From Limosilactobacillus oris (GTDB lineage Bacteria > Bacillota > Bacilli > Lactobacillales > Lactobacillaceae): DNA of 64,000 bases. A program made the translations under genes and the position numbers. The first letter of the stretch is position 1; every line of letters begins with the position of its first letter. The stretch lies in contig NZ_CP104398.1 of assembly GCF_025311495.1 (NCBI RefSeq), positions 620,001-684,000 on the forward strand. The letters run 5' to 3'. A model generated the notes under the pieces. It was not told where the DNA came from. It made no database searches and saw only the letters and a list, made by a program, of their open reading frames with translations. This document shows, one piece after another, positions 1 to 64,000 of the stretch.

Positions 1-833
1 GTTAGTTCTGTAATATCCTTACATGGTGGAAAGCCAGCCAGTAATTCCGTCTTAAATAAGTGAAAGGAACTTTCTATCGGAGCGTTATCCAAGCAGTTTC
101 CTTTCCGTGACATTCTTTGAATAAACCGATGATCCACTAACTTTTGGGTATAGTAAGCTAACTGGTAATGCCAGCCTTGATCTGAATGGATAATTGGTTG
201 GGCATCATCAGGTAAATGGTCGATTAATTCTGTCAGAGTTCGCATAATCAAATCTTTACTGGGTCTGGTGTTAATCTGAAAGGCCAGAATCTCTTGACTC
301 GCTTCGTCAATCATTACCGAGATATAAGCCCATTGATGATTGGCTAAACGAACCTGCGTCACATCAGTATGAATAACCTGGTAAGGCCAAACTTCATTGA
401 ACTCTTGCTTTAATTTATTGTCTGCAACCTGACCAACAGTGCCATGATATGATGAATATTTACCATTCCGATGGCGATTGTATAAGCTTACTTGTATGTC
501 TAATTCACGCATTAACTTCCGAATTGTATCACCCAAATGTAATTTAAGTTTGTCCATTCTGCTTGAATGCGACGATAGCCCGCTGTCCAACGCCCTCGGA
601 TTTGAAACTGTTGAGCGATTTGAAGAATTACTTTCTTCACTTCACGATATTTATCATGACGATTAGCGATGCGTTTCCGTTCATCGTGATAGGTTGCCTT
701 AGCTAGTTCCGTTGCTTTAAGCAGGTCGCCAATCTTATAGCGCTGTTTCTTAGGTAGTGATGCTTAATCGTCCCTGATCGGATCCACTATTTGGGTTTTC
801 TGCCTGGCTTTGAGGGTCCGAACAGGGACAGCG
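1..833 (-). pseudogene. IS3-family transposase OrfB (DDE domain), broken and cut by window edge
   Basis: Read on the minus strand, the frame after the A7 slippery run meets a TAA at 764-766 and then loses frame near base 555, where one base appears to be missing (GAATGGAC where GAATTGGAC would keep the frame). From about 525 to base 1 the frame is open again and shows the integrase core: HTDVTQ (first Asp), HSDQGWHY (second Asp) and NAPIESSFH (Glu), followed by the usual FKTELL segment. The catalytic triad is therefore present but cannot be translated as one protein. The 3' end is outside the window. Confidence 0.8.
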
Positions 834-1320
834 ATTTTTTTAAGATATCGCGCTCCAGTTTGGTATCATAGAGTTCACGGTTCTTCTTCGCTAGTTCTTC
901 TTTTAACCGTTCTAACTCACTTTTATTAGCGAGTTGACGTGCCTACTTTTTAGTATGTTTCATTTTAGACAGCCTACCTTTCGGGTGAGGCTTCAAAGCT
1001 GTAATCCCGACCCGTTCAAATTGTGAGCACCATACAGAAATTTGTGCTGGTAAGACATCAAAACGAGCCGCTACTTCAGCCATTGAATCCTCATGAGTTT
1101 GGTAGTAGTCTATCACACTTAATTTGAAATCAGTGGTAAAGGTTCGCTTATGTCGGTGAGGTTTAAAGGCATCAATCCCGTTCAACCGATACCTTTGAAT
1201 CCATTCAGCTATTCGACGCCTACTAATTTGATATTTGTCACTTAAAACATAAGTACTTTGCGAAGTTGATAGGTATTCATTAACAATTTGCGCCTTTAAT
1301 TCAGGTTTGTATTTGACCAT
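787..1320 (-). pseudogene. IS3-family OrfA (HTH) with premature amber stop
   Basis: ATG at 1320 starts an OrfA with two helix-turn-helix repeats (QISRRRIAEWIQRY and FDVLPAQISVWCSQF). The frame stops at TAG 943-945 after MKHTKK. Reading through that codon continues with a normal leucine-zipper tail (SELERLKEELAKKNRELYD) up to KPGRKPK and a natural TAG at 787-789, so the inner TAG is probably a CAG-to-TAG mutation. The first 125 residues could still be made as a truncated DNA-binding fragment, but transposition is not expected. Confidence 0.8.
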
Positions 1321-1401
1321 ATAAAAAGTACCCCACAATCATTAGATTTCTTGTCTAACAATTGTAGGGCACTTCAAATTCATCTCCTGGCTTTTTCATG
1401 G

Positions 1402-2244
1402 TTAATCTAATTTGGCAAGTTCTTCAATAATGTGTTCTTCGTTAATCTTCCCGTGACGGGCAATGCTAAGGCTCTTCGCTACTTCAAGTGCCTGCTTGGC
1501 CTTCTCCTTTTCACCCATGGCGATGTAGGCCCGGCCAACGTACAGGTATAATTGATCAAGGATAAAGAGCGAGTCCCGGTCCCGGCAGAGCTGAATTCCC
1601 CGTTGGGCACTTGCCAACGCCTTTTCAGGCTCACCTAAGCGCCAGTAGAGCTCGGCAATCTTGCAGTTAATTGAAGCCCACTGGTGCAGACTCCCAATCA
1701 ACTTCTTGTTGTCAATTAGCTTAACTGCCCGGTCAGTCAAACGAACAGCCCGTTCATGGTCATCCCGTTTCAGGTAGGCCAAGGCCATCCCCGCCGTGGT
1801 CATTGCCAGGTAAATGTTGGCGCTGGTCGTCGCAAATTGAGTTAAAACAAGTTCAAAGTTGAAAATCGCATCATCAATCTGGTCCTGACTAATCTGCACC
1901 ATCCCGAGCAGGTAGTAGTACCGTTGCTTATCAAAGTCGCTATTCAAACTTTTAATGCTAATCTTTGAAATGAGTTGCTTTGCCAAGTCATACTCTTGGT
2001 CTGTCAAGGCGTCGATAATCTGGTTAAAGGTATCGTTAACGCCACTCACTTCATTTTCCACGATCCGGTCCGGTTGAATGTTGAGACGTTCGCAAATCGC
2101 CGTCAAAATATCCATCTTGGGCAACCGGTTCTGTTTCTCCATTAAACTAATCGTCGCTTGGGTACAAATCCCTTCAGCTAATGCCGTCTGCGATAACCCC
2201 CTCTTGCGGCGAATTTGTTTTAACACATCTCCACGTAGTCTCAT
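1402..2244 (-). CDS. HTH/TPR transcriptional regulator (RRNPP/Rgg-like)
   Basis: 280 residues. The N-terminus (about 5-60) is an XRE-type helix-turn-helix (LKQIRRKRGLSQTALAEGI, then TQATISLMEKQNRLPKMDIL). The remainder is all-helical with TPR-like repeats such as DDHERAVRLTDRAVKLI, EPEKALASAQRGIQL and EKEKAKQALEVAKSL. That architecture is shared with RRNPP regulators, which usually sense a short secreted peptide in the TPR domain. A Shine-Dalgarno (GAGGATGG) precedes the ATG, and a TATAAT-like -10 lies at 2328-2333. No convincing peptide gene was found beside it, so a pheromone role is inference; it could be a peptide-independent XRE-TPR protein. It is monocistronic, between the IS remnant and ddl. 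Confidence 0.75.
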   Translation of the reverse strand: MRLRGDVLKQIRRKRGLSQTALAEGICTQATISLMEKQNRLPKMDILTAICERLNIQPDRIVENEVSGVNDTFNQIIDALTDQEYDLAKQLISKISIKSLNSDFDKQRYYYLLGMVQISQDQIDDAIFNFELVLTQFATTSANIYLAMTTAGMALAYLKRDDHERAVRLTDRAVKLIDNKKLIGSLHQWASINCKIAELYWRLGEPEKALASAQRGIQLCRDRDSLFILDQLYLYVGRAYIAMGEKEKAKQALEVAKSLSIARHGKINEEHIIEELAKLD

Positions 2245-2482
2245 TGGTTACCATCCTCGATTAATTATTATTTTTATTGTCCTTTTAATCCACTAAACAT
2301 AGTTGTTCTGCTATTACTTTACTGATTATTATAGCACTAGTTGTAATAATTTCCGCAAAAAACGCTTGTCCGCTTTTCAACTACTAACTGTAAAAGGGTA
2401 AGCAAGCCATTTTTTATTTTATAACTATTAACCGTTTTGTCAAATCAGCATTAGTATCTTGACTAAAAAGACAACTTATGGG

Positions 2483-3616
2483 TTAGTCGTTGTATTTCTT
2501 TTGACCAACATGCTCCGTTCCTAATTCACGGAAATCATATTTAATTTGACTGTTTCGTTTAAACTCTGCTAAACCAAGTTCAATCAGGCGGTCAATCAGT
2601 TCTGAATACGAAATGCCAGAAACTTCCCACATCTGCGGGTAGAGGCTGATGTTGGTAAAGCCAGGCAGGGTGTTCGGCTCGCTCAGGTATGGAATGTTGT
2701 TAGAATCAACCAGGAAGTCAATCCGTGAGAGTCCCTTCATCCCCAGAACCCGGTACGCCTTCAACGCCATCTCCGTAATTTCGTCAGTCAAGTACTGCGG
2801 TAACTTCACCGGCAGTTCAAAGACCACGCCGCTGGCATCGACAAACTTGTTTTCGTAGTCATAGAAAGGATCGCTTTCCGGTACCCGAACGGCCCCCAGC
2901 TTAGAAGCTACCGGGTGCTCATTGCCTAAAATAGAAATTTCAATTTCCTGCGGCCGGTCAAGCCCCTTCTCTGCCAAAACCTTAAAGTCATACTTGAAGG
3001 CATCTTTAAGCGCCGCGGCGTACTCCTCAGCGTTCGTTACCCGGTGAATCCCCACCGACGATCCTTGCCGAGCTGGCTTGATAAAGATCAGGTTGCCGAG
3101 TTCTTCCTCTAACCGTCCCCAGGAATATTCGGCCTGATTTTCCGGTGTCAGCAGGACGTACGGGGTATTCCTGATTCCAGCCTCGTTTAACATCTTCTTG
3201 GTCAGGTCCTTGTCAAAGGAAAGGGCACTGGCAGAAATTCCGGACCCGACGTAAGGCTTCTTCAGCAGTTTGAACAGACCCTGGATTGTCCCATCTTCCC
3301 CCAGATTCCCGTGAATAACCGGGTAGAAGAAGTCGACCGCTTCCAGCTCGTTCAGCGCCATAATTGGGGCCAGCGGCTGGTCGAGGTCCATGTGCCGGTA
3401 AGCATCCGCTACCACCTGATCTTCGGGTTCCCCATCAAAGATTCGTTGAGAGTAGGCATTATCCAGCAGGATGCCATCCTTAGTGAACATAAAAAGGCTG
3501 ACATCATACTTGTCCTTGTCCATGGCATCATAAATATTATGTGCTGACCGTTTAGAAACATCATGTTCAGATGAATTGCCACCAAACAATAAAGCAACAC
3601 GTAATTTCTTTGTCAT
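2483..3616 (-). CDS. ddl: D-alanine--D-alanine (D-lactate-type) ligase
   Basis: 377 residues; ATP-grasp ligase making the terminal depsi/dipeptide of peptidoglycan precursors in the cytoplasm. Visible: LLFGGNSSEHDVS at the N-terminus, HGNLGEDGTIQG, the ATP-grasp segment IFIKPARQGSSVG and the metal site EPNTLPGFT near the C-terminus. Start: an in-frame GTG at 3628 overlaps the ribosome-binding site AAGGTGG, so the ATG at 3616 (MTKKLRVALL) is preferred. In the omega-loop motif FYDYENKF the last residue is Phe258, where D-Ala-D-Ala enzymes have Tyr; this corresponds to Phe261 of the Leuconostoc enzyme and is the established signature of D-Ala-D-lactate ligases, so intrinsic vancomycin resistance is predicted. 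Confidence 0.95.
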   Translation of the reverse strand: MTKKLRVALLFGGNSSEHDVSKRSAHNIYDAMDKDKYDVSLFMFTKDGILLDNAYSQRIFDGEPEDQVVADAYRHMDLDQPLAPIMALNELEAVDFFYPVIHGNLGEDGTIQGLFKLLKKPYVGSGISASALSFDKDLTKKMLNEAGIRNTPYVLLTPENQAEYSWGRLEEELGNLIFIKPARQGSSVGIHRVTNAEEYAAALKDAFKYDFKVLAEKGLDRPQEIEISILGNEHPVASKLGAVRVPESDPFYDYENKFVDASGVVFELPVKLPQYLTDEITEMALKAYRVLGMKGLSRIDFLVDSNNIPYLSEPNTLPGFTNISLYPQMWEVSGISYSELIDRLIELGLAEFKRNSQIKYDFRELGTEHVGQKKYND

Positions 3617-3725
3617 TTGAAATACCACCTTAATTAAATATTATTATAACTTCAAACCGATTTCCTCGAACCATTAGTATAGCATGAAACAGGTTCCAGA
3701 CCAAGCTGTAATATAACTGGCGGTA

Positions 3726-3766
3726 AAAAAACTCCAAAATTCCTGGACAGGAATCTCAGAGTTTTT
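3726..3766 (-). terminator. Rho-independent terminator after gcvH
   Basis: Stem arms AAAAACTC/GAGTTTTT enclose a second stem ATTCCTG/CAGGAAT, with T runs on both strands. It sits just after the gcvH stop and ends the long minus-strand shape/wall transcript before ddl. Confidence 0.75.
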
Positions 3767-3779
3767 ACTTCAAGACTGG

Positions 3780-4079
3780 TTACTTCACCGTCACGATCCA
3801 GTTTTGCTGGTCGTCACTGCTAGAAAGGTCTTCCGGCTGGTCAGCCAGCTTTTCGTTGACGGCAACGATTGTCCCCGCAACTGGGCTTTCCAAGTCGGTA
3901 ACCGCCTTTTCAGCTTCTACAGAAATAAACTTTCCCCCGACTTCTAGCTCCGTGCCGGCTGCCGGCAGGTCGATAAAGCTAACTTCTCCCAGGTCATCGC
4001 GCCCCTGGTCGTTTAAGCCCACCCGGGTCGTCCCATCAGCCTGCTGCTTCGTCCAAAAATACGTATTCTTTGTTGCCAT
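3780..4079 (-). CDS. gcvH: Glycine cleavage H-like lipoyl carrier protein
   Basis: 99 residues with the lipoyl-domain fold. The sequence VEAEKAVTDLESPVAGTIV (about 53-71) carries the lysine (EKAV) that is lipoylated in H proteins, and GEVSFIDLPAAGTELEVGG precedes it. It is shorter than full GcvH (about 125-130 residues). No gcvP or gcvT is near. In Gram-positives lacking glycine cleavage, H-like proteins can act as lipoate-relay carriers for other 2-oxoacid complexes; that role here is inference. It lies 12 bases after rodA and is probably co-transcribed with the upstream shape genes. Confidence 0.85.
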   Translation of the reverse strand: MATKNTYFWTKQQADGTTRVGLNDQGRDDLGEVSFIDLPAAGTELEVGGKFISVEAEKAVTDLESPVAGTIVAVNEKLADQPEDLSSSDDQQNWIVTVK

Positions 4080-4091
4080 TGTGCAATCTCC

Positions 4092-5285
4092 TTATCTAAA
4101 TTCCTGGTTGCTGCTAAACATATAGGAACGGTGGTGGTACCGCATCGACATCACCATTCCGATCCCAATCAGGTTACCGATCAATGATGACCCCCCTGCA
4201 CTGATGAAGGGCAGCGGGATCCCGGTCAATGGCAGTAAACCGATGTTCATCCCGATGTTTTCAAAAACGTGGAAGAGGATCATCATAATGACCCCGGTTG
4301 AGATATAGGCGTAGAATTCGTTCTTCGTATCAAAGGTTACCCGGATCATCAAGTAAATCAGCAGCAGGTAAATCAGGATCAGTAAAACCCCGCCGATAAA
4401 GCCGAAGTTTTCCCCAATCACCGAGAAAATCATGTCGGATTCCCGCACCGGCACGTACACCTTGGAATTGTTAAAGCCCGTCCCGGTAATTCCACCGGAA
4501 CCAACGGCCTTGATACTCTGCCACAGCTGGTAACCCTGGTTGGTCGTATCCTGTTCCGGGTGCAGCCAGGTGTCGACCCGGTCAAACTGGTAGGCTTGGA
4601 AGCCAATGTGCTCCAAAATAGTCCGACCGACCGTACTGGTAACCATCGCCAGTACGGCGCCACCAACCGCGCTCACCCCAATAATTGCCGGGGCTAAGAT
4701 TCGCCAGGTTACCCCAGAGACCAGAATCATCCCCGCAAAGATAGCACAGAACACCAGCGCGGTCCCAAAGTCATTTTGAAAGTGAAGGGAGATCAGGACC
4801 GGCAGGAGCCACAGGAACATTGTCCCAATCAAGCGCCAATCGGATTGGACGGTGTGGACAGGATAACGGTTATTATGAGTTGTAATGACCCGCCCCATCA
4901 TCAGGATGTAGGCTGGCTTCATAATTTCCGACGGCTGGAAAGTAAACGGCCCGATAGCGAACCAGCTCTTGGCCCCGGTATTAACGTAGTACGACCGGCT
5001 ATAAAATACCAGGATCGCAAACATCAGAAAAATACTGAACCAGTAGACAATCGGTGCCAGTTTCCAGAGCTGCTCCGAGTCAAACTGCATAATGACCACC
5101 ACCAGGATGGTCCCGATGATGTACCAGACCAGTTGAGTAATTACCTGCCGGGCGACACTGGTCGGCTGCTGGTCGTGAACCGCCGCCACGTAAATCGACG
5201 CTAGGCCAATCAAGGCGAGCATAAGCACACAGAAAATAATTCCCCAGTCAAGTCGACTTTCCTCATCATTTTGCGAATGTTGCAT
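4092..5285 (-). CDS. rodA: Rod-shape peptidoglycan glycosyltransferase RodA (SEDS)
   Basis: 397 residues of the SEDS family (RodA/FtsW/SpoVE), a polytopic membrane glycosyltransferase that polymerises lipid II for lateral wall growth together with a class B PBP. About ten hydrophobic segments are visible. Conserved stretches include FQPSEIMKPAYILMMGR, LHFQNDFGTALVF, TNQGYQLWQSIKAVGSGGITGTGFN and the C-terminal GLLPLTGIPLPFISAGGSSLIGN, all usual for RodA. Its position in a run with mreB, yidD and murA supports RodA over FtsW. The start codon ATG at 5285 (MQHSQNDEESRLDW) lies 53 bases after the preceding gene. Confidence 0.93.
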   Translation of the reverse strand: MQHSQNDEESRLDWGIIFCVLMLALIGLASIYVAAVHDQQPTSVARQVITQLVWYIIGTILVVVIMQFDSEQLWKLAPIVYWFSIFLMFAILVFYSRSYYVNTGAKSWFAIGPFTFQPSEIMKPAYILMMGRVITTHNNRYPVHTVQSDWRLIGTMFLWLLPVLISLHFQNDFGTALVFCAIFAGMILVSGVTWRILAPAIIGVSAVGGAVLAMVTSTVGRTILEHIGFQAYQFDRVDTWLHPEQDTTNQGYQLWQSIKAVGSGGITGTGFNNSKVYVPVRESDMIFSVIGENFGFIGGVLLILIYLLLIYLMIRVTFDTKNEFYAYISTGVIMMILFHVFENIGMNIGLLPLTGIPLPFISAGGSSLIGNLIGIGMVMSMRYHHRSYMFSSNQEFR

Positions 5286-5338
5286 TACCTAACTCCTTTA
5301 TGCCAGATTTTTTCACAAGAAAACTTGCGACCATTAAC

Positions 5339-5563
5339 CTACCGCTGGTGGAGATGGTATTGCTGTAGGACCATTTCCAGGCCCTCTTCTTGTGAGCGGA
5401 CGTTGAATTCACTCTGGTCGGCCACCAAGACGGCCTTAAACCGTTCATTGGCGGTAACGACCTCCCCAATCAGCCGCCGGCCAATGAAAATCTGCTGGAC
5501 CGGTTGGTTGTGTCGTTCAATGTCCTTAACGCTTACTTCAATCTTTTTATCTTTCTTTGCCAC
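5339..5563 (-). CDS. DUF2969 family small protein
   Basis: 74 residues, basic N-terminus (MAKKDKKIEVSVKDIERHN) followed by a predicted beta-rich segment IFIGRRLIGEVVTANERFKAVL. It matches the short DUF2969 family, which in lactobacilli is typically found between mreB/yidD and rodA, as here. Function is unknown; no catalytic motif is visible. It is 15 bases downstream of yidD in the same transcript. Confidence 0.75.
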   Translation of the reverse strand: MAKKDKKIEVSVKDIERHNQPVQQIFIGRRLIGEVVTANERFKAVLVADQSEFNVRSQEEGLEMVLQQYHLHQR

Positions 5564-5578
5564 TTTTTCACCTTTTCA

Positions 5579-5815
5579 TTAATGCTGCCGCTGAAACGTA
5601 AAGTGTTCCGGCACGGGGTCATAGCCACCCCGGAAAAACGGTTGACACCGCAAGAGCCGGGCAATGCCCAGTAATAGTCCCTTGAGGCCAAAGCGCTTCA
5701 AGGCCTCTATCATATACTGGGAACACGTAGGGGAGAACCGGCAGACCCGGTATGGGCGGCGCGCCGAAACTCCTCGTTGGTACCAGCGGACGAGGTTACA
5801 TAGTAAGTGAACCAT
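5579..5815 (-). CDS. yidD: Membrane protein insertion efficiency factor YidD
   Basis: 78 residues, a small amphipathic membrane-associated protein that assists YidC/Sec-dependent insertion. Diagnostic motif [18 protein letters not shown] (about 27-44) followed by [20 protein letters not shown] is the family signature, with conserved cysteines in PTCSQY and LLRCQP. The ATG at 5815 lies 5 bases after the mreB stop, indicating translational coupling. Length is normal for the family. Confidence 0.93.
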
Positions 5816-5820
5816 TCACG

Positions 5821-6816
5821 TTACTTCTTTTTGCTATCAGTCTTTTGCATCCGTTCCAGCATCTCGCCGGCCCCCTTGGCAACGTTATCCAGTGGGTCCT
5901 GGGAAACGACTACCGGAACCTTGAGGCGGGAGCTGAAGAGCTGGTCAAGTCCGTTTAGGAGCGAGGTTCCCCCAGTGAGGACGATTCCCCGGTCAATGAT
6001 GTCACTCGCCAGCTCAGGCGGAATGGTTTCCAAAACGTTGATCGTAGCCGTGATAATCTGGTCGAGGGTATCGTGGAGGGCTTCTTCGATTTCGTTTTGG
6101 TTAACGGTAATCTGCTTTGGCATTCCACTGGCAACGTCCCGGCCACGAACATCCATTTCCTTAGGGTCGTCGACCTGCAGGGCCGTCCCGATTTCCATCT
6201 TGATGTTTTCGGCGGTGTGCTCACCGATTACCAGACCATGCTTGTCCTTGATGTAGGCAGCGATGTCGCTGTTCATCTTGTCCCCGGCGAGACGGATGGA
6301 TTGACTAGCCACAATGTCCCCCAAGGAAAGGATGGCAATGTCACTGGTTCCCCCACCCATATCGATGACCATGCTGCCGCGCGGCTTGAAGATATCCAAA
6401 CCAGCACCGATGGCCGCTACTTTCGGCTCGTATTCCAGGTAGACCTTGCCGCCACCAGACTGCTCAGCCGCTTGGATAATCGCCTTCCGTTCGATTTCAG
6501 TAATATTAGTTGGTGCACAGATCATGATATTCGGCTTCGACATGAACCCCTTAACACTCAACTTGCCGATAAAGTAGGAAAGCATCTCCTGGGTAACGTC
6601 AAAGTCTGAAATGACCCCGTTCTTGAGCGGGCGAATTGCCCGAATGTTGCTGGGAGTCCGCCCCACCATCCGGTACGCTTCTGAGCCGACCGCTAGTACT
6701 TTATTGGTCTGGGTGTCAATTGCGACAACGGATGGTTCGTTCAAGACAATGCCCTTGCCCTGTACATAAATCAGAACGTTGGCCGTCCCCAAATCAATTC
6801 CAATATCTTTAGCCAT
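5821..6816 (-). CDS. mreB: Cell shape-determining actin homologue MreB/Mbl
   Basis: 331 residues, bacterial actin that forms membrane-bound filaments and orients the elongasome. Phosphate-1 loop DIGIDLGTANVLIY at the N-terminus, phosphate-2 VIDMGGGTSDIAILS (about 151-165) and the adenosine motif VLTGGTSLLNGLDQLF near 285 are all present. It could be called Mbl; only one paralogue is in view. It heads the mreB-yidD-DUF2969-rodA-gcvH run and is separated from murA by 96 bases. Confidence 0.95.
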   Translation of the reverse strand: MAKDIGIDLGTANVLIYVQGKGIVLNEPSVVAIDTQTNKVLAVGSEAYRMVGRTPSNIRAIRPLKNGVISDFDVTQEMLSYFIGKLSVKGFMSKPNIMICAPTNITEIERKAIIQAAEQSGGGKVYLEYEPKVAAIGAGLDIFKPRGSMVIDMGGGTSDIAILSLGDIVASQSIRLAGDKMNSDIAAYIKDKHGLVIGEHTAENIKMEIGTALQVDDPKEMDVRGRDVASGMPKQITVNQNEIEEALHDTLDQIITATINVLETIPPELASDIIDRGIVLTGGTSLLNGLDQLFSSRLKVPVVVSQDPLDNVAKGAGEMLERMQKTDSKKK

Positions 6817-6912
6817 TCAACTTATCTCCTTTGTGCTTTAACTTGATGTTACTCCCTGGCAATAGCTGCCAGGCAACTAGATTGACAATATCGTTGGTAT
6901 TATACCACAAAT

Positions 6913-8238
6913 TTACTCCGGCTCACTGCCCTTGTTTTCCTGACGCGGCTGTTCTGGCTTGATTTTAAACTTCTCTTTAACATCTAACCGGTCAATCTGG
7001 GCACCCAGCTGGTGAAGTTTCTGATAAAAATCGTAGTAGCCCCGGTCCAGACACTGGGGATTGCGCACCTGGGTAATTCCCGTCGCCGCTAAACCGGCCA
7101 GGACTAAGGCTGCTCCAGCACGGAGGTCCGTCGCGGCCACCTCCGCCCCGCTAAAGTGGGTCGGGCCGTCAAGGATTGCAACTGAGCCCGCGATTTGGAA
7201 GTCCGCGTTCATCCGGCGCAACTCTTCTAAGTGGTTAAAGCGCTGCTCAAAGACGTGTTCTTCCATTGTACTGGTACCGTTTGCCAGCAACTGGAGAACG
7301 GTCATTTGTGGCTGCAAATCGGTTGGAAACCCCGGATAGGGCATTGCCTTAACATTTGCTGGAATCAGGACAGACGTTCCCAAGACGCGGATACCGTCTT
7401 CCTGCTTAATCACCGTCACACCCATTTCTTCCAGCTTAGCAATCAAAGAGGTGTTGTAGGCAGCAGCCGCGTTTTGCACGATAATGTCACCATTGGTTAC
7501 CGCCGCAGCCAGCATCCAGGTCCCCGCCTCAATCCGGTCTGGTGCGACCGTATATTCCGCACCGTGGAGGTAGTAGACTCCCTGAACCCGAATAACCTTG
7601 CTCCCAGCTCCGTGCACCCGGCCGCCCATCTTATTAAGCAGGTTAGCCAATTCCACGATTTCCGGTTCACAAGCGGCGTTTTCAATGGTCGTAATTCCCT
7701 CGGCCATCGTTGCCGCCATCATCAGGTTTTCCGTCGCCCCCACACTAGGAAAGTCGAGGATAATCCGGGAGCCTACCAGGTGGTCACAGCGAGCATCAAT
7801 AAAGCCAGCATCCTGCTTGATGGTGGCCCCGAGTTTGCGCAACCCCGCCAGGTGGAGATCAATTGGCCGCGCACCGATCGAACAGCCCCCCGGCAAAGCA
7901 ATCCGGACCTGCCCGGTCCGAGCCAATAGTGGTCCCATTACCAACAGCGACGCCCGCATCTGGTTAACGTATTCAAACGGGGCTTCCGAGGACAGGGGGA
8001 CACTCCCGTTGATGACCAGTTGGCGCTGCTTTTCCCCGTAAGCCGTCTTGAGGTTGAGGAAACGAAGCAGGCGGTTCATCAGCCGGACATCGGTGACCGG
8101 AGGAACGTGATTTAAGGTGACGGTTCCCTGGACCGCCAGGATTGCCGCCGCTTGCAGCGGCAATACAGCATTTTTTGAGCCCTCAACGGTGACCTTCCCC
8201 CGTAACGGTCGGCCACCCTTAATAATTATCTTTTCCAT
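6913..8238 (-). CDS. murA: UDP-N-acetylglucosamine 1-carboxyvinyltransferase MurA
   Basis: 441 residues; transfers enolpyruvate from PEP to UDP-GlcNAc, the first committed step of peptidoglycan synthesis, in the cytosol. The EPSP-synthase-like fold begins with IIIKGGRPLRGKVTVEGSKN. The catalytic loop ALPGGCSIGARPIDLHL contains Cys119, the residue alkylated by fosfomycin, so no target-based resistance is expected. The C-terminus has a short charged extension (KIKPEQPRQENKGSEPE). Low-GC Gram-positives often have two MurA genes; only this one is in view. Confidence 0.95.
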   Translation of the reverse strand: MEKIIIKGGRPLRGKVTVEGSKNAVLPLQAAAILAVQGTVTLNHVPPVTDVRLMNRLLRFLNLKTAYGEKQRQLVINGSVPLSSEAPFEYVNQMRASLLVMGPLLARTGQVRIALPGGCSIGARPIDLHLAGLRKLGATIKQDAGFIDARCDHLVGSRIILDFPSVGATENLMMAATMAEGITTIENAACEPEIVELANLLNKMGGRVHGAGSKVIRVQGVYYLHGAEYTVAPDRIEAGTWMLAAAVTNGDIIVQNAAAAYNTSLIAKLEEMGVTVIKQEDGIRVLGTSVLIPANVKAMPYPGFPTDLQPQMTVLQLLANGTSTMEEHVFEQRFNHLEELRRMNADFQIAGSVAILDGPTHFSGAEVAATDLRAGAALVLAGLAATGITQVRNPQCLDRGYYDFYQKLHQLGAQIDRLDVKEKFKIKPEQPRQENKGSEPE

Positions 8239-8255
8239 TTTCTCCTCCGTCCCCC

Positions 8256-8486
8256 TCAGCGAACCAAGTAAGTCAGGTTACCAATTGCCGTTAAGATCCC
8301 TAAAAAGAAGTTGGCACACAGGAAGCCAATTGCAGTTGACAATAGCACAATCGCTAACGGCAGCGTTCGCGGCGGCCGCTTAAACAGCCGTTCAACATGA
8401 AAGCCTTGGATTGCCGTAAATGCCAGCCAGATAAAAATAAATTGCACAATAATTTCCAATAGAGCGTGGATCCCCGTCATCTGCAC
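8256..8486 (-). CDS. DUF1146 family small membrane protein
   Basis: 76 residues when started at the GTG at 8486, which is 7 bases after AAGAAGG; the ATG at 8480 (MTGIHALLEI) is equally possible. A longer frame reaching 8561 lacks a ribosome-binding site. Two transmembrane helices are visible (IIVQFIFIWLAFTAI and LAIVLLSTAIGFLCANFFLGIL), with a basic loop VERLFKRPPRT between them. The family usually sits between the ATP synthase operon and murA, as here. Function unknown. Confidence 0.8.
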   Translation of the reverse strand: MQMTGIHALLEIIVQFIFIWLAFTAIQGFHVERLFKRPPRTLPLAIVLLSTAIGFLCANFFLGILTAIGNLTYLVR

Positions 8487-8602
8487 TTGATCGCCTTCTT
8501 TATAGAATAAACTAAATTGTATGATAGCATATGGGCAGGGAAAATAGGCCCTTCCCGCCAAAGTTTAACTTTTTATTAAAAGCCGCCATCCTTTAAGAGC
8601 AC

Positions 8603-8640
8603 AAAAAAAGCGGCCGTTAAGTAAACACTTAGCAGCTGCT
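8603..8640 (-). terminator. Terminator of the ATP synthase operon
   Basis: On the minus strand AGCAGCTGCTAAGTG pairs with CTTAACGGCCGCT (few mismatches), followed by seven T. It lies about 55 bases after the atpC stop and separates the atp operon from the DUF1146-murA unit. Confidence 0.8.
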
Positions 8641-8692
8641 TTGTTTTGCTAGGAGCCGGCACGCCCCTACCATGACTAATCAAGATAGCCAA

Positions 8693-9124
8693 TTATTCTT
8701 TATTGCTGTACTTTGATGCGTTCAAACGGTTAATTGCCCGTTTAAGGTGGACTTCCGCCCGCGCCAGTTCGTCACTATCATGGCGAGCCTTGGCTTCCTT
8801 AATGGCTTCTTCTGACCGTTCCTTCGCACTTTGGGCTCGTTCGACATCAATTCGTTCGGGCAATTCAGCACTATCCGCGGCAATCAACGCCTCGTGACCA
8901 TCAAACTGGATGATCCCGCCGTTGACTGCAGCGACTTCGTCTTCGCCTTCAGCATGCTTAATCCGAACAACACTGATTTCCAGAGAAGCAAGCAATGGCA
9001 CGTGGTTCGCCATGATTCCCATTTGCCCACCAGCGGTGTTCATGACAATCATCGTCGCCTCGTCATTGTTGTAGACGGTGCCATCAGGAGTAATAATCGT
9101 GACCTTAAATTTACTATCAGCCAT
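8693..9124 (-). CDS. atpC: F1Fo ATP synthase subunit epsilon
   Basis: 143 residues. N-terminal beta-sandwich (FKVTIITPDGTVYNNDEATMIVMNTAGGQMGIMANHVPLLASLEISVVRI in pieces) followed by a helical hairpin from about residue 90 (RIDVERAQSAKERSEEAIKEA). The subunit forms the central stalk with gamma and regulates ATP hydrolysis. Last gene of the operon, 13 bases after atpD, with the operon terminator downstream. Confidence 0.97.
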   Translation of the reverse strand: MADSKFKVTIITPDGTVYNNDEATMIVMNTAGGQMGIMANHVPLLASLEISVVRIKHAEGEDEVAAVNGGIIQFDGHEALIAADSAELPERIDVERAQSAKERSEEAIKEAKARHDSDELARAEVHLKRAINRLNASKYSNKE

Positions 9125-9137
9125 CCGTTATCCCTCC

Positions 9138-11538
<2,401 letters not shown>

Positions 11539-11575
11539 TAAATCTCACCGTCCTTTCGACTAGTATTAATCAACA

Positions 11576-13123
<1,548 letters not shown>

Positions 13124-13140
13124 TTAACAAAAGATCTAAA

Positions 13141-13683
13141 TTATCTAACTAGTAAACGACGAATTTGCTTAATCTTTGAGCTGAGACTACCGTCAAGCGT
13201 CTTATGATCCGCGTGGACGATAACCCCACCTAAAATTGCAGGATCGACATGCTCGTTTAAGACAACCTCGTTCGCGCCGAAACGCTTGGCCAGGTTATCC
13301 GCGAGCTGGTCCCGTTGTTGTTTATCGAGTTGGATCGCTGTAACAACGTCGGCATGCATCCGCTTGTTACGCTGGTCATACCGCCGTTCAAACTCATCAA
13401 TAATTGCGACCAGGCAATCAATGCGGCCGTAATCAAAAAGCATCTGAATCAGGTTTTGCACGTACTGGGAAGCTCCCTCTTGCAAAGCATTGACCAGGGC
13501 TTTTTTATCGGCGAAGGACATCTGAACACCCGCTAAGGCGCCCTCTAACCCCTCGTTGTCCTCAAAGACTTGGCGTAAAGCAATCAATTCTTGATAAGTC
13601 TGATCGATTTCGTTGTCTGCATCGACCAATTCAAACAGTGCCCGGGCATAGCGGCGGGCGACCGTCTTCTTATCAAGACTCAT
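13141..13683 (-). CDS. atpH: F1Fo ATP synthase subunit delta
   Basis: 180 residues. The N-terminal helical domain ([23 protein letters not shown]) binds the alpha N-termini, and the C-terminal segment [29 protein letters not shown] binds subunit b, linking the peripheral stalk to F1. Its start overlaps the end of atpF by 11 bases, suggesting translational coupling. Confidence 0.96.
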
Positions 13684-14191
13684 GATCTACCAACCCTTCG
13701 ATGTAGGAGTCGATCAATTCTTTTTGATCGTCTGCCTTTAATTCTTTTTGGATGAGTTTGGAAGCAATCTCAATAGATAAGTTTGCAACGTCATCCTTAG
13801 CACCATTCAACGCGTCACGCCGTGCTTGTTCAGCATCTTGCTGCGCTTGTTGCTTCAGTGCTTGAGCATCGTTTTGTGCTGCCTCAACAATTTGTGCTCG
13901 TTGTGTTTCAGCTGACTTCTTGGCATTGTTGACAATGTCAGCAGCTTCTTGACGTGAATTTTGCAGTTCTGCTTGGCGCTTAGCGGCCATCTTTTCCGCA
14001 CTCTCGCGGGACTTGGCAGCATTGTCGATATCACTGGCAATCTTGTCAGCCCGCTTCTTCATCATGTCAGTAACTGGGCCCCAAGCGAAGTGCTTGACCA
14101 GCAACATCAGGATAATGAAGGTGACAATGTAGAAAATCAGGTCACCAACGTATAAACTGTTTGATTCAGCTAACACATTGTTCACAAACAT
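13673..14191 (-). CDS. atpF: F1Fo ATP synthase subunit b
   Basis: 172 residues. One N-terminal transmembrane helix ([23 protein letters not shown], about 18-40) is followed by a long charged coiled coil rich in Ala, Gln, Glu and Lys that dimerises as the peripheral stalk. There are several alternative methionines, but ATG at 14191 follows a strong GGAGG site and gives the usual short leader [17 protein letters not shown]. Confidence 0.96.
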
Positions 14192-14237
14192 CTATTGACA
14201 CCTCCTTGTCTAAATAAAAAATAAGTGATTGCAATAA

Positions 14238-14477
<240 letters not shown>

Positions 14478-14480
14478 TTA

Positions 14481-15188
14481 TTATTCGGAAACCTTCCGAG
14501 AAATATAAACCGTCGTTAATGTTACAAAGACATATGCCTGGATTGAACCAATGAATACCGAGAAACCTTGCCATGCAAGTTCCAACAGCAATCCGGGGAT
14601 AATTGTCAATGCGCCATGTGAAAAGGCCATGTTGGCAATTAAACTCATTAATAGTTCACCGGCAAAAATGTTACCAAAGATACGGAGACCCAGCGTCAAG
14701 AAGTTCGCAAAGTCTTCAATGATGTTAACCGGCATCATCAGCAAGAATGGCTTCGTGTAGCCCTTCAAATAGCCACCCAGACCGTTGTGCGCCACACCGG
14801 CAAAGTGGGCCAAGGCCATTACCATCAGTGAAAACGTTAACGTGACAACAGGGTCCGCCGTTGGACTTCTAAGCACTTCCGCACCGTTCCAGTGAAACTG
14901 GAAGATCAGACCGAATTGGTTAGCGAAGAAGATGAAGACAAAGAGAACGAAGGCAAAGAAACTGTAATGGCCCTGTTCTGATGCCGGCATCTGGCTCCGG
15001 ACAATCCCGTTGGTAAAGTCAACCAGCCATTCAAAAACGTTTTGCGCACCGGTCGGCTTCATTTTGATCTTTCGTGACATCCCGTAAAGAGTGAAGAACA
15101 CGATTGCGTAGATAATCAGTCCAGAAACAATGTTCGTTGTATTGAACGTGAGTCCGAAAAGCTTAAAAGTTAAAGCATCACCGCCCAT
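14481..15188 (-). CDS. atpB: F1Fo ATP synthase subunit a
   Basis: 235 residues, polytopic membrane subunit with the two proton half-channels. The conserved helix [21 protein letters not shown] holds the essential Arg (LRIFGN), and the last helix [25 protein letters not shown] contains the conserved Gln. First gene of the operon; no atpI-like gene precedes it. A clear promoter lies about 90 bases upstream. Confidence 0.97.
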
Positions 15189-15278
15189 TCATATTCCACC
15201 TCTTTCCTTATAACAATAATTTGGCTGTAAATTGGAAAACGTCGCAAAGAAAACGAATTAGCCCAAGTTACGATAGTT

Positions 15279-15307
15279 AATATATCATTATTTGCCGTAA
15301 ATTTCAA
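15279..15307 (-). promoter_or_regulatory. Sigma-A type promoter of the ATP synthase operon
   Basis: On the minus strand a -35 TTGAAA (15302-15307) and -10 TATATT (15279-15284) are separated by exactly 17 bases. It is the only near-consensus promoter upstream of atpB and would give a leader of roughly 80 bases. Confidence 0.75.
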
Positions 15308-15525
15308 AAAACATTAGACAAATAGGACAAATCTGATTAACTGTTTGGCCGCGTCATGACGCGCTTTCGATGTTGTTTCGGCGCTTTTTGGAATTAGTTT
15401 ATTAATCATACTAACTGAATTTTAATCCGTTCCATTATCAGGATTTAACCCAGTTAGGAAGTCAAACCCGGCCGATCCTAGAGAGATTCCCGTGACGAGC
15501 TGCGGGGTTGAAAGACAGGAAAGTA
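15308..15525. other. Unexplained intergenic segment upstream of the atp promoter
   Basis: About 220 bases with no supported gene. It contains the perfect 14-bp palindrome CGCGTCATGACGCG at 15350-15363, roughly 45 bases upstream of the atp -35 element, where an activator or repressor could bind. The GC-rich stretch 15465-15520 has no recognised RNA family. Confidence 0.4.
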
Positions 15526-15562
15526 AAACACCCCAATCGGCGGCAAGCTGATTGGGGGTGTT
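15526..15562 (-). terminator. Terminator after the YibE/F gene pair
   Basis: Near-perfect stem ACACCCCAATC/GATTGGGGGTGT around an 11-base loop, followed on the minus strand by TTTT. Located 40 bases beyond the stop of the second YibE/F gene. Confidence 0.85.
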
Positions 15563-15601
15563 GGTCTTCGAACCTTCACGGGGATGGCTAGGTTTCCGCT
15601 T

Positions 15602-16360
15602 TTACTCCGGGGTGACTTTTCCGCGCCGCTTGGTCATTATCCAGGCCGTCGTGGGGACCGTCAGCAGGACCCCGATAAAGGAAACTAGGACTTCTATCAT
15701 CTCGGCTACGAAAATTTTATTATTCATAATCGTCCCCAGCGAATAGTGCAAACCGGCAAACCAGATGAAGAGGGCCAAAAAGCCGCCAAAGAAGCCGAAA
15801 AACAAGGTGTTGAGCGTAGTCCCGATAATTTGACGGCCAATCGACATCCCACTCCGCAGCAGCTGCTGGTCGCTGACATCCGGGTGGTTTGTGAGAATCT
15901 CCGTTAGACCTGCCGCAATCGCCATCGCCGCTTCAGCAATCGCCCCCAGCGTGCTGAGGGTCGTTACCGTAATCAGCACCTTGAAGTAGCTAATGCCAAT
16001 CAAAATCGACATCCCCTCCAGGTCATCGCTGTCCTCAGTTCCAAATCCCTGGACCAGGGCCCAGTGTTCAACGAGGAAGATCAGAAGGATCAGGACCACG
16101 GTCACGATGAGCGAAGCGTAAAAGGCCGTCACCGTCGTCCGCAAGTCGTCTTCCCCCATAAAGATCGTTACCGCGAGGATAATAATCCCGGTCGTCACCG
16201 TCACGAAGAGCGGCGGCACGTGAAAAGCAATCAAGATAATTGCAAAGTAAAGGAAGCCAAAGTTTAGCAAGAGGCTCAAGAAGGCCGTCCACCCCTGCTT
16301 GCCCCCTACCAGCACCATCAATACCAGCAGTACTAACCCTAAAGCTGTAATCGTACTCAT
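15602..16360 (-). CDS. YibE/F family membrane protein (second of pair)
   Basis: 252 residues with about seven hydrophobic helices and no large soluble domain. Motifs such as TLSTLGAIAEAAMAIAAGLTEIL and SIGRQIIGTTLNTLFFGFFGGFLALF are characteristic of the C-terminal half of YibE/F proteins. Its ATG overlaps the stop of the upstream paralogous gene by 4 bases (ATGA), so the two are translationally coupled and probably form one complex. Biochemical role is not established; transport is a guess from topology. Confidence 0.8.
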   Translation of the reverse strand: MSTITALGLVLLVLMVLVGGKQGWTAFLSLLLNFGFLYFAIILIAFHVPPLFVTVTTGIIILAVTIFMGEDDLRTTVTAFYASLIVTVVLILLIFLVEHWALVQGFGTEDSDDLEGMSILIGISYFKVLITVTTLSTLGAIAEAAMAIAAGLTEILTNHPDVSDQQLLRSGMSIGRQIIGTTLNTLFFGFFGGFLALFIWFAGLHYSLGTIMNNKIFVAEMIEVLVSFIGVLLTVPTTAWIMTKRRGKVTPE

Positions 16361-17472
16361 TTCGTCGCCCGCCTCCCTAGTAAAAGTGCTCCAAAGCCGC
16401 TAACTAATGGCACGGCCAAGACAATCCCAATCCCGCTCACTAAACTCTGAACGGTTCCCAGGCTCATGTTCATCGCGAAGGTGTAGCCCCATGAATTACC
16501 ATTTTTTATGTAGAGCAGGCTGGAGGTAAAGGTTTCCGCCATAAAAATCAGGAAGAGCACGTTCACCAACGGTCCCATAATTGACTTCCCGACGCTGCGT
16601 CCCGACAGGAAAAGCTGAAGCCGTGAGACCGTCGGGTTGAGCTGCTTCAGCTCAAAGAGGGTGGCAATAATGTCACTGGATTCATCCATTACTGCCCCCA
16701 GAGAGCCCAGTAAGGTTTCCGCCAGGAAGAGCGGCCGTGGAACCTGGGTCACGTACTGCATCGATTCATAGTAGATTCCCCGCTCGTGGGTCCAGGCGAA
16801 GACTAGCAGGCTCACCCCTAAGGCGGTAAAGGTACCGATAATCGTCGCCGCTGTGGTTGCCAGCATTTTTTTGGTCGGTCCTAGAATTAGCAGGAGGCTG
16901 ACCACGGTAAAAATAACTGCCAGGCTCCCGAAAATCAACATGACGTGCTCACCGTTATTTTTCAGGTCAATTATAATTGCCAGGATAAAGAGCAGCGTAT
17001 TGACCAGGACGCTGACCAGGGCCAGGGCTCCCGCGCTCCCCATCATCATTAGCAGGAGCAGGCAGACCAGCCAAAAAAGAAAGACAGTGACCCCGTCACG
17101 CTTATAGCCCGCGACGTTAGCACTCAGGTGACCATGGTGCTTTTTCAGCTGGTTCAAAAAAAGCTGGTCCCCCCGGTGGTAGTGAAGGTCCATTGGCTGT
17201 GAATCACTATAAGTATTGGTAACCGTTAATCGCTGGCCGCGCTCCGCCGTGTTCAGGAGCCGCACCGTCAAGGTCTGCTGGTGTTGGTGGTCGACGTTTT
17301 GAAACTGGTCACTGGTCCGGCGAACCGCTCCAGTCTGAACCCGTTCTACCCGGGCAATCGGCCGCTTGTAAAATTGCTGGTTATGGCTGGTAAAGAATAA
17401 GGCCGCCACCCCTGCTATGATCAGGACCAGCAGTAAAACTAGCCGCCCCCGCGGCCAGTAGTGCTCTAACAT
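16357..17472 (-). CDS. YibE/F family membrane protein (first of pair)
   Basis: 371 residues from the ATG at 17472, nine bases after AAGGGG; an ATG at 17490 overlaps this site and is less likely. A single N-terminal anchor (LVLLLVLIIAGVAALFFTS) is followed by a soluble beta-rich domain (about 40-135) and then some seven transmembrane helices containing SLGAVMDESSDIIATLFEL and SVGKSIMGPLVNVLFLIFMAE, the YibE/F core. The downstream gene repeats the membrane part without the soluble domain, suggesting duplication. No regulator is adjacent. Confidence 0.8.
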   Translation of the reverse strand: MLEHYWPRGRLVLLLVLIIAGVAALFFTSHNQQFYKRPIARVERVQTGAVRRTSDQFQNVDHQHQQTLTVRLLNTAERGQRLTVTNTYSDSQPMDLHYHRGDQLFLNQLKKHHGHLSANVAGYKRDGVTVFLFWLVCLLLLMMMGSAGALALVSVLVNTLLFILAIIIDLKNNGEHVMLIFGSLAVIFTVVSLLLILGPTKKMLATTAATIIGTFTALGVSLLVFAWTHERGIYYESMQYVTQVPRPLFLAETLLGSLGAVMDESSDIIATLFELKQLNPTVSRLQLFLSGRSVGKSIMGPLVNVLFLIFMAETFTSSLLYIKNGNSWGYTFAMNMSLGTVQSLVSGIGIVLAVPLVSGFGALLLGRRATK

Positions 17473-17527
17473 CTTGGGCATCCCCTTCATTTCAAACTAA
17501 TTGTCATTGTACCCTTTTCTGAATAAT

Positions 17528-17575
17528 AAAAAAGCAACCGTCCGTAAGTTTTACCTTTTCGTAACGGTTGCTTTC
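17528..17575 (-). terminator. Terminator after upp
   Basis: Arms AAAGCAACCGT and ACGGTTGCTTT flank a short loop with T runs on both sides, 17 bases after the upp stop; likely bidirectional. Confidence 0.85.
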
Positions 17576-17591
17576 TTTCACATTGAACAAT

Positions 17592-18227
17592 CTACTTGGT
17601 TCCGAAGAGCCGGTCACCGGCATCCCCTAATCCTGGAACAATATAGCCATCAGCATTGAGGTGGTCATCCAGGCCCGCGGCGTAAATATCCACGTCAGGG
17701 TAGGCTTCCCGAACCGCCTTGACCCCTTCAGGTGCAGCTACCAGGCAGGCAAACTTCATGTTCTTCTCCTGGCAGCCCCGCTTCTTCAGAGCTTCAATGG
17801 CCATCATGGCAGAACCACCGGTTGCCAGCATCGGGTCAACGATGAACAGCTGCCGCTCAGTAATATCGTTAGGCAGCTTGACAAAGTACTCATGCGGTTT
17901 GAGCGTCTTTTCATCCCGGTACATTCCAATAAAGCCAATCTTAGCTGCCGGAATCAGGTCCGTCATCCCATCAACCATGCCGAGCCCGGCCCGGAGGATT
18001 GGAATAATGGCAACCTTTTTCCCGGCTAGTTCCTTCTTAGTGGTCTTGGCAATTGGTGTCTCGACCTCAACGTCTTTGAGCGGCATGTCCCGTGCCACCT
18101 CGTACGCCATCAAGGTTGAGATTTCCTTCACCGTTTCCCGGAAAAATTTTGTTCCGACGTTCTTATCACGAATCATCGTCAACTTATGCTGGATCAGTGG
18201 GTGATCCATAACTTCGAATTTACCCAT
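17592..18227 (-). CDS. upp: Uracil phosphoribosyltransferase
   Basis: 211 residues; converts uracil and PRPP to UMP in pyrimidine salvage. The PRPP-binding loop [20 protein letters not shown] (about 128-147) and the uracil-binding C-terminus [32 protein letters not shown] in pieces are intact. Normal length. Ribosome-binding site AAAGGAG precedes the ATG. Flanked by terminators on both sides, so it is likely monocistronic. Confidence 0.97.
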
Positions 18228-18265
18228 GCCAAAAACACTCCTTTGAATTTCTCCACTATTTTACC

Positions 18266-18296
18266 AAAAAAAATGAGAAGTTGTTAGCTCCTCACC
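18266..18296 (-). terminator. Terminator after the tdk-prfA-prmC-Sua5 operon
   Basis: Minus-strand stem TGAGGAG/CTTCTCA followed by eight T, 25 bases beyond the stop of the threonylcarbamoyl-AMP synthase gene and upstream of upp. Confidence 0.7.
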
Positions 18297-18319
18297 AGAT
18301 TTTTTCGTTTCTTTGCTCA

Positions 18320-19348
18320 TTATTTTACTTGCGCCGGGTCAAAGTGAACCCCACCGGCCGACTTATTGAGCCGGTTCATGTAGGCCCGGCCCAGGTTCTT
18401 CGCGGTAAAGGCCTCTGTGACGATTGCCTTGACATTCGGCTGGTCATCAAACCCCCGCAAGCCGTCAAACAGGCGGGCACTGGCGTCTTCAACACCGGTT
18501 CCCAACGAGAACTGGACGGCATTCATCGGCAGGGTCAGTTGCTGAAGAATTCGTTCCTCAGCCATCACCCCAACGTCAAACGGCTGTTGGGCCACCCACT
18601 TGGCAACTTGAGCCCAGTCGGTCCCCTCGTCAACAATGTAAACCTGTGCGCTCGGGGCGTAGTGCTTGTACTTCATTCCGGGAGCTTTCGGCGTTTCATT
18701 TTTGCCAACTTTGTGGTGGTTGAGGTCGATTGACCCGATTACTCCTTCGATGTCCTGCTTGGTAACGGCACCCGGCCGTAAAATTACCGGGGTCGCAGTG
18801 GACATATCCAAGACCGTCGATTCTACCCCAACCCGGGTCGGTCCATCATCCAAGATTCCAGTGATCTTACCATTCAAATCATGGTAGACATGCTGGGCGG
18901 TCGTCGGGCTCGGTTTGCCCGAAGTATTAGCTGACGGGCCCACAATCGGGACACCTGCTTTGCCAATCAGGTCGAGCGTCGGCTGGTTATCCGGGAAGCG
19001 GAAGGCGACCGTAGACAATCCGCCGGTCACCGTCTTGGAGAGTGCGCCCTTCTTGATTTTCAGAATAATCGTCAAGGAACCGGGCCAAAACGCGGCCATC
19101 AGTTTGCGGGCGTTGGCCGGAATTTCTGCCGCGTACTTTTCCACCATCGCCACCGAATTTACGTGGACAATCAGCGGGTTGTCGCTTGGCCGTCCCTTAG
19201 CCAGGTAAACATTCTTTACCGCTGGCTCGTTCGTGGCGTCAGCACCTAAGCCGTAAACCGTCTCCGTCGGAAAGGCTACCAGCTCCCCCCGCTGAATGGC
19301 GGCAGCGGCTTCGTCAATTTGGTTTAGCTGATAAATCTTGGTATTCAT
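18320..19348 (-). CDS. ywlC: L-threonylcarbamoyladenylate synthase (Sua5/YwlC)
   Basis: 342 residues; makes threonylcarbamoyl-AMP from threonine, bicarbonate and ATP for the t6A37 modification of ANN-reading tRNAs. The YrdC domain (about 5-205) shows GELVAFPTETVYGLGADA, KGRPSDNPLIVHV and VPIVGPSANTSGKPSPT; the smaller Sua5 domain follows (about 230-342). The ATG at 19348 follows AGGAGG; an upstream in-frame start at 19384 lacks a site and overlaps prmC. Last gene of the tdk-prfA-prmC run. Confidence 0.94.
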   Translation of the reverse strand: MNTKIYQLNQIDEAAAAIQRGELVAFPTETVYGLGADATNEPAVKNVYLAKGRPSDNPLIVHVNSVAMVEKYAAEIPANARKLMAAFWPGSLTIILKIKKGALSKTVTGGLSTVAFRFPDNQPTLDLIGKAGVPIVGPSANTSGKPSPTTAQHVYHDLNGKITGILDDGPTRVGVESTVLDMSTATPVILRPGAVTKQDIEGVIGSIDLNHHKVGKNETPKAPGMKYKHYAPSAQVYIVDEGTDWAQVAKWVAQQPFDVGVMAEERILQQLTLPMNAVQFSLGTGVEDASARLFDGLRGFDDQPNVKAIVTEAFTAKNLGRAYMNRLNKSAGGVHFDPAQVK

Positions 19349-19353
19349 TCTTA

Positions 19354-20223
19354 CTAATTTCCTCCTGTGCCAGAAAAATCCCATGCGTGTATCATCCTCA
19401 TTTTACCGGCCACATCATGGCGTACTGCCAGCTGGGCCTGTTGATCGCACTGCTTCAACAGTGCTTGAATACTCTTTTCTTGGTCATAACCTGTCTCACC
19501 AAAGAGCTGCCCGCCCGGCCGCAGGTAGTTGCCAGCAAGCTCAAAGAGCCGGCGGTAAAAGCCTAAACCGTGTTCATCAGCAAAGAGGGCAATTGGCGGT
19601 TCGTGGTCCAGCACTGCCTGGTCCATCACCGCCGTGTCGGCAGGGTCAATGTAGGGCGGGTTAGTCACAATCAGGTCATAGCGCTGACCTGCCAAGTTCG
19701 CAAAGAGGTCGCTCTCCACCAGCGGCAACGACAACTGGTGCTGTCGAACATTTTCCCGGGCCACCGCCAGGGCTACCGATGAAATATCGCTCAACGTTAC
19801 CGACCAGCGGGGGCGTTCCAAGGCAAGGGTAATCCCGATTACCCCGCTACCGGTCCCCAAATCTAGCACGCGTAGCTGACGGTCGGCGGGCTGGCTCGTG
19901 AGGACCCAGTCGACCAGTTCGGCCGTCTCTGCTTCCGGCACCAGAACAGCTGGTGTGACCTTGAATTGGCGCCCATAAAACGTTGTCTGCCCAACGATAT
20001 ACTGGGCCGGAACATGGTTGAGCAGCTGGCCAACTGCCGCCTGGAACCATTCGACCTCCGCAGCCGGCATTACGTCCCGGTTATGCAGTAACAAGTGGGT
20101 GGTGTCCCAGCCATGCCGCTGTTCTAGTAAAAACTGCGGTGCATGCGGGTCAACCTCACTCGCCGCCAGCTGTCTTGCTGCCCACCGCTGGGCGGCAAAG
20201 TATGTCCAGGGCTGGCTATTCAT
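19354..20223 (-). CDS. prmC: Peptide chain release factor N5-glutamine methyltransferase
   Basis: 289 residues; uses S-adenosylmethionine to methylate the Gln of the GGQ loop in RF1 and RF2. The SAM motif [17 protein letters not shown] (about 119-135) and the catalytic NPPY (188-191) in [14 protein letters not shown] are present, after an N-terminal helical substrate-binding domain. Its start overlaps the end of prfA by 8 bases, matching its substrate. Confidence 0.96.
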
Positions 20224-21304
20224 TCCGCAGCTGCTCCAGCTTTTCGGTCTGGTCTGCCACGATCAGGGCCTCGATAATTTCATCTAATTCCCCCGCCATG
20301 ATCTTATCCAGCTTGTTGAGGGTCAGGCCAATCCGGTGGTCAGTTACCCGGTTTTGCGGGTAGTTATAAGTCCGGATCCGTTCGGAACGGTCCCCCGTCC
20401 CGATTGCGTTCTTCCGCTGTTCATCGTAAGCGCTCTGTTCCTTTTGCTGGTAGTAGTCATAGACCCGTGACTTCAAAATCCGCATCGCCTTGGCCCGGTT
20501 TTGCTGCTGGGACCGCTCGTCTTGCATGGCGACCACGATTCCAGTTGGCAAGTGGGTCATCCGGACCGCGGACGAGGTCTTGTTGACGTGCTGACCACCG
20601 GCACCACTAGAACGGTAAACATCGACCCGGATGTCCTTTGGATCAATATCCACATCCACGTCCTCAGCTTCTGGCATCACCCCGACGGTTGCAGTGGAGG
20701 TGTGAACCCGGCCGGCGGACTCAGTTACCGGCACCCGCTGGACCCGGTGCGCGCCGTTTTCAAACTTCAACTTGGAGTAGACATTATTCCCGGTAATCAT
20801 CAGGGCGATTTCCTTAAAGCCGCCGACTTCGGTCTCGTTTTTATCGACCACTTCGACTTTCCAGCCCTGCTTTTCCGCGTAGTGAAGGTACATATTATAG
20901 AGGTCGGCCGCAAAGAGGCTGGCTTCGTCCCCACCGGCAGCTCCACGGATTTCCATGATGATGTTCTTATCATCATTCGGATCCTTAGGAATCAGCAGGA
21001 CCTCCAGTTCCTTTTCCAATTGTTCTTGCCGGTCCTTGGATTCCGCCAATTCGTCCTTCGTCATCGCCGCCAGGTCCGGGTCGTCAGTCTCCCGCAGCAT
21101 TTCCTCATCATCCTTGATGGTCTGGGTAACCTGCTTATATTCGTTATACTTTTCAACGGTTTCACGCAGGCTCCCCTCTTCCTTTGATAACTTCATGAAG
21201 CGTTGGGAATCCGCGATCACCTCTGGGTCGCTGATCAGTTCGTTTAGCTCGTCGTACCGGTCAGCAACTGCCTGGAGTTTATCGAAGATTTCTGAAATTT
21301 CCAT
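20216..21304 (-). CDS. prfA: Peptide chain release factor 1
   Basis: 362 residues; recognises UAA and UAG. The tripeptide codon-recognition motif is PVT (192-194) within [14 protein letters not shown], and the peptidyl-hydrolase loop is [14 protein letters not shown] (GGQ at 236-238). UAG is therefore read as stop in this organism, consistent with genes here ending in TAG. Lies 3 bases after tdk and overlaps prmC. Confidence 0.97.
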
Positions 21305-21307
21305 TGG

Positions 21308-21919
21308 TTAATCCTCCTCTTTCTTCTCTAATACTGGGTGAAAGTAGTGCTTACGGCAGACCGGATAGTAGGACTCATTGCCGCCAATCTGGACCTGCTC
21401 ACCCTCGTAGACTGGCTTGCCATCATGGATCCGCAGGTTCATCGTCGCCTTGTGCGGGCAGAACCAGCAAATCGTTTTCATTTCCTCAATCTTATCAGCG
21501 TAAATCAAGAGGTACTTGGAACCCTCAAAAAGCTCATTGCGGAAGTCATTCTTGAGGCCAAACGCCATCACGGGAATGTTGAGGTCATCCACAATCCTGA
21601 TTAGCTGTAAGATATGCGCCTTTTTTAAGAACTGGGCTTCATCAATCAACACGCAATAAACGTGGTGGTCAATATTCTTAACATAATTATAAATATTAGT
21701 GTCATCCATGACCGGCTGCACCCGGCGTTTCAGGCCAATTCGGCTGGCGATAATCCCTTGCCCAGAGCGGTTATCGACCCCACTGGTCATCAATACTACC
21801 GGCTTGCCCTGTTCCTCATAGTTATGGGCAACCTTGAGGATGTCAATGGACTTCCCCGAATTCATTGCACCGTATTTGAAAAATAGCTGTGCCACGTCTA
21901 CTTGCTCCTTTTTTCGCAT
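21308..21919 (-). CDS. tdk: Thymidine kinase
   Basis: 203 residues; type II thymidine kinase phosphorylating deoxythymidine for salvage. P-loop GAMNSGKS (17-24), lasso/catalytic segment [12 protein letters not shown], and the zinc-binding cysteines in CWFCPHKA and the C-terminal PVCRKHYF. Start at ATG 21919; first gene of the operon with prfA, prmC and the Sua5 gene, divergent from murT across about 150 bases. Confidence 0.95.
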
Positions 21920-22067
21920 AGTAATTTCATTATATCTGAAAGACCGGGGCTTTTAAATACTTCCCTCATCCCGTGCCCCATTCTAACTTAATCACTTTTA
22001 TTTTTCGAACAATAAGGTTAAAATAAGGAATCATTATTTCCTTTGGGGGTAGAAAGGAGTTAATTTA

Positions 22068-23405
22068 ATGTCTATTCGCAGTACAATTGCCGAAACGGTC
22101 GGCCGGTCCAGCTACTGGTTCCTGCACCGCTTTCGCAATGGAGGCAGTTCACTGCCTGGTCAACTAACTTTACTGATTGATCCACATATTCTAAACAGTT
22201 TTAGCAAACGCTACGACCTGATTATCGTTACCGGAACTAACGGCAAGACCCTCACCACAGCCTTAAGTACCCGGGTTCTGCGCACAAAGTATGAACAGGT
22301 TTTAACCAACCCGACCGGCTCTAACATGGAGCAGGGAATCGTTACGACCTTTATTACGGCCCCCCGCCCCCACCGAAAGGGGCTCGCAATCCTCGAGGTT
22401 GACGAGGCCAACGTGGTGAAGGTGACCCAGTTTATTAAACCGGTGGCCTTCGTCTTTACCAACATTTTTCGTGACCAGATGGACCGTTACGGTGAAACCT
22501 ACACCACCTACGACAAAATCCTGGCGGGGGTACAGCGGGCACCCCAGGCGACCGTGATCATTAATGGTGACGAACAGCTCTTTCACAGCCGCGACTTGCC
22601 AAACCCAGTTGTCTACTACGGTTTTGCCCATGAACACCGGGATGCCTTTGATGCTCCGGCTAATACTGATGGACTACTCTGTCCAAAGTGTCAGCACATC
22701 CTCCGCTACCACCTGCGGACATACGCCGGTTTGGGGGACTACTTCTGTCCCCACTGTGGTTTTCACCGGCCACAATTAACCTACGCGGTAACCAAGCTTA
22801 CTGAACTGACCCCCACTAGCTCAACCTTTGAAATTGACGGTCACGAGTACACCATCAACGTCGGTGGCCTTTATAACATTTATAACGCCCTTGCGGCCTA
22901 TGCCGTCGGCCGGCAGTTTGGCGTCAGCCCCCAGCAAATCAAGGAAGCCTTTGAGCGTGGTGAACGGGTCTTTGGCCGCCAGGAAGTGATTGACATTGAC
23001 GGCAAGGAGGTTAACTTGGTTTTGGTTAAGAACCCGGTGGGCCTCAACCAGGTTCTCAACATGATTGCTACCGACCACGAACCATTCAGCCTGGGCTTCC
23101 TCCTCAACGCGCACTACGCCGACGGAATCGACACCAGCTGGATTTGGGACGGCAATTTTGAGCAGTTCGCTCAGTCAGACGTCCGCCAGTACCTAACAGG
23201 TGGCGAACGGTACCGGGATATTAGTACCCGCCTGGAAATGGCCGGGGTGACTAAGCTCTGGGAAGAACCGAACCTGGAACAGGTGGTCCAGAAAATCAAG
23301 GAAATGCCGACAAAACGGGTTTACCTTCTGGCAACCTATACGGCGGTTCTCCAGCTACGAAAACTGTTAGCCGAGCAAAAGTATATCAAAGGAGGGATGG
23401 ACTAA
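22068..23405 (+). CDS. murT: Lipid II isoglutaminyl synthase, Mur-ligase-like subunit MurT
   Basis: 445 residues; with GatD amidates the alpha-carboxyl of D-Glu in the stem peptide of lipid II. Mur-ligase P-loop [11 protein letters not shown] (GTNGKT 56-61), a zinc ribbon with Cys205, Cys208, Cys227 and Cys230 (CPKC...CPHC), and the C-terminal DUF1727 domain ([18 protein letters not shown]). Ribosome-binding site AAAGGAG. Its stop overlaps the gatD start region, so the pair is coupled. Confidence 0.95.
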
Positions 23406-24112
23406 TGGCAAAGTACCACTTACGTCTTGCCCACCTCTACGGCAACCTGCTGAATACGTACAGCGATGTGGGCAACATTATCGCCTTACGTTACTACGCC
23501 CAGCAGATGGACGCCGACATTGACGTCCAGGTCATCAGCATTGATGATCTCTTTGATCCTGACCACTTCGACCTCGCCCTGTTTGGTGGCGGCCAGGACT
23601 ACGAGCAGGTCGTGGTTGCTAAAGACCTCCCCCAGAAACGGGCGGCAATCAAGAAGTTCATTGATGACAATAAGCCCCTCCTAGCAATCTGTGGTGGCTA
23701 CCAACTGTTGGGCCACTATTACATCGGTGCCAATGGCGAAAAGATTCCCGGCTTGGGCTTACTGGACCACTACACGCTTAGCCAGGATCACCACCGTTTC
23801 ATCGGTGATATCACCATAAAAAATGAGGAGAATGGACAAGAGTACCATGGCTTCGAGAACCATAACGGCCGGACCTTCCTTGGAGAGGGCGAGCGGCCGC
23901 TGGGCACCGTGGTCACTGGTAACGGCAATAACGGTGAGGACGGAACGGAAGGTGCGATCTATAAGGAAGTTTACTGTTCCTACTTTCACGGACCAATCCT
24001 GACCCGGAACGGTGAAATTGCCAAGCACCTCCTGCTGACGGCCCTGCAGAATAAGTACCCGGAAGCAGATTTGACAGCTGCCAAGTCCTTACAAATCAAA
24101 CCAACATTTTAA
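23405..24112 (+). CDS. gatD: Lipid II isoglutaminyl synthase, glutamine amidotransferase subunit GatD
   Basis: 235 residues; class I (CobB/CobQ-like) glutaminase delivering ammonia to MurT. Nucleophile elbow [13 protein letters not shown] with Cys96; catalytic His is in [10 protein letters not shown] near residue 195. The ATG lies immediately after the murT stop. Ends before a strong hairpin terminator. Confidence 0.95.
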
Positions 24113-24118
24113 AATGAC

Positions 24119-24153
24119 AAGCGGCCTCGAGAGTGATTCTCGGGGCCGCTTTA
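24119..24153. terminator. Bidirectional terminator between gatD and argR
   Basis: Stem AAGCGGCCTCGAGA/TTCTCGGGGCCGCTT with a short loop; the two genes converge here. Confidence 0.85.
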
Positions 24154-24164
24154 ATATTATTCAC

Positions 24165-24626
24165 TTAACCATTCATATGGTCCATGATCAGCTGGTATAC
24201 CTTCTGAGCGTCCTCCGGGGTCTTACTGATTAGAATCAGTGTATCGTTCCCTGCCAGGGTGCCGATTACCTCCGGCACGTCCAACTCGTCGAACATCCCG
24301 GCTAAAATAGTCGCATAACTCGAGTTCAGCTCCGTTTTGACCACGTTGATAAACTGAACCGTTTCAATCGTCCGCACGTTATTACGGATACCTAGATAAA
24401 GACGGTCATAGTTATGTGCCGGATCCTTTTGCAGTTGGACGTAGTAGGTATGACCATTGGCATCGCTGGACTTGACGATATTCAAGGTATGGATATCACG
24501 CGAAATCGTCGCCTGTGTGGTTTCAATTCCGGCGTCGGTAAGCAGCTGCAGCAGCTCATCCTGGGTTTCGATTTTTCTCTCATTAACTAACTGTGCAATA
24601 AAGCGACGGCGCTCTTTGCGGTCCAT
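24165..24626 (-). CDS. argR: Arginine repressor family regulator ArgR
   Basis: 153 residues. N-terminal winged helix (KIETQDELLQLLTDAGIETTQATISRDIHTL, about 17-47) recognises ARG boxes, and the C-terminal domain (VIGTLAGNDTLILISKTPEDA) forms the arginine-binding hexamer. Lactobacilli often carry two ArgR-type proteins (ArgR/AhrC) that cooperate; only this one is in the window and no arg genes are near, so its targets lie elsewhere. Confidence 0.92.
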   Translation of the reverse strand: MDRKERRRFIAQLVNERKIETQDELLQLLTDAGIETTQATISRDIHTLNIVKSSDANGHTYYVQLQKDPAHNYDRLYLGIRNNVRTIETVQFINVVKTELNSSYATILAGMFDELDVPEVIGTLAGNDTLILISKTPEDAQKVYQLIMDHMNG

Positions 24627-24769
24627 ATCAGCTCCCCCTCCTTGGCTTGAGCTTTTTTATTCATGCTAAAGATAATTTATTAAATATGATAAACACTTCA
24701 CTAATGCTTGTCAACGGCCAGCAGTTCCCGCTACCAGCTGCTTATGATTTTAACAGTGGTGAATAAAAA

Positions 24770-25792
24770 TTAGGCCATTTGCATTTCCGCCAAGTAGCTT
24801 GCAAAGATGCGGTCCCGACGGTCAAGGTAGGCCTGGTTCTTCGCGGTAGGGTGCACCCGGTTGGTGAGGACGATCATTCCCTGGTCGGTCTGCCGATCCA
24901 GAATCAGCCAGGTTCCCGTAAAACCAGTATGGCTGATTAACAGGTGGCGGTCAGATGCACGCGAATGCAGCAGTTTCCAGCCAAAAGACCGACTGTGGGG
25001 GCCAGAAAGCGGCGTTTGATCACGGAAGAGGCAATCAACGGTCTTCGACGTCAGCAATCCCGCCAGGTTGGTTTCAATCAAGGCGCGGCTGAATCGTTCC
25101 AGGTCCGCCATGCTTGCAAACAGGCCCGCACAGCCACAGTGCGCGCCTAAAACAAAGGCCTTGGGATCGTGGACAGTCCCGCGAATTAGCCCCCGGCCGG
25201 GTTGAACTTCGGTAGGGACGCACCGGTCGATAGCCGGGTGGAAGGTCGCTCCAGCCAGCCTCAGCGGACGCAAGACCCGCTCCGTAATCACGTTTTGAAC
25301 TGGCTGGCGGCAGACCGCCTCGATAATCCAACCGAGGTACAGAAAATTAACGTCAGCGTAGCGAATCTGGCGGTTAAACGAACTATCCACCCGTTGCTGA
25401 CTAAGGAAGGCCCGTTTCAACTCCTGCGGACTCAGCTGGTCACGGTGCGGGATATAGCCGCTAATTCCGGAAGTATGGGTTAACAGGTGACGGATTGTTG
25501 GCCGGGCATCCCCAAATTCGGGCAGGTACTTCTGAACCGGGTCATCAATTCCAATTTTCCCCTCCTGGACCAGCATCATAATCACCGGCACTGTCCCTAG
25601 CACCTTAGTGAGGGAGGCGAGGTCATACTGCATGTCCGGTTTCAATATTTCGGGAACGGGCCGCGTCTGGGCGAACCCCCTGGTTTCCCGAATACTCTCT
25701 TGGCCCTGAAAAAGCAGGTAGTTGATTCCGGGAACAATCCCGTCATCAGCCAGTGCGTTCAGTTGGGCCACCGTTTTGGTAAAATGCTTCAT
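24770..25792 (-). CDS. Serine hydrolase, beta-lactamase class C-like
   Basis: 340 residues of the penicillin-binding/beta-lactamase superfamily. The catalytic motif SLTK (60-63) in DLASLTKVLGTVPVIM, the Tyr motif RYADVNFLYLG and a C-terminal SHTGFTGTWLI triad-like motif are visible. No signal peptide is seen, so it is probably cytoplasmic or an esterase/peptidase rather than a beta-lactamase. Members in lactic acid bacteria include esterases and D-amino-acid peptidases; the substrate cannot be told. Confidence 0.8.
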   Translation of the reverse strand: MKHFTKTVAQLNALADDGIVPGINYLLFQGQESIRETRGFAQTRPVPEILKPDMQYDLASLTKVLGTVPVIMMLVQEGKIGIDDPVQKYLPEFGDARPTIRHLLTHTSGISGYIPHRDQLSPQELKRAFLSQQRVDSSFNRQIRYADVNFLYLGWIIEAVCRQPVQNVITERVLRPLRLAGATFHPAIDRCVPTEVQPGRGLIRGTVHDPKAFVLGAHCGCAGLFASMADLERFSRALIETNLAGLLTSKTVDCLFRDQTPLSGPHSRSFGWKLLHSRASDRHLLISHTGFTGTWLILDRQTDQGMIVLTNRVHPTAKNQAYLDRRDRIFASYLAEMQMA

Positions 25793-25805
25793 AGTTATTC
25801 CCTTC

Positions 25806-25838
25806 TAAAATAGAGGCTAGGACTTTTCCCAGCCTCTT
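25806..25838 (-). terminator. Terminator between the ABC exporter operon and the serine hydrolase
   Basis: Minus-strand stem AGAGGCTGGGA/TCCTAGCCTCT then ATTTT. The 160 bases between it and the ABC stop contain a further weak hairpin but no gene. Confidence 0.7.
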
Positions 25839-25997
25839 ATCTGTTTTTTAAGTATAGTAATGTAACAGCGTTGTCGCTGGCCAGCAGTTCAAGTGCTGAT
25901 GAGTCGGCACCCGCCCTGACATGCTAGCTGTGCGGCGATGGGAAGGAGACAGCAAACTAGGCAGGCCCGTTTTACTGTTCTCCCCATACTGCTTTTA

Positions 25998-27833
25998 CTA
26001 AATATTATTACCAAGGAACTGACTATTGTAAAGGTCAGCATAAAAGCCGTTTTTGGTCATCAATTGGTCGTGGTTCCCGGTCTCAATGATGTGCCCGTGG
26101 TTTACCACCACAATCTGTTCGGCGTTGCGAATGGTCGACAGGCGGTGGGCAACCACAAAGCTCGTCCGATTCTTCTGCAAATCATTCATCGCCGTCTGGA
26201 TCAGTGCTTCCGTCCGGGTATCGACCGAACTGGTGGCCTCATCCAAAATCAGGATTTCGGGGTTTGCAAGGAATGCTCGGGCAATTGTCAGCAGCTGCCG
26301 CTGGCCCTGTGAAATATTGGAGGCCGACTCGTTTAGCACGGTCTGGTAGCCATCCGGCAGCTCCCGAATAAAACTGTCGGCATAGGCCATCTTGGCAGCC
26401 CGATATACCTCTTCAGCGGTTGCATCCTCACGACCGTATTTGATGTTCTCAAAGATGGTGCCAGTAAACAGCCAGGTGTCTTGGAGGACCATCCCAATGT
26501 GCTTACGCAGGTCATCCCTGGTCATGGACCGGATGTCCCGGCCATCAAGGTAGATATGGCCCCCTTGGACCTCATAGAAGCGTTCCAGCAGGTTGATGAT
26601 TGTCGTCTTCCCTGCTCCGGTCGGGCCGACGATCGCCACCATGTGGTTGGTCTGTGCCCGTAGGTTAAAGTCCTCAATCAGCGGCTCGTCGTTATAGGAG
26701 AAGCGGACGTCCTTAAATTCAATCTTGGGAACAGGCTGGCCGCTCAGTGGCTGGCTGGCAACCAGCTGGTTATCCATCTCCTCGGCGTCGAGTACCTCAA
26801 AGATTCGCTCCGCTGACGCCACGGTTTGCTGAATGGTACTGCTCAAGTTGGCAATTTGGGTAATCGGTTGTGAAAACTGGTTAGTATATTGCAGAAATGC
26901 CTGGACGTTACCAAGGGTAATCTGCCCGCGGATGACTGCCAGCGCCCCACCAACGGCCACGAGAAGATAGCCAAGGTTTCGAATAAAGTTCATCAAAGGA
27001 AAAATCAGGATGGAGAAGAACTGCGCCCGCCAGGCAGCCCGGTAGTAATCATGGTTCTTCTGGGCAAACTTTTCTTCCTCATCATGCTCCTTATTAAAGG
27101 TTCGGACGATTGTGTGCCCCGCATAGGTTTCCTCCACTTGTCCGTTAATCTTCCCTAAAGCTGCCTGCTGGCGGCTAAAGAGTCGTTGGGCGGTCGGGGC
27201 AACAAAGGCGACGACCACTAAGCTGAGCGGAATCATTACAAAGGCCACCAGGGTCAGCTGCCAGCTAATGGACAGCATTAAAATTAACACCCCGACAAAG
27301 GTAATGACACTTGTTAAGATCTGAATCAGGCTCTGTTGGAGGGTCCCGGCAATGTTATCCATATCGTTGACCATCCGGCTCATGATATCCCCATTGCTGT
27401 GGCTATCGTAAAATTTCACCGGTACCCGGCTGAGTTTCTGCTTGAGGTCCTGCCGTAGCTTGTAGACCACCCGCTGTGAAATTCGGGTCATGATAACCTG
27501 CTGGGCAAAGCTAAAGAGACCGGAAAAGACGTAGAGGAGGATTACAATAATCCCGATTTGCAAAATCCGGTGAAAGTCAATCGGCAAACTGGTTAAATGC
27601 TGCCCCATTCGCATCTCATGGTAACCCTTCATGACCCCGTTATAGATGACGGTCGTGGCTTCCCCTAAGATTTTCGGTGCAATAATCGACAGGATAACGG
27701 AGGTGATGGCGAGAATAATTGAGAGGACCACGCCGACTTTCCACGGGCGCAGGTAGACAATCAGACGCCGGGTCGTGGGCCAGAAATTTTTGGCCTTGCT
27801 AATCTTTTTGGGTCCGCGATGCACGTTCCTCAT
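25998..27833 (-). CDS. Multidrug-type ABC exporter, canonical half (LmrD-like)
   Basis: About 611 residues: six transmembrane helices then an ATPase domain. Walker A GPTGAGKTT, Walker B with catalytic Glu in ILILDEATSSVD, and an altered signature NISQGQRQ instead of LSGGQ. ATG at 27833 is close to its AAAGGGG site; a GTG at 27824 is also possible. It overlaps the upstream ABC gene by about 35 bases. The partner has a degenerate Walker B, so together they form the asymmetric heterodimer type known from LmrCD, BmrCD and TM287/288. Substrate unknown. Confidence 0.88.
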   Translation of the reverse strand: MRNVHRGPKKISKAKNFWPTTRRLIVYLRPWKVGVVLSIILAITSVILSIIAPKILGEATTVIYNGVMKGYHEMRMGQHLTSLPIDFHRILQIGIIVILLYVFSGLFSFAQQVIMTRISQRVVYKLRQDLKQKLSRVPVKFYDSHSNGDIMSRMVNDMDNIAGTLQQSLIQILTSVITFVGVLILMLSISWQLTLVAFVMIPLSLVVVAFVAPTAQRLFSRQQAALGKINGQVEETYAGHTIVRTFNKEHDEEEKFAQKNHDYYRAAWRAQFFSILIFPLMNFIRNLGYLLVAVGGALAVIRGQITLGNVQAFLQYTNQFSQPITQIANLSSTIQQTVASAERIFEVLDAEEMDNQLVASQPLSGQPVPKIEFKDVRFSYNDEPLIEDFNLRAQTNHMVAIVGPTGAGKTTIINLLERFYEVQGGHIYLDGRDIRSMTRDDLRKHIGMVLQDTWLFTGTIFENIKYGREDATAEEVYRAAKMAYADSFIRELPDGYQTVLNESASNISQGQRQLLTIARAFLANPEILILDEATSSVDTRTEALIQTAMNDLQKNRTSFVVAHRLSTIRNAEQIVVVNHGHIIETGNHDQLMTKNGFYADLYNSQFLGNNI

Positions 27834-29559
27834 CCCCTTTCTGAATTTGCGATTCAACAATCTGCTGGTAAGTCTTATTTTCCGCCCGCAATTCATCGTG
27901 GGTGCCCTGACCGACGACCTCCCCTTCATCTAATACGAGGATCAGGTCGGCGTCGGCAACCGTCGAGACCCGCTGGGCAACGATTACCGTTACCGCCCGC
28001 TGAATCTGTGGATCATCGCGCAGTGCTAAGCGCAGTTTGGCGTCCGTTTTGAAATCCAGCGCGGAGAAGGAATCATCAAAGATGTAAATGGAAGCAGGCT
28101 TAATTAGCGTTCGGGCAATAGCGAGCCTTTGCCGCTGACCACCAGAAAAGTTGCTTCCGTCCTGTTCAACCGGTGTGTCCAGGCCTCCTGCTTCTTTGAC
28201 AAAGTCCGCCGCCTGAGCGACTTCCAGGGCGTGCCACATCTGTTCATCAGTGGCTTTTTCGTTGCCGAACTGCAAGTTGGAACGAATCGTGCCTGAAAAG
28301 AGAACCGCCTTTTGCTGAGTGATTGAGATTGCGTTATGCAGGTCGTGTTGGCTTAACCGCTTAATTAGCTGGCCATCGACCTTAATCTTGCCGCTTTCAA
28401 TGTCAAACAGTCGGGGAATCAGGTTAACCAGGGTTGACTTCCCGGAGCCAGTACCGCCAATAATCGCCAGGGTTTGCCCCGCCTTCACCCGAAAGTTCAA
28501 GTCGTGTAAGGCTAGCTTTTCGGCACCCTCATAGCGGAAGTCAACGTGGTCGAAGCTCAGACTTGCCGGTTGCCCAGCGGGAATTTGCACTTGCTGGTCG
28601 GCAGGAACGTCAGCAACTGAAATCGGTTCTTCAAGAACGGCGTTGACCCGTGCAGCCGATGCTGATGCCCGTGGAACAAAGACGAAGATCATCGAAAGCA
28701 TCATAAAGCTGATCATAATTTGGGTTGCGTAGGTCAAAAAGGCAATCAGATTACCGACTTGCATGGTCATCCCCGCAATCAAGTGACTACCAAGCAAAAT
28801 AATTCCAACGTTGGTCAGGCTGAGAATCAGGGTCATGACCGGGAAAAGGAAGGAGACCAGTGTAAATGCTTTGATTCCAGTCTGGGTGTAATCCTCGTTG
28901 GCCGCTTGGAAACGAGCCTGTTCCCGGTGCTCCTCGCGAAAGGCCCGGATGACCCGGACTCCAGTGAGCCCTTCTCGGAAGACCAGGTTAATCCGGTCGG
29001 TCTTCTTTTGAATACTCTTGAAGAGCGGCACTGCCAAGTACATTACCACCAGCACGACAACTGCCAAAATCGGTAGGCTGATTAAGAAGACCCGGGTCAA
29101 CCGTGGTTCTCGGATATAGGCCAGGACACAGGCCGCCACCAGCATGATTGGCGATTGGAGCATCATTCGGAGGACCTGGACCATGACGTTTTGAATTTGA
29201 ACAATATCGTTAGTGGAACGAGTTATCAGCGAGGAATCACCAAACTGGTTAATTTCCTTACTGGAGAAGCGTAAAATTCGGTGGAAGATTTGCTGGCGAA
29301 GTTTTTCACCCACCTGCATTGCCTGAGTAGCAGCAAAATAAACATTCCCTGCCGCGGCTGCAAGGCCGATTGCCGCGACCACTAACATATAAATGCCGTC
29401 TTTCCAAATATAGGCAAAGTTGCGTTGCATGATCCCCTTATCCACCAGTTCAGAGGTTACGGTCGGCAGGTAGAGATCACACGCTACTTGAATCAGCAGG
29501 AAAAGTACCGCTAAGGTGGTCGCCCAGCCGACGAGGTTCTTTCTTGCAATTTTAATCAA
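27799..29559 (-). CDS. Multidrug-type ABC exporter, degenerate half (LmrC-like)
   Basis: 586 residues with an N-terminal six-helix membrane domain and a nucleotide-binding domain with Walker A GGTGSGKST, signature NFSGGQRQ and Walker B IYIFDDSFSALD. The catalytic Glu is replaced by Asp (FDD), the typical non-canonical residue of the first subunit of heterodimeric exporters; its weak site pairs with the SQGQ signature of the partner. Starts 4 bases before the end of the MarR gene (ATGA overlap), so the three genes are one operon. Confidence 0.88.
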   Translation of the reverse strand: MIKIARKNLVGWATTLAVLFLLIQVACDLYLPTVTSELVDKGIMQRNFAYIWKDGIYMLVVAAIGLAAAAGNVYFAATQAMQVGEKLRQQIFHRILRFSSKEINQFGDSSLITRSTNDIVQIQNVMVQVLRMMLQSPIMLVAACVLAYIREPRLTRVFLISLPILAVVVLVVMYLAVPLFKSIQKKTDRINLVFREGLTGVRVIRAFREEHREQARFQAANEDYTQTGIKAFTLVSFLFPVMTLILSLTNVGIILLGSHLIAGMTMQVGNLIAFLTYATQIMISFMMLSMIFVFVPRASASAARVNAVLEEPISVADVPADQQVQIPAGQPASLSFDHVDFRYEGAEKLALHDLNFRVKAGQTLAIIGGTGSGKSTLVNLIPRLFDIESGKIKVDGQLIKRLSQHDLHNAISITQQKAVLFSGTIRSNLQFGNEKATDEQMWHALEVAQAADFVKEAGGLDTPVEQDGSNFSGGQRQRLAIARTLIKPASIYIFDDSFSALDFKTDAKLRLALRDDPQIQRAVTVIVAQRVSTVADADLILVLDEGEVVGQGTHDELRAENKTYQQIVESQIQKGDEERASRTQKD

Positions 29560-30035
29560 TCTTTTTCACCATCCTTGCAGTGTTTCGGCATTAGTTCGCC
29601 ATAGTGGGTTGTCATTTCACGATAAATTTTTTGCAAGACCTGGACAAAGGCCACCCGTTCCGTTGCCGAAACGTTTCGCAGGAGTTGTCGCTTGAACTCT
29701 TGCCGGGCCTGCAAGTTCTTTAGGTGCATTTGTTGCCCCTTTGCGGTTAGCTTTACGCGGACAATTCGACGGTCCTGCTGGTCACGCCACCGTTCAACGA
29801 GCTGGTCCTTTTCAAGCCGCTCAAGGACTTCGCTAATCGACCCCGGTTTGACACGGGCCAAGGTCGCGAGTTCCCGCTGCGAGACCCCCTCGTTATTAGC
29901 AAGCAGAAAAATCAGGCGTCCCTGTCCGCGAAAGGTGGCCTGTTTTGCAAGCTGGGTTTGCGCGATCTGGTGAAGTTCGCCAATGACGCAGTAAAGCTGC
30001 TTAAAGAATTGGTCATCCGTTATTTCCACGTCCAT
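29556..30035 (-). CDS. MarR family transcriptional regulator
   Basis: 159 residues, winged-helix repressor. The recognition part is VSQRELATLARVKPGSISEVLERLEKDQL, followed by the wing RDQQDRRIVRVKLTAKGQQM. First gene of the operon with the two ABC exporter genes, and probably controls it: a perfect inverted repeat lies 18 bases upstream. Ligand unknown; MarR proteins beside exporters commonly respond to the exported drug or to phenolics. Confidence 0.9.
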   Translation of the reverse strand: MDVEITDDQFFKQLYCVIGELHQIAQTQLAKQATFRGQGRLIFLLANNEGVSQRELATLARVKPGSISEVLERLEKDQLVERWRDQQDRRIVRVKLTAKGQQMHLKNLQARQEFKRQLLRNVSATERVAFVQVLQKIYREMTTHYGELMPKHCKDGEKD

Positions 30036-30053
30036 CCTCCTTATTAGTTTGGT

Positions 30054-30083
30054 ACATAATCGTTAGGTACTTAACGATTATGT
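30054..30083. promoter_or_regulatory. Palindromic operator, probable MarR binding site
   Basis: Perfect 12-bp arms ACATAATCGTTA and TAACGATTATGT separated by 6 bases, between the MarR start and its upstream region. Size and symmetry suit a MarR dimer. Confidence 0.75.
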
Positions 30084-30246
30084 AGTTTACTCCCTTTGGC
30101 GAAAAAAGCAAGAATTTTAAAATAACGTGACTAAAATATTACATAATTGTTTCAAAAGTATTACAATATACGTGTAAAGAAATTATTAATTAACTATCAG
30201 TTCAAATTCTAAACAATAATAACTGAGAGAATTGGGGGTTGTAATC

Positions 30247-30780
30247 ATGATTACAATGAAGAAAAAAATTATCAGTGGTTCATTAGTCGCTTTGATGGCA
30301 TTGGGGTTAGCAGGTTGCGCTAATAATAGTGCTGCACCGAGTTCAAAGGTTAACCACCCCCAAACTACTAAACTTGCACAATCCTCCAGTAAAAAGGCAG
30401 CCAACTCCAGCAGCGCCAAGGCAGCCAGTGAGAATCGTGCCGTTCAGCCAAGCGTTGCTAGTGTAAGTTCACAGACTACCAGTAATAGTCAGGTAGCTAG
30501 TGTCAACACCAAAGCAAGCTATGCTGGACAGGCAGATGCGTACACTAATGATCCGGAATCAGACATTGTCAACCAGTTTATCAAGGCAAGCGGTGTGGAC
30601 AACGCTCGGGGAACCCAGTACATGATCAGCCCAGCAAATGCGCAAGGCGAATACCAAGTAGAGGTGCGGGACAGTAATGGCGACCCAAACATCTCTCACC
30701 TTGACGGGATGTACAAGTTCAACCCAGCTACTAACCAGGTTCAAAAGGCCAACCGGGTTACCGGGGAATATGAGAAGTAA
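30247..30780 (+). CDS. Putative surface lipoprotein
   Basis: 177 residues from ATG 30247, eight bases after GGGGG. Lipoprotein signal peptide: MKKKIISGSLVALMALGLAGC, cleaved before Cys. A Ser/Ala/Lys-rich linker (SSSKKAANSSSAKAAS) and a C-terminal domain of about 80 residues (DIVNQFIKASGVDNARGTQYMISP, GEYQVEVRDSNGDPNISHLDGMYKFNP) follow. The C-terminal part resembles small secreted domains of lactobacilli but I cannot name a function. Monocistronic, with a strong terminator downstream. Confidence 0.75.
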   Translation: MITMKKKIISGSLVALMALGLAGCANNSAAPSSKVNHPQTTKLAQSSSKKAANSSSAKAASENRAVQPSVASVSSQTTSNSQVASVNTKASYAGQADAYTNDPESDIVNQFIKASGVDNARGTQYMISPANAQGEYQVEVRDSNGDPNISHLDGMYKFNPATNQVQKANRVTGEYEK

Positions 30781-30813
30781 AGGAATTAGCGAAAGAAAAC
30801 CGTGACGTACAAT

Positions 30814-30860
30814 GCAAAATAAGCCTTCAAGTTCGAACAAACTTGAAGGCTTATTTGCAT
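30814..30860. terminator. Bidirectional terminator
   Basis: Long perfect stem AATAAGCCTTCAAGTT/AACTTGAAGGCTTATT around CGAACA, between the plus-strand lipoprotein and the minus-strand permease. Confidence 0.9.
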
Positions 30861-30891
30861 TTCTCTTTGCATTACGGAATCATAATAACAT

Positions 30892-32232
30892 TTATTTATC
30901 AAATACCTGAGCGTACTTTTTTGTATATAACATATAGATAATCAAACCTACTGCTATCCAAATAACATAGCTCATCCAAGCTGTTACTGAAATATTTACT
31001 AGCAAAATCAGACAAATAAGTACTGATAGCGTTGGAATTGTTGCTCCACCAGGGATCTTAAAGGGACGCTCCAACTCTGGTGACTTTTTGCGCATGACAA
31101 TAGCAATTACTGAAATTAGTAGAAATACTAATAATGAACCAACATTGGCAATCAATGCCAGATAATGCAAATCAAATTCCCCTGCTAAGATTGCTGCCAA
31201 ACCACCGACTAGCCAAATAGCTCGATTTGGACTGTAGGTTGCTTGGTTAACTTGCGCCAGTTTACTAGGTAAAAACTGGTTACGACCCATTGATTTAATA
31301 ATGTTTGATCCAGCATAGATAAACGCAAACACTACTGCCATAATCCCCAATATTGCACCAAATGATACTATTTCTGCAATAAAAGTATGCCCTTTGGTTA
31401 ACAGAACGTAAGACATTGCTTCAGAAACATTAAGGTATTTATATTTGACAACACCTGTCATAACTAAGCCGACTACAATATAAAGTAACGTAGACAATGA
31501 TAACGAAATCAAGATAGCTCGTGGTAACGTTTTGTTCACATTTTTAGCATCTTCTGCTGAGGTTGCTAAAGCATCAAAGCCTAAAAAGGAAAAAAATACT
31601 GCTGAAGCACCTCCAAAAACTCCACTAACGCCATACGGGAAAAATGGTCGATAATTGGCTAAATTTATATCACGAAAACTAATGATAATAAATAACAAAA
31701 TAATGGTTAATTTAACCCCGACCAAGATATTATTAACAATTTTGCTCTGACTAGTGCCCCTAGTTAGCACAAAAGTAATTAATAATACCATTAAAACTGC
31801 TGGAAGATTTATAATTCCACCATTGCTAGGGGCTGCCAGCATGCTTTGTGGTAGTTTAACGTTTAATTCTCCAAGGAAAGAACTAAAATAACCGGTCCAG
31901 CCATTTGCCACTGTCGCAGTAGTAGTAATGTAGACGCCAATTAATGTCCATCCTGCTAAAAAGGCCGCGAAGTTACCAACGGAAACCCAAGCATAGAAAA
32001 AGGCACTCCCTGAGTTAGGCAAACTGGTGGCCAGCTCTGCATAACATAAACCAATTAGCCCGCTAGCAACAGCGGCAATTAGAAATGATAAAGTAACTGC
32101 TGGTCCCGAATCTTGTGCCGCTACAATTCCGGTTAAAACTAAGATTCCCGTGCCGATAATGGCACCGATTCCTAAAATTGATAAATCAAATAATCCTAAA
32201 GTTTTTTTCTTTTTCGGTATGTCGTCTTTCAT
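30892..32232 (-). CDS. APC-family amino acid permease (YfnA/CAT-like)
   Basis: 446 residues, twelve hydrophobic helices. The substrate-binding first helix reads LSILGIGAIIGTGILVLTG, the APC consensus; FFSFLGFDALATSAEDAKN marks helix 6. Its codons are AT-richer than the core genes to the left. It is separated from pyridoxine kinase by 304 bases and has its own upstream region. Substrate cannot be fixed; the catabolic genes nearby suggest an amino acid used as nitrogen or energy source. Confidence 0.85.
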   Translation of the reverse strand: MKDDIPKKKKTLGLFDLSILGIGAIIGTGILVLTGIVAAQDSGPAVTLSFLIAAVASGLIGLCYAELATSLPNSGSAFFYAWVSVGNFAAFLAGWTLIGVYITTTATVANGWTGYFSSFLGELNVKLPQSMLAAPSNGGIINLPAVLMVLLITFVLTRGTSQSKIVNNILVGVKLTIILLFIIISFRDINLANYRPFFPYGVSGVFGGASAVFFSFLGFDALATSAEDAKNVNKTLPRAILISLSLSTLLYIVVGLVMTGVVKYKYLNVSEAMSYVLLTKGHTFIAEIVSFGAILGIMAVVFAFIYAGSNIIKSMGRNQFLPSKLAQVNQATYSPNRAIWLVGGLAAILAGEFDLHYLALIANVGSLLVFLLISVIAIVMRKKSPELERPFKIPGGATIPTLSVLICLILLVNISVTAWMSYVIWIAVGLIIYMLYTKKYAQVFDK

Positions 32233-32536
32233 ACCAAATTAGACTCCTTTCGATAATTACGTTTACTCAGACTATAAAAAAAGCATTTATGGATAGCAAA
32301 AACTTTACTCACTGTTCAGAATATCAACTGCTTCTGTTGCGTAAAGAAATTGTTTCTATAAATACTTTTAAGTCACTGTCCAAATGGCAAGTAATATAAT
32401 GTCTGAAACTACTGCAATTACTTCAGTAGTCAGTCATCGTGAAATTCAAAAAGCAATCAAGTAACCCTGGTAGTTTAATCCAGCTGAAGGAACTCGTCTT
32501 TTAATAAAGCACTAATTTACGTAACGAATCAACCTG
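32233..32536. other. Intergenic region, no supported gene
   Basis: About 300 AT-rich bases. A 21-codon open frame (32399-32464, MSETTAITS...) may be the relic of a gene tail; nothing else is recognisable. It must contain the promoter of the permease. Confidence 0.4.
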
Positions 32537-33343
32537 TTATTTGCTATGCGCGTTCCAAAGATTAATTGGACCATGACGATGACCAACAATAATTGGTTTG
32601 GAGATTGAATCATAAACAACATTTTTAGCTATTTCCGCTGCGGTAAATAAATCATTACCTTTAGCGATTTCAGCAGTAATAACTGCTGAAAAGACATCGC
32701 CAGTTCCATTTAGTCTTTCTGTACTTACATAGGGCATCGATAACCATTGGTAACTACCATCAGCTTTAAGCACTAAATCCTCAACTTTCTCTTGAGTAGG
32801 ATTTTCATGCTTTCCTTTGACGATTACGTTTTTTGCGCCCAGTTCCTGAAGACGCTTAGCTGATGTCATCATTGACTCCCGTGATTCGATTTCCACACCG
32901 CTTAGAGTCTGTGCTTCGAAGGCGTTGGGAGTAATTACATCCGCCATCGGAATAATCAGTTTAACAAAGTCATCATAGGCTTCATTATCAAGTAGGAAGT
33001 TACCGTGCTTAGTGATGATAACTGGATCGACAACCAATTTACCAAAACTTTCTGGGGCAAAGTTTCGATGAAAGCATCTGATAACTGCGCTTGTGCCTAA
33101 CATTCCAGTTTTGGTAGCCGCAATCTTGAAATCCTTTTTCAAAGCAGCAAACTGATGATCAATAAATTCAGTCGGCATTAGTACTTGATCTGAAATTTCA
33201 TATGAGTTTCCAGCAACTGCCGCCGTTAAAATCCCCATTCCATAAACTCCTGAAATGAAAAAGGCATGCAGATCAGCCGGCATTCCGGCACTACCATCAC
33301 AATCGTTTCCTGCGACTGTTAATACTTGAACTTTCGAATTCAT
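32537..33343 (-). CDS. Pyridoxine/hydroxymethylpyrimidine kinase-like (PfkB/ThiD fold)
   Basis: 268 residues from ATG 33343; an in-frame GTG further up overlaps the AAGGTGGGG site. Ribokinase-like: LTVAGNDCDGSAGMPADL at the N-terminus, ITPNAFEAQTLSG, and the anion-hole/catalytic GTGDVFSAVI. Best fit is pyridoxine/pyridoxamine kinase making PLP, which would serve the PLP-dependent threonine dehydratase and ornithine decarboxylase nearby; a ThiD role is an alternative. 21 bases downstream of the permease, likely co-transcribed. Confidence 0.82.
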   Translation of the reverse strand: MNSKVQVLTVAGNDCDGSAGMPADLHAFFISGVYGMGILTAAVAGNSYEISDQVLMPTEFIDHQFAALKKDFKIAATKTGMLGTSAVIRCFHRNFAPESFGKLVVDPVIITKHGNFLLDNEAYDDFVKLIIPMADVITPNAFEAQTLSGVEIESRESMMTSAKRLQELGAKNVIVKGKHENPTQEKVEDLVLKADGSYQWLSMPYVSTERLNGTGDVFSAVITAEIAKGNDLFTAAEIAKNVVYDSISKPIIVGHRHGPINLWNAHSK

Positions 33344-33364
33344 AATTATCCCCACCTTAAGGAC

Positions 33365-34702
33365 TTAATGTTCAACCTTTGCATTCTTCTTTTGCATGTA
33401 GAAGTAGATAGGTACACCAATCAGCGTAATTACAATCCCGATTGCAGTCGTCGTAAACTGTTGAATCAGCGTACTAATCAGGATAAATGCACCACCAACT
33501 AAAGCAATCAGTGGAATTACTGGATAAAGCGGTACCTTGTAAGGACGCTTCAAATCTGGGCGTGTCTTCCGCATCTTCATAACACCGATAAATACCATGC
33601 AGTAGAAGAACCAAATGACAAAAATCAGCATATTAGTAATAGCGTCAAACTGACCAGAAAGCATCATCAAGCAGGCAATGATGTACTGAACAAGTCCTGA
33701 AGCCCATGGGACACCAGCCTTGTTCAATTTTGCAAAGAAATTGCTGAATGGTAACGTTTTTTCCTGTCCCATAACATATGGAACACGCATCCCAGTCATG
33801 GTGTAACCGTTCATTCCGCCATAAACTGATACCAAAATACCAATAGTAACGATCTTACCGCCGACACCACCAAAAATCTTATCAGCAACAGCCATGGAAA
33901 CATTCAAGTTACCAGCAACTTGGTTAACAGGAACAACGTAGTAGAAAACAGCGTTGACCAGCAGATAAACCGTGATAACAATCAACAGCCCAACTGCAAT
34001 CGCCTTCGGTAAATCCTTTTGTGGATTCTTCATTTCACCAGCTAAGGTTCCAACGTGAATCCAACCATCGTAGGCGAACATAGTTGCTAGTAAAGCTGTC
34101 CCTAACGCAGCCCAGAGTGCACGGTGTGGACCAGCTTCGATTGGGAAGAGCCGAAAATCAACTCCACCTGGGTGCAAGAATCCTAGAATAACAATTGCCG
34201 CCAGTGGCAACAACTTAATGACCAAAGTTACAGAACTTACCCAGCCACCACACTTAGCACTAATAAAGTTAAGCAAGGCAACTGAGAGTGCGGTAATCAT
34301 TCCGACTGGAACAATCCATGAATCTGCTAAATGGAACAGTCCTGCAAATTGGGTTCCAAATGCGATTGCAATCGCCGCAACATTGGCAGGCATATAAACA
34401 ATACCGTAAGCCCAGCCAGTTAAAAATCCCCAGAATTTACCAAAAGGTTCTTCGATGTACTTAACGATCCCCCCAGTTTCCGGGAATGCAGCTGCTACTT
34501 CAGCGGCCGTTAACCCGGCACACATATTAATAATTCCCCCAAGGAACCACGCAAATAATGCCAGACTAATGGACATGGTCGCCGTGGTTACCGCGGATGC
34601 CTTAAAGAACACCCCAGTACCAATAATTGTACCAGCAACAGTTGATAACGTAGCACCAAAGCCTAAAGACTTTTTCATGTGCTCATCATTATTCTTTGCC
34701 AT
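33365..34702 (-). CDS. APC-family permease, LAT/SteT-like (serine/threonine type)
   Basis: 445 residues with twelve helices. First helix LSTVAGTIIGTGVFFKAS, and ALFAWFLGGIINMCAGLTAAEVAAAFPETGGIVKYI (in pieces) as in Ser/Thr exchangers of the LAT subgroup. Placed directly downstream of threonine dehydratase and upstream of pyridoxine kinase, which suggests threonine or serine uptake; this is inference. It has its own promoter (34725-34753). Confidence 0.85.
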   Translation of the reverse strand: MAKNNDEHMKKSLGFGATLSTVAGTIIGTGVFFKASAVTTATMSISLALFAWFLGGIINMCAGLTAAEVAAAFPETGGIVKYIEEPFGKFWGFLTGWAYGIVYMPANVAAIAIAFGTQFAGLFHLADSWIVPVGMITALSVALLNFISAKCGGWVSSVTLVIKLLPLAAIVILGFLHPGGVDFRLFPIEAGPHRALWAALGTALLATMFAYDGWIHVGTLAGEMKNPQKDLPKAIAVGLLIVITVYLLVNAVFYYVVPVNQVAGNLNVSMAVADKIFGGVGGKIVTIGILVSVYGGMNGYTMTGMRVPYVMGQEKTLPFSNFFAKLNKAGVPWASGLVQYIIACLMMLSGQFDAITNMLIFVIWFFYCMVFIGVMKMRKTRPDLKRPYKVPLYPVIPLIALVGGAFILISTLIQQFTTTAIGIVITLIGVPIYFYMQKKNAKVEH

Positions 34703-34724
34703 TGCATTTACACCTCACATTTTA

Positions 34725-34753
34725 TTATTAAATAATATGGCGAATAAGTGCAA
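34725..34753 (-). promoter_or_regulatory. Promoter of the permease-pyridoxine kinase unit
   Basis: Minus strand TTGCAC (34748-34753), 17-base spacer, TAATAA (34725-34730), about 22 bases before the permease start. Confidence 0.55.
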
Positions 34754-34837
34754 AACGGTATTAGTAGAATAACACCTACTGCAGTTATCAATGTTTAGCT
34801 CATACTCTAATACCGTTTAACATCGCTTACCAAAATA

Positions 34838-34867
34838 GACGCCAACATCTATTATAATATTGGCGCC
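34838..34867 (-). terminator. Hairpin after threonine dehydratase
   Basis: Inverted repeat GGCGCCAA / TTGGCGTC with an AT-rich loop, then TATTTT on the minus strand; a weak terminator or processing site between the dehydratase and the permease. Confidence 0.5.
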
Positions 34868-34912
34868 TAATATTATGACCGTAAATTTTAGATTAGCAAT
34901 TATTAATTACTA

Positions 34913-35944
34913 TTAACCAATACTCTTGTTAGTTGGCTTGAGGAATTCATCAATAATATGTGATACCCGGTCAAGGTCGACATTACCACCAGAAACAAGG
35001 CCAACAACATTCTTACCCTTGATGTACTTGTCATCAACCTTGTGAGCTTCAAGAGCAGCGGTTGGCAATGCACCGGCACCTTCAGCAACAATCTTAGTAC
35101 GTTGCAAGAGATCCTTCATTGCTTGTGCAATTTCTTTTTCATTAACAAGAACGATTTCATCAACTAACTTGTCAACAATTGGGAAGGTCAATGAACCAGG
35201 CATAGCAACATCAGTACCATCAGCCAGAGTAAAGTCGTCGTGGTGGTAAGTCAGCTTACCCTTGTTAACGGATTCAGCCATACCGTGAACATTTTCAGAT
35301 TGAACACCAACAACGTGAATACCAGGGTTGAAGGACTTCAGAGCAGTAACAATCCCTGCCATTAATCCACCACCACCAACTGGAACTAAGACAGTGTCAA
35401 CATTCCACAGGTCATCGAGAATTTCAAGACCAATAGTACCTTGACCCGCCATAACGTACTTGTCGTTAAATGGGTCAACAATAGTCTTTCCTTCCTTCTT
35501 AGCACGTTCAAACATCCATTCGTGTGCGTCATCGAAGGTAGCCCCGTGAATATCAACTTCAGCACCGTAACCAGCAGTAGCAGCCCGCTTCATCATTGGT
35601 GCTTCATCTGGCATAACAACAGTCGTGTCGATGCCCAAGAGCTTACCACTCAATGCAACCCCTTGTGCGTGGTTACCGGCAGAAGCAGTAATAACCCCAC
35701 GTTCTGCTTCTTCCTTTGATAAGTGTTGCATCCGGTTGTTAGCTCCACGGAACTTAAATGAACCGGTTAATTGCATGTTTTCCAGCTTCAGGAATACATT
35801 AGCATCTGCAACCTGACGGCTTAAGAACATTGATTGAATAAGAGGTGTTTTCCGAGCATATTTACTGATAGTAGCCTTGGCGTCTTCAATATCCTTAATG
35901 TTTAAAATGTCTTCTGTCTGTGCGACAACATCGTTTGTAGCCAT
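34913..35944 (-). CDS. tdcB: Catabolic threonine/serine ammonia-lyase
   Basis: 343 residues from ATG 35944 (GGAGG eight bases upstream; the longer frame begins at a TTG inside that site). PLP-dependent fold II: PLP lysine in GSFKFRGANNRM, SAGNHAQGVA, phosphate loop PVGGGGLMAG and SGGNVDL near the end. There is no C-terminal ACT regulatory domain, so it fits the catabolic (TdcB-like) rather than biosynthetic IlvA form. It deaminates threonine to 2-oxobutyrate and serine to pyruvate. Lies 48 bases after ald in the same direction. Confidence 0.9.
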   Translation of the reverse strand: MATNDVVAQTEDILNIKDIEDAKATISKYARKTPLIQSMFLSRQVADANVFLKLENMQLTGSFKFRGANNRMQHLSKEEAERGVITASAGNHAQGVALSGKLLGIDTTVVMPDEAPMMKRAATAGYGAEVDIHGATFDDAHEWMFERAKKEGKTIVDPFNDKYVMAGQGTIGLEILDDLWNVDTVLVPVGGGGLMAGIVTALKSFNPGIHVVGVQSENVHGMAESVNKGKLTYHHDDFTLADGTDVAMPGSLTFPIVDKLVDEIVLVNEKEIAQAMKDLLQRTKIVAEGAGALPTAALEAHKVDDKYIKGKNVVGLVSGGNVDLDRVSHIIDEFLKPTNKSIG

Positions 35945-35992
35945 AATACTAACCTCCAAAATTAGTAAACCGAAGCGACAACCAAGCTAAAA

Positions 35993-37102
35993 TTAAAGAT
36001 CCAACTCAGTGTAAGGCAGGTCAAGAGAATCTGCCAAGCCCTTGTTAGTAACCTTACCTTCGTAAACGTTGACCCCACTCTTCAAGGATTCATCAGACTT
36101 AATTGCCTCATCAATACCCTTGTCAGCGATTTCCAGAAGGTAGTCCAAGTTACCAGCAGCCAGTGCCATCGTGGCAGTACGTGGAACAGCACCTGGTTGG
36201 TTAGGAACAGCGTAATGAATTACGCCATACTTAGTAAATACTGGGTCATCAATGGTAGTTGGGTGGTCAATGGTTTCAACAGTACCACCTTGGTCAATGG
36301 CAACGTCAGCAATAACACTGCCCTTCTTCATTGACTTAACCATGTATTCCTTAACCAACTTCGGTGGACGGGCACCTGGAATAAGAATAGTTGAAATAAA
36401 CAGGTCTGCATCCTTGATTTCCTTAGCAAGGTTTTCTTCATTAGATTCAACAACCCGAAGGTTCTTGCCTGCATACTGCTTTTCAAGTTCCTTAATCCGC
36501 TCTGGGTTCTTTTCAATAATTACAACTGAGCAGTTCATACCAAGTGCTAAGTCAGCAGCAGCAATAGCGGCATTACCACCACCAAAGATAACAACGTTGC
36601 CAGCTGGTACTTCAGCGGTTCCTGGTAAGAGAATCCCTTCACCACCGTGCTGAGCTTCCAGATAGTAAGCACCCATGATTACGGAACGGCGCCCTGCAAT
36701 GTGACTCATCGCAGAAAGCAATTCCAGCTTACCATCCTTAACAATAGTTTCAGCACCAATAGCGGTAGTGCCAGCCTTCATCATTGCCTCTACAGTTGGC
36801 TTGGAAGATGCAAGGTGTTGGAAGCCCCAAACAACTTGCCCCTTACGGAAGTACTTGTATTCTTCGGCATCTGGTTCCTTAACCTTGATTACCAAATCAG
36901 CCTTCCAGCCGTCTTCGTGTGAAACAATCTTGGCTCCAGCCTTCTCGTATTCAGCATCGTCGAAGCCTGAACCAGCACCGGCATTTGTTTCTACGAGAAC
37001 GGTGTTACCGGCTTTAACCATTTCCTCAACATTGTGAGGAGTGGCAGCAACCCGGCCTTCACCTTCCTTTTGTTCCTTAATAACAGCAATTGTCATACTC
37101 AT
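35993..37102 (-). CDS. ald: Alanine dehydrogenase
   Basis: 369 residues; NAD-dependent oxidative deamination of alanine to pyruvate and ammonia, or the reverse. N-terminal TIAVIKEQKEGEGRVAATP, substrate-site HLASSKPTVEAMM, dinucleotide-binding VVIFGGGNAAIAAADLALG (about 168-186) and HYAVPNQPGAVPRTAT near 300. ATG 37102 follows AAGGGAGG; a longer frame to 37144 has no site. Uncommon in lactobacilli. A cre-like site overlaps the leader, suggesting CcpA control. Confidence 0.95.
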   Translation of the reverse strand: MSMTIAVIKEQKEGEGRVAATPHNVEEMVKAGNTVLVETNAGAGSGFDDAEYEKAGAKIVSHEDGWKADLVIKVKEPDAEEYKYFRKGQVVWGFQHLASSKPTVEAMMKAGTTAIGAETIVKDGKLELLSAMSHIAGRRSVIMGAYYLEAQHGGEGILLPGTAEVPAGNVVIFGGGNAAIAAADLALGMNCSVVIIEKNPERIKELEKQYAGKNLRVVESNEENLAKEIKDADLFISTILIPGARPPKLVKEYMVKSMKKGSVIADVAIDQGGTVETIDHPTTIDDPVFTKYGVIHYAVPNQPGAVPRTATMALAAGNLDYLLEIADKGIDEAIKSDESLKSGVNVYEGKVTNKGLADSLDLPYTELDL

Positions 37103-37125
37103 ACTCGAAAACCTCCCTTTTCTTT

Positions 37126-37139
37126 TGAGTACGCTTTCA
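37126..37139 (-). promoter_or_regulatory. Candidate cre (CcpA) site upstream of ald
   Basis: Minus strand TGAAAGCGTACTCA matches the consensus TGWAANCGNTNWCA at all but one position, 23 bases upstream of the ald start. Confidence 0.55.
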
Positions 37140-37144
37140 TTCAC

Positions 37145-37483
37145 TATTATCTAAAAAGTAAAAGATTTTATTCACATTCATAAAAAATGTTTGATTGCTA
37201 TAATCAGCCAATTTACTATGGTACCAACGTTAGTAAGCGTTTTATTTATTCTGTGTAATTTTTAACTTATTTTTCAATGAGAAACTACTAATCGTTTATT
37301 AATCACACAACTTGTGAAATTTAAAACACGATATTAAGCCTTATCTACCTTGATATCACCGCTAAATTTAATCGAATTTCACAAAGAATTTATAAGAATT
37401 CTAGTTGTTAATGTCCAATACGGTATATCATTAATCAAATCTAGAAATTGACATTGAGATAGTTTTAAAATTTCAAGGCCTAA
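37145..37483. other. AT-rich intergenic region upstream of ald
   Basis: About 340 bases without a supported gene between the decarboxylase terminator and ald. It should hold the ald promoter; a GATAAT box lies at the ald-proximal end. No RNA family recognised. Confidence 0.4.
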
Positions 37484-37525
37484 AAAAGGTATGGCCCCAG
37501 CAAAATGCCAAAACCATACCTTAAC
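37484..37525 (-). terminator. Terminator of the ornithine decarboxylase remnant
   Basis: Minus strand AAGGTATGG...CCATACCTT followed by a T run, 60 bases after the stop of the decarboxylase fragment. Confidence 0.8.
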
Positions 37526-37580
37526 GGTTTAATTATTCAAATTTATTTCACTTTCTTTCAAGTGCCCGCTCTGCTTATCC

Positions 37581-37991
37581 CTATTTATCGCTATATTTAG
37601 CTTCCGTCTTATCGTCAAGTACTTCACAATAAGCAACAGTTTTACCATTCTCTTTCTTAAAGTAAACCCCTTGAATTTCAGGAGCAAATCCTGGAAAGGC
37701 ATTGATTCCCTTCAGCAAAATCATGAAATACTTTTGAGCTGTCTCGGACCATTTTTCACCAGGGACAACACAGAAAATACCAGGTGGATATGGGAGCGCT
37801 CCTTCAACTGCAGTGTGGCCTACAACATCTTTAAGTTTAATCAATTGGACATTGTTATGAAGCATTTCTGTATCAGCATCGATTGCGCTCATAGTCTGCT
37901 CTGGGAAATACTTCCGCAAGAATAAGCGCTTTTGATATTCCTTTGTGTTGTTTTCTTTATAGAAATTGTGTAACTCTTGGCAAAGTTGACG
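37581..37991 (-). pseudogene. Ornithine decarboxylase, C-terminal fragment
   Basis: The last about 136 residues of a fold-I Orn/Lys/Arg decarboxylase (full proteins are about 700-730 residues). Recognisable: RQLCQELHNFYKENN, RKYFPEQTMS, GHTAVEGALPYPPGIFCVVPGEKWSETAQKYF (in pieces), FPGFAPEIQGVYF. The PLP and catalytic domains are missing; homology stops near 37991, where sequence of a different composition begins. The frame running on to 38021 (MRPVFLRQSY) belongs to the fused sequence. It cannot be active. Confidence 0.88.
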
Positions 37992-38278
37992 ATACGATTG
38001 CCGCAGAAAAACTGGTCGCAACGGAGACCAACGGCACCTTAATCGGCCAAATTGATTACCCCTTTGTCGACGCTGCCGCCAAGCGGGTTGTCTTAGAGCG
38101 GGGCTTTGTCAATCCGGCTTACCGCGGCCAAGGGATCGCCGGTAAGCTAATGGCCGCCTTTGTCGATTACGCGGATCAAGCGGGGCTGACGGTTAAATTA
38201 ATGTGCCCGTATGCCAAAATGAGTTTTCAAAAGCACCCGGAATACCGGCGGCTCCTCGCCCCTGAAGAGCAAAACTAA
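37985..38278 (+). pseudogene. GNAT N-acetyltransferase (YjdJ-like), N-terminally truncated
   Basis: About 97 residues of a small GNAT/COG2388-type protein: LVATETNGTLIGQIDYPFVD, RGFVNPAYRGQGIAGKLMAAFVDYA (acetyl-CoA loop RGQGIAGKL) and CPYAKMSFQKHPEYRRLL. The start is lost at the junction with the decarboxylase fragment; the open frame reaches 37943 only by reading into that gene. Twelve bases before rpiA. The family may need only about 95 residues, so activity of a re-started product is not excluded. Confidence 0.75.
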
Positions 38279-38296
38279 GTTTGAGGTGAAATGAGA

Positions 38297-38980
38297 ATGA
38301 ATCAAAATGAATTAAAGGCCTTGGTCGGCCAGGCTGCCGTCAAGTTTATCGAAGATGGTATGATTGTCGGCTTGGGGACCGGTTCGACGGTGCGCTACAT
38401 GGTGGATGCTTTAGGCAAGCGGGTCCAAGAAGAGGGCCTGAACGTAATCAGGGTCACGACTTCCAACCGGACGACGGCCCAAGCCCAAAGCCTGGGCATC
38501 ACGATCAAGGACATCGATGAAGTCGACCACATCGACCTGTGCATCGATGGGGCCGATGAAATTGACACGGACTTTAATGGCATCAAGGGGGGCGGAGGCG
38601 CCCTGCTCTGGGAAAAGATCGTCAACAACGCTTCGACCAAGCGGATTTGGATCGTCGACGAATCTAAACTGGTCAAGCGGATCGGGAACTTCGGCGTGCC
38701 GGTGGAAGTAATTCCGTTTGGGGCCCAACACGTCTTTAACTACTTCGCCAAGCAAGGTTACCACCCGGCCTGGCGGTTAACGGACGATGGCGCCAAGTAC
38801 CGGACCGACGAAAAGAACTTCATCATTGACTTAAAGGTAGGCGAAATCGCCGATCCAAAGGCGCTGGCCGAAGACCTGATCCACACGGTCGGGGTGGTCG
38901 AACACGGGCTGTTCTTAAACCGGGTCGACCAAGTGATTGTCGGGCGTCAAGACGGACCAGAAGTGCTGGATGTGAACTAG
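38297..38980 (+). CDS. rpiA: Ribose-5-phosphate isomerase A
   Basis: 227 residues; interconverts ribose-5-phosphate and ribulose-5-phosphate in the pentose phosphate/phosphoketolase pathway. Motifs [54 protein letters not shown] (in pieces) and [10 protein letters not shown] are intact. GAGGTGA suits the ATG at 38297 better than the one at 38291. Codon use is clearly GC-richer than in flanking decarboxylase and antiporter remnants. Confidence 0.95.
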
Positions 38981-38988
38981 GCGCTGTT

Positions 38989-39019
38989 AGCAGCGGCGGG
39001 CAGGCCCCGTTGCTTTTTT
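38989..39019 (+). terminator. Terminator after rpiA
   Basis: Stem AGCAGCGG/CCGTTGCT continued by GGGC/GCCC-type pairs and a run of T. Confidence 0.75.
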
Positions 39020-39083
39020 ACTTTATTTATGTAAGCGTTTCCGGTAAAATAAGGGGGGAATGTGATTTGAGGAGGAATCGAAA

Positions 39084-39695
39084 ATGGAACTCAACACCCG
39101 TAACATGCTGGAGGGCAAACCCTACACCCCCGCCACAGCGGAATTAAACCGCTATGCGCGCCAAGGCCACCGGCTCAGCCACGATTACAATCTGACCTAC
39201 GACGATCAGACCGAACAGCGGGCGGCCATTCTCGCGGAATTGCTGGGCGCTCACGGGCAAAATATCTACCTGCAAGGGCCGATCCAGTTTGACTACGGGC
39301 GCTTCACCACCATCGGCGATAATTTTTACGCCAACCTTAACCTGACCGTCCTGGACACCTGCCCGGTGACGATCGGCGACAACGTGATGCTGGGCCCTAA
39401 CGTCAGCCTCTTGACCGCCAAGCACCCCTTAAGGTACCAACAACGCAATTTGCGCGAAGTCGACGGCCAGCTGTTGGATTACGAATTTGGCGCCCCGATT
39501 ACGATTGAAGACAACTGCTGGCTCGGCGGTAACGTGACCGTCTTGGGCGGAGTTACCATCGGCGCCGGCAGCGTGATTGGGGCCGGGACGGTCGTCACCA
39601 AAGATGTCCCGGCCAATTCGCTGGTCGTTGGCAACCCCGGCCGGGTCGTGCGCCAGATTACGGAAGCGGACCGTTTACAGAACTTTCCGTGGTAA
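39084..39695 (+). CDS. Sugar O-acetyltransferase (maltose/galactoside acetyltransferase-like)
   Basis: 203 residues. N-terminal Maa-type segment (RNMLEGKPYTPATAELNRYARQ) and a left-handed beta-helix of hexapeptide repeats: VTIGDNVMLGPNVSLLTA, ITIEDNCWLGGNVTVLGGVTIGAGSVIGAGTVVTKDVPANS (in pieces). The catalytic His is in TAKHPLRY. Transfers acetyl from acetyl-CoA to sugars; the precise substrate is unknown. AGGAGG precedes the ATG. Same GC-rich block as rpiA. Confidence 0.9.
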   Translation: MELNTRNMLEGKPYTPATAELNRYARQGHRLSHDYNLTYDDQTEQRAAILAELLGAHGQNIYLQGPIQFDYGRFTTIGDNFYANLNLTVLDTCPVTIGDNVMLGPNVSLLTAKHPLRYQQRNLREVDGQLLDYEFGAPITIEDNCWLGGNVTVLGGVTIGAGSVIGAGTVVTKDVPANSLVVGNPGRVVRQITEADRLQNFPW

Positions 39696-39720
39696 CCAGG
39701 AAAAAAGGTCTTACAAATTC

Positions 39721-39770
39721 AAAAGCGCTAGCACCCACGTTCCTGAAAACGTTGGTTACCAGCGCTTTTT
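39721..39770 (+). terminator. Terminator after the sugar acetyltransferase
   Basis: AAAAGCGCTAGCACCCACGTT pairs with ACGTTGGTTACCAGCGCTTTTT across a short loop. Confidence 0.85.
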
Positions 39771-39784
39771 GTTGTTGCTACTTG

Positions 39785-40426
39785 TTAAGTTCCAGCCGAA
39801 AAGCTCGTTGCTTCCCAGTGAAAAGCCCAGAGCGTAATTGGAATTGAATCACTAACTCCTTTAAAGAAACTGTAATGGTGCGGATTCCACGAATTAACAT
39901 AGGTATGACCATGGAACCAAAACCAACCACCAACACATAAAAATAGCACGGGGATAATAACCCCCCAAACCGTGAGTGACCCTAACTGGCCTGTTACTCG
40001 CGCACCCCAGAAGTTTGCAACAGTGGCAATAGCTAAAACAATCATTGTTGCGATAGCAACTTTAACCGGAGATAAAGTAATACCGAACACCATCTCACCA
40101 TAACCAACTGTTGAAACAGCAATTGCGGTATTGGCAATTACTAATGAAAAAGCATAAGTATAATTAGCCATCATATTGCCATCCATACCAAAGGCATACT
40201 GAGCATATCCGCCCATTCCATCTTTAGTATTTTTAGTAAACATTCCACAACGAACAAAGACATATGCTAAGCATAGCACTCCTGTTAGGGTGACTAACCA
40301 AAAAATAACGGACATTGTACCAACCTGTGCTAGTTTTGATGGTAGCATAATAATTCCAGATCCCATCATGTTAACCGCAGTGATAATAGTTAGCTGAACA
40401 ACCGTCATTTTCTTTTTATCAGCCAT
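39785..40426 (-). pseudogene. Putrescine/ornithine antiporter (PotE-like), N-terminal fragment
   Basis: About 200 residues, the first half of an APC antiporter: MADKKKMTVVQLTIITAVNM, then GSGIIMLPSKLAQVG and later KGVSDSIPITLWAF. Homology stops after ITLWAF near 39816, where PotE would continue into helix 6 with a conserved LGLES-type stretch; the last eleven residues (HWEATSFSAGT) come from unrelated sequence. A cre-like site and start region with GGAAGTGG are still present. With the decarboxylase tail it is the other side of a broken ornithine decarboxylation system. Confidence 0.85.
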
Positions 40427-40475
40427 AAGAATAACCACTTCCTAATCTAACTTTGCTTCAGTTTGCATCGCTTCT

Positions 40476-40489
40476 AGAAAGCGCTCACA
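40476..40489 (+). promoter_or_regulatory. Candidate cre (CcpA) site upstream of the antiporter remnant
   Basis: AGAAAGCGCTCACA differs from the cre consensus TGWAANCGNTNWCA at one position. Confidence 0.45.
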
Positions 40490-40905
40490 TCAATTGACAT
40501 TTATAATAATATAACGTTTTTTTCAACCCTTTAAAGCCAACCTTGTGACGTGATTAACTATATTTATTACTGTTGTAATTTTATTAACTTTAATCTCTAT
40601 GTAACCCGTACAACATTATTCGCCAATACTATTAATGTTTTTAATGGCTCTCTAGTCAGAAGAGCTAACGGGAATTGCTATGTTACTATCACCTTTAACT
40701 TTCGATGAGGTCAACTACAACTAAATCAATAGAACACCTAATAGTTGACTTTTAGTACCACATATAAGTTTCAGTATCTATCGTTATACTGCCTGCCACT
40801 GGAACAAAATCGCTGGCTAGTCTTGCTCTCTGTTCTAAAAAATTCACAAAACAAAAAAGGTCGATGCACAAATCGATGCACATCAACCTTCTTTAGATAC
40901 TAATT
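40490..40905. other. AT-rich intergenic region left of the island
   Basis: Roughly 400 bases without a supported gene. Near its right end (40857-40890) AAGGT...GATG and CATC...ACCTT form a possible hairpin with A/T flanks, a likely terminator facing the island boundary. Confidence 0.4.
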
Positions 40906-40929
40906 ATAAAAAAATCACCCGCACGGGGA
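40906..40929. repeat. attL, left 24-bp direct repeat
   Basis: Identical over 24 bases to 50305-50328; contains ATCACCCGCACGGGGA, the last bases of the tRNA-Glu T-arm and acceptor stem. Left and right copies diverge immediately outside (40905 T against A; 40930 C against T). Confidence 0.85.
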
Positions 40930-40964
40930 CAACAACCCCTTGATATATCAAGGCTTAACGCCGT

Positions 40965-40984
40965 TTTTGTCGTGAGTTTGTCGT
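40965..40984. repeat. Left arm-type repeat (putative integrase/Xis site)
   Basis: TTTTGTCGTGAGTTTGTCGT, repeated exactly at 50194-50213, each lying inside the island near an att site and each containing two GTCGT half-sites 11 bases apart. Both are preceded by TTAACGCCG. Confidence 0.7.
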
Positions 40985-42073
40985 TTAAAGTTGGGCCAGC
41001 TTGTCAATGATAAGCGTGTCGTTTTTTGCCTTGTACTCATCAATCAAATATGAGTAAGTGTTAAGCGTCACAGTGATATTAGAGTGGCCTAGTCGTTTTG
41101 ATATGGCGTAAATATCCACGCCCTGCCCTAACAAGTAGGCCACATGGACGTGACGCAGTGAGTGGAAATGAAACCCTTGCTTTTCAATACCACATGACAC
41201 CATAATAGAGCGTAGACATTTATTTAGGGCGTTACTGGTGGGGATGGTTCCTAGCACATTCTGAAACACCATAACGCTGTTATTGGCTTTTAAGTCTGCT
41301 AAATGATTCAGCAGTTGCCGGTTAACCTTGATGGTCCGGTTGCTTGATTCCGTTTTAGTGGACTTAAAGGCCTTTTTCTTTTCGTCCCAGGATTTATTTA
41401 CCCGGATGGTGGAATGCAAGAAGTCAACATCTTTCCATGTTAACGCCTGGACTTCACTTTTTCTCATCCCCGTGTAAATCGCCGTTAATATCATGTAACG
41501 GCTTGTATTATACCGGTTCAGCTTAGCTAACACAGCAGTTTTAAGGGTGGCTAACTCATCATTAGTTAAATACTGGACTTTAACTTTTTTATCACGGTTA
41601 TAAGTCACCGTGACGTTATGGGTAAAGTCCTTAGTAATGACATCATCATCAATCGCATAACTAACCGCTGTCCTAATGGCACCATTTAACTTGCTGACTG
41701 ACTTATAAGCATGGTCAGCACCATACCAGTTAATAAAGGCTTGGTAGTCTGACCGTTTAATATCACGCAGCCGGGTATCTTTCCAATACTCGTTAATCAT
41801 TTTTAACATGATTCGATACTGATTCCGAGCACTAGCACTTTGGGCCTTGTTGGCTTTATACAGTTTGAACCAGTGTTGGAAGTATTCAGCTAGCGTTACG
41901 TCTTTCAAGTCAAGATTAACTTGGCCCAATTTAGTTTCTAACTCATCGGCTGCCGCTAGTGCTTCCCGCTTTAACTTGAAACACCCTGCTGACTTCTGGT
42001 GCCAATTGCCATCGTTATCTTGGTAACTGGCATATCCGTAGTAACCCTTATTAGCTTTTCTTGCATAACTCAT
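40985..42073 (-). CDS. int: Tyrosine recombinase (island integrase)
   Basis: 362 residues. An AP2-like N-terminal arm-binding part (KGYYGYASYQDNDGNWHQKS), a SAM-like core-binding domain (about 58-160) and the catalytic domain with Arg204 (YTGMRKSEVQALTW), His304-Arg307 (HSLRH), His330 (RLGHSN) and nucleophile Tyr340 or Tyr342 (NTYSY). All catalytic residues are present. AGGAGG precedes the ATG. Located 55 bases from attL and transcribed towards it, as usual for island integrases. Confidence 0.95.
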   Translation of the reverse strand: MSYARKANKGYYGYASYQDNDGNWHQKSAGCFKLKREALAAADELETKLGQVNLDLKDVTLAEYFQHWFKLYKANKAQSASARNQYRIMLKMINEYWKDTRLRDIKRSDYQAFINWYGADHAYKSVSKLNGAIRTAVSYAIDDDVITKDFTHNVTVTYNRDKKVKVQYLTNDELATLKTAVLAKLNRYNTSRYMILTAIYTGMRKSEVQALTWKDVDFLHSTIRVNKSWDEKKKAFKSTKTESSNRTIKVNRQLLNHLADLKANNSVMVFQNVLGTIPTSNALNKCLRSIMVSCGIEKQGFHFHSLRHVHVAYLLGQGVDIYAISKRLGHSNITVTLNTYSYLIDEYKAKNDTLIIDKLAQL

Positions 42074-42090
42074 TGTATTACCTCCTGTCG

Positions 42091-42106
42091 CACAGCTTGC
42101 CGGCGT
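42091..42106 (+). repeat. Island motif B, copy 1
   Basis: CACAGCTTGCCGGCGT, identical to 43595-43610; its core CTTGCCGGCGTT recurs inverted at 50174-50185. Confidence 0.6.
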
Positions 42107-42148
42107 TTTGGACTGGAAGTAATAGCCGATAAGGGAGCAACCCCATGA

Positions 42149-42301
42149 TTATGTATGCTTGAATAACACCATGTGACAGCTCAACAGAGAGCTATCACAG
42201 GTTGTAAAGGGGTATCTGTTTTGGACGCCCCCACTGCTTAACCTGATTCGGCGATTTACCGACTTGGGTTCCCTACGGTACTGTTTTGGCAGGTGTCGCA
42301 T
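42149..42301 (-). CDS. Small basic protein upstream of int, unrecognised
   Basis: A 50-codon frame starting at ATG 42301 with a strong GGAGGAG seven bases upstream: MRHLPKQYRREPKSVNRR, then a Ser/Thr/Cys-containing half. The first 25 residues are highly basic, so a nucleic-acid-binding peptide is conceivable. Its second half overlaps motif A at 42167-42181, which could instead mean the sequence is regulatory. No family recognised. The stretch 42302-42480, between it and the repressor stop, has a GTACCCT/AGGGTAC hairpin near 42358-42379. Confidence 0.35.
   Translation of the reverse strand: MRHLPKQYRREPKSVNRRIRLSSGGVQNRYPFTTCDSSLLSCHMVLFKHT
42167..42200. repeat. Island motif A, inverted pair 1
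   Basis: CACCATGTGACAGCTC, six bases, then GAGCTATCACAGG: an inverted pair of the GTGAYAGCTC motif. Further copies at 43280-43294, 45148-45160 (inverted) and 47497-47553 (pair). Confidence 0.6.
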
Positions 42302-42480
42302 TTCGCTACTCCTCCAAGGATTAGGGCGCTTCGTACTGAAATCAAGTACGCAGGTCAGTACCCTGTTTTAGGGTACTGGTTCTATATATTTCGCAGGTAT
42401 TTAGAAACTATATTCAGCTATCTAACTAGCTATATCAGCAGAACGGGCTAAGTTCAACTTAGGGCCATCCCCAAGCAGAG

Positions 42481-42957
42481 TTATTTATTTGCGCCATTTT
42501 GTTTTTGGTGAGAATGGACAAAATCCAAGCTCGCCTTAGCTAAATCATCTTTAAAATACGCTAGAGCGTCTAGTGATAACCCATAGAAATCCCCCACCGT
42601 AGAAACCAAAACGGGTTCTTTAAGGTGTTGCTGCACGTCACCGTCCGATACTGCTAATTCTCTTAATTCATTAATATAATTCTCCACTATCGTAAAACTA
42701 TCGAGCAATTCTGTAAGGTTTCGACTTTTATAATCAGTAGGTAATTTGGATATTCCCATTAAATAGGTAACTGAAACATTACCTAATTCGGCGATTCTTT
42801 TGAGTCTTCTCTTATTAGGACTTCCACCATGTTCCCACCTTGAAACGGCGCTTTTAGGCGCAGGCGGGTTAAATAGTTGGCCGAATTCTTCCTGGCTTTT
42901 TCCTAATCTTAATCTTATTTGTTTAATTCGGTCACCTAATTCCTTATTTTGTGGCAA
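42481..42957 (-). CDS. XRE-family island repressor (Stl/Rpr-like master regulator)
   Basis: 158 residues when started at the TTG at 42957 (LPQNKELGDRIKQ), six bases after AGGGGGCG; a longer TTG-initiated frame reaches 42984 but would overlap that site. Helix-turn-helix LGDRIKQIRLRLGKSQEEFGQLF...KSAVSRWEHGGSPN (about 5-50), then a helical C-terminal part (LTELLDSFTIVENYINELRELAV) with no RecA-cleavage or peptidase motif. It is therefore not an obvious SOS-cleaved repressor and may be relieved by a helper-phage antirepressor protein, as in SaPIs; this is inference. Divergent from the excisionase-like genes. Confidence 0.82.
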   Translation of the reverse strand: MPQNKELGDRIKQIRLRLGKSQEEFGQLFNPPAPKSAVSRWEHGGSPNKRRLKRIAELGNVSVTYLMGISKLPTDYKSRNLTELLDSFTIVENYINELRELAVSDGDVQQHLKEPVLVSTVGDFYGLSLDALAYFKDDLAKASLDFVHSHQKQNGANK

Positions 42958-43002
42958 ACGACATCGCCCCCTAGTAGCATTCAAAAAAGTTCAATTTTTA
43001 TA

Positions 43003-43031
43003 TTGACTTGAGTATAAAATACTTTTATTAT
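43003..43031 (+). promoter_or_regulatory. Rightward promoter of the island early operon
   Basis: TTGACT (43003-43008), 17 bases, TATTAT (43026-43031); overlaps the leftward promoter almost completely. Confidence 0.75.
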
Positions 43032-43039
43032 GTAGTCAA
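43011..43039 (-). promoter_or_regulatory. Leftward promoter of the repressor gene
   Basis: Minus strand TTGACT (43034-43039), 17 bases, TATACT (43011-43016). The two promoters share the same DNA, so polymerase binding is mutually exclusive. Confidence 0.75.
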
Positions 43040-43123
43040 CGAGGTTCAAAAAAGTTCAGTTAATAGCCTCTTTTTATTTTTGAATTCATGTTCAAAAAAG
43101 TTTCGTTTTAGGAGTGAGAGCAA

Positions 43124-43306
43124 ATGACAGCATATTTCAGTTATAAGCAGGCTATGCAGTACATGGGTATCAAGTCAAAAGCAACCTTTGATAAGTACCT
43201 AAAGAATGGCTTGCCAACTATTCTAATTGGGAAGTCCAAGCGCATTGCAAAGTCTGACATTGACGAGTTCATGGCTGCCCACCGTGTGACAGCTAAACAG
43301 GATTAA
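43124..43306 (+). CDS. Small HTH protein, excisionase/AlpA-like
   Basis: 60 residues with a winged-helix (MerR/excisionase-like) fold: YKQAMQYMGIKSKATFDKYLKNG, then LIGKSKRIAKSDIDEFMAAHRV. Such proteins act as recombination directionality factors or AlpA-type activators. First gene after the switch region; AGGAGTGAG precedes the ATG. Motif A lies across its 3' end (43280-43294). Confidence 0.7.
   Translation: MTAYFSYKQAMQYMGIKSKATFDKYLKNGLPTILIGKSKRIAKSDIDEFMAAHRVTAKQD
43280..43294 (+). repeat. Island motif A, single copy
   Basis: CACCGTGTGACAGCT, one mismatch to the copies at 42167 and 47497, inside the end of the first HTH gene. Confidence 0.5.
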
Positions 43307-43310
43307 GGGG

Positions 43311-43592
43311 ATGAATTACGTGGACATTGATTTACAACTACCGCCGGAACTCAAGGCAGCCACCCTAAACATGGTGACGGCGGCTATTGATTCAGCGGTA
43401 AAGGAAGTAACCAATAAAAATAGCTTCCCGCCGTTTTTAACACAGCAAGAAGCCTGTAAGTATCTTCATATTGCGCCAAGCACTTTTAATAAGTGGGACC
43501 GTGAATATCACATTCCTGTAATCAAAATTGATGGAGTAAAGCGGTACAAGCGGGATAGTTTAGATGAATTCATGAAGCAACTAGAAAAGTAA
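43311..43592 (+). CDS. Helix-turn-helix DNA-binding protein (excisionase family)
   Basis: 93 residues. The C-terminal half is a second excisionase-type winged helix: FLTQQEACKYLHIAPSTFNKWDREYHIPVIKIDGVKRYKRDSLDEFMKQL (in pieces). The N-terminal half is a short helical extension (LPPELKAATLNMVTAAIDSAVKEV). Starts 4 bases after the preceding gene. Two adjacent proteins of this type suggest one serves as Xis and the other as transcriptional regulator; which is which cannot be told. Confidence 0.7.
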   Translation: MNYVDIDLQLPPELKAATLNMVTAAIDSAVKEVTNKNSFPPFLTQQEACKYLHIAPSTFNKWDREYHIPVIKIDGVKRYKRDSLDEFMKQLEK

Positions 43593-43594
43593 GT

Positions 43595-43610
43595 CACAGC
43601 TTGCCGGCGT
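43595..43610 (+). repeat. Island motif B, copy 2
   Basis: CACAGCTTGCCGGCGT, exact copy of 42091-42106, immediately after the stop of the second HTH gene. Confidence 0.6.
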
Positions 43611-43632
43611 GAAGTGACTGGAGGACATAACT

Positions 43633-43779
43633 ATGAAACTATTAGCAACAATTGACCATCGCATATTGTCATACTGGAACACGGCCCCCAGTGAACGGGG
43701 ATGGGCTTATCTGGCGACATTCGTTCCACTGGCCGCCCTGCTATGTTCTATCATCAGCGAATTTATTGGAGGTATGTAA
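43633..43779 (+). CDS. Small single-pass membrane protein, unrecognised
   Basis: 48 residues from ATG 43633, preceded by GGAGG at good spacing. N-terminal half is soluble (MKLLATIDHRILSYWNTAPS); a hydrophobic helix WAYLATFVPLAALLCSIIS spans about 24-42. The stop is 0 bases from the next ATG and the GGAGG inside its last codons serves that gene, so it is translated in the operon. Membrane miniproteins in satellites can act on the helper phage or superinfection; no evidence for function here. Confidence 0.6.
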   Translation: MKLLATIDHRILSYWNTAPSERGWAYLATFVPLAALLCSIISEFIGGM

Positions 43780-44085
43780 ATGAAATTAGACCAGGAAGAA
43801 CAACAATTATTACAGCTGCTGCCACATGGGGTTAGTCATCCCCGCCCATTGCGTGAGTTAGTGAAACTGACCGGCTGGAATGGGCGCAAGGTCCGGGCCA
43901 TTATCTACCGCTTGATTGTGGTCCACCATCAACCAATTGGGGCCACGAACCAGAAACCCGGTAATGGCTACTTCATCATTACCAACGACCAAGAACGGCA
44001 GCAAGCGTTGGCCCCGCTAACGTCACAAATTCAGATGATGACTAAACGGGCGCAAGTAATCAGCAGAACAGAACTAAAGGGCTAG
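43780..44085 (+). CDS. Winged-helix-like phage/island protein, unknown role
   Basis: 101 residues. EEQQLLQLLPHGVSHPRPLRELVKLTG, then NGRKVRAIIYRLIVVHHQPIGATNQKPGNGYFI (in pieces) looks like a winged helix that reads as a DNA-binding or replication-associated protein; similar short proteins occur in early regions of Lactobacillales prophages. Directly follows the membrane miniprotein. Confidence 0.55.
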   Translation: MKLDQEEQQLLQLLPHGVSHPRPLRELVKLTGWNGRKVRAIIYRLIVVHHQPIGATNQKPGNGYFIITNDQERQQALAPLTSQIQMMTKRAQVISRTELKG

Positions 44086-44233
44086 ATAAATGAGGGTACA
44101 AAAAAAGCATATATCAAACGAAACTTTGGCGAGTGGTGTTTGGTATACGCTGACAAGTGAAGTTTTTTGAATTTCACGCTATACCCATATTTTACCAAGC
44201 CTAGCAATTAAATTAAAGGATTGGTGTTTAAGA
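44086..44233. promoter_or_regulatory. Island intergenic region with nested inverted repeats
   Basis: 148 bases containing GGTATACGCTGA and, inverted and imperfect, CACGCTATACC (about 44139-44188), with an inner GTGAA/TTCAC hairpin around TTTTTTG. This may be an internal promoter-operator for the replication genes, separate from the early promoter. Not assigned to a known element. Confidence 0.4.
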
Positions 44234-44512
44234 ATGAAGAATGATTTAGATTTTGATTTAAGTGATATTCAAACTACGAACGAAACCCAAGCCGGGTTGC
44301 TAGCTTCCTTAGATGATACCCTTGCTTATATTTTAGACCCGTTAATTGGTGACGAGTACCCGGATGATTCTAAAACGTCAACGGCAGTTTATGAATTAGT
44401 AAGGGACCATCAAGCTATTAAAGCCTTGTTACGGTGCCTAAAGTCCACGACTGAGGACCAGGCCGACAAGTTGGAAGATGCTTATCAAAAATATGTAGAG
44501 GGGGCCGAGTAA
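44234..44512 (+). CDS. Hypothetical acidic island protein
   Basis: 92 residues, acidic and helical (LDFDLSDIQTTNETQAGLLASLDDTLAYILD; DYPDDSKTS-like middle; LEDAYQKYVEGAE). No family recognised. It ends on the start codon of the primase gene (TAATG overlap), so it is translationally coupled and may be a replication accessory factor. Confidence 0.6.
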   Translation: MKNDLDFDLSDIQTTNETQAGLLASLDDTLAYILDPLIGDEYPDDSKTSTAVYELVRDHQAIKALLRCLKSTTEDQADKLEDAYQKYVEGAE

Positions 44513-45546
44513 TGGACTTCCCGGAAGCAATGAAGCAAGAACGCCGCTGGTGTGCCTGGTTCTATCATGATGACCCGCAGCACCCAGACGACACCCATAA
44601 GCGTAAGAAAGTCCCCCATGACCTGAACAGTCCTAAGTGTCGGGGCCTGGCGTCAAGTGTGGGACCAAGTACGTGGGGAACCTATCAACAAGCACTAAAC
44701 ACTTACACATTTGCCCAAGCTAATCCCGAGCGGGCCAGAGTGATGAATTATGGTGGGCCGGGATTCATGGCTGGCGGCGGCTGGTGTTTCCTAGACCTAG
44801 ACAACATCCCCAATGAAATCGACGATTACAGCCCAGACCAGGACGGCTTAGTTAACCAGCTGCTGGACCTATTAGGTGATACCTATTGCGAGGTCAGCCA
44901 GTCGGGGTTAGGATTGCACTTCATTTTCAAGGTTGATGACACCGTAGAGCAATTCAGCACCAAGCAGCACGGCCGAGAGCTGTACACCAGTGGCCGGCTG
45001 GTCGCCTTGACTGGTAAAGCCCTAGATGATGACTTACCACTTAAAATCAGCACTATCAGCCAACCCATGTGGCAGCAATTACACCAATTATTGTTTGGCG
45101 AGTATGCACCACCGGGCCAGACTGGTAACAGTGATTTCAGCAATACAGAGCTATCACATGGGGTGTTAAGTGATACGGGGGTGGCCGTCATTGATTCCAT
45201 TATGCAAAGTACGGACGCCAAGCGATTTAATTGGTGGCTGACGGCTGATTTACCTATTGAGAGTACCAACGTCACCGGGAAGCAATTCCCCGATGAGAAC
45301 GGCCAGCTAATCAATTACGACCCATCGGCCCAAGATATGGCTTGCTGCAATATGCTGGCCTATTGGGTCCGCCAGGTAACCGGTGATTACGACAGCCGAT
45401 TAATTGATGAGGTATTCAAGCAAACTAATCTGTACCGTCCCAAGTGGAACCGAATGGACGGCGGCGGGACTTACGGCCAACGGACTATAAAGCAAGCCAT
45501 CGACCACAAACGCCAGCAGTTAGAACGATATATGAGGAGGTATTAA
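44512..45546 (+). CDS. Bifunctional primase-polymerase (AEP/prim-pol) protein
   Basis: 344 residues. N-terminal archaeo-eukaryotic-primase-like domain: RRWCAWFYHDD, catalytic GGGWCFLDLDNI (acidic DLD) and the SQSGLGLHFIFK motif (SGxGxH) around residues 125-140. The C-terminal part (PSAQDMACCNMLAYWVRQVTGD, LIDEVFKQTNLYRPKW) is the helical cap often fused to or followed by a helicase. Makes primers for island replication with the helicase encoded 4 bases downstream. Confidence 0.85.
   Translation: MDFPEAMKQERRWCAWFYHDDPQHPDDTHKRKKVPHDLNSPKCRGLASSVGPSTWGTYQQALNTYTFAQANPERARVMNYGGPGFMAGGGWCFLDLDNIPNEIDDYSPDQDGLVNQLLDLLGDTYCEVSQSGLGLHFIFKVDDTVEQFSTKQHGRELYTSGRLVALTGKALDDDLPLKISTISQPMWQQLHQLLFGEYAPPGQTGNSDFSNTELSHGVLSDTGVAVIDSIMQSTDAKRFNWWLTADLPIESTNVTGKQFPDENGQLINYDPSAQDMACCNMLAYWVRQVTGDYDSRLIDEVFKQTNLYRPKWNRMDGGGTYGQRTIKQAIDHKRQQLERYMRRY
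45148..45160 (-). repeat. Island motif A, inverted single copy inside primase gene
   Basis: Minus strand CATGTGATAGCTC, one mismatch to CATGTGACAGCTC at 42170-42182. Confidence 0.4.
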
Positions 45547-45550
45547 TTGA

Positions 45551-47215
45551 ATGAGTGAAGAGAAAGATAAACAGAGCGCCACAGAAAAAGCCGAATGGGC
45601 CGCCATCAATTCTTTGGCGCTGCAATACGTCAAGAAAGACACGGCCCATGAGCTGGCTAATAAAATCACCGCCGATATTAACAAGGCGTATGGGGATGAA
45701 ACCAACCAAAAAGCACGAGAGCAGGCCACTAAATTAGCCAGCCAGCTAGACGAAAAGAATTCTAACTATCGGATGATGACTATCCTAAAAGCTGTTGATA
45801 GCACCCTGTTGGGGATGACTAATACCATGAGTTCGATTAAAGCGGCAAAGCAAGGAATGCTGAAAACTGATAAAGGGGTTATCAAACCCAATTCACGGGA
45901 GAACGTCCGGCTAATCTTTGAGCATGACCCCCATTACCAAGACTTATTCAGATACAACAGCTTCACCGAAGAGGCAGAGTATAGAAAAAGCACCCAAGCG
46001 GGTTTCGTTTCGATTGATGATGACCTAATAGCCAACCTGGCAACTGATATTGAACGCTATTATCGGATGATACCTACTGATAAGGCGGTAACGGATGGCT
46101 TGCTGTTAGCTGCTAAGGGCCATCCATTTAATCCCATTAAACAACGTATCGAAACGGTGCAATGGGACGGACAACAACGGGCGGCTAACTTTTTCATTGA
46201 TTACTTAGGGGCTGACAATAACGAATATGTAAAGGCTGTTACTGAAACATGGCTGGTGGGCCTGGTTGCCAGAGTATACCGGCCCGGAATTAAGTGTGAC
46301 ATTATGCCGATTCTTGATGGTAAACAGGGTATCGGAAAAAGTACGCTGGTTAGCCTGCTATGTTCACCACCATATTTTGAGGACAGTTTAAGGACAATGG
46401 GCGCTGATAAGGACGACCTTATTAAAATTCATAGTGCTTGGGTGGTCGAAATTGGCGAACTAGAAGCCATGACTAATACCAGCTTGGACCGAACCAAGGC
46501 GTTTATTTCGGCCACAAGTGATAATTTTCGTTCCCCCTATGGGCGGATTCGGGAATATCATCCCCGCAAGAATATGTTTATCGGAACCGTGAACCGGTCG
46601 GAATATCTACACGACTTAACCGGTAACCGACGTTTTTACCCCATTCATTGCGAGAAAAGTAGGGCCAGGAAGCCTATGCCGGCACCGGGTGACTATAACA
46701 ATGCTGACATCTTGCAAATCCTAGCGGAAGCCAAAGTGCTGTTTGAACAGGGGCACGCCTTGAAGTTACCGGACAAGCTGGAACGAGTGGCCCACGATAA
46801 GCAATCTAAGGCAATGGCCGCCGACCTGCAAGCCGATTTAATGCTGGAATACAGCGAATTACTGGTACCTGATGATTGGGACAGTTTCAGCATTTACCAG
46901 CGGCAACAGTATTGGAAACGATATAGGGAACACGGTGAATATGGTAAACGAGTTGTAACTGGCACTGGTGAGAACAAGACAAGTGATTATATTCTATTTG
47001 AGCCGGACCAGCTGCATAAGCTGCCACAGTTTACTAATACCGAGTTACTGGAAGTCGTGTTTGAACAGAACGGCCGAGAAATTGCACGGGGCGGACGGAA
47101 CCCGCTAACTGCTAAGATTTCGATGGTATTTGATAATAACGAGAATTGGAATAAAAGCGACAATTGCAAATTATTTGGAAAGCGACGCAAAGGGTACAAA
47201 CGACATAGCGCTTAA
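45551..47215 (+). CDS. VirE-family (superfamily 3-like) replicative helicase
   Basis: 554 residues. The C-terminal ATPase (about 195-400) has Walker A DGKQGIGKSTLVSLL (257-264), Walker B WVVEIGELEAM, a polar sensor FIGTVNRSEY and an Arg finger GNRRFYPIHCEK. The N-terminal half is helical and may bind the origin or primase. This is the virulence-associated-E/P4-type helicase used by many satellites and prophages. AGGAGG in the end of the primase gene is its binding site. The replication origin lies directly downstream, as in SaPIs. Confidence 0.87.
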   Translation: MSEEKDKQSATEKAEWAAINSLALQYVKKDTAHELANKITADINKAYGDETNQKAREQATKLASQLDEKNSNYRMMTILKAVDSTLLGMTNTMSSIKAAKQGMLKTDKGVIKPNSRENVRLIFEHDPHYQDLFRYNSFTEEAEYRKSTQAGFVSIDDDLIANLATDIERYYRMIPTDKAVTDGLLLAAKGHPFNPIKQRIETVQWDGQQRAANFFIDYLGADNNEYVKAVTETWLVGLVARVYRPGIKCDIMPILDGKQGIGKSTLVSLLCSPPYFEDSLRTMGADKDDLIKIHSAWVVEIGELEAMTNTSLDRTKAFISATSDNFRSPYGRIREYHPRKNMFIGTVNRSEYLHDLTGNRRFYPIHCEKSRARKPMPAPGDYNNADILQILAEAKVLFEQGHALKLPDKLERVAHDKQSKAMAADLQADLMLEYSELLVPDDWDSFSIYQRQQYWKRYREHGEYGKRVVTGTGENKTSDYILFEPDQLHKLPQFTNTELLEVVFEQNGREIARGGRNPLTAKISMVFDNNENWNKSDNCKLFGKRRKGYKRHSA

Positions 47216-47553
47216 CACGGTACTGATTAAATAACACGGCTGGAACGGTTAAGCGTGTAGGCCCTAGCACTTACAGCCCCAAGGGATTAAGTGACATTAT
47301 ACACGGTACACGGTTATTTTTCTCTCAAAGACTTTTTTCAGAGTACACAGAGGAACAGGAACCATATATAAATATATATTCTTTTAAGAAAAGAAGTGTG
47401 TTACCGTGTTAAACCACTGCTAGCGCCTTACGTGCCAAGGGCTCAAAGCATACACGGTTAGCCGTGCTTTACCGTGTTAAACCGTGCAAAGTACCCCACC
47501 ATGTGACAGCTAACAGGGTTGATATTGGCGTACTAAACAGGAGCTGTCACAGG
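47212..47553. other. Putative island replication origin (iterons plus AT-rich region)
   Basis: Iteron-like TAACACGGTA copies: 47212-47222, 47232-47240, 47300-47308 and 47308-47316 (tandem), then an AT-rich stretch (47361-47390, mainly TATATAAATATATATTC), then inverted copies 47402-47411 and 47470-47479 and a forward one at 47451-47460. A motif A inverted pair (47497-47511, 47542-47551) follows. Repeats on both sides of a melting region, directly after a helicase gene, match SaPI-type origins. The helicase is the natural candidate for binding. Confidence 0.75.
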
Positions 47554-47579
47554 GGGTTAGCATAAAGGAGTGACTAAAC

Positions 47580-47783
47580 ATGATAATGAACGAATACGGA
47601 CAACCATACACCCGTTATATACCTGGCGTAGAACGCTATTTGGACGGCGTGCCGTACAGCAGTAATAAGGAATACCTAGCAGCCATCAATAGCCGCATTA
47701 AGGAATTAAAGCACCTGGCCGCTAAGGTAAGCAACAGTAGCGAAACACTGGACTGGAATAGTCCAATTTACATTAGGAGGTAA
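47580..47783 (+). CDS. Hypothetical island protein
   Basis: 67 residues (MIMNEYGQPYTRYIPGVERY, later INSRIKELKHLAAKVSNSS). Rich in Tyr and Asn at the N-terminus and with a short helix. AAAGGAG lies at good spacing. No family recognised. First gene after the origin. Confidence 0.55.
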   Translation: MIMNEYGQPYTRYIPGVERYLDGVPYSSNKEYLAAINSRIKELKHLAAKVSNSSETLDWNSPIYIRR

Positions 47784-47788
47784 TTAAA

Positions 47789-47986
47789 ATGGCTAAAGTT
47801 AAATTCTTTGAAGCAAATAATTTTTACAGCTCAAGAGAGCGAAAATTTGTTACTGAATTTCCTGAAAAACTAGAACAGCAAATTAATGACTTTATCAAGG
47901 GCAAGACGGTAGTTGATATTAAGTACCAGCTATCAGTTTCCGAGGACGATGCATATTATTCTGCAATGGTGATTTATGATGACTGA
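47789..47986 (+). CDS. Hypothetical island protein
   Basis: 65 residues: MAKVKFFEANNFYSSRERKF, FPEKLEQQINDFIKGKTVVDIKYQLSVSEDDAYYSAMVIYDD (in pieces). The predicted beta-alpha-beta shape resembles small phage proteins of the sporulation Cse60/DUF2758 kind seen in Gram-positive phages, a weak impression only. Follows the previous gene by 5 bases with AGGAGG. Confidence 0.6.
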   Translation: MAKVKFFEANNFYSSRERKFVTEFPEKLEQQINDFIKGKTVVDIKYQLSVSEDDAYYSAMVIYDD

Positions 47987-48043
47987 ATTAGCAACTACTC
48001 CGCAATAGTGAACCTGTCAAAACCTGACATTTTTATTAGGGGG

Positions 48044-48496
48044 ATGAACGTTATTTTTGATTTTGAACTGCCGAAAAACTTAGACCGCCAGGCGACCATA
48101 AATAAAGCACGCCACTTTTTAGAAACAGACTTTCAGAAATGGCGTCGCTACTCTGATTATGAAAATCTACTGTCATCCCCTGCTATTACTGGGCTACCCC
48201 AACGTGGTAGCACTGAACCAGATAAACGGTTTATTAATCATGTGACCTATCGGCAATTAGTAGATATTGTTATCAAAGTAATTAATTCGTTAACAGAAAA
48301 GTATGGACAACCTATTTTATACGGTCGTTATGTAAAAGGTTATCCCGTTAAAACTATTTGCCAACAGCTTTTAATAACAACTACACCGTTTGGAAACCAT
48401 TCACAGAAAGCATTAATTGAATTCGCTAATTTATTGTATCTGGCAACTGCTCAATTTGGCGATGAGTTAGTTATAGATTTGCGGGTAATGAAGTAA
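48044..48496 (+). CDS. ArpU-like late transcriptional regulator
   Basis: 150 residues from ATG 48044. The only good Shine-Dalgarno (AGGGGG) abuts this ATG, so the true start is uncertain; a GTG-initiated frame begins at 48008. Features of the ArpU family: LDRQATINKARHFLETDFQKWRRYSDYE, RQLVDIVIKVINSL and GYPVKTICQQLLITTTPFGNHSQKALIEFANLL, a sigma-like HTH. ArpU proteins control late genes of Gram-positive phages. In an island without late structural genes it could drive the terS unit or interfere with the helper late switch. Confidence 0.65.
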   Translation: MNVIFDFELPKNLDRQATINKARHFLETDFQKWRRYSDYENLLSSPAITGLPQRGSTEPDKRFINHVTYRQLVDIVIKVINSLTEKYGQPILYGRYVKGYPVKTICQQLLITTTPFGNHSQKALIEFANLLYLATAQFGDELVIDLRVMK

Positions 48497-48499
48497 ACA

Positions 48500-48530
48500 A
48501 AAAAAAGACGGCTCTAATTAGCCGCCGTTC
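48500..48530 (-). terminator. Hairpin with T-run on the minus strand
   Basis: ACGGCT CTAATT AGCCGCCGT-type stem preceded by eight A on the plus strand; the T tail is therefore on the minus strand although both neighbours are plus-strand genes. Confidence 0.45.
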
Positions 48531-48660
48531 ATGAACTGTTGATACCTATATTATATCACGGGCAGGAGGGATTTTAATAAACCGTGATGACGTTTGCTAC
48601 TTAGGATTAACAACAATCAACTCTAATAAATTTATAGAATTGGAAAGGAAGTATATAACT

Positions 48661-49263
48661 ATGGATTATACATTAACAATGCAGGACATCGCACAACTAG
48701 CAGATAAGGCAGGCAATATTTATCAAGGCTTAGATAGGAAAATTAAAGAAAATCATAAAACATACATCGACCCTACTTTACAGGACCAGAAGGACACTCA
48801 AACGGCAGCCGGTCAAATTGATTACCTTTGCCAGCAAGCCCAACAGCAGCTAGACAAGGCAATTGCGGAAAAGCGAAGCCAGATTAACGGCCGCTATCAT
48901 GGCGATGTTACGGCGGACCAATTAGCCAACGTCAACCAGCTTGCCAATTATAACGACCTATCCAAAGACGAGCTTCAAGGCTACCTTGACAAGTACAAGG
49001 ACAACTTGCCGCTTCTCAAAGCGTTTGAAGCCGTTGTTAAGGCTAAGGGTTGGCGAATTGATGGCCTGACATACGACAACGAAATTGAGTTCCTGAAACG
49101 TTTCAAGGCTTCAATGCAAACTATCGTTGATGGTATGAAGAACGGGTCGCCAAAGGGATTGCCGCTTGAAACTAAGATTGCAGCTAATATGGCAGCAGAC
49201 CGGGTCAAGGACTGGGAAACAAAGACCAATAACCCGACCTATACTTTGCAGCGTATGCACTAG
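48661..49263 (+). CDS. Hypothetical helical island protein
   Basis: 200 residues from ATG 48661 (AAGGAAG nine bases upstream; an earlier in-frame start lacks a site). Largely alpha-helical and charged: QDIAQLADKAGNIYQGLDRKI, YLCQQAQQQLDKAIAEKRSQI, LQGYLDKYKDNLPLLKAFEAVV. No known domain recognised. Size, helicity and position just before terS would suit a packaging or capsid-interference protein of the SaPI Cpm/Ppi kind, but there is no sequence support for that. Confidence 0.6.
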   Translation: MDYTLTMQDIAQLADKAGNIYQGLDRKIKENHKTYIDPTLQDQKDTQTAAGQIDYLCQQAQQQLDKAIAEKRSQINGRYHGDVTADQLANVNQLANYNDLSKDELQGYLDKYKDNLPLLKAFEAVVKAKGWRIDGLTYDNEIEFLKRFKASMQTIVDGMKNGSPKGLPLETKIAANMAADRVKDWETKTNNPTYTLQRMH

Positions 49264-49338
49264 AATTTTTGGACGACCAATGGTGGCCGTCCTTTTTCAA
49301 AGTGATTAGTTTTGAACAGTTTTGACAGGAGATAAAAA

Positions 49339-49719
49339 ATGAAAGAAAAGAAGTTGACGCCAAAGCAATTAAAATTACTTAACGCCCTATTCACTGAGCG
49401 AACTATACAAGACGCCTACAAAACCGCAGGTGTAAGCGTGGCTACCGGCCAACGTTACCGGCAGCTCCCCCGCTTTATAGCGGCTTACGATAAACGGCAA
49501 CGGGCCTTAATCAACGCCACTAATAACCGTCTAAGAGCGTTAAGCGGTCAAGCAGTAGAAACATTAGCGGACGTGTTGAACGACCCAAAAGCGGCTAATA
49601 CTGACAAAGTACGGGCAGCTAAAGTTGTGCTTGATACCACCTACAAGAACATCGAACTTGAAGAGTTACGGCGGCAAGTTGACAAATTAGAAAAGGAGCA
49701 AGGAATAAATGAATATTGA
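49339..49719 (+). CDS. Small terminase subunit (TerS)-like protein
   Basis: 126 residues. N-terminal HTH (LTPKQLKLLNALFTERTIQDAYKTAGVSVATGQRYRQLP in pieces), a central helix ALINATNNRLRALSGQAVETL, DPKAANTDKVRAAKVVLDTTYK, and a C-terminal coiled coil LEELRRQVDKLEKEQ. This is the phBC6A51/DUF-type HTH small terminase layout. No large subunit is present, so it would redirect a helper TerL to island DNA as SaPI TerS does. Other HTH-coiled-coil functions are possible. Confidence 0.72.
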   Translation: MKEKKLTPKQLKLLNALFTERTIQDAYKTAGVSVATGQRYRQLPRFIAAYDKRQRALINATNNRLRALSGQAVETLADVLNDPKAANTDKVRAAKVVLDTTYKNIELEELRRQVDKLEKEQGINEY

Positions 49720-50002
49720 AAGTTTGCGGCGCCGGGTACAGCGTCTTGCAGAAAGCAATCCACAAGCAACGGTAATAATCGCAACGATTAATGGGCGTGG
49801 TATCATCCATATGAGCAACAACGGCGAAGAAGAAGTTTTTGCCACCTGGAAAAGTGCAGCCGACTATTTAGAACGGCTTAAAGCATCATTGCGGGGCGAA
49901 TTAACTATTATCTGGGACGATATACCGCTAAGAGTTGAGAATAAGGAACTATTTAAGAAATGGGAATCTTTTCTTGACCAGTATGGCCACGACGAAGAGT
50001 GA
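49709..50002 (+). CDS. Hypothetical island protein downstream of terS
   Basis: 97 residues; overlaps the terS end by 11 bases, hence coupled. MNIESLRRRVQRLAESNPQA, then a beta-rich centre VIIATINGRGIIHMSNNGEEEVFATW and helical end KELFKKWESFLDQYGHDEE. Not recognised. Last gene of the island, followed by a terminator. Confidence 0.6.
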   Translation: MNIESLRRRVQRLAESNPQATVIIATINGRGIIHMSNNGEEEVFATWKSAADYLERLKASLRGELTIIWDDIPLRVENKELFKKWESFLDQYGHDEE

Positions 50003-50058
50003 TATAATTAATAACGTCAGTGCCCTTGCTATCATGGAAAAGGTAGTAAGTCACGTTT

Positions 50059-50107
50059 CAAAGTATCAGTGCAATTAAAATTAATTTTGCATTGATACTT
50101 TTTTTAT
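50059..50107 (+). terminator. Terminator of the island plus-strand operon
   Basis: AAAGTATCAGTGCAAT and ATTGCATTGATACTTT-type arms around an AT loop, then seven T. Confidence 0.85.
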
Positions 50108-50173
50108 TTGCTTTTTTTGTCGTCAACATCCCCACAGGGCAAAATAAAAAGGCCGCCTAATTGGTGACCTATT

Positions 50174-50185
50174 AACGCCGGCAAG
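50174..50185 (-). repeat. Island motif B, inverted core copy
   Basis: AACGCCGGCAAG, reverse complement of the CTTGCCGGCGTT core at 42096-42107; next to the right arm-type repeat. Confidence 0.5.
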
Positions 50186-50193
50186 AAATAAAA

Positions 50194-50213
50194 TTTTGTC
50201 GTGAGTTTGTCGT
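50194..50213. repeat. Right arm-type repeat (putative integrase/Xis site)
   Basis: TTTTGTCGTGAGTTTGTCGT, exact copy of 40965-40984 and in the same orientation. Confidence 0.7.
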
Positions 50214-50256
50214 GGACTTGCTAAAAAATACGTTTTTATAGAATTTCAGAAAAATA

Positions 50257-50300
50257 AAAATGCTGGTATATCAACGTTTTAACACCATTGATAACCAGCA
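50257..50300 (-). terminator. Terminator downstream of tRNA-Glu, supplied by the island
   Basis: Minus strand TGCTGGTTATCAA/TTGATATACCAGCA then TTTTTA, between the tRNA 3' end and the island interior. Confidence 0.75.
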
Positions 50301-50304
50301 GAAA

Positions 50305-50328
50305 ATAAAAAAATCACCCGCACGGGGA
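50305..50328. repeat. attR, right 24-bp direct repeat within tRNA-Glu
   Basis: Identical to 40906-40929; overlaps the acceptor and T-arm 3' side of the tRNA gene, so the tRNA stays complete at this end. Confidence 0.85.
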
Positions 50329-50386
50329 TCGAACCCGTAACTCCGCCTTGAGAGGGCGACGTCTTAACCAATTTGACCAGCGGGCA
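50314..50386 (-). tRNA. tRNA-Glu (anticodon CUC)
   Basis: Cloverleaf on the minus strand: acceptor TGCCCGC/GCGGGTG, D arm GTC/GAC, anticodon stem TCGCC/GGCGG with loop CTCTCAA (anticodon CTC), T arm ACGGG TTCGATC CCCGT, discriminator A. The first two acceptor pairs are U-G and G-U wobbles and no CCA is encoded. CUC reads GAG, a second isoacceptor beside the usual UUC. Confidence 0.8.
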
Positions 50387-50444
50387 ATAACGTACAAGTA
50401 GAATTATACGTTATTCGACTATTCACTGTCAATAGTTTTAACAA

Positions 50445-51779
50445 TTAATTCAAACTACTTTGGGGGTCAATCAAAATCGACTCTGACAGGAGAATCTCAT
50501 TATACAGTTCAAACAAATACTGGTGCAGCCCTTCCCGCTGAGCAATCATGTTCAAATAATTCCGCTCCGCGCGGAAGGCCCACAACAGTGCTTGTCGTTC
50601 TAAGTCACATTCTTCGGGTGTAAACTCATCATTGTGATTGCTAATCGACCACTGCTTCCAGAAGTCACGCATCGTCGTGACCCCTTTTTGGTCGCGCAAA
50701 TCATAAAGAACACTGGCCCGAATATTATCCGGGAGGTAGATCTTATCAACCGCGGCAATTCCTTCCCGCACCATTTCCCTTCGCAACTGCCCAACGCGAT
50801 CCTAGATTGCTCCTTCTGAAAGGTCGGGCTGCAAAATAAACCGAAAAACTACTGACGGCACCAGCATACTTAGCAATACCAGCATTGTTTCCGTCAAAAC
50901 AACAAACTGAAACTGCTGGTCGGTCAAACTAGCCGCAATCGAAAAAGCCAGCGCAAGCGTAATCGCCCCGTGAACCCCGCCCAGCGCAAATATCACACCG
51001 CCGCGCGGGCCCATTTTAACGAGCACGCCATATGCAAACCGCACCGCCAACGTTACCAGGTAAATCAAGAATCCGGCCGCCAGCCAGCGCAAGTCCACAT
51101 TATTCGCTACCAGCAAATCTGCCCTTACAATTCTGACAATCATAACCCCTAGGACGACAAAAATCAGGTTATTCAAAATATCACGCACTAAATCAATCAG
51201 CACTAGCGAATTATGGTACTGGCGGGGATGGTCAAACCTGCTCCGCGAGCTTTCGCTATTCTGCATCAATCCCGCACAAACCACCGCAATGATACTCGAC
51301 ACCCCTAATTTTTCGGCAACGAAGTAAATAATAAACGGGGTAATCAGAAATAGCATAATTTGCGCGTTATAGGTTGAACCAGCAAAATTGCGCAGACCGC
51401 GGCGGAAGCTGATCATCAGCAATGCAATCGCAATTCCCACAATAACGCCGCCACCCGCTGCCCGCAGGAAGTTTAATACCGCCACCTGGTACTGAAAATG
51501 GCCGTCACGGAGCTAAAGCACCATTGCTTCCAGCAAAACGATTCCGCTAGCATCATTAAAGAGCGATTCCATCCGCAGCAACCTCTCCTGCCGCTCTGGA
51601 ACGATCCGCCCCTCTGAAACGGTCTCGGTCGCCGTAGCATCAGTCGGGGTGCTAATCGCCGCCAAAACGAAGGCAATCGCCAAGGGAATCCCCAACAATG
51701 ATACCGCAAAGCCGGCAATCACCAGTGAAGCCACCACCAATAGCACCGCCGTCGAAATCAAAAGGGCCATTCCACACAC
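50445..51779 (-). pseudogene. CPA1-type Na+/H+ antiporter, decayed
   Basis: One reading frame on the minus strand with two in-frame TAG codons (51513-51515 and 50802-50804). The three pieces join as STPTDATATETVSEGRIVPE, ERLLRMESLFNDASGIVLLE, the membrane region with MGPRGGVIFALGGVHGAITLAL and a cytoplasmic tail ending QREGLHQYLFELYNEILL. The first about 90 residues expected for the family are also missing; the fragment begins at GTG/ATG 51779-51768 right after the upstream gene. No compensating frameshifts. Inactive unless TAG is suppressed, and loss of the N-terminus argues against that. Confidence 0.85.
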
Positions 51780-51791
51780 CTGCTTTCCCGA

Positions 51792-52121
51792 TTATTCATA
51801 AGAAAGTTCCAACATATAAAGATGCCGCTTGGGTAAGTGGGCGGTCGTCACCCAGGCATCACGGTAACTCTTTGCATTACCGTTCGTCATTTGAAAGTAA
51901 TAGTCCAGCAGGTCACCGTTCTTCGCCACAAAATCATTCGACAGACGGTTGACCATCAGCCGCATATCAGGAAAGTAAAAGCCGCTATCCGCAATTTTCA
52001 ACTCATCCGTAAAGAAAAGCATCACCGTGTTAGTGTAGCGGGCCTGCACCTCTTTGATCAGCTCTGGGTGGTGTTTGAGCTTAGTCAGGACATAATAGAT
52101 TGAATCAGAATTACTTGCCAT
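51792..52121 (-). CDS. Hypothetical protein
   Basis: 109 residues, soluble, aromatic-rich: MASNSDSIYYVLTKLKHHPELI, NTVMLFFTDELKIADSGFYFPDMRLMVNRL, DLLDYYFQMTNG. No family recognised. Its stop is 12 bases before the remaining antiporter frame, so the deletion that removed the antiporter N-terminus may have brought them together. Confidence 0.6.
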   Translation of the reverse strand: MASNSDSIYYVLTKLKHHPELIKEVQARYTNTVMLFFTDELKIADSGFYFPDMRLMVNRLSNDFVAKNGDLLDYYFQMTNGNAKSYRDAWVTTAHLPKRHLYMLELSYE

Positions 52122-52183
52122 TTTTCTTCTCCTTAGTCAAATCAATTAGTAGCAGGAACCAGCGAACGCGTCCCGCACTCCTG

Positions 52184-53038
52184 CTAATGCCACCACAGTT
52201 TTACGAGGGCCTGGGTACCATCATCCCCTAGGCCATCTTGGTCCACCAGCAGTTCATACAACCGCTTTGCTTCAGCAGTCGCCGGCAACTGTATCTGCAA
52301 CCGTTCCGCCTCAGCAAGGGCAATTCGCAGGTCCTTTAAAAAGTGCTTTGCAAAGAATCCCGGCGTATAATCATCCCGCAAAATCCGGGGAGCGTAGTTG
52401 CTAAGGCTCCAATTAGCCCCTGCTCCGCCGCCGACCGTCCGAACGACTTCCGCCAAATCCAGCCCTGCCCGTTGAGCGTACACTAGCATTTCAGTCATCC
52501 CAGTCATCGTTCCGGCAATCATAATCTGGTTGGCCATTTTGGCGTGCTGACCGCTGCCGGCGGGACCGAAATAATGCTGTGAACTGCTAAATTGCTCCAG
52601 CACCGGCATAATCTTTTCCACTACCGCCTGCTGGCCACCGAGCATCACCGTTAGGGTGCCCTTTTGCGCGCCTACATCCCCACCAGACACCGGTGCGTCA
52701 ACCACCTGGTCTGCTGCCTGAGCCAGCTTTTTCGCCAAACTCGGACTGCTGGTCGTCATGTCCACTAGGATTTGATCCTTCGTTGCCGCCGCTAGAATAC
52801 CATTGGGTCCGTAATAAACTTGTTCCACGTCGGTTGGGAAGCCCACCATCGTGAAAACGATCTCGTTGCCAACGGTAGCTGCTGCTGGAGTCTCCGCCCA
52901 GCTTGCACCGTTTGCTAATACCGCTGCGGCATGTTCCTTCGTCCGGTTATAAACCGTGACCTCATTGCCATGGCGCAAAAGATTATTGATTACGCCGGTC
53001 CCCATGACGCCGGTTCCGATAAAGCCGATTTTCATCAT
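52184..53038 (-). CDS. NAD(P)-dependent beta-hydroxyacid dehydrogenase
   Basis: 284 residues from ATG 53038, preceded by AAGGG; a longer frame to 53068 is not supported. Rossmann motif IGFIGTGVMGTGVINNLLRHG, family signature VDAPVSGGDVGAQKGTLTVMLGG and catalytic Lys region GSGQHAKMANQIMIAGTMTGM (in pieces). Belongs to the 3-hydroxyisobutyrate/tartronate-semialdehyde/6-phosphogluconate-like group; which hydroxyacid it acts on cannot be told. Monocistronic. Confidence 0.88.
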   Translation of the reverse strand: MMKIGFIGTGVMGTGVINNLLRHGNEVTVYNRTKEHAAAVLANGASWAETPAAATVGNEIVFTMVGFPTDVEQVYYGPNGILAAATKDQILVDMTTSSPSLAKKLAQAADQVVDAPVSGGDVGAQKGTLTVMLGGQQAVVEKIMPVLEQFSSSQHYFGPAGSGQHAKMANQIMIAGTMTGMTEMLVYAQRAGLDLAEVVRTVGGGAGANWSLSNYAPRILRDDYTPGFFAKHFLKDLRIALAEAERLQIQLPATAEAKRLYELLVDQDGLGDDGTQALVKLWWH

Positions 53039-53165
53039 ACTCATCCCTTCATGCAGATGTTTACTCATATTTTACCAGCTTCCCGGTGAAACAGGCCAGC
53101 CAGCTAATCGTTGGTACAAAAAAAGTCCTATCAAACCATTTCTGATTTAATAGGACCAATCAAGA

Positions 53166-53236
53166 TTGGGAATACTGGGTTCGAACCAGTGATCAAGGAT
53201 TCAGAGTCCTTTGCCTTACCGCTTGGCCAATTCCCA
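53166..53236 (-). tRNA. tRNA-Gln (anticodon CUG)
   Basis: Minus strand: acceptor TGGGAAT/ATTCCCA, anticodon stem AAGGA/TCCTT with loop CTCTGAA (anticodon CTG), T arm ACTGG TTCGAAC CAGT, discriminator A. 71 bases, CCA not encoded. U1-A72 is typical of tRNA-Gln. Confidence 0.85.
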
Positions 53237-53310
53237 ATTACGTTGCCATGCAACGATATTTACTATACTAGCAAATCCACTTTTCGTCAACCACTTTTTC
53301 AAATTAATTT

Positions 53311-53790
53311 TCAATTTTCCTGCTTGTGAAACCGTTCTTCCTGTTTTTGGATCAGCTCGCGGGTTCGCGCGGTAACCGCGGGGTGCCGGCGGCCATTTTG
53401 CCAGAAGTCCACGTCGGCCTTAATCTGCTCCTGACTCTGCTGGTCATAATCATGGCGGAGGAAGTTATAGTTAACCGTCGTACTCTGCTTTTCCCAAATC
53501 GCGGCCATAATAAACTGACTCCTGGTCCGCTGTAGCCCCTGAACCGCTTCGTCCCCGTCATCATAGGCAGCTACCGCCACCACTTCCGCCGTCGCAATCG
53601 GCGGCTGCACACTATTATCTGGCAGGTAGGGCGCTACCGGAACGTTGATCAGCGCTTTAATCATTACTTCCTGCCAGTTTTCCCGGGTCGCGTAACGGTG
53701 TGCCAGTCCAGGCTCAACATCGTTTGCCAGTAGATACTGCCGCTCCTCACCCCAGCTTAACTTCACCTGCACTGTAAATACGGTTGCCAT
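53311..53790 (-). CDS. Hypothetical protein
   Basis: 159 residues from ATG 53790, eight bases after GAGGAGG; frames starting further up lack a site. Soluble, no signal peptide. MATVFTVQVKLSWGEERQYLLAND, LINVPVAPYLPDNSVQPPIATAEVVAVAAYDDGDEAV (in pieces), C-terminal helix TARTRELIQKQEERFHKQE. No known domain recognised. Monocistronic between tRNA-Gln and a plus-strand gene. Confidence 0.6.
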   Translation of the reverse strand: MATVFTVQVKLSWGEERQYLLANDVEPGLAHRYATRENWQEVMIKALINVPVAPYLPDNSVQPPIATAEVVAVAAYDDGDEAVQGLQRTRSQFIMAAIWEKQSTTVNYNFLRHDYDQQSQEQIKADVDFWQNGRRHPAVTARTRELIQKQEERFHKQEN

Positions 53791-53979
53791 TTTCATTCCC
53801 TCCTCGATTTTCAGTGATATTATACCGCAGCTCGCAATAGAATGCTCACTAGTTAGCAAAGATTATAAGAATTATCAAAATAAAGAGTTGCTACCCCTCC
53901 CAATTTTTTATGATATATTCTCATACGGAATTTTAAGTCGGTTATTGAAGTTAACAGTATCGTAAGGGGTATAGTCAAA

Positions 53980-54588
53980 ATGGAAAGTAAGAATACTTCC
54001 ACTAAGAAAAATTATTTGAATCTTTTAGTTGTTGTTTTTACTCCCGCTATAGTTTTTACTATTCTGGGCCTCTGTTTTATGATTCCAGGTCTATTTGCTT
54101 CAAAGTCTACTGGACAAATAGATAAAGATACAGCAAATGATTTAGTTGGTACTTATTACGCCAAAACTAATGGTATTCGTTATCAAAAGTTAACAGTATC
54201 TAAAAGCCATCCTGACACCATAACCATACCTAATATGGATAATACAGCACAAGAGACATACAAGGTTTACTACTACAATGATGTAAGTTCAGATAAGTAC
54301 AGCGATGTAGGGGCAATGACTCAGGATGGAAAGCCAGCAAAGGCTTTAACCTTAAGCAATCAAAATGGAAAAGAAGCTGAAATGACCGTAACTGACTTGA
54401 CTAATGGTTCAACGGAGCACTGGTCTACAGATAAATTTGGCCATGTAAATGCCTTAACTGACTATTATATTGGTTCATTCTCTGATGAAAACGATACGAA
54501 AGGAGCCTTTTTTGACCTCGGTGAAAAAGATGGCCAAGATTTCATTAATTTACATTGGACCAATGCTACCCAACATTTTGTCAAATAA
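53980..54588 (+). CDS. Hypothetical membrane-anchored extracytoplasmic protein
   Basis: 202 residues. A single N-terminal helix (YLNLLVVVFTPAIVFTILGLCFMI, about 12-35) anchors a Thr/Asp/Asn-rich outer domain of about 160 residues (TANDLVGTYYAKTNGIRYQKLTV, YKVYYYNDVSSDKYSDVG, HWSTDKFGHVNALTDYYIG). The repeated Tyr/Asp pattern suggests a beta-sheet domain; no family named. AT-richer than its neighbours, suggesting recent gain. Confidence 0.65.
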   Translation: MESKNTSTKKNYLNLLVVVFTPAIVFTILGLCFMIPGLFASKSTGQIDKDTANDLVGTYYAKTNGIRYQKLTVSKSHPDTITIPNMDNTAQETYKVYYYNDVSSDKYSDVGAMTQDGKPAKALTLSNQNGKEAEMTVTDLTNGSTEHWSTDKFGHVNALTDYYIGSFSDENDTKGAFFDLGEKDGQDFINLHWTNATQHFVK

Positions 54589-54600
54589 AGATATAGGCAG

Positions 54601-54632
54601 AAAGGTGCACGCAAAAAACGTGCATCTTTTTT
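54601..54632 (+). terminator. Terminator after the membrane-anchored protein
   Basis: AGGTGCACG CAAAAAA CGTGCATCTTTTTT. Confidence 0.85.
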
Positions 54633-54804
54633 AGTCACCGTTTTTTTGTATAGGTAGTATTATTTCAAGCATTAGGAATAATAGGGCGAGAACTTTTTTC
54701 TCAAAGAATAACTACAAATTTTTGACACTCATCCTTTATTTAATTTGCATTCGACAGTGGACTAATGGCGTTAAATTTCATAAACTAAGACTACCCAAAG
54801 GAGG

Positions 54805-55524
54805 ATGAAGATTATTAAACGGCACCACTTCTTGCTAAGCCTGTTCTATTGCGGGCTTTTTATCTGGCTAATTGCTCTTTACCAAGGCAGCCCTGCCTTC
54901 CAGCAAACCGTCAACTCAGTAGTTGGCCGTGCTCAGTTATTCACACAGCAACAGGTTAACCATTTGCTCGGTAAAAAGGTTGCCGTGAAACAGCAAAATA
55001 GTAGCCAGGCCGAGAGCAAGGGCACAGTTACCGACGGGCGCTGGCCGGAAAATAGCACCACCATCTACATTGACCTCAGCAACCCGACCCTGCGCGCCGC
55101 CACCACCAAGGCCATTGACCAGTGGAATCAGACCGGAGCCTTCACCTTTCGGCGGGTACAAAGCAAAACGGATGCCAACATTATAGTTACCGCCGTCGAC
55201 AGGCAGCAAAACGGGGCAGCCGGTCTGACCAACACCAAAACCGACGCGACCACTGGCTACCTGCTGCATGCCGATGTCCAGCTAAACGCCGGCTACCTGC
55301 TTAATGCCAACTACGGCTACTCCCCGCAACGGATTGTCAACACGGCCGAGCACGAACTGGGTCACGCGATCGGCCTCCAGCATACCAACGCGACCTCGGT
55401 TATGCAACCAGCGGGTTCCTTCTACCCGATCCAGTCCACGGACGTTGAAGCGGTGAAACGTCTCTATCAAAAGCGTCCCCACCCCGCAGACCAGCAAACT
55501 GTCCAGCACGAAACTAGTCGGTAA
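54805..55524 (+). CDS. Membrane-anchored matrixin-like zinc metalloprotease
   Basis: 239 residues. N-terminal signal anchor (HHFLLSLFYCGLFIWLIALY), a Gln/Ser-rich linker, then a metzincin domain (about 78-220). The zinc site HELGHAIGLQH is at 183-193 (HExxHxxGxxH) with a Met-turn SVMQP at 200. No propeptide cysteine switch is seen. Cell-surface proteolysis is likely. Start is odd: AAAGGAGG touches the ATG at 54805, leaving no spacer. Similar small matrixins occur in lactobacilli; physiological substrate unknown. Confidence 0.82.
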   Translation: MKIIKRHHFLLSLFYCGLFIWLIALYQGSPAFQQTVNSVVGRAQLFTQQQVNHLLGKKVAVKQQNSSQAESKGTVTDGRWPENSTTIYIDLSNPTLRAATTKAIDQWNQTGAFTFRRVQSKTDANIIVTAVDRQQNGAAGLTNTKTDATTGYLLHADVQLNAGYLLNANYGYSPQRIVNTAEHELGHAIGLQHTNATSVMQPAGSFYPIQSTDVEAVKRLYQKRPHPADQQTVQHETSR

Positions 55525-55612
55525 TAGCAGTTAGCTTGCCTTTGCTGCCACCGCGTTCACGAGTATGTTAGAATATCCCTTGGGTAAATTTATAGATTGA
55601 GAGTGAATGCGC

Positions 55613-56530
55613 ATGAAAAATAAAAAAGCTCTAGGAATTGCTATGGTGATTACGGCCTGCACCTTCTGGGGGATTTCGGGCCTGTTTGCCAAGGGACTCT
55701 TCAACGTCAGTTCTTCCATTACTTCCCTCTGGGTGACCCAGAGCAGGATGACCGCGGCCGGAATCCTGCTGGTCCTCTTTAGTTTAATCAAGGGCGACCA
55801 CCCCTTTCGGATTTTCAAAAGTCCCCATGATACTTGGGTGATTTTCGCCTACGGAATTTTTGGCCTGGTTCCAGTCCAGTTCGCCTACTTCATGGTTGTC
55901 CAGTACGGGAACGCCTCTATCGCAACCATTCTCCAGTTTGTCGGTCCCTTCTTCATCATCGCCTACCAGGCAGCCTTTCGCCATATTCCACCACGACGGA
56001 TTGAAATCATTTGCGCGATCATTGCCTTCATCGGGGTCTTCACAATTGCTACGCACGGCCGCTTTAACGAGCTAGCCGTGACCCCGGCAATCCTAATTTG
56101 GGGGCTGATTTCCGCCATTGGGGTCGCCACCAACACCCTGATTCCGCAAAAGATGCTTCATGAAGGCCGGGTTCCTTCCCTGGTCATTACCGCCTGGGGC
56201 TTGCTGTTCTCCGGCATCGTCCTCCTGGCTATCCACCCTGCTCAGCCCCGCGTTCCCAACCTGCCAGTCGTCTGGTTCTGCTGGCTCGGTGTGCTGATTA
56301 TCGGTACCCTGATTCCATTCCAGCTCGCTAACAACGCCTTAAAATACATCGACGCGACGACCTTTAGTTTGATGGACGCCTTTGAACCATTATCCGCTAC
56401 GATTGGCTCTGTCCTAATTTTCCACCTCAATATGACTGGAGCAGACATCATCGGCTCGATTTTGGTCATCATTGCCGTTCTGGCGCTAAACGTCCGGATT
56501 CCCAACCATGTCCCGGGAAATAAAAGTTAA
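55613..56530 (+). CDS. DMT superfamily (EamA) transporter
   Basis: 305 residues with ten predicted helices arranged as two EamA repeats (about 8-140 and 150-300): GIAMVITACTFWGISGLFAKGLF and IWGLISAIGVATNTLIPQKML mark the repeat starts, and YIDATTFSLMDAFEPLSATIGSVLIF is the conserved end of the second. An exporter or importer of metabolites; substrate unknown. ATG 55613 is better spaced from GAGAGTGA than 55607. Confidence 0.87.
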   Translation: MKNKKALGIAMVITACTFWGISGLFAKGLFNVSSSITSLWVTQSRMTAAGILLVLFSLIKGDHPFRIFKSPHDTWVIFAYGIFGLVPVQFAYFMVVQYGNASIATILQFVGPFFIIAYQAAFRHIPPRRIEIICAIIAFIGVFTIATHGRFNELAVTPAILIWGLISAIGVATNTLIPQKMLHEGRVPSLVITAWGLLFSGIVLLAIHPAQPRVPNLPVVWFCWLGVLIIGTLIPFQLANNALKYIDATTFSLMDAFEPLSATIGSVLIFHLNMTGADIIGSILVIIAVLALNVRIPNHVPGNKS

Positions 56531-56627
56531 CCGCTATAGCCGTTCCCCGGGAACTACGAAGTCCCCCCTCATTAAATACAACGGGAGTAAACTACTACGC
56601 CGGTACATTTTTATCTTTAAAACAGCT

Positions 56628-56785
56628 AAGGAGGCTGTGACATAAGTACTATTACTTAGTTAAAAGACGAACAGCGCAGTACACAAAGGGGCTTCAGCGC
56701 TCGGCAAAGCCGAACTATGAAGCCCTCTTTGTGCTTGCGGGGGCGTGAAGACGAAGTCATAAATGACTTCTGTCACGCTCCCTTT
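56628..56785. repeat. Palindromic intergenic element, MITE-like
   Basis: About 158 bases with imperfect terminal inverted repeats (AAGGAGGCTGTGACATAAGT at the left; ACTTCTGTCACGCTCCCTT at the right). Inside are a stem CACAAAGGGGCTTCA / TGAAGCCCTCTTTGTG and a stem GAAGTCAT/ATGACTTC. It has no frame of its own and lies between convergent genes, so it may also end transcription. Confidence 0.6.
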
Positions 56786-56809
56786 ATTATAGTTAAAAGC
56801 TGATTGCAG

Positions 56810-57118
56810 CTAACCTCGCTGTCCCCACTCCTGCATTCCCTCAATAACCGGCCGCAACTGCTGGCCCCGGGGCGTCAGCGAGTAGCTAGTTTGGACCGGC
56901 ACGGTAGCCGTCACCTTCTTTGCAATAATCCCCGCTGCAACGAGCTCTCTCAGTTGCAAGGCCAGCATCCGCCGGGAACAAGCTGGCAACAATTTTTCTA
57001 ATTCGTTAAAACGACAATTCGGATGTTCCAGCAGCATCATGATGATTGGTCCCTTCCACTTACCAGCAATCTGCTGCAGAGTATGATCAATCGGGCAGTT
57101 ATCAATTGCTTTGGCCAC
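56810..57118 (-). CDS. HxlR family transcriptional regulator
   Basis: 102 residues: CPIDHTLQQIAGKWKGPIIMMLLEHPNCRFNELEKLLPACSRRMLALQLRELVAAGIIAKK (in pieces), then the wing TVPVQTSYSLTPRGQQLRPVIEGMQEWG. The N-terminal Cys (DNCPID) is conserved in redox- or aldehyde-sensing members such as HypR and YodB. Divergent from a nitroreductase, which is probably its target. Confidence 0.9.
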   Translation of the reverse strand: MAKAIDNCPIDHTLQQIAGKWKGPIIMMLLEHPNCRFNELEKLLPACSRRMLALQLRELVAAGIIAKKVTATVPVQTSYSLTPRGQQLRPVIEGMQEWGQRG

Positions 57119-57154
57119 TTGTCCTTCCCCCTTTTGACATTAATTTTAGCACAC

Positions 57155-57166
57155 ACTAGCTAGTGA
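57155..57166. promoter_or_regulatory. Candidate HxlR operator
   Basis: Perfect palindrome CACTAGCTAGTG in the 126-base gap between the divergent HxlR and nitroreductase genes. Confidence 0.5.
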
Positions 57167-57244
57167 AAAATAATTCACGCCTTGTCTATCTATGATTATG
57201 GGTTACTATTAGTAAGTAATAACCCTAAAGGAGGATGACTACTC

Positions 57245-57847
57245 ATGAAATCAGAATTCAATCAACTGGCTGCCCAGCGGCGGTCAATTTATGCTTTAGG
57301 AAAGAACGTCACAGCGACACCTGAGGAAATCTACGAACTGGTAACTACGGCAGTCCGCAATTCCCCAAGCGCCTTCAATAGCCAGACCGTGCGCGCCGTA
57401 GTCTTATTTAACCAGGCGAGTGATCAGGTTTGGGATATCGTCGAGGAAACATTAGCAAAAATCGTCACTGACCCAGCGGCTTTTGAAAAGACCAAGCAAA
57501 AAATTGCCAGCTTCCGGGCTGGTATTGGTACCGTCCTCTACCTAACAGACACCAGCAGCGTGCACAAACTTGAAGAGCAGTTTCCCGCCTACGCTGCCAA
57601 CTTTGCTCCATGGGCAGAACAGGCAATTGGCGGGAGCCAGCAGGCGGTGTGGACAGCACTTGCTGAGCAGGGAATCGGCGCTAGTTTGCAGCACTACAAC
57701 CCCCTGATTGACGACGCAATTCACCACGCCTTTGACCTCCCTGCCGAGTGGCAGCTTAGAGCGGAAATGCCGTTCGGATCAATCGAAGCCCCCGCTGGTA
57801 ATAAAGATTATTTAGATGAACAACAGGTATTCAAGCTCATTAAATAG
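57245..57847 (+). CDS. Nitroreductase family protein
   Basis: 200 residues, FMN-dependent oxidoreductase of the small (HMGB/YdfN-like) group: RRSIYALGKNVTATPEEIYELV, then VRNSPSAFNSQTVRAVVL (FMN contacts), QAVWTALAEQGIGASLQHYNPLID and MPFGSIEAPAGNKDYLDEQQVFKLI. Likely reduces quinones or nitro compounds with NAD(P)H. AAAGGAGG precedes the ATG. With the HxlR gene it resembles known quinone/aldehyde stress modules. Confidence 0.88.
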   Translation: MKSEFNQLAAQRRSIYALGKNVTATPEEIYELVTTAVRNSPSAFNSQTVRAVVLFNQASDQVWDIVEETLAKIVTDPAAFEKTKQKIASFRAGIGTVLYLTDTSSVHKLEEQFPAYAANFAPWAEQAIGGSQQAVWTALAEQGIGASLQHYNPLIDDAIHHAFDLPAEWQLRAEMPFGSIEAPAGNKDYLDEQQVFKLIK

Positions 57848-57912
57848 GCACTGTGCAGTGAAGCTAGCCTGCTAATAGCATTATCCAGTAATCGAATTAC
57901 TCCCCTTACCTC

Positions 57913-57957
57913 AAAGACCCCCGCAAGTGACAGTTCAGTCCTTGCGGGGTCTTTTTT
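57913..57957 (+). terminator. Terminator after the nitroreductase gene
   Basis: AAAGACCCCCGCAAG and CTTGCGGGGTCTTTTTT around a 13-base loop. Confidence 0.9.
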
Positions 57958-57972
57958 ATAGTAAGTTTGTAC

Positions 57973-58893
57973 CTACCGCCTTGCCTCACGGGTCCTAGTA
58001 TCATTCAGGAGAAAGTCGTCCATGTACTGCTGCCGATACTGGGTCGGCGTTTGGCCCAGCTGCTTTTTAAAACAACGCAAAAAATACTTTTCATCATTGA
58101 AGTACGACTGATCCGCAATTAGCTTGAGGGGCAGGTTTGACTTCAAGAGGAGCCCGCAGGCAATGTCCAGCTTTTTCTGCAAAATCAGCCGGGAAGCCGT
58201 CATTCCGGTCTCCTTTTTAATCAGACGGCTGACGTACCGATAGTTCATTTCAAAATGGTCGGCCAATCCCCGAACCGTCAAATCGGCATCCAGGTGACTG
58301 CTCAGCCAGTCAATAATCTCTGTCGCCTTAGGGTTGGCCCGTGTTAAATGGTGCAGCCCCGTAATAAAGTCATTGGTAATTTCAAGCATCAGCTCAGTAA
58401 TCGCATACGACGGCAGTGCTTCCGTATAGTAGTTCCCGCGAATCAGCAGGAGGGTCTGCAAACACATCGTATTGATCCGGTTAAATTCCCGAATTTGATA
58501 ATACTGGGGCAAAATCACGTTATTTGCCAGCCGTCCCAAATCGTAACGGTCACGGATTGCATCCGCAACGTGCTGGTAGGCAACCCGTTCTTCACTATCC
58601 TTAGGGAAAAACTGAATCCAGTAACAGGTAACTGGGGCCTCGACCCCCACTAGCTCCAGCCGGGTATGGGGCGCCACTAGCAGACAGCTGCCCCGCTTGA
58701 GCACCTGCTCTTGCTGCTCCCAGCTCACCCGGCATTGACCACCAGCACAGATTAGCAATTCATAGGCGTCACCCAGTTCAAAGAGTTTGGACGCCTCTTC
58801 CCCACCGAGGACTAGTTGGCCCGAAGCATAATGGTGGAATGGCCGGTCACTATTAAAGAGGTATACGTCATGGTTACTTTTGTCCACTTTCAC
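57973..58893 (-). CDS. AraC-family regulator of the GH31 locus
   Basis: 306 residues, GTG start at 58893. N-terminal cupin (about 10-110, with RGSCLLVAPHTRLELVG) for sugar sensing and a C-terminal double HTH (about 195-295): NADLTVRGLADHFEMNYRYVSRLIKKETG-like first helix pair and LPLKLIADQSYFNDEKYFLRCFKKQLGQTPTQYRQQ. Divergent from the alpha-xylosidase gene across about 210 bases, so it is probably its activator. Confidence 0.9.
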   Translation of the reverse strand: MKVDKSNHDVYLFNSDRPFHHYASGQLVLGGEEASKLFELGDAYELLICAGGQCRVSWEQQEQVLKRGSCLLVAPHTRLELVGVEAPVTCYWIQFFPKDSEERVAYQHVADAIRDRYDLGRLANNVILPQYYQIREFNRINTMCLQTLLLIRGNYYTEALPSYAITELMLEITNDFITGLHHLTRANPKATEIIDWLSSHLDADLTVRGLADHFEMNYRYVSRLIKKETGMTASRLILQKKLDIACGLLLKSNLPLKLIADQSYFNDEKYFLRCFKKQLGQTPTQYRQQYMDDFLLNDTRTREARR

Positions 58894-59106
58894 GGATATC
58901 TACCCTAACATTCATCTACTTTTTGGCGCTATTAGTTGGCTAAATCGACACTTATGTCCAAATTATAATTCATTTTACCACCTTTTCGTCCATTAAAACG
59001 GTTACATTTAAGGACCAGCAAAGGCTACATTATTAGTGTAAGTTGATTTAAGCAATTAGTGCTTTGGCAATTATTATAACAGATTGTATTGAAGGGAAGA
59101 CTTTAT

Positions 59107-61161
59107 ATGGCAGTAATTAAAAAAGCAGCAAATGGTTTGTACTGGGAGCACGCTGCCGAGCAGGTTCTCATCCAGCCGTGGGGTAAGGACAGCCTGCGTT
59201 TCCGGGTAACTAAAAACAGTCACTTTACACCCGACCAAGACTGGGCACTAGCCTATTCTAAGGAACACACTGGCAGCTACGACCAAATTAAACTCGACGA
59301 AGAAGCCAACAGCTGTGCGATCAGCAATGGCAACATCACCGCCAGCATCAACCGCTTTGGCTGGTTAACCATCACCAACCAGGATGGCAAAGTCCTCTTG
59401 GAAGAGCGCTGGCAGGTCAAACCGGGTGGCAAAAAGACCAGTCCCCTCGGCATCCCCGGCCGGGAGCTCAAACCGATTATCGGTGGGGACTACCAGGCAA
59501 CTCTGCGCTTGGAGGCCTTTGACGACGAAAAAATTTACGGAATGGGGCAGCGGCAGGAAAAGCAGCTCAACTACAAGGGTTGCATCCTTGAACTTGCCCA
59601 GCGGAATACCCAGGCAACCGTTCCCTTTGTCCTCTCCAACCGGGGTTACGGCTTCCTGTGGAATAATCCCGCAATCGGTCAGGTCACCTTTGCCAATAAC
59701 GAAACTAAGTGGGAAGCTCGGGACACCGACCAGCTTGACTTCTGGGTAACGGCCGCGGACTCACCAGCCCAAACTGTCGAAAACTACACGGCCGCCACCG
59801 GGAAGGTCCCGATGATGCCGAAATTTGCCAGCGGCTTTTGGCAATGCAAACTGCGGTACAAGACCCAGGAAGAGCTGCTGAAGGTGGCCCACGAGTATAA
59901 GGACAAGGGCCTGCCCATCAACGTAATCGTCATTGACTTCTTCCACTGGCCTAATCAGGGTGAATGGAAGTTTGACCCCAAGTATTGGCCAGATCCAAAG
60001 GGGATGGTCGACGAGCTAAAGCAGATAGGGATCAAGCTGATGGTTTCCATCTGGCCGACCGTCGACGTCAACAGTGAAAACTATGACGAGATGAACGACA
60101 AGGGCTACCTCGTTCGGTCCGAGCGGATGTACCAGGATTCTTACCACTTCATGGGCAACGAAACCTTCTTCGACGCCACTAATCCGGGTGCCCGCAAGTA
60201 CGTCTGGGACAAGGCCAAGCAAAACTACTACGACAATGGCGTGCGGATGTTCTGGCTCGACGAAGCGGAACCGGAGTACGGTTTCATGTACGACTTCGAC
60301 CACTTCCGCTACTACCAGGGTCCCGCCCTCAAGCTCAGCAACGTCTACCCGCTTGAATATGCCAAGGCCTTTTATGAGGGTCAGAAGGCCGCCGGACAAA
60401 AAGACATCGTGAACCTCGTCCGCTGTGTCTGGGCCGGCAGCCAAAAGTACGGGGTCGTCCTCTGGTCTGGTGACGTCCACTCGACCTTTGAGTCGCTGCA
60501 AAAGCAGGTGGTCGCTGGGCTAAACGCGGGCTTATCTGGCATTTCCTGGTGGACTACCGATATCGGTGGTTTTACCGGTGGCAACGTTCATGACCCGCAA
60601 TTCCACGAACTGCTGACCCGCTGGTTCCAATTCAGGACCTTCTGCCCGGTCATGCGCCTGCATGGATTCCGGGAGCCCGCAGAACAGACGATTGAACACG
60701 CCGACCGGATGTTTAACCAGCCATTTGGCAGCGGGGCCTTTAACGAAATCTATAAGTACCCGCGGCCAACCTACGAAATCCTACGCAAGTACCTCTTCAT
60801 GCGGGAAGCCATTCGCCCGTACGTCATGGAGCAGATGAAGGAAGCCCACACAGACGGCACGCCAGTCATGCGGCCCCTCTTCTATGACTTCGCTAAGGAC
60901 GGCCAGACCTGGGATATTTCGGACGAGTACATGTTTGGCCCAGACGTTTTGGTTGCCCCAATTCTTCACGCTGGTCAGACCAAGCGAGATGTTTACCTGC
61001 CAGCGAGTGAGGACTGGATTGATGTCAACACTAAGCAGACCTACCATGGCGGCCAGACCGTCACCGTTGATTGCCCAATTGACACCCTGCCCCTCTTTAC
61101 CCGTGCTAGTCATCCCCTCGACAGTTTGCTCAACTTCACCGTTCCTGCTGAAAAGGACTAG
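59107..61161 (+). CDS. Alpha-xylosidase (GH31)
   Basis: 684 residues from ATG 59107 (GAAGGGAAG site; longer frame from 59089 unsupported). N-terminal galactose-mutarotase-like domain with KIYGMGQRQEKQLNYKG, then the TIM barrel: VIVIDFFHWPNQGEWKFDPKYWPD, nucleophile Asp385 in FWLDEAEPEYG and acid/base Asp456 in VLWSGDVHSTFESL, then MRLHGFREP. The WLDEAEPE form is that of alpha-xylosidases (YicI/XylS type) rather than alpha-glucosidases. Cytoplasmic. Likely releases xylose from isoprimeverose or xyloglucan oligosaccharides taken up by the transporter that follows. Confidence 0.88.
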   Translation: MAVIKKAANGLYWEHAAEQVLIQPWGKDSLRFRVTKNSHFTPDQDWALAYSKEHTGSYDQIKLDEEANSCAISNGNITASINRFGWLTITNQDGKVLLEERWQVKPGGKKTSPLGIPGRELKPIIGGDYQATLRLEAFDDEKIYGMGQRQEKQLNYKGCILELAQRNTQATVPFVLSNRGYGFLWNNPAIGQVTFANNETKWEARDTDQLDFWVTAADSPAQTVENYTAATGKVPMMPKFASGFWQCKLRYKTQEELLKVAHEYKDKGLPINVIVIDFFHWPNQGEWKFDPKYWPDPKGMVDELKQIGIKLMVSIWPTVDVNSENYDEMNDKGYLVRSERMYQDSYHFMGNETFFDATNPGARKYVWDKAKQNYYDNGVRMFWLDEAEPEYGFMYDFDHFRYYQGPALKLSNVYPLEYAKAFYEGQKAAGQKDIVNLVRCVWAGSQKYGVVLWSGDVHSTFESLQKQVVAGLNAGLSGISWWTTDIGGFTGGNVHDPQFHELLTRWFQFRTFCPVMRLHGFREPAEQTIEHADRMFNQPFGSGAFNEIYKYPRPTYEILRKYLFMREAIRPYVMEQMKEAHTDGTPVMRPLFYDFAKDGQTWDISDEYMFGPDVLVAPILHAGQTKRDVYLPASEDWIDVNTKQTYHGGQTVTVDCPIDTLPLFTRASHPLDSLLNFTVPAEKD

Positions 61162-61173
61162 GGGGTGGCAGTC

Positions 61174-62532
61174 ATGAATAAGCAAAAGACGAAACAAGTC
61201 AACCTCGACGCCGGCCTGCCCGACCTCTCAAAATGGGTCATCTTTTCCATTACCTTTGGCTTTCTCGGAATCAACATGGGTTTCTCACTCCAAAGCTCTC
61301 AAATGAGCCGGATTTTCCAGTCGATCGGGGCCAACCCGAATAGCCTCGGCTTCTTCTTCATCTTTCCCGGGCTAATGGGAATGATTGGCCAGCCATTGAT
61401 TGGGAAGTACTCTGACCGGACTTGGAACCGCTTTGAACGGCGGATGCCCTACCTCCTGTTTGGGGCACCGATTGCGGCCCTGGTCCTGCTAATGCTGCCG
61501 TTCTCTGGCTCCCTCGGCTTCGGCTACGGTTCGATGGCCGCAATGGTCTTTGCTGCCTTTGCCGTCTGCTTCATGGACCTCTTCAACAACATCTGTATGC
61601 AGCCCTTCCGGATGATCGTCGGTGACATGGTGAACAACAAGCAGAAGAACTTCGCCTGGTCCCTCCAGCAAATCTTCTTCAACGGTGGGGGCATCCTGGC
61701 CTCCCTGCTGCCCTTTATCTTCACCGCTTGTGGAATGCACAATACGGCGAAGCGGGGAGTAGTACCGGATACCGTTATCTACGCTTACGTGGTCGCGGCG
61801 GCCGTCCTGCTGATTACCAGTATGTGGACCGTCTTCAACGTTAAGGAATACGATCCCCAGACCTACGCTAAGTATCACGGGATCAACCCCCAGGACAACC
61901 AAAAGTCCGTCAGCCTCTGGCATCTCACGAAGGTCGCTCCCCGGGCCTTTTGGGAACTCTGTCTGGTACAGTTTTTCAGCTGGGTCGGCATCATGTATGT
62001 TTGGACTTACGCCACCGGCACCCTCGCGAAAAACGTCTGGCACACGACTGACCCGACCAGCGCCGGCTTTCAAGCGGCCGGCAACTGGTACGGAGTCCTC
62101 ACCGCCATTCTTAGTATCGCCGGAATCTGCTGGGGCTTCCTCTACTCCCATGCCAAGACGACGACGCGGAAAAAGTGGTACGCCACCGGCCTCGTGCTCG
62201 GCGGAATTGGCCTGGTAATGGTCTCCCTGGTCCACAGCCAGTGGCTGACTGTACTGGCCTTCATTCTCTTTGGAATCTGCTACTTTACGATCCACACCCT
62301 GCCGTTTACCCTCCTGACCTCTTCGCTCAACGGTGAAAACGAAGGTGCCTACATCGGTCTTTTTAACATCGGCATTTGCCTCCCGCAAATCGTGGCGTCC
62401 CTGCTCAGTTTCGTCATCTTCCCGTTAGTTGGTCACAGCCAGCCGATGATGATGCTGATTGCCGGCCTCTCGCTCTTTTGTGCCGCCATCGCGGTCCGGG
62501 GAGTTCACGAGGGGGTCGCTGTCAAAGGTTAA
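61174..62532 (+). CDS. SLC45-type MFS sugar transporter
   Basis: 452 residues from ATG 61174 with GGGGGTGG upstream. Twelve helices; loop 2-3 motif GKYSDRTWNRFERRMPYLLFGAP and FAVCFMDLFNNICMQPFRMIVGDMV are typical of the SLC45/sucrose-proton symporter group. Twelve bases after the alpha-xylosidase gene, so it is co-transcribed and likely imports the xyloside. The isoprimeverose transporter XylP known from L. pentosus belongs to another family (GPH), making this a functional analogue by inference. Confidence 0.87.
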   Translation: MNKQKTKQVNLDAGLPDLSKWVIFSITFGFLGINMGFSLQSSQMSRIFQSIGANPNSLGFFFIFPGLMGMIGQPLIGKYSDRTWNRFERRMPYLLFGAPIAALVLLMLPFSGSLGFGYGSMAAMVFAAFAVCFMDLFNNICMQPFRMIVGDMVNNKQKNFAWSLQQIFFNGGGILASLLPFIFTACGMHNTAKRGVVPDTVIYAYVVAAAVLLITSMWTVFNVKEYDPQTYAKYHGINPQDNQKSVSLWHLTKVAPRAFWELCLVQFFSWVGIMYVWTYATGTLAKNVWHTTDPTSAGFQAAGNWYGVLTAILSIAGICWGFLYSHAKTTTRKKWYATGLVLGGIGLVMVSLVHSQWLTVLAFILFGICYFTIHTLPFTLLTSSLNGENEGAYIGLFNIGICLPQIVASLLSFVIFPLVGHSQPMMMLIAGLSLFCAAIAVRGVHEGVAVKG

Positions 62533-62552
62533 ATCGAAAAGATTGAAATAAC

Positions 62553-62594
62553 AAAATCGCCTACTGCGGTCAAAAACCACAGCAGACGATTTTA
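62553..62594. terminator. Bidirectional terminator between MFS and GH3 genes
   Basis: AAAATCG...CTACTGCGGT pairs with ACCACAGCAG...CGATTTT. Confidence 0.85.
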
Positions 62595-62672
62595 ATTTTT
62601 AAAGTCGGAAAGTCAATATTCGGAAGACAGCCCGGCTGCTATTAATCGTGCTGTCCTGCTACCGAGCCGTTT

Positions 62673-64000
62673 TTACCGCAATGCCTGGAAAAACTTTTCG
62701 CGGACCTCTTCGGAAATCCCCGTCGCGGCTAACGACCGCAATGGCATATTCGCGGAAATCGCGACCCAATCCTTATCCGCCATCATCGGCTTCAAGACCT
62801 CATACAAGCCAGAAGACTTCAGCGCCGCCTGTACCTTTGGATCCGTGTCATTCCAGAGGTCACCGAGGTAGGTATCTTCCGTCACCGTCCCCAGCGGGTT
62901 AACACCAATCGTCAGCTTAAACTGGGCGGTGAGGCGGATGTCCCGGGAAGAGCTGCCGACCATAATCTCGTACTCGCCATTGTCGGCTTCCCACTGCTCT
63001 TGAGCAACGTTGTAGTAGCTAAAGGCCCGGCGCGGCAAGGTCAACGTAACCGTCTGGCTCTCGCCCGGCGCCAGTGCTAGCTTCGTGAAGTCCCGCAGCT
63101 CCTTGACCGGCATTTCAACCCGGCTGACGTGGTTGGCAACATAGACCTGGGCGACCTCCTTGCCGGCTACTTGGCCGCTATTGGTAACCGTAAACCGGAC
63201 CTTCACATCATTGCTCTCTTCACTCACCGTCAGGTCACTGTAAGTAAAGTCCGTATAGCTTAGACCGTGCCCAAACGGGAAGCGGACCGGCATCTCGTGC
63301 AGGTCGTAGTAACGGTAGCCGACAAAGATACCCTCATGGTAGTCCTCTTCATCATGATCCTTGGCAAAGGTGCCATAGGTCGGGTTATCCTGCAAGCGGA
63401 GCGGAAAGCTCTCGGAAAGTTTTCCGGACGGGTTGACCTTCCCCGTCAGGATGTCCCAGGTGGCCTCTCCGACCGCTTCTCCGGCCAGGTAGGTTTCCAC
63501 GATTGCTGGTACCCGGTCCGCCCACGGCATTTCCACTACAGACCCGTTTTGCAAAACTACGGTGACATTGGGGTTGGCCTCAATGATTTGCGTCAGCAGC
63601 TCATTTTGGTTGGCTGGCAGGGCGATGGAATCCTTGTCAAAGCCCTCCGTTTCCATGCTCTCTGGGAAGCCGGCAAAGAAGATGACCCGGTTACTCTGCT
63701 TCGCCAGTTGGACGGCCTCCGTAGTCAGTTCCTGGTCCGGCGCCGTCTCGGCAAGGCGGTAGCCAGCAGCATACTTCGCACCAGCAGGAGCCGCAGCCAG
63801 CGGAGTAACTACGTGGTGAGCGTTAACGTGGGAACTCCCGCCACCTTCAAAGCGGGGTTTAGCGGCTAGTTCACCAATAATCGCCAGTGACTTATCCGTG
63901 GTCAGTGGCAGCTGATGGTCGGTATTCTTCAACAGGATGATACTGTCGTCGGCCACCTGCCGGGCAAACTCGTGCTGTTCTTCCTTATCGTACTCAGCTG
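62673..64000 (-). CDS. GH3 beta-glucosidase/beta-xylosidase, 5' end outside window
   Basis: The frame is open to the right edge (EYDKEEQHEFARQVADDSIILLKN), so the N-terminal (alpha/beta)8 domain with the nucleophile Asp lies beyond the window. Seen here: the alpha/beta sandwich domain (ESMETEGFDKDSIALPANQNELL, YLAGEAVGEATWDILTGKVNPSGKLSESFP) and a C-terminal fibronectin-III-like domain (YTDFTYSDLTVSEESNDVKV). A last stretch of about 70 residues (TEDTYLGDLWND) follows. Convergent with the alpha-xylosidase operon; would complete xyloglucan-oligosaccharide breakdown. Confidence 0.88.
   Translation of the reverse strand, partial: AEYDKEEQHEFARQVADDSIILLKNTDHQLPLTTDKSLAIIGELAAKPRFEGGGSSHVNAHHVVTPLAAAPAGAKYAAGYRLAETAPDQELTTEAVQLAKQSNRVIFFAGFPESMETEGFDKDSIALPANQNELLTQIIEANPNVTVVLQNGSVVEMPWADRVPAIVETYLAGEAVGEATWDILTGKVNPSGKLSESFPLRLQDNPTYGTFAKDHDEEDYHEGIFVGYRYYDLHEMPVRFPFGHGLSYTDFTYSDLTVSEESNDVKVRFTVTNSGQVAGKEVAQVYVANHVSRVEMPVKELRDFTKLALAPGESQTVTLTLPRRAFSYYNVAQEQWEADNGEYEIMVGSSSRDIRLTAQFKLTIGVNPLGTVTEDTYLGDLWNDTDPKVQAALKSSGLYEVLKPMMADKDWVAISANMPLRSLAATGISEEVREKFFQALR

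Follow-up and report, generated by a model that had tools for sequence, protein, structure and literature searches.

Gene content and boundaries of the island

The window analysed here (the whole 64-kb stretch of DNA) carries at 40906-50328 a compact element inserted at a tRNA-Glu gene. Its features are listed below, with identities to two sister islands: L059 in Limosilactobacillus ingluviei (genome G263) and L100 on IMG/VR contig IMGVR_UViG_3300043781_000061.

40906..40929, no strand: attL, 24-bp core, identical to 50305-50328; marks the left limit of the match with the empty site L061
40985..42073, minus strand: tyrosine integrase, 362 aa (PF00589 5.5e-24, phrog_1 7.3e-74; 98% in L059 and L100)
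42465..43123 (to 43284 versus L059), no strand: exchange slot 1, repressor and operator-like repeats (BLAST breakpoints, identity profile, boundary sequence)
42481..42963, minus strand: master repressor in the Stl/Rpr position, start codon not certain (HTH_3 2.3e-9; exchanged between sisters)
42980..43107, no strand: three operator-like repeats of TTCAAAAAAGTT type, at 42980, 43045 and 43091 (repeat search)
43124..43306, plus strand: AlpA-like HTH protein 1, 60 aa, in the Xis position (phrog_668 1.6e-10)
43311..43592, plus strand: AlpA-like HTH protein 2, 93 aa (HTH_17 1.1e-7, phrog_668 2.1e-15)
43633..43779, plus strand: 48-aa hydrophobic protein (94% in L100; relatives in G282 and G264)
43780..44085, plus strand: 101-aa protein, phrog_2113 (1.6e-21; relatives in satellites Javan230 and Javan328)
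44234..44512, plus strand: 92-aa protein (66% in L059 and L100)
44512..45546, plus strand: primase with NrS-1 polymerase HBD domain, 344 aa (PF22763 1.9e-17, phrog_1829 1.6e-48; 96-97% in L059 and L100)
45551..47215, plus strand: VapE (VirE) helicase, 554 aa (PF05272 9.9e-70; 98-99% in L059 and L100)
47212..47579, no strand: probable replication origin, a function suggested by TACCGTGTTAA direct and inverted repeats, a 13-nt inverted repeat and the position after the helicase gene
47580..47783, plus strand: 67-aa protein (96% in L100)
47789..47986, plus strand: 65-aa Cse60-like protein (Spore_Cse60 PF10957 6.2e-6; relatives in Javan328 and Javan343)
48008..48496, plus strand: ArpU-family regulator (phrog_248 8.6e-22)
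48661..50113 (starting at 47627 versus L059), no strand: exchange slot 2, packaging cassette (BLAST breakpoints, identity profile, boundary sequence)
48661..49263, plus strand: 200-aa helical protein, directly before TerS (streptococcal counterpart matches satellites only in the phage collection)
49339..49719, plus strand: small terminase (TerS), satellite type, 126 aa (profile and fold support)
49709..50002, plus strand: 97-aa protein, its gene overlapping the terS 3' end (a single protein cluster matched, with 17 members on 16 contigs)
50305..50328, no strand: attR, 24-bp core, overlapping the tRNA 3' end
50313..50387, minus strand: tRNA-Glu(ctc), the integration target (ARAGORN)

The island unit comprises 9,399 bp flanked by the 24-bp repeats and has a G+C content of 43.5%, compared with 48.1% for the window. 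The original prediction had placed an element at 40906-50328 in tRNA-Glu, and these coordinates are exact to the base as judged from the repeats and the ARAGORN tRNA; a match of the core at 660906-660929 is also on record. The same site is unoccupied in a congener (G272, locus L061), where the window flanks meet at a 21-bp overlap. Joined with one copy of the core, both flanks match this locus at 94.9% over 623 columns, and the right flank is 97% identical to G272 over 1,193 bases. tRNA-Glu is shared as a site with the sister island L059 and, by position, with an island in locus L067. The integrase of a resident prophage, the only prophage considered for use of the att site, lies ∼140 kb from the island.

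Within the island an exact 16-nt repeat, CACAGCTTGCCGGCGT, is present at 42091-42106 and 43595-43610, and a shorter piece of it was seen by eye on the opposite strand near 50170. These repeats may serve as arm sites for a recombinase or as sites for a regulator.

The genes follow the PICI order of int, divergent repressor, xis/alpA, pri-rep, ori and packaging genes with terS. A conserved gene order, with terS in some PICIs, is described in PMC6092414, and the SaPI-like order that had been predicted for the island agrees with the order given there. The predicted integrase, repressor, AlpA-like genes, primase, VirE helicase, origin, ArpU and TerS are all supported by Pfam, PHROG, repeat or fold evidence. 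The element was also said to lack TerL, capsid, tail and lysis genes, and Pfam and PHROGs scans of 15 ORFs revealed no such family, except that the TerS ORF matched a spanin family marginally (0.079). Own capsid, portal and TerL genes, a cf-PICI trait, are absent among these ORFs, unlike in the elements L066 and JB1P3 considered below. The predicted list of unrecognised genes holds only in part, as the 65-aa protein matches Spore_Cse60 and the 101-aa gene at 43780-44085 was missing from it. The unrecognised genes had been suggested as a place for helper-interference functions; in a PADLOC scan of eight island proteins, seven had no match at E 0.1 and TerS gave two marginal matches.

Sister islands differ mainly in two blocks

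The island primase was used to survey 50 genomes of the genus (match threshold 1e-5), nine of which, its own included, contain a match. The integrase, primase and VapE proteins of both L059 and L100 are 96–99% identical to those of the window island, and L. ingluviei DSM 15946 (NZ_AZFK01000038.1) was found through VapE at 99%. On L100 the int-to-ArpU part of the island is present, with DNA identities of 89–96% by block, together with 215 bases of the right end at 99%. In an identity profile with 200-base bins the backbone lies mostly at 0.90–1.00 and two blocks at 0.30–0.52, the low first bin versus L100 reflecting a contig end. Minor divergence is seen at 44306-44505 (0.66 in both sisters) and at 47706-47905 (0.71 versus L100).

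Block 1 extends from ∼42465 to 43123 versus L100, or to 43284 versus L059, and its left edge is the same breakpoint in both sisters. Identity to the sisters over the repressor gene drops to 0.41–0.48, and each of the three islands has another repressor with its own repeat set. The TTCAAAAAAGTT-type 12-mer occurs three times in the 64-kb window, always within 42980-43107.

Block 2 spans 48661-50113 versus L100, or 47627-50109 versus L059, and at its right edge the two sisters break within a few bases of each other. Versus L100 the block begins at the 200-aa gene's start codon, such that the ribosome site and ATG are common and the coding sequence is different. The L100 block encodes an unrelated, phage-type TerS (phrog_7344) that matched 27 phage records, with all 25 of those listed being full-size phages, including Lactobacillus phages phiAQ113 and phiJL-1. 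No recognisable TerS was found in the L059 block, of which two ORFs were scanned against PHROGs. A 120-aa ORF of this exchanged block (L059:2943-3305) ends in WLDDDVPF, which we take to resemble the acidic tip at the C terminus of single-stranded DNA-binding proteins. The longest ORFs in the exchanged blocks encode 149 aa (L059) and 167 aa (L100), too short for a TerL, portal or capsid protein.

On L100 a second element begins immediately after the sister island's right att end (L100/L102 from 10281). It has an integrase (50%), a repressor, an AlpA-like protein, a primase and a helicase and, at the end of the sequence stretch, a protein that by eye is like head-completion proteins. The two appear to be satellites in tandem at one site.

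TerS and the gene that precedes it

The island TerS passed no Pfam cut-off on its own. It is supported by the SF6 small-terminase DNA-binding fold and by a profile link to the TerS of the resident prophage, and is a remote but true small terminase homologue. A tblastn search of 50,697 phage records matched 39, made up of 35 Streptococcus satellite phages, three unannotated gut scaffolds (6–11 kb) and Dulem virus 31 (35.8 kb); 38 of the 39 are no longer than 14.7 kb. The TerS homologue of Javan721 matched 53 records, every one named a satellite. According to PMC6813308, this label of the Javan records is their depositors' own and is based on absent structural genes. As a control, the TerS of the resident prophage matched 750 records, and 13 of the 15 shown at even steps are full-size phages.

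In whole genomes the island TerS is rare, being found in 2 of 396 in the family, its own and G226. The TerS of G226 (L077:14137-16236) is 42% identical. By eye its neighbours are ParA-like and tyrosine recombinase genes, and no phage structural gene was noticed in the 20-kb stretch available; the element may perhaps be plasmid-like and get packaged.

The 200-aa gene, one of those listed as unrecognised in the original prediction, has a streptococcal counterpart. The protein matches (1.5e-4) the one encoded immediately upstream of TerS in Javan721, and all 24 matches of that counterpart in the phage collection are satellites. Among 16 fetched Javan records a gene of this type and this TerS are adjacent in five (Javan99, 721, 198, 375 and 287) and present but apart in Javan103; six others have the TerS without the gene and four the gene without this TerS. 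Hence, in half (5/10) of the fetched records that have the gene, it directly precedes this TerS. It represents an unnamed gene family that could function in helper interference and could be a marker for locating satellites.

Origin of the island

Of the genus loci compared, the one with the next-closest VapE (54% identity) is in G264 (L066:1-13759), where an integrase and VapE are accompanied by HNH, TerS (PF05119), TerL, portal, protease-capsid and head-tail/head completion genes. No tail gene was recognised in the available stretch, in which a contig end cuts the element, and it looks like a cf-PICI. L. rhamnosus JB1P3 has a similar plan, and the head-completion-like protein of the second element behind L100 also fits a descent of the island from a cf-PICI by loss of capsid genes and acquisition of TerS, which would still leave it a satellite. 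We consider this descent doubtful, however, since the L066 integrase is only 29% identical, its TerS is from another family and neither the window island nor its two sisters show any trace of capsid genes.

An immobile or decayed island, fixed in its host and with exchanges between sisters that are old, is very improbable. The L. ingluviei copy has no recognisable TerS and its 48-aa protein gene is split over two frames, as might be expected of decay, but the window island has kept its main genes and att core intact. Moreover, L059 shares 92–96% of the aligned island DNA although its chromosomal flanks beyond the tRNA have no blastn match to the window except at tRNA-Gln.

A deletion remnant of an ordinary prophage, retaining the early region and TerS, is scarcely credible: tyrosine integrase, repressor, ArpU and TerS also occur in prophages, ArpU is upstream of TerS in the resident prophage and the primase has relatives in full-size phages, but two like islands exist elsewhere with 89–96% backbone DNA identity and an exchanged block too small for structural genes, the att ends are precise, an empty site is known, and the families of TerS and the 200-aa protein occur in satellites. 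All 578 phage records matched by the island VapE are below 60% identity, as are the 25 listed of the 194 matched by the primase. Full prophages with structural genes as close relatives had been named in advance as the finding that would count against a PICI; the nearest backbone relatives, L059/L101 and L100, are without sign of structural genes, which contradicts a deletion-derivative prophage.

A probable PICI-type satellite and its proposed cycle

The predicted kind of element, a PICI-type satellite, agrees with the anatomy, att core, empty site, sister islands and TerS homology, which together with the exchange boundaries are direct results. It is supported as the best reading of the island, and we consider it highly probable that the ∼9.4 kb element at the tRNA-Glu gene is such a satellite, one that a helper phage would be expected to mobilise. 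A candidate helper is present in the same genome outside the window (G000:C1:483059-520365), an SPP1-type prophage with Terminase_3, an SPP1 portal and a Terminase_2 TerS. Its ArpU and that of the island belong to one family (32% identity over 129 columns). The prophage TerL and portal were confirmed by Pfam and its tail and lysis genes were seen by eye in the ORF list, where it looks complete.

We propose, from gene content, how induction, replication, packaging and transfer may proceed, and likewise the helper's identity and the reason for the exchanges. A helper protein would lift the divergent repressor off the three operator-like repeats. The AlpA-like protein(s) and integrase would then excise the unit at the 24-bp core, and its replication by primase and VapE would start at the origin that follows the helicase gene. 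ArpU would switch on the last operon, and the island TerS would carry island DNA to the large terminase of the helper, leading to packing in helper capsids.

PICIs contact their helpers at the repressor, which is released by a helper protein, and at the packaging genes, which must fit the helper large terminase. Because the two exchanged blocks correspond to these contact points, the exchanges are read as helper switching, or a changed helper range, by cassette exchange between islands. The gene order and TerS of PICIs reported in PMC6092414 bear on this contact. Tentatively, and at somewhat less than even probability, we propose that lactobacillus satellites switch helpers via two cassettes (one of repressor and operators, the other of packaging genes including a TerS of their own) while the int-primase-VapE replicon stays fixed, and also that the 200-aa protein is a satellite-only packaging partner, common to lactobacilli and streptococci, that redirects or blocks the helper terminase. 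The three islands represent a natural swap experiment, with a constant replicon, differing repressors and operators and differing packaging genes, making it directly testable which cassette answers which phage and thus how satellites choose helpers. Lactobacilli are used in food and feed, which gives interference between satellites and phages practical weight.

Comparison with known systems

The resident SPP1-type prophage resembles the island in its ArpU family, distantly homologous TerS and integrase (47–56%), and is unlike it in its size (∼37 kb) and its TerL, portal, tail and lysis genes. The SaPI/PICI elements of Gram-positive cocci, as presented in PMC6092414, share with the island an int to the left of a divergent repressor, an excision gene, a primase and replication protein, an origin and packaging genes in last place, with terS in some and no structural genes. 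The island, in contrast, has a Limosilactobacillus host, a separate NrS-1-type primase and VapE, and ArpU and the 200-aa satellite protein before terS. What sets it apart within the known PICI kind is the clean exchange of two blocks, together with the satellite-type gene before TerS.

The Streptococcus Javan satellites (6.5–18 kb in the records matched; PMC6813308) have the same TerS family, partly the preceding 200-aa gene and a similar layout. Their TerS is 28–37% identical to that of the island, and 9 of the 16 fetched records carry an annotated DnaC/DnaI-type replication protein where the island has primase-VapE. The L. rhamnosus JB-1 element JB1P3 (PV668529), for which cf-PICI is a label applied in this analysis, encodes a VapE-type primase/helicase (34% to the island VapE) after a primase-related protein, but unlike the island it has portal and capsid genes and a TerS of phrog_83. 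Since both G264 and JB1P3 carry capsid genes, the same replicon type serves capsid-less and capsid-bearing elements.
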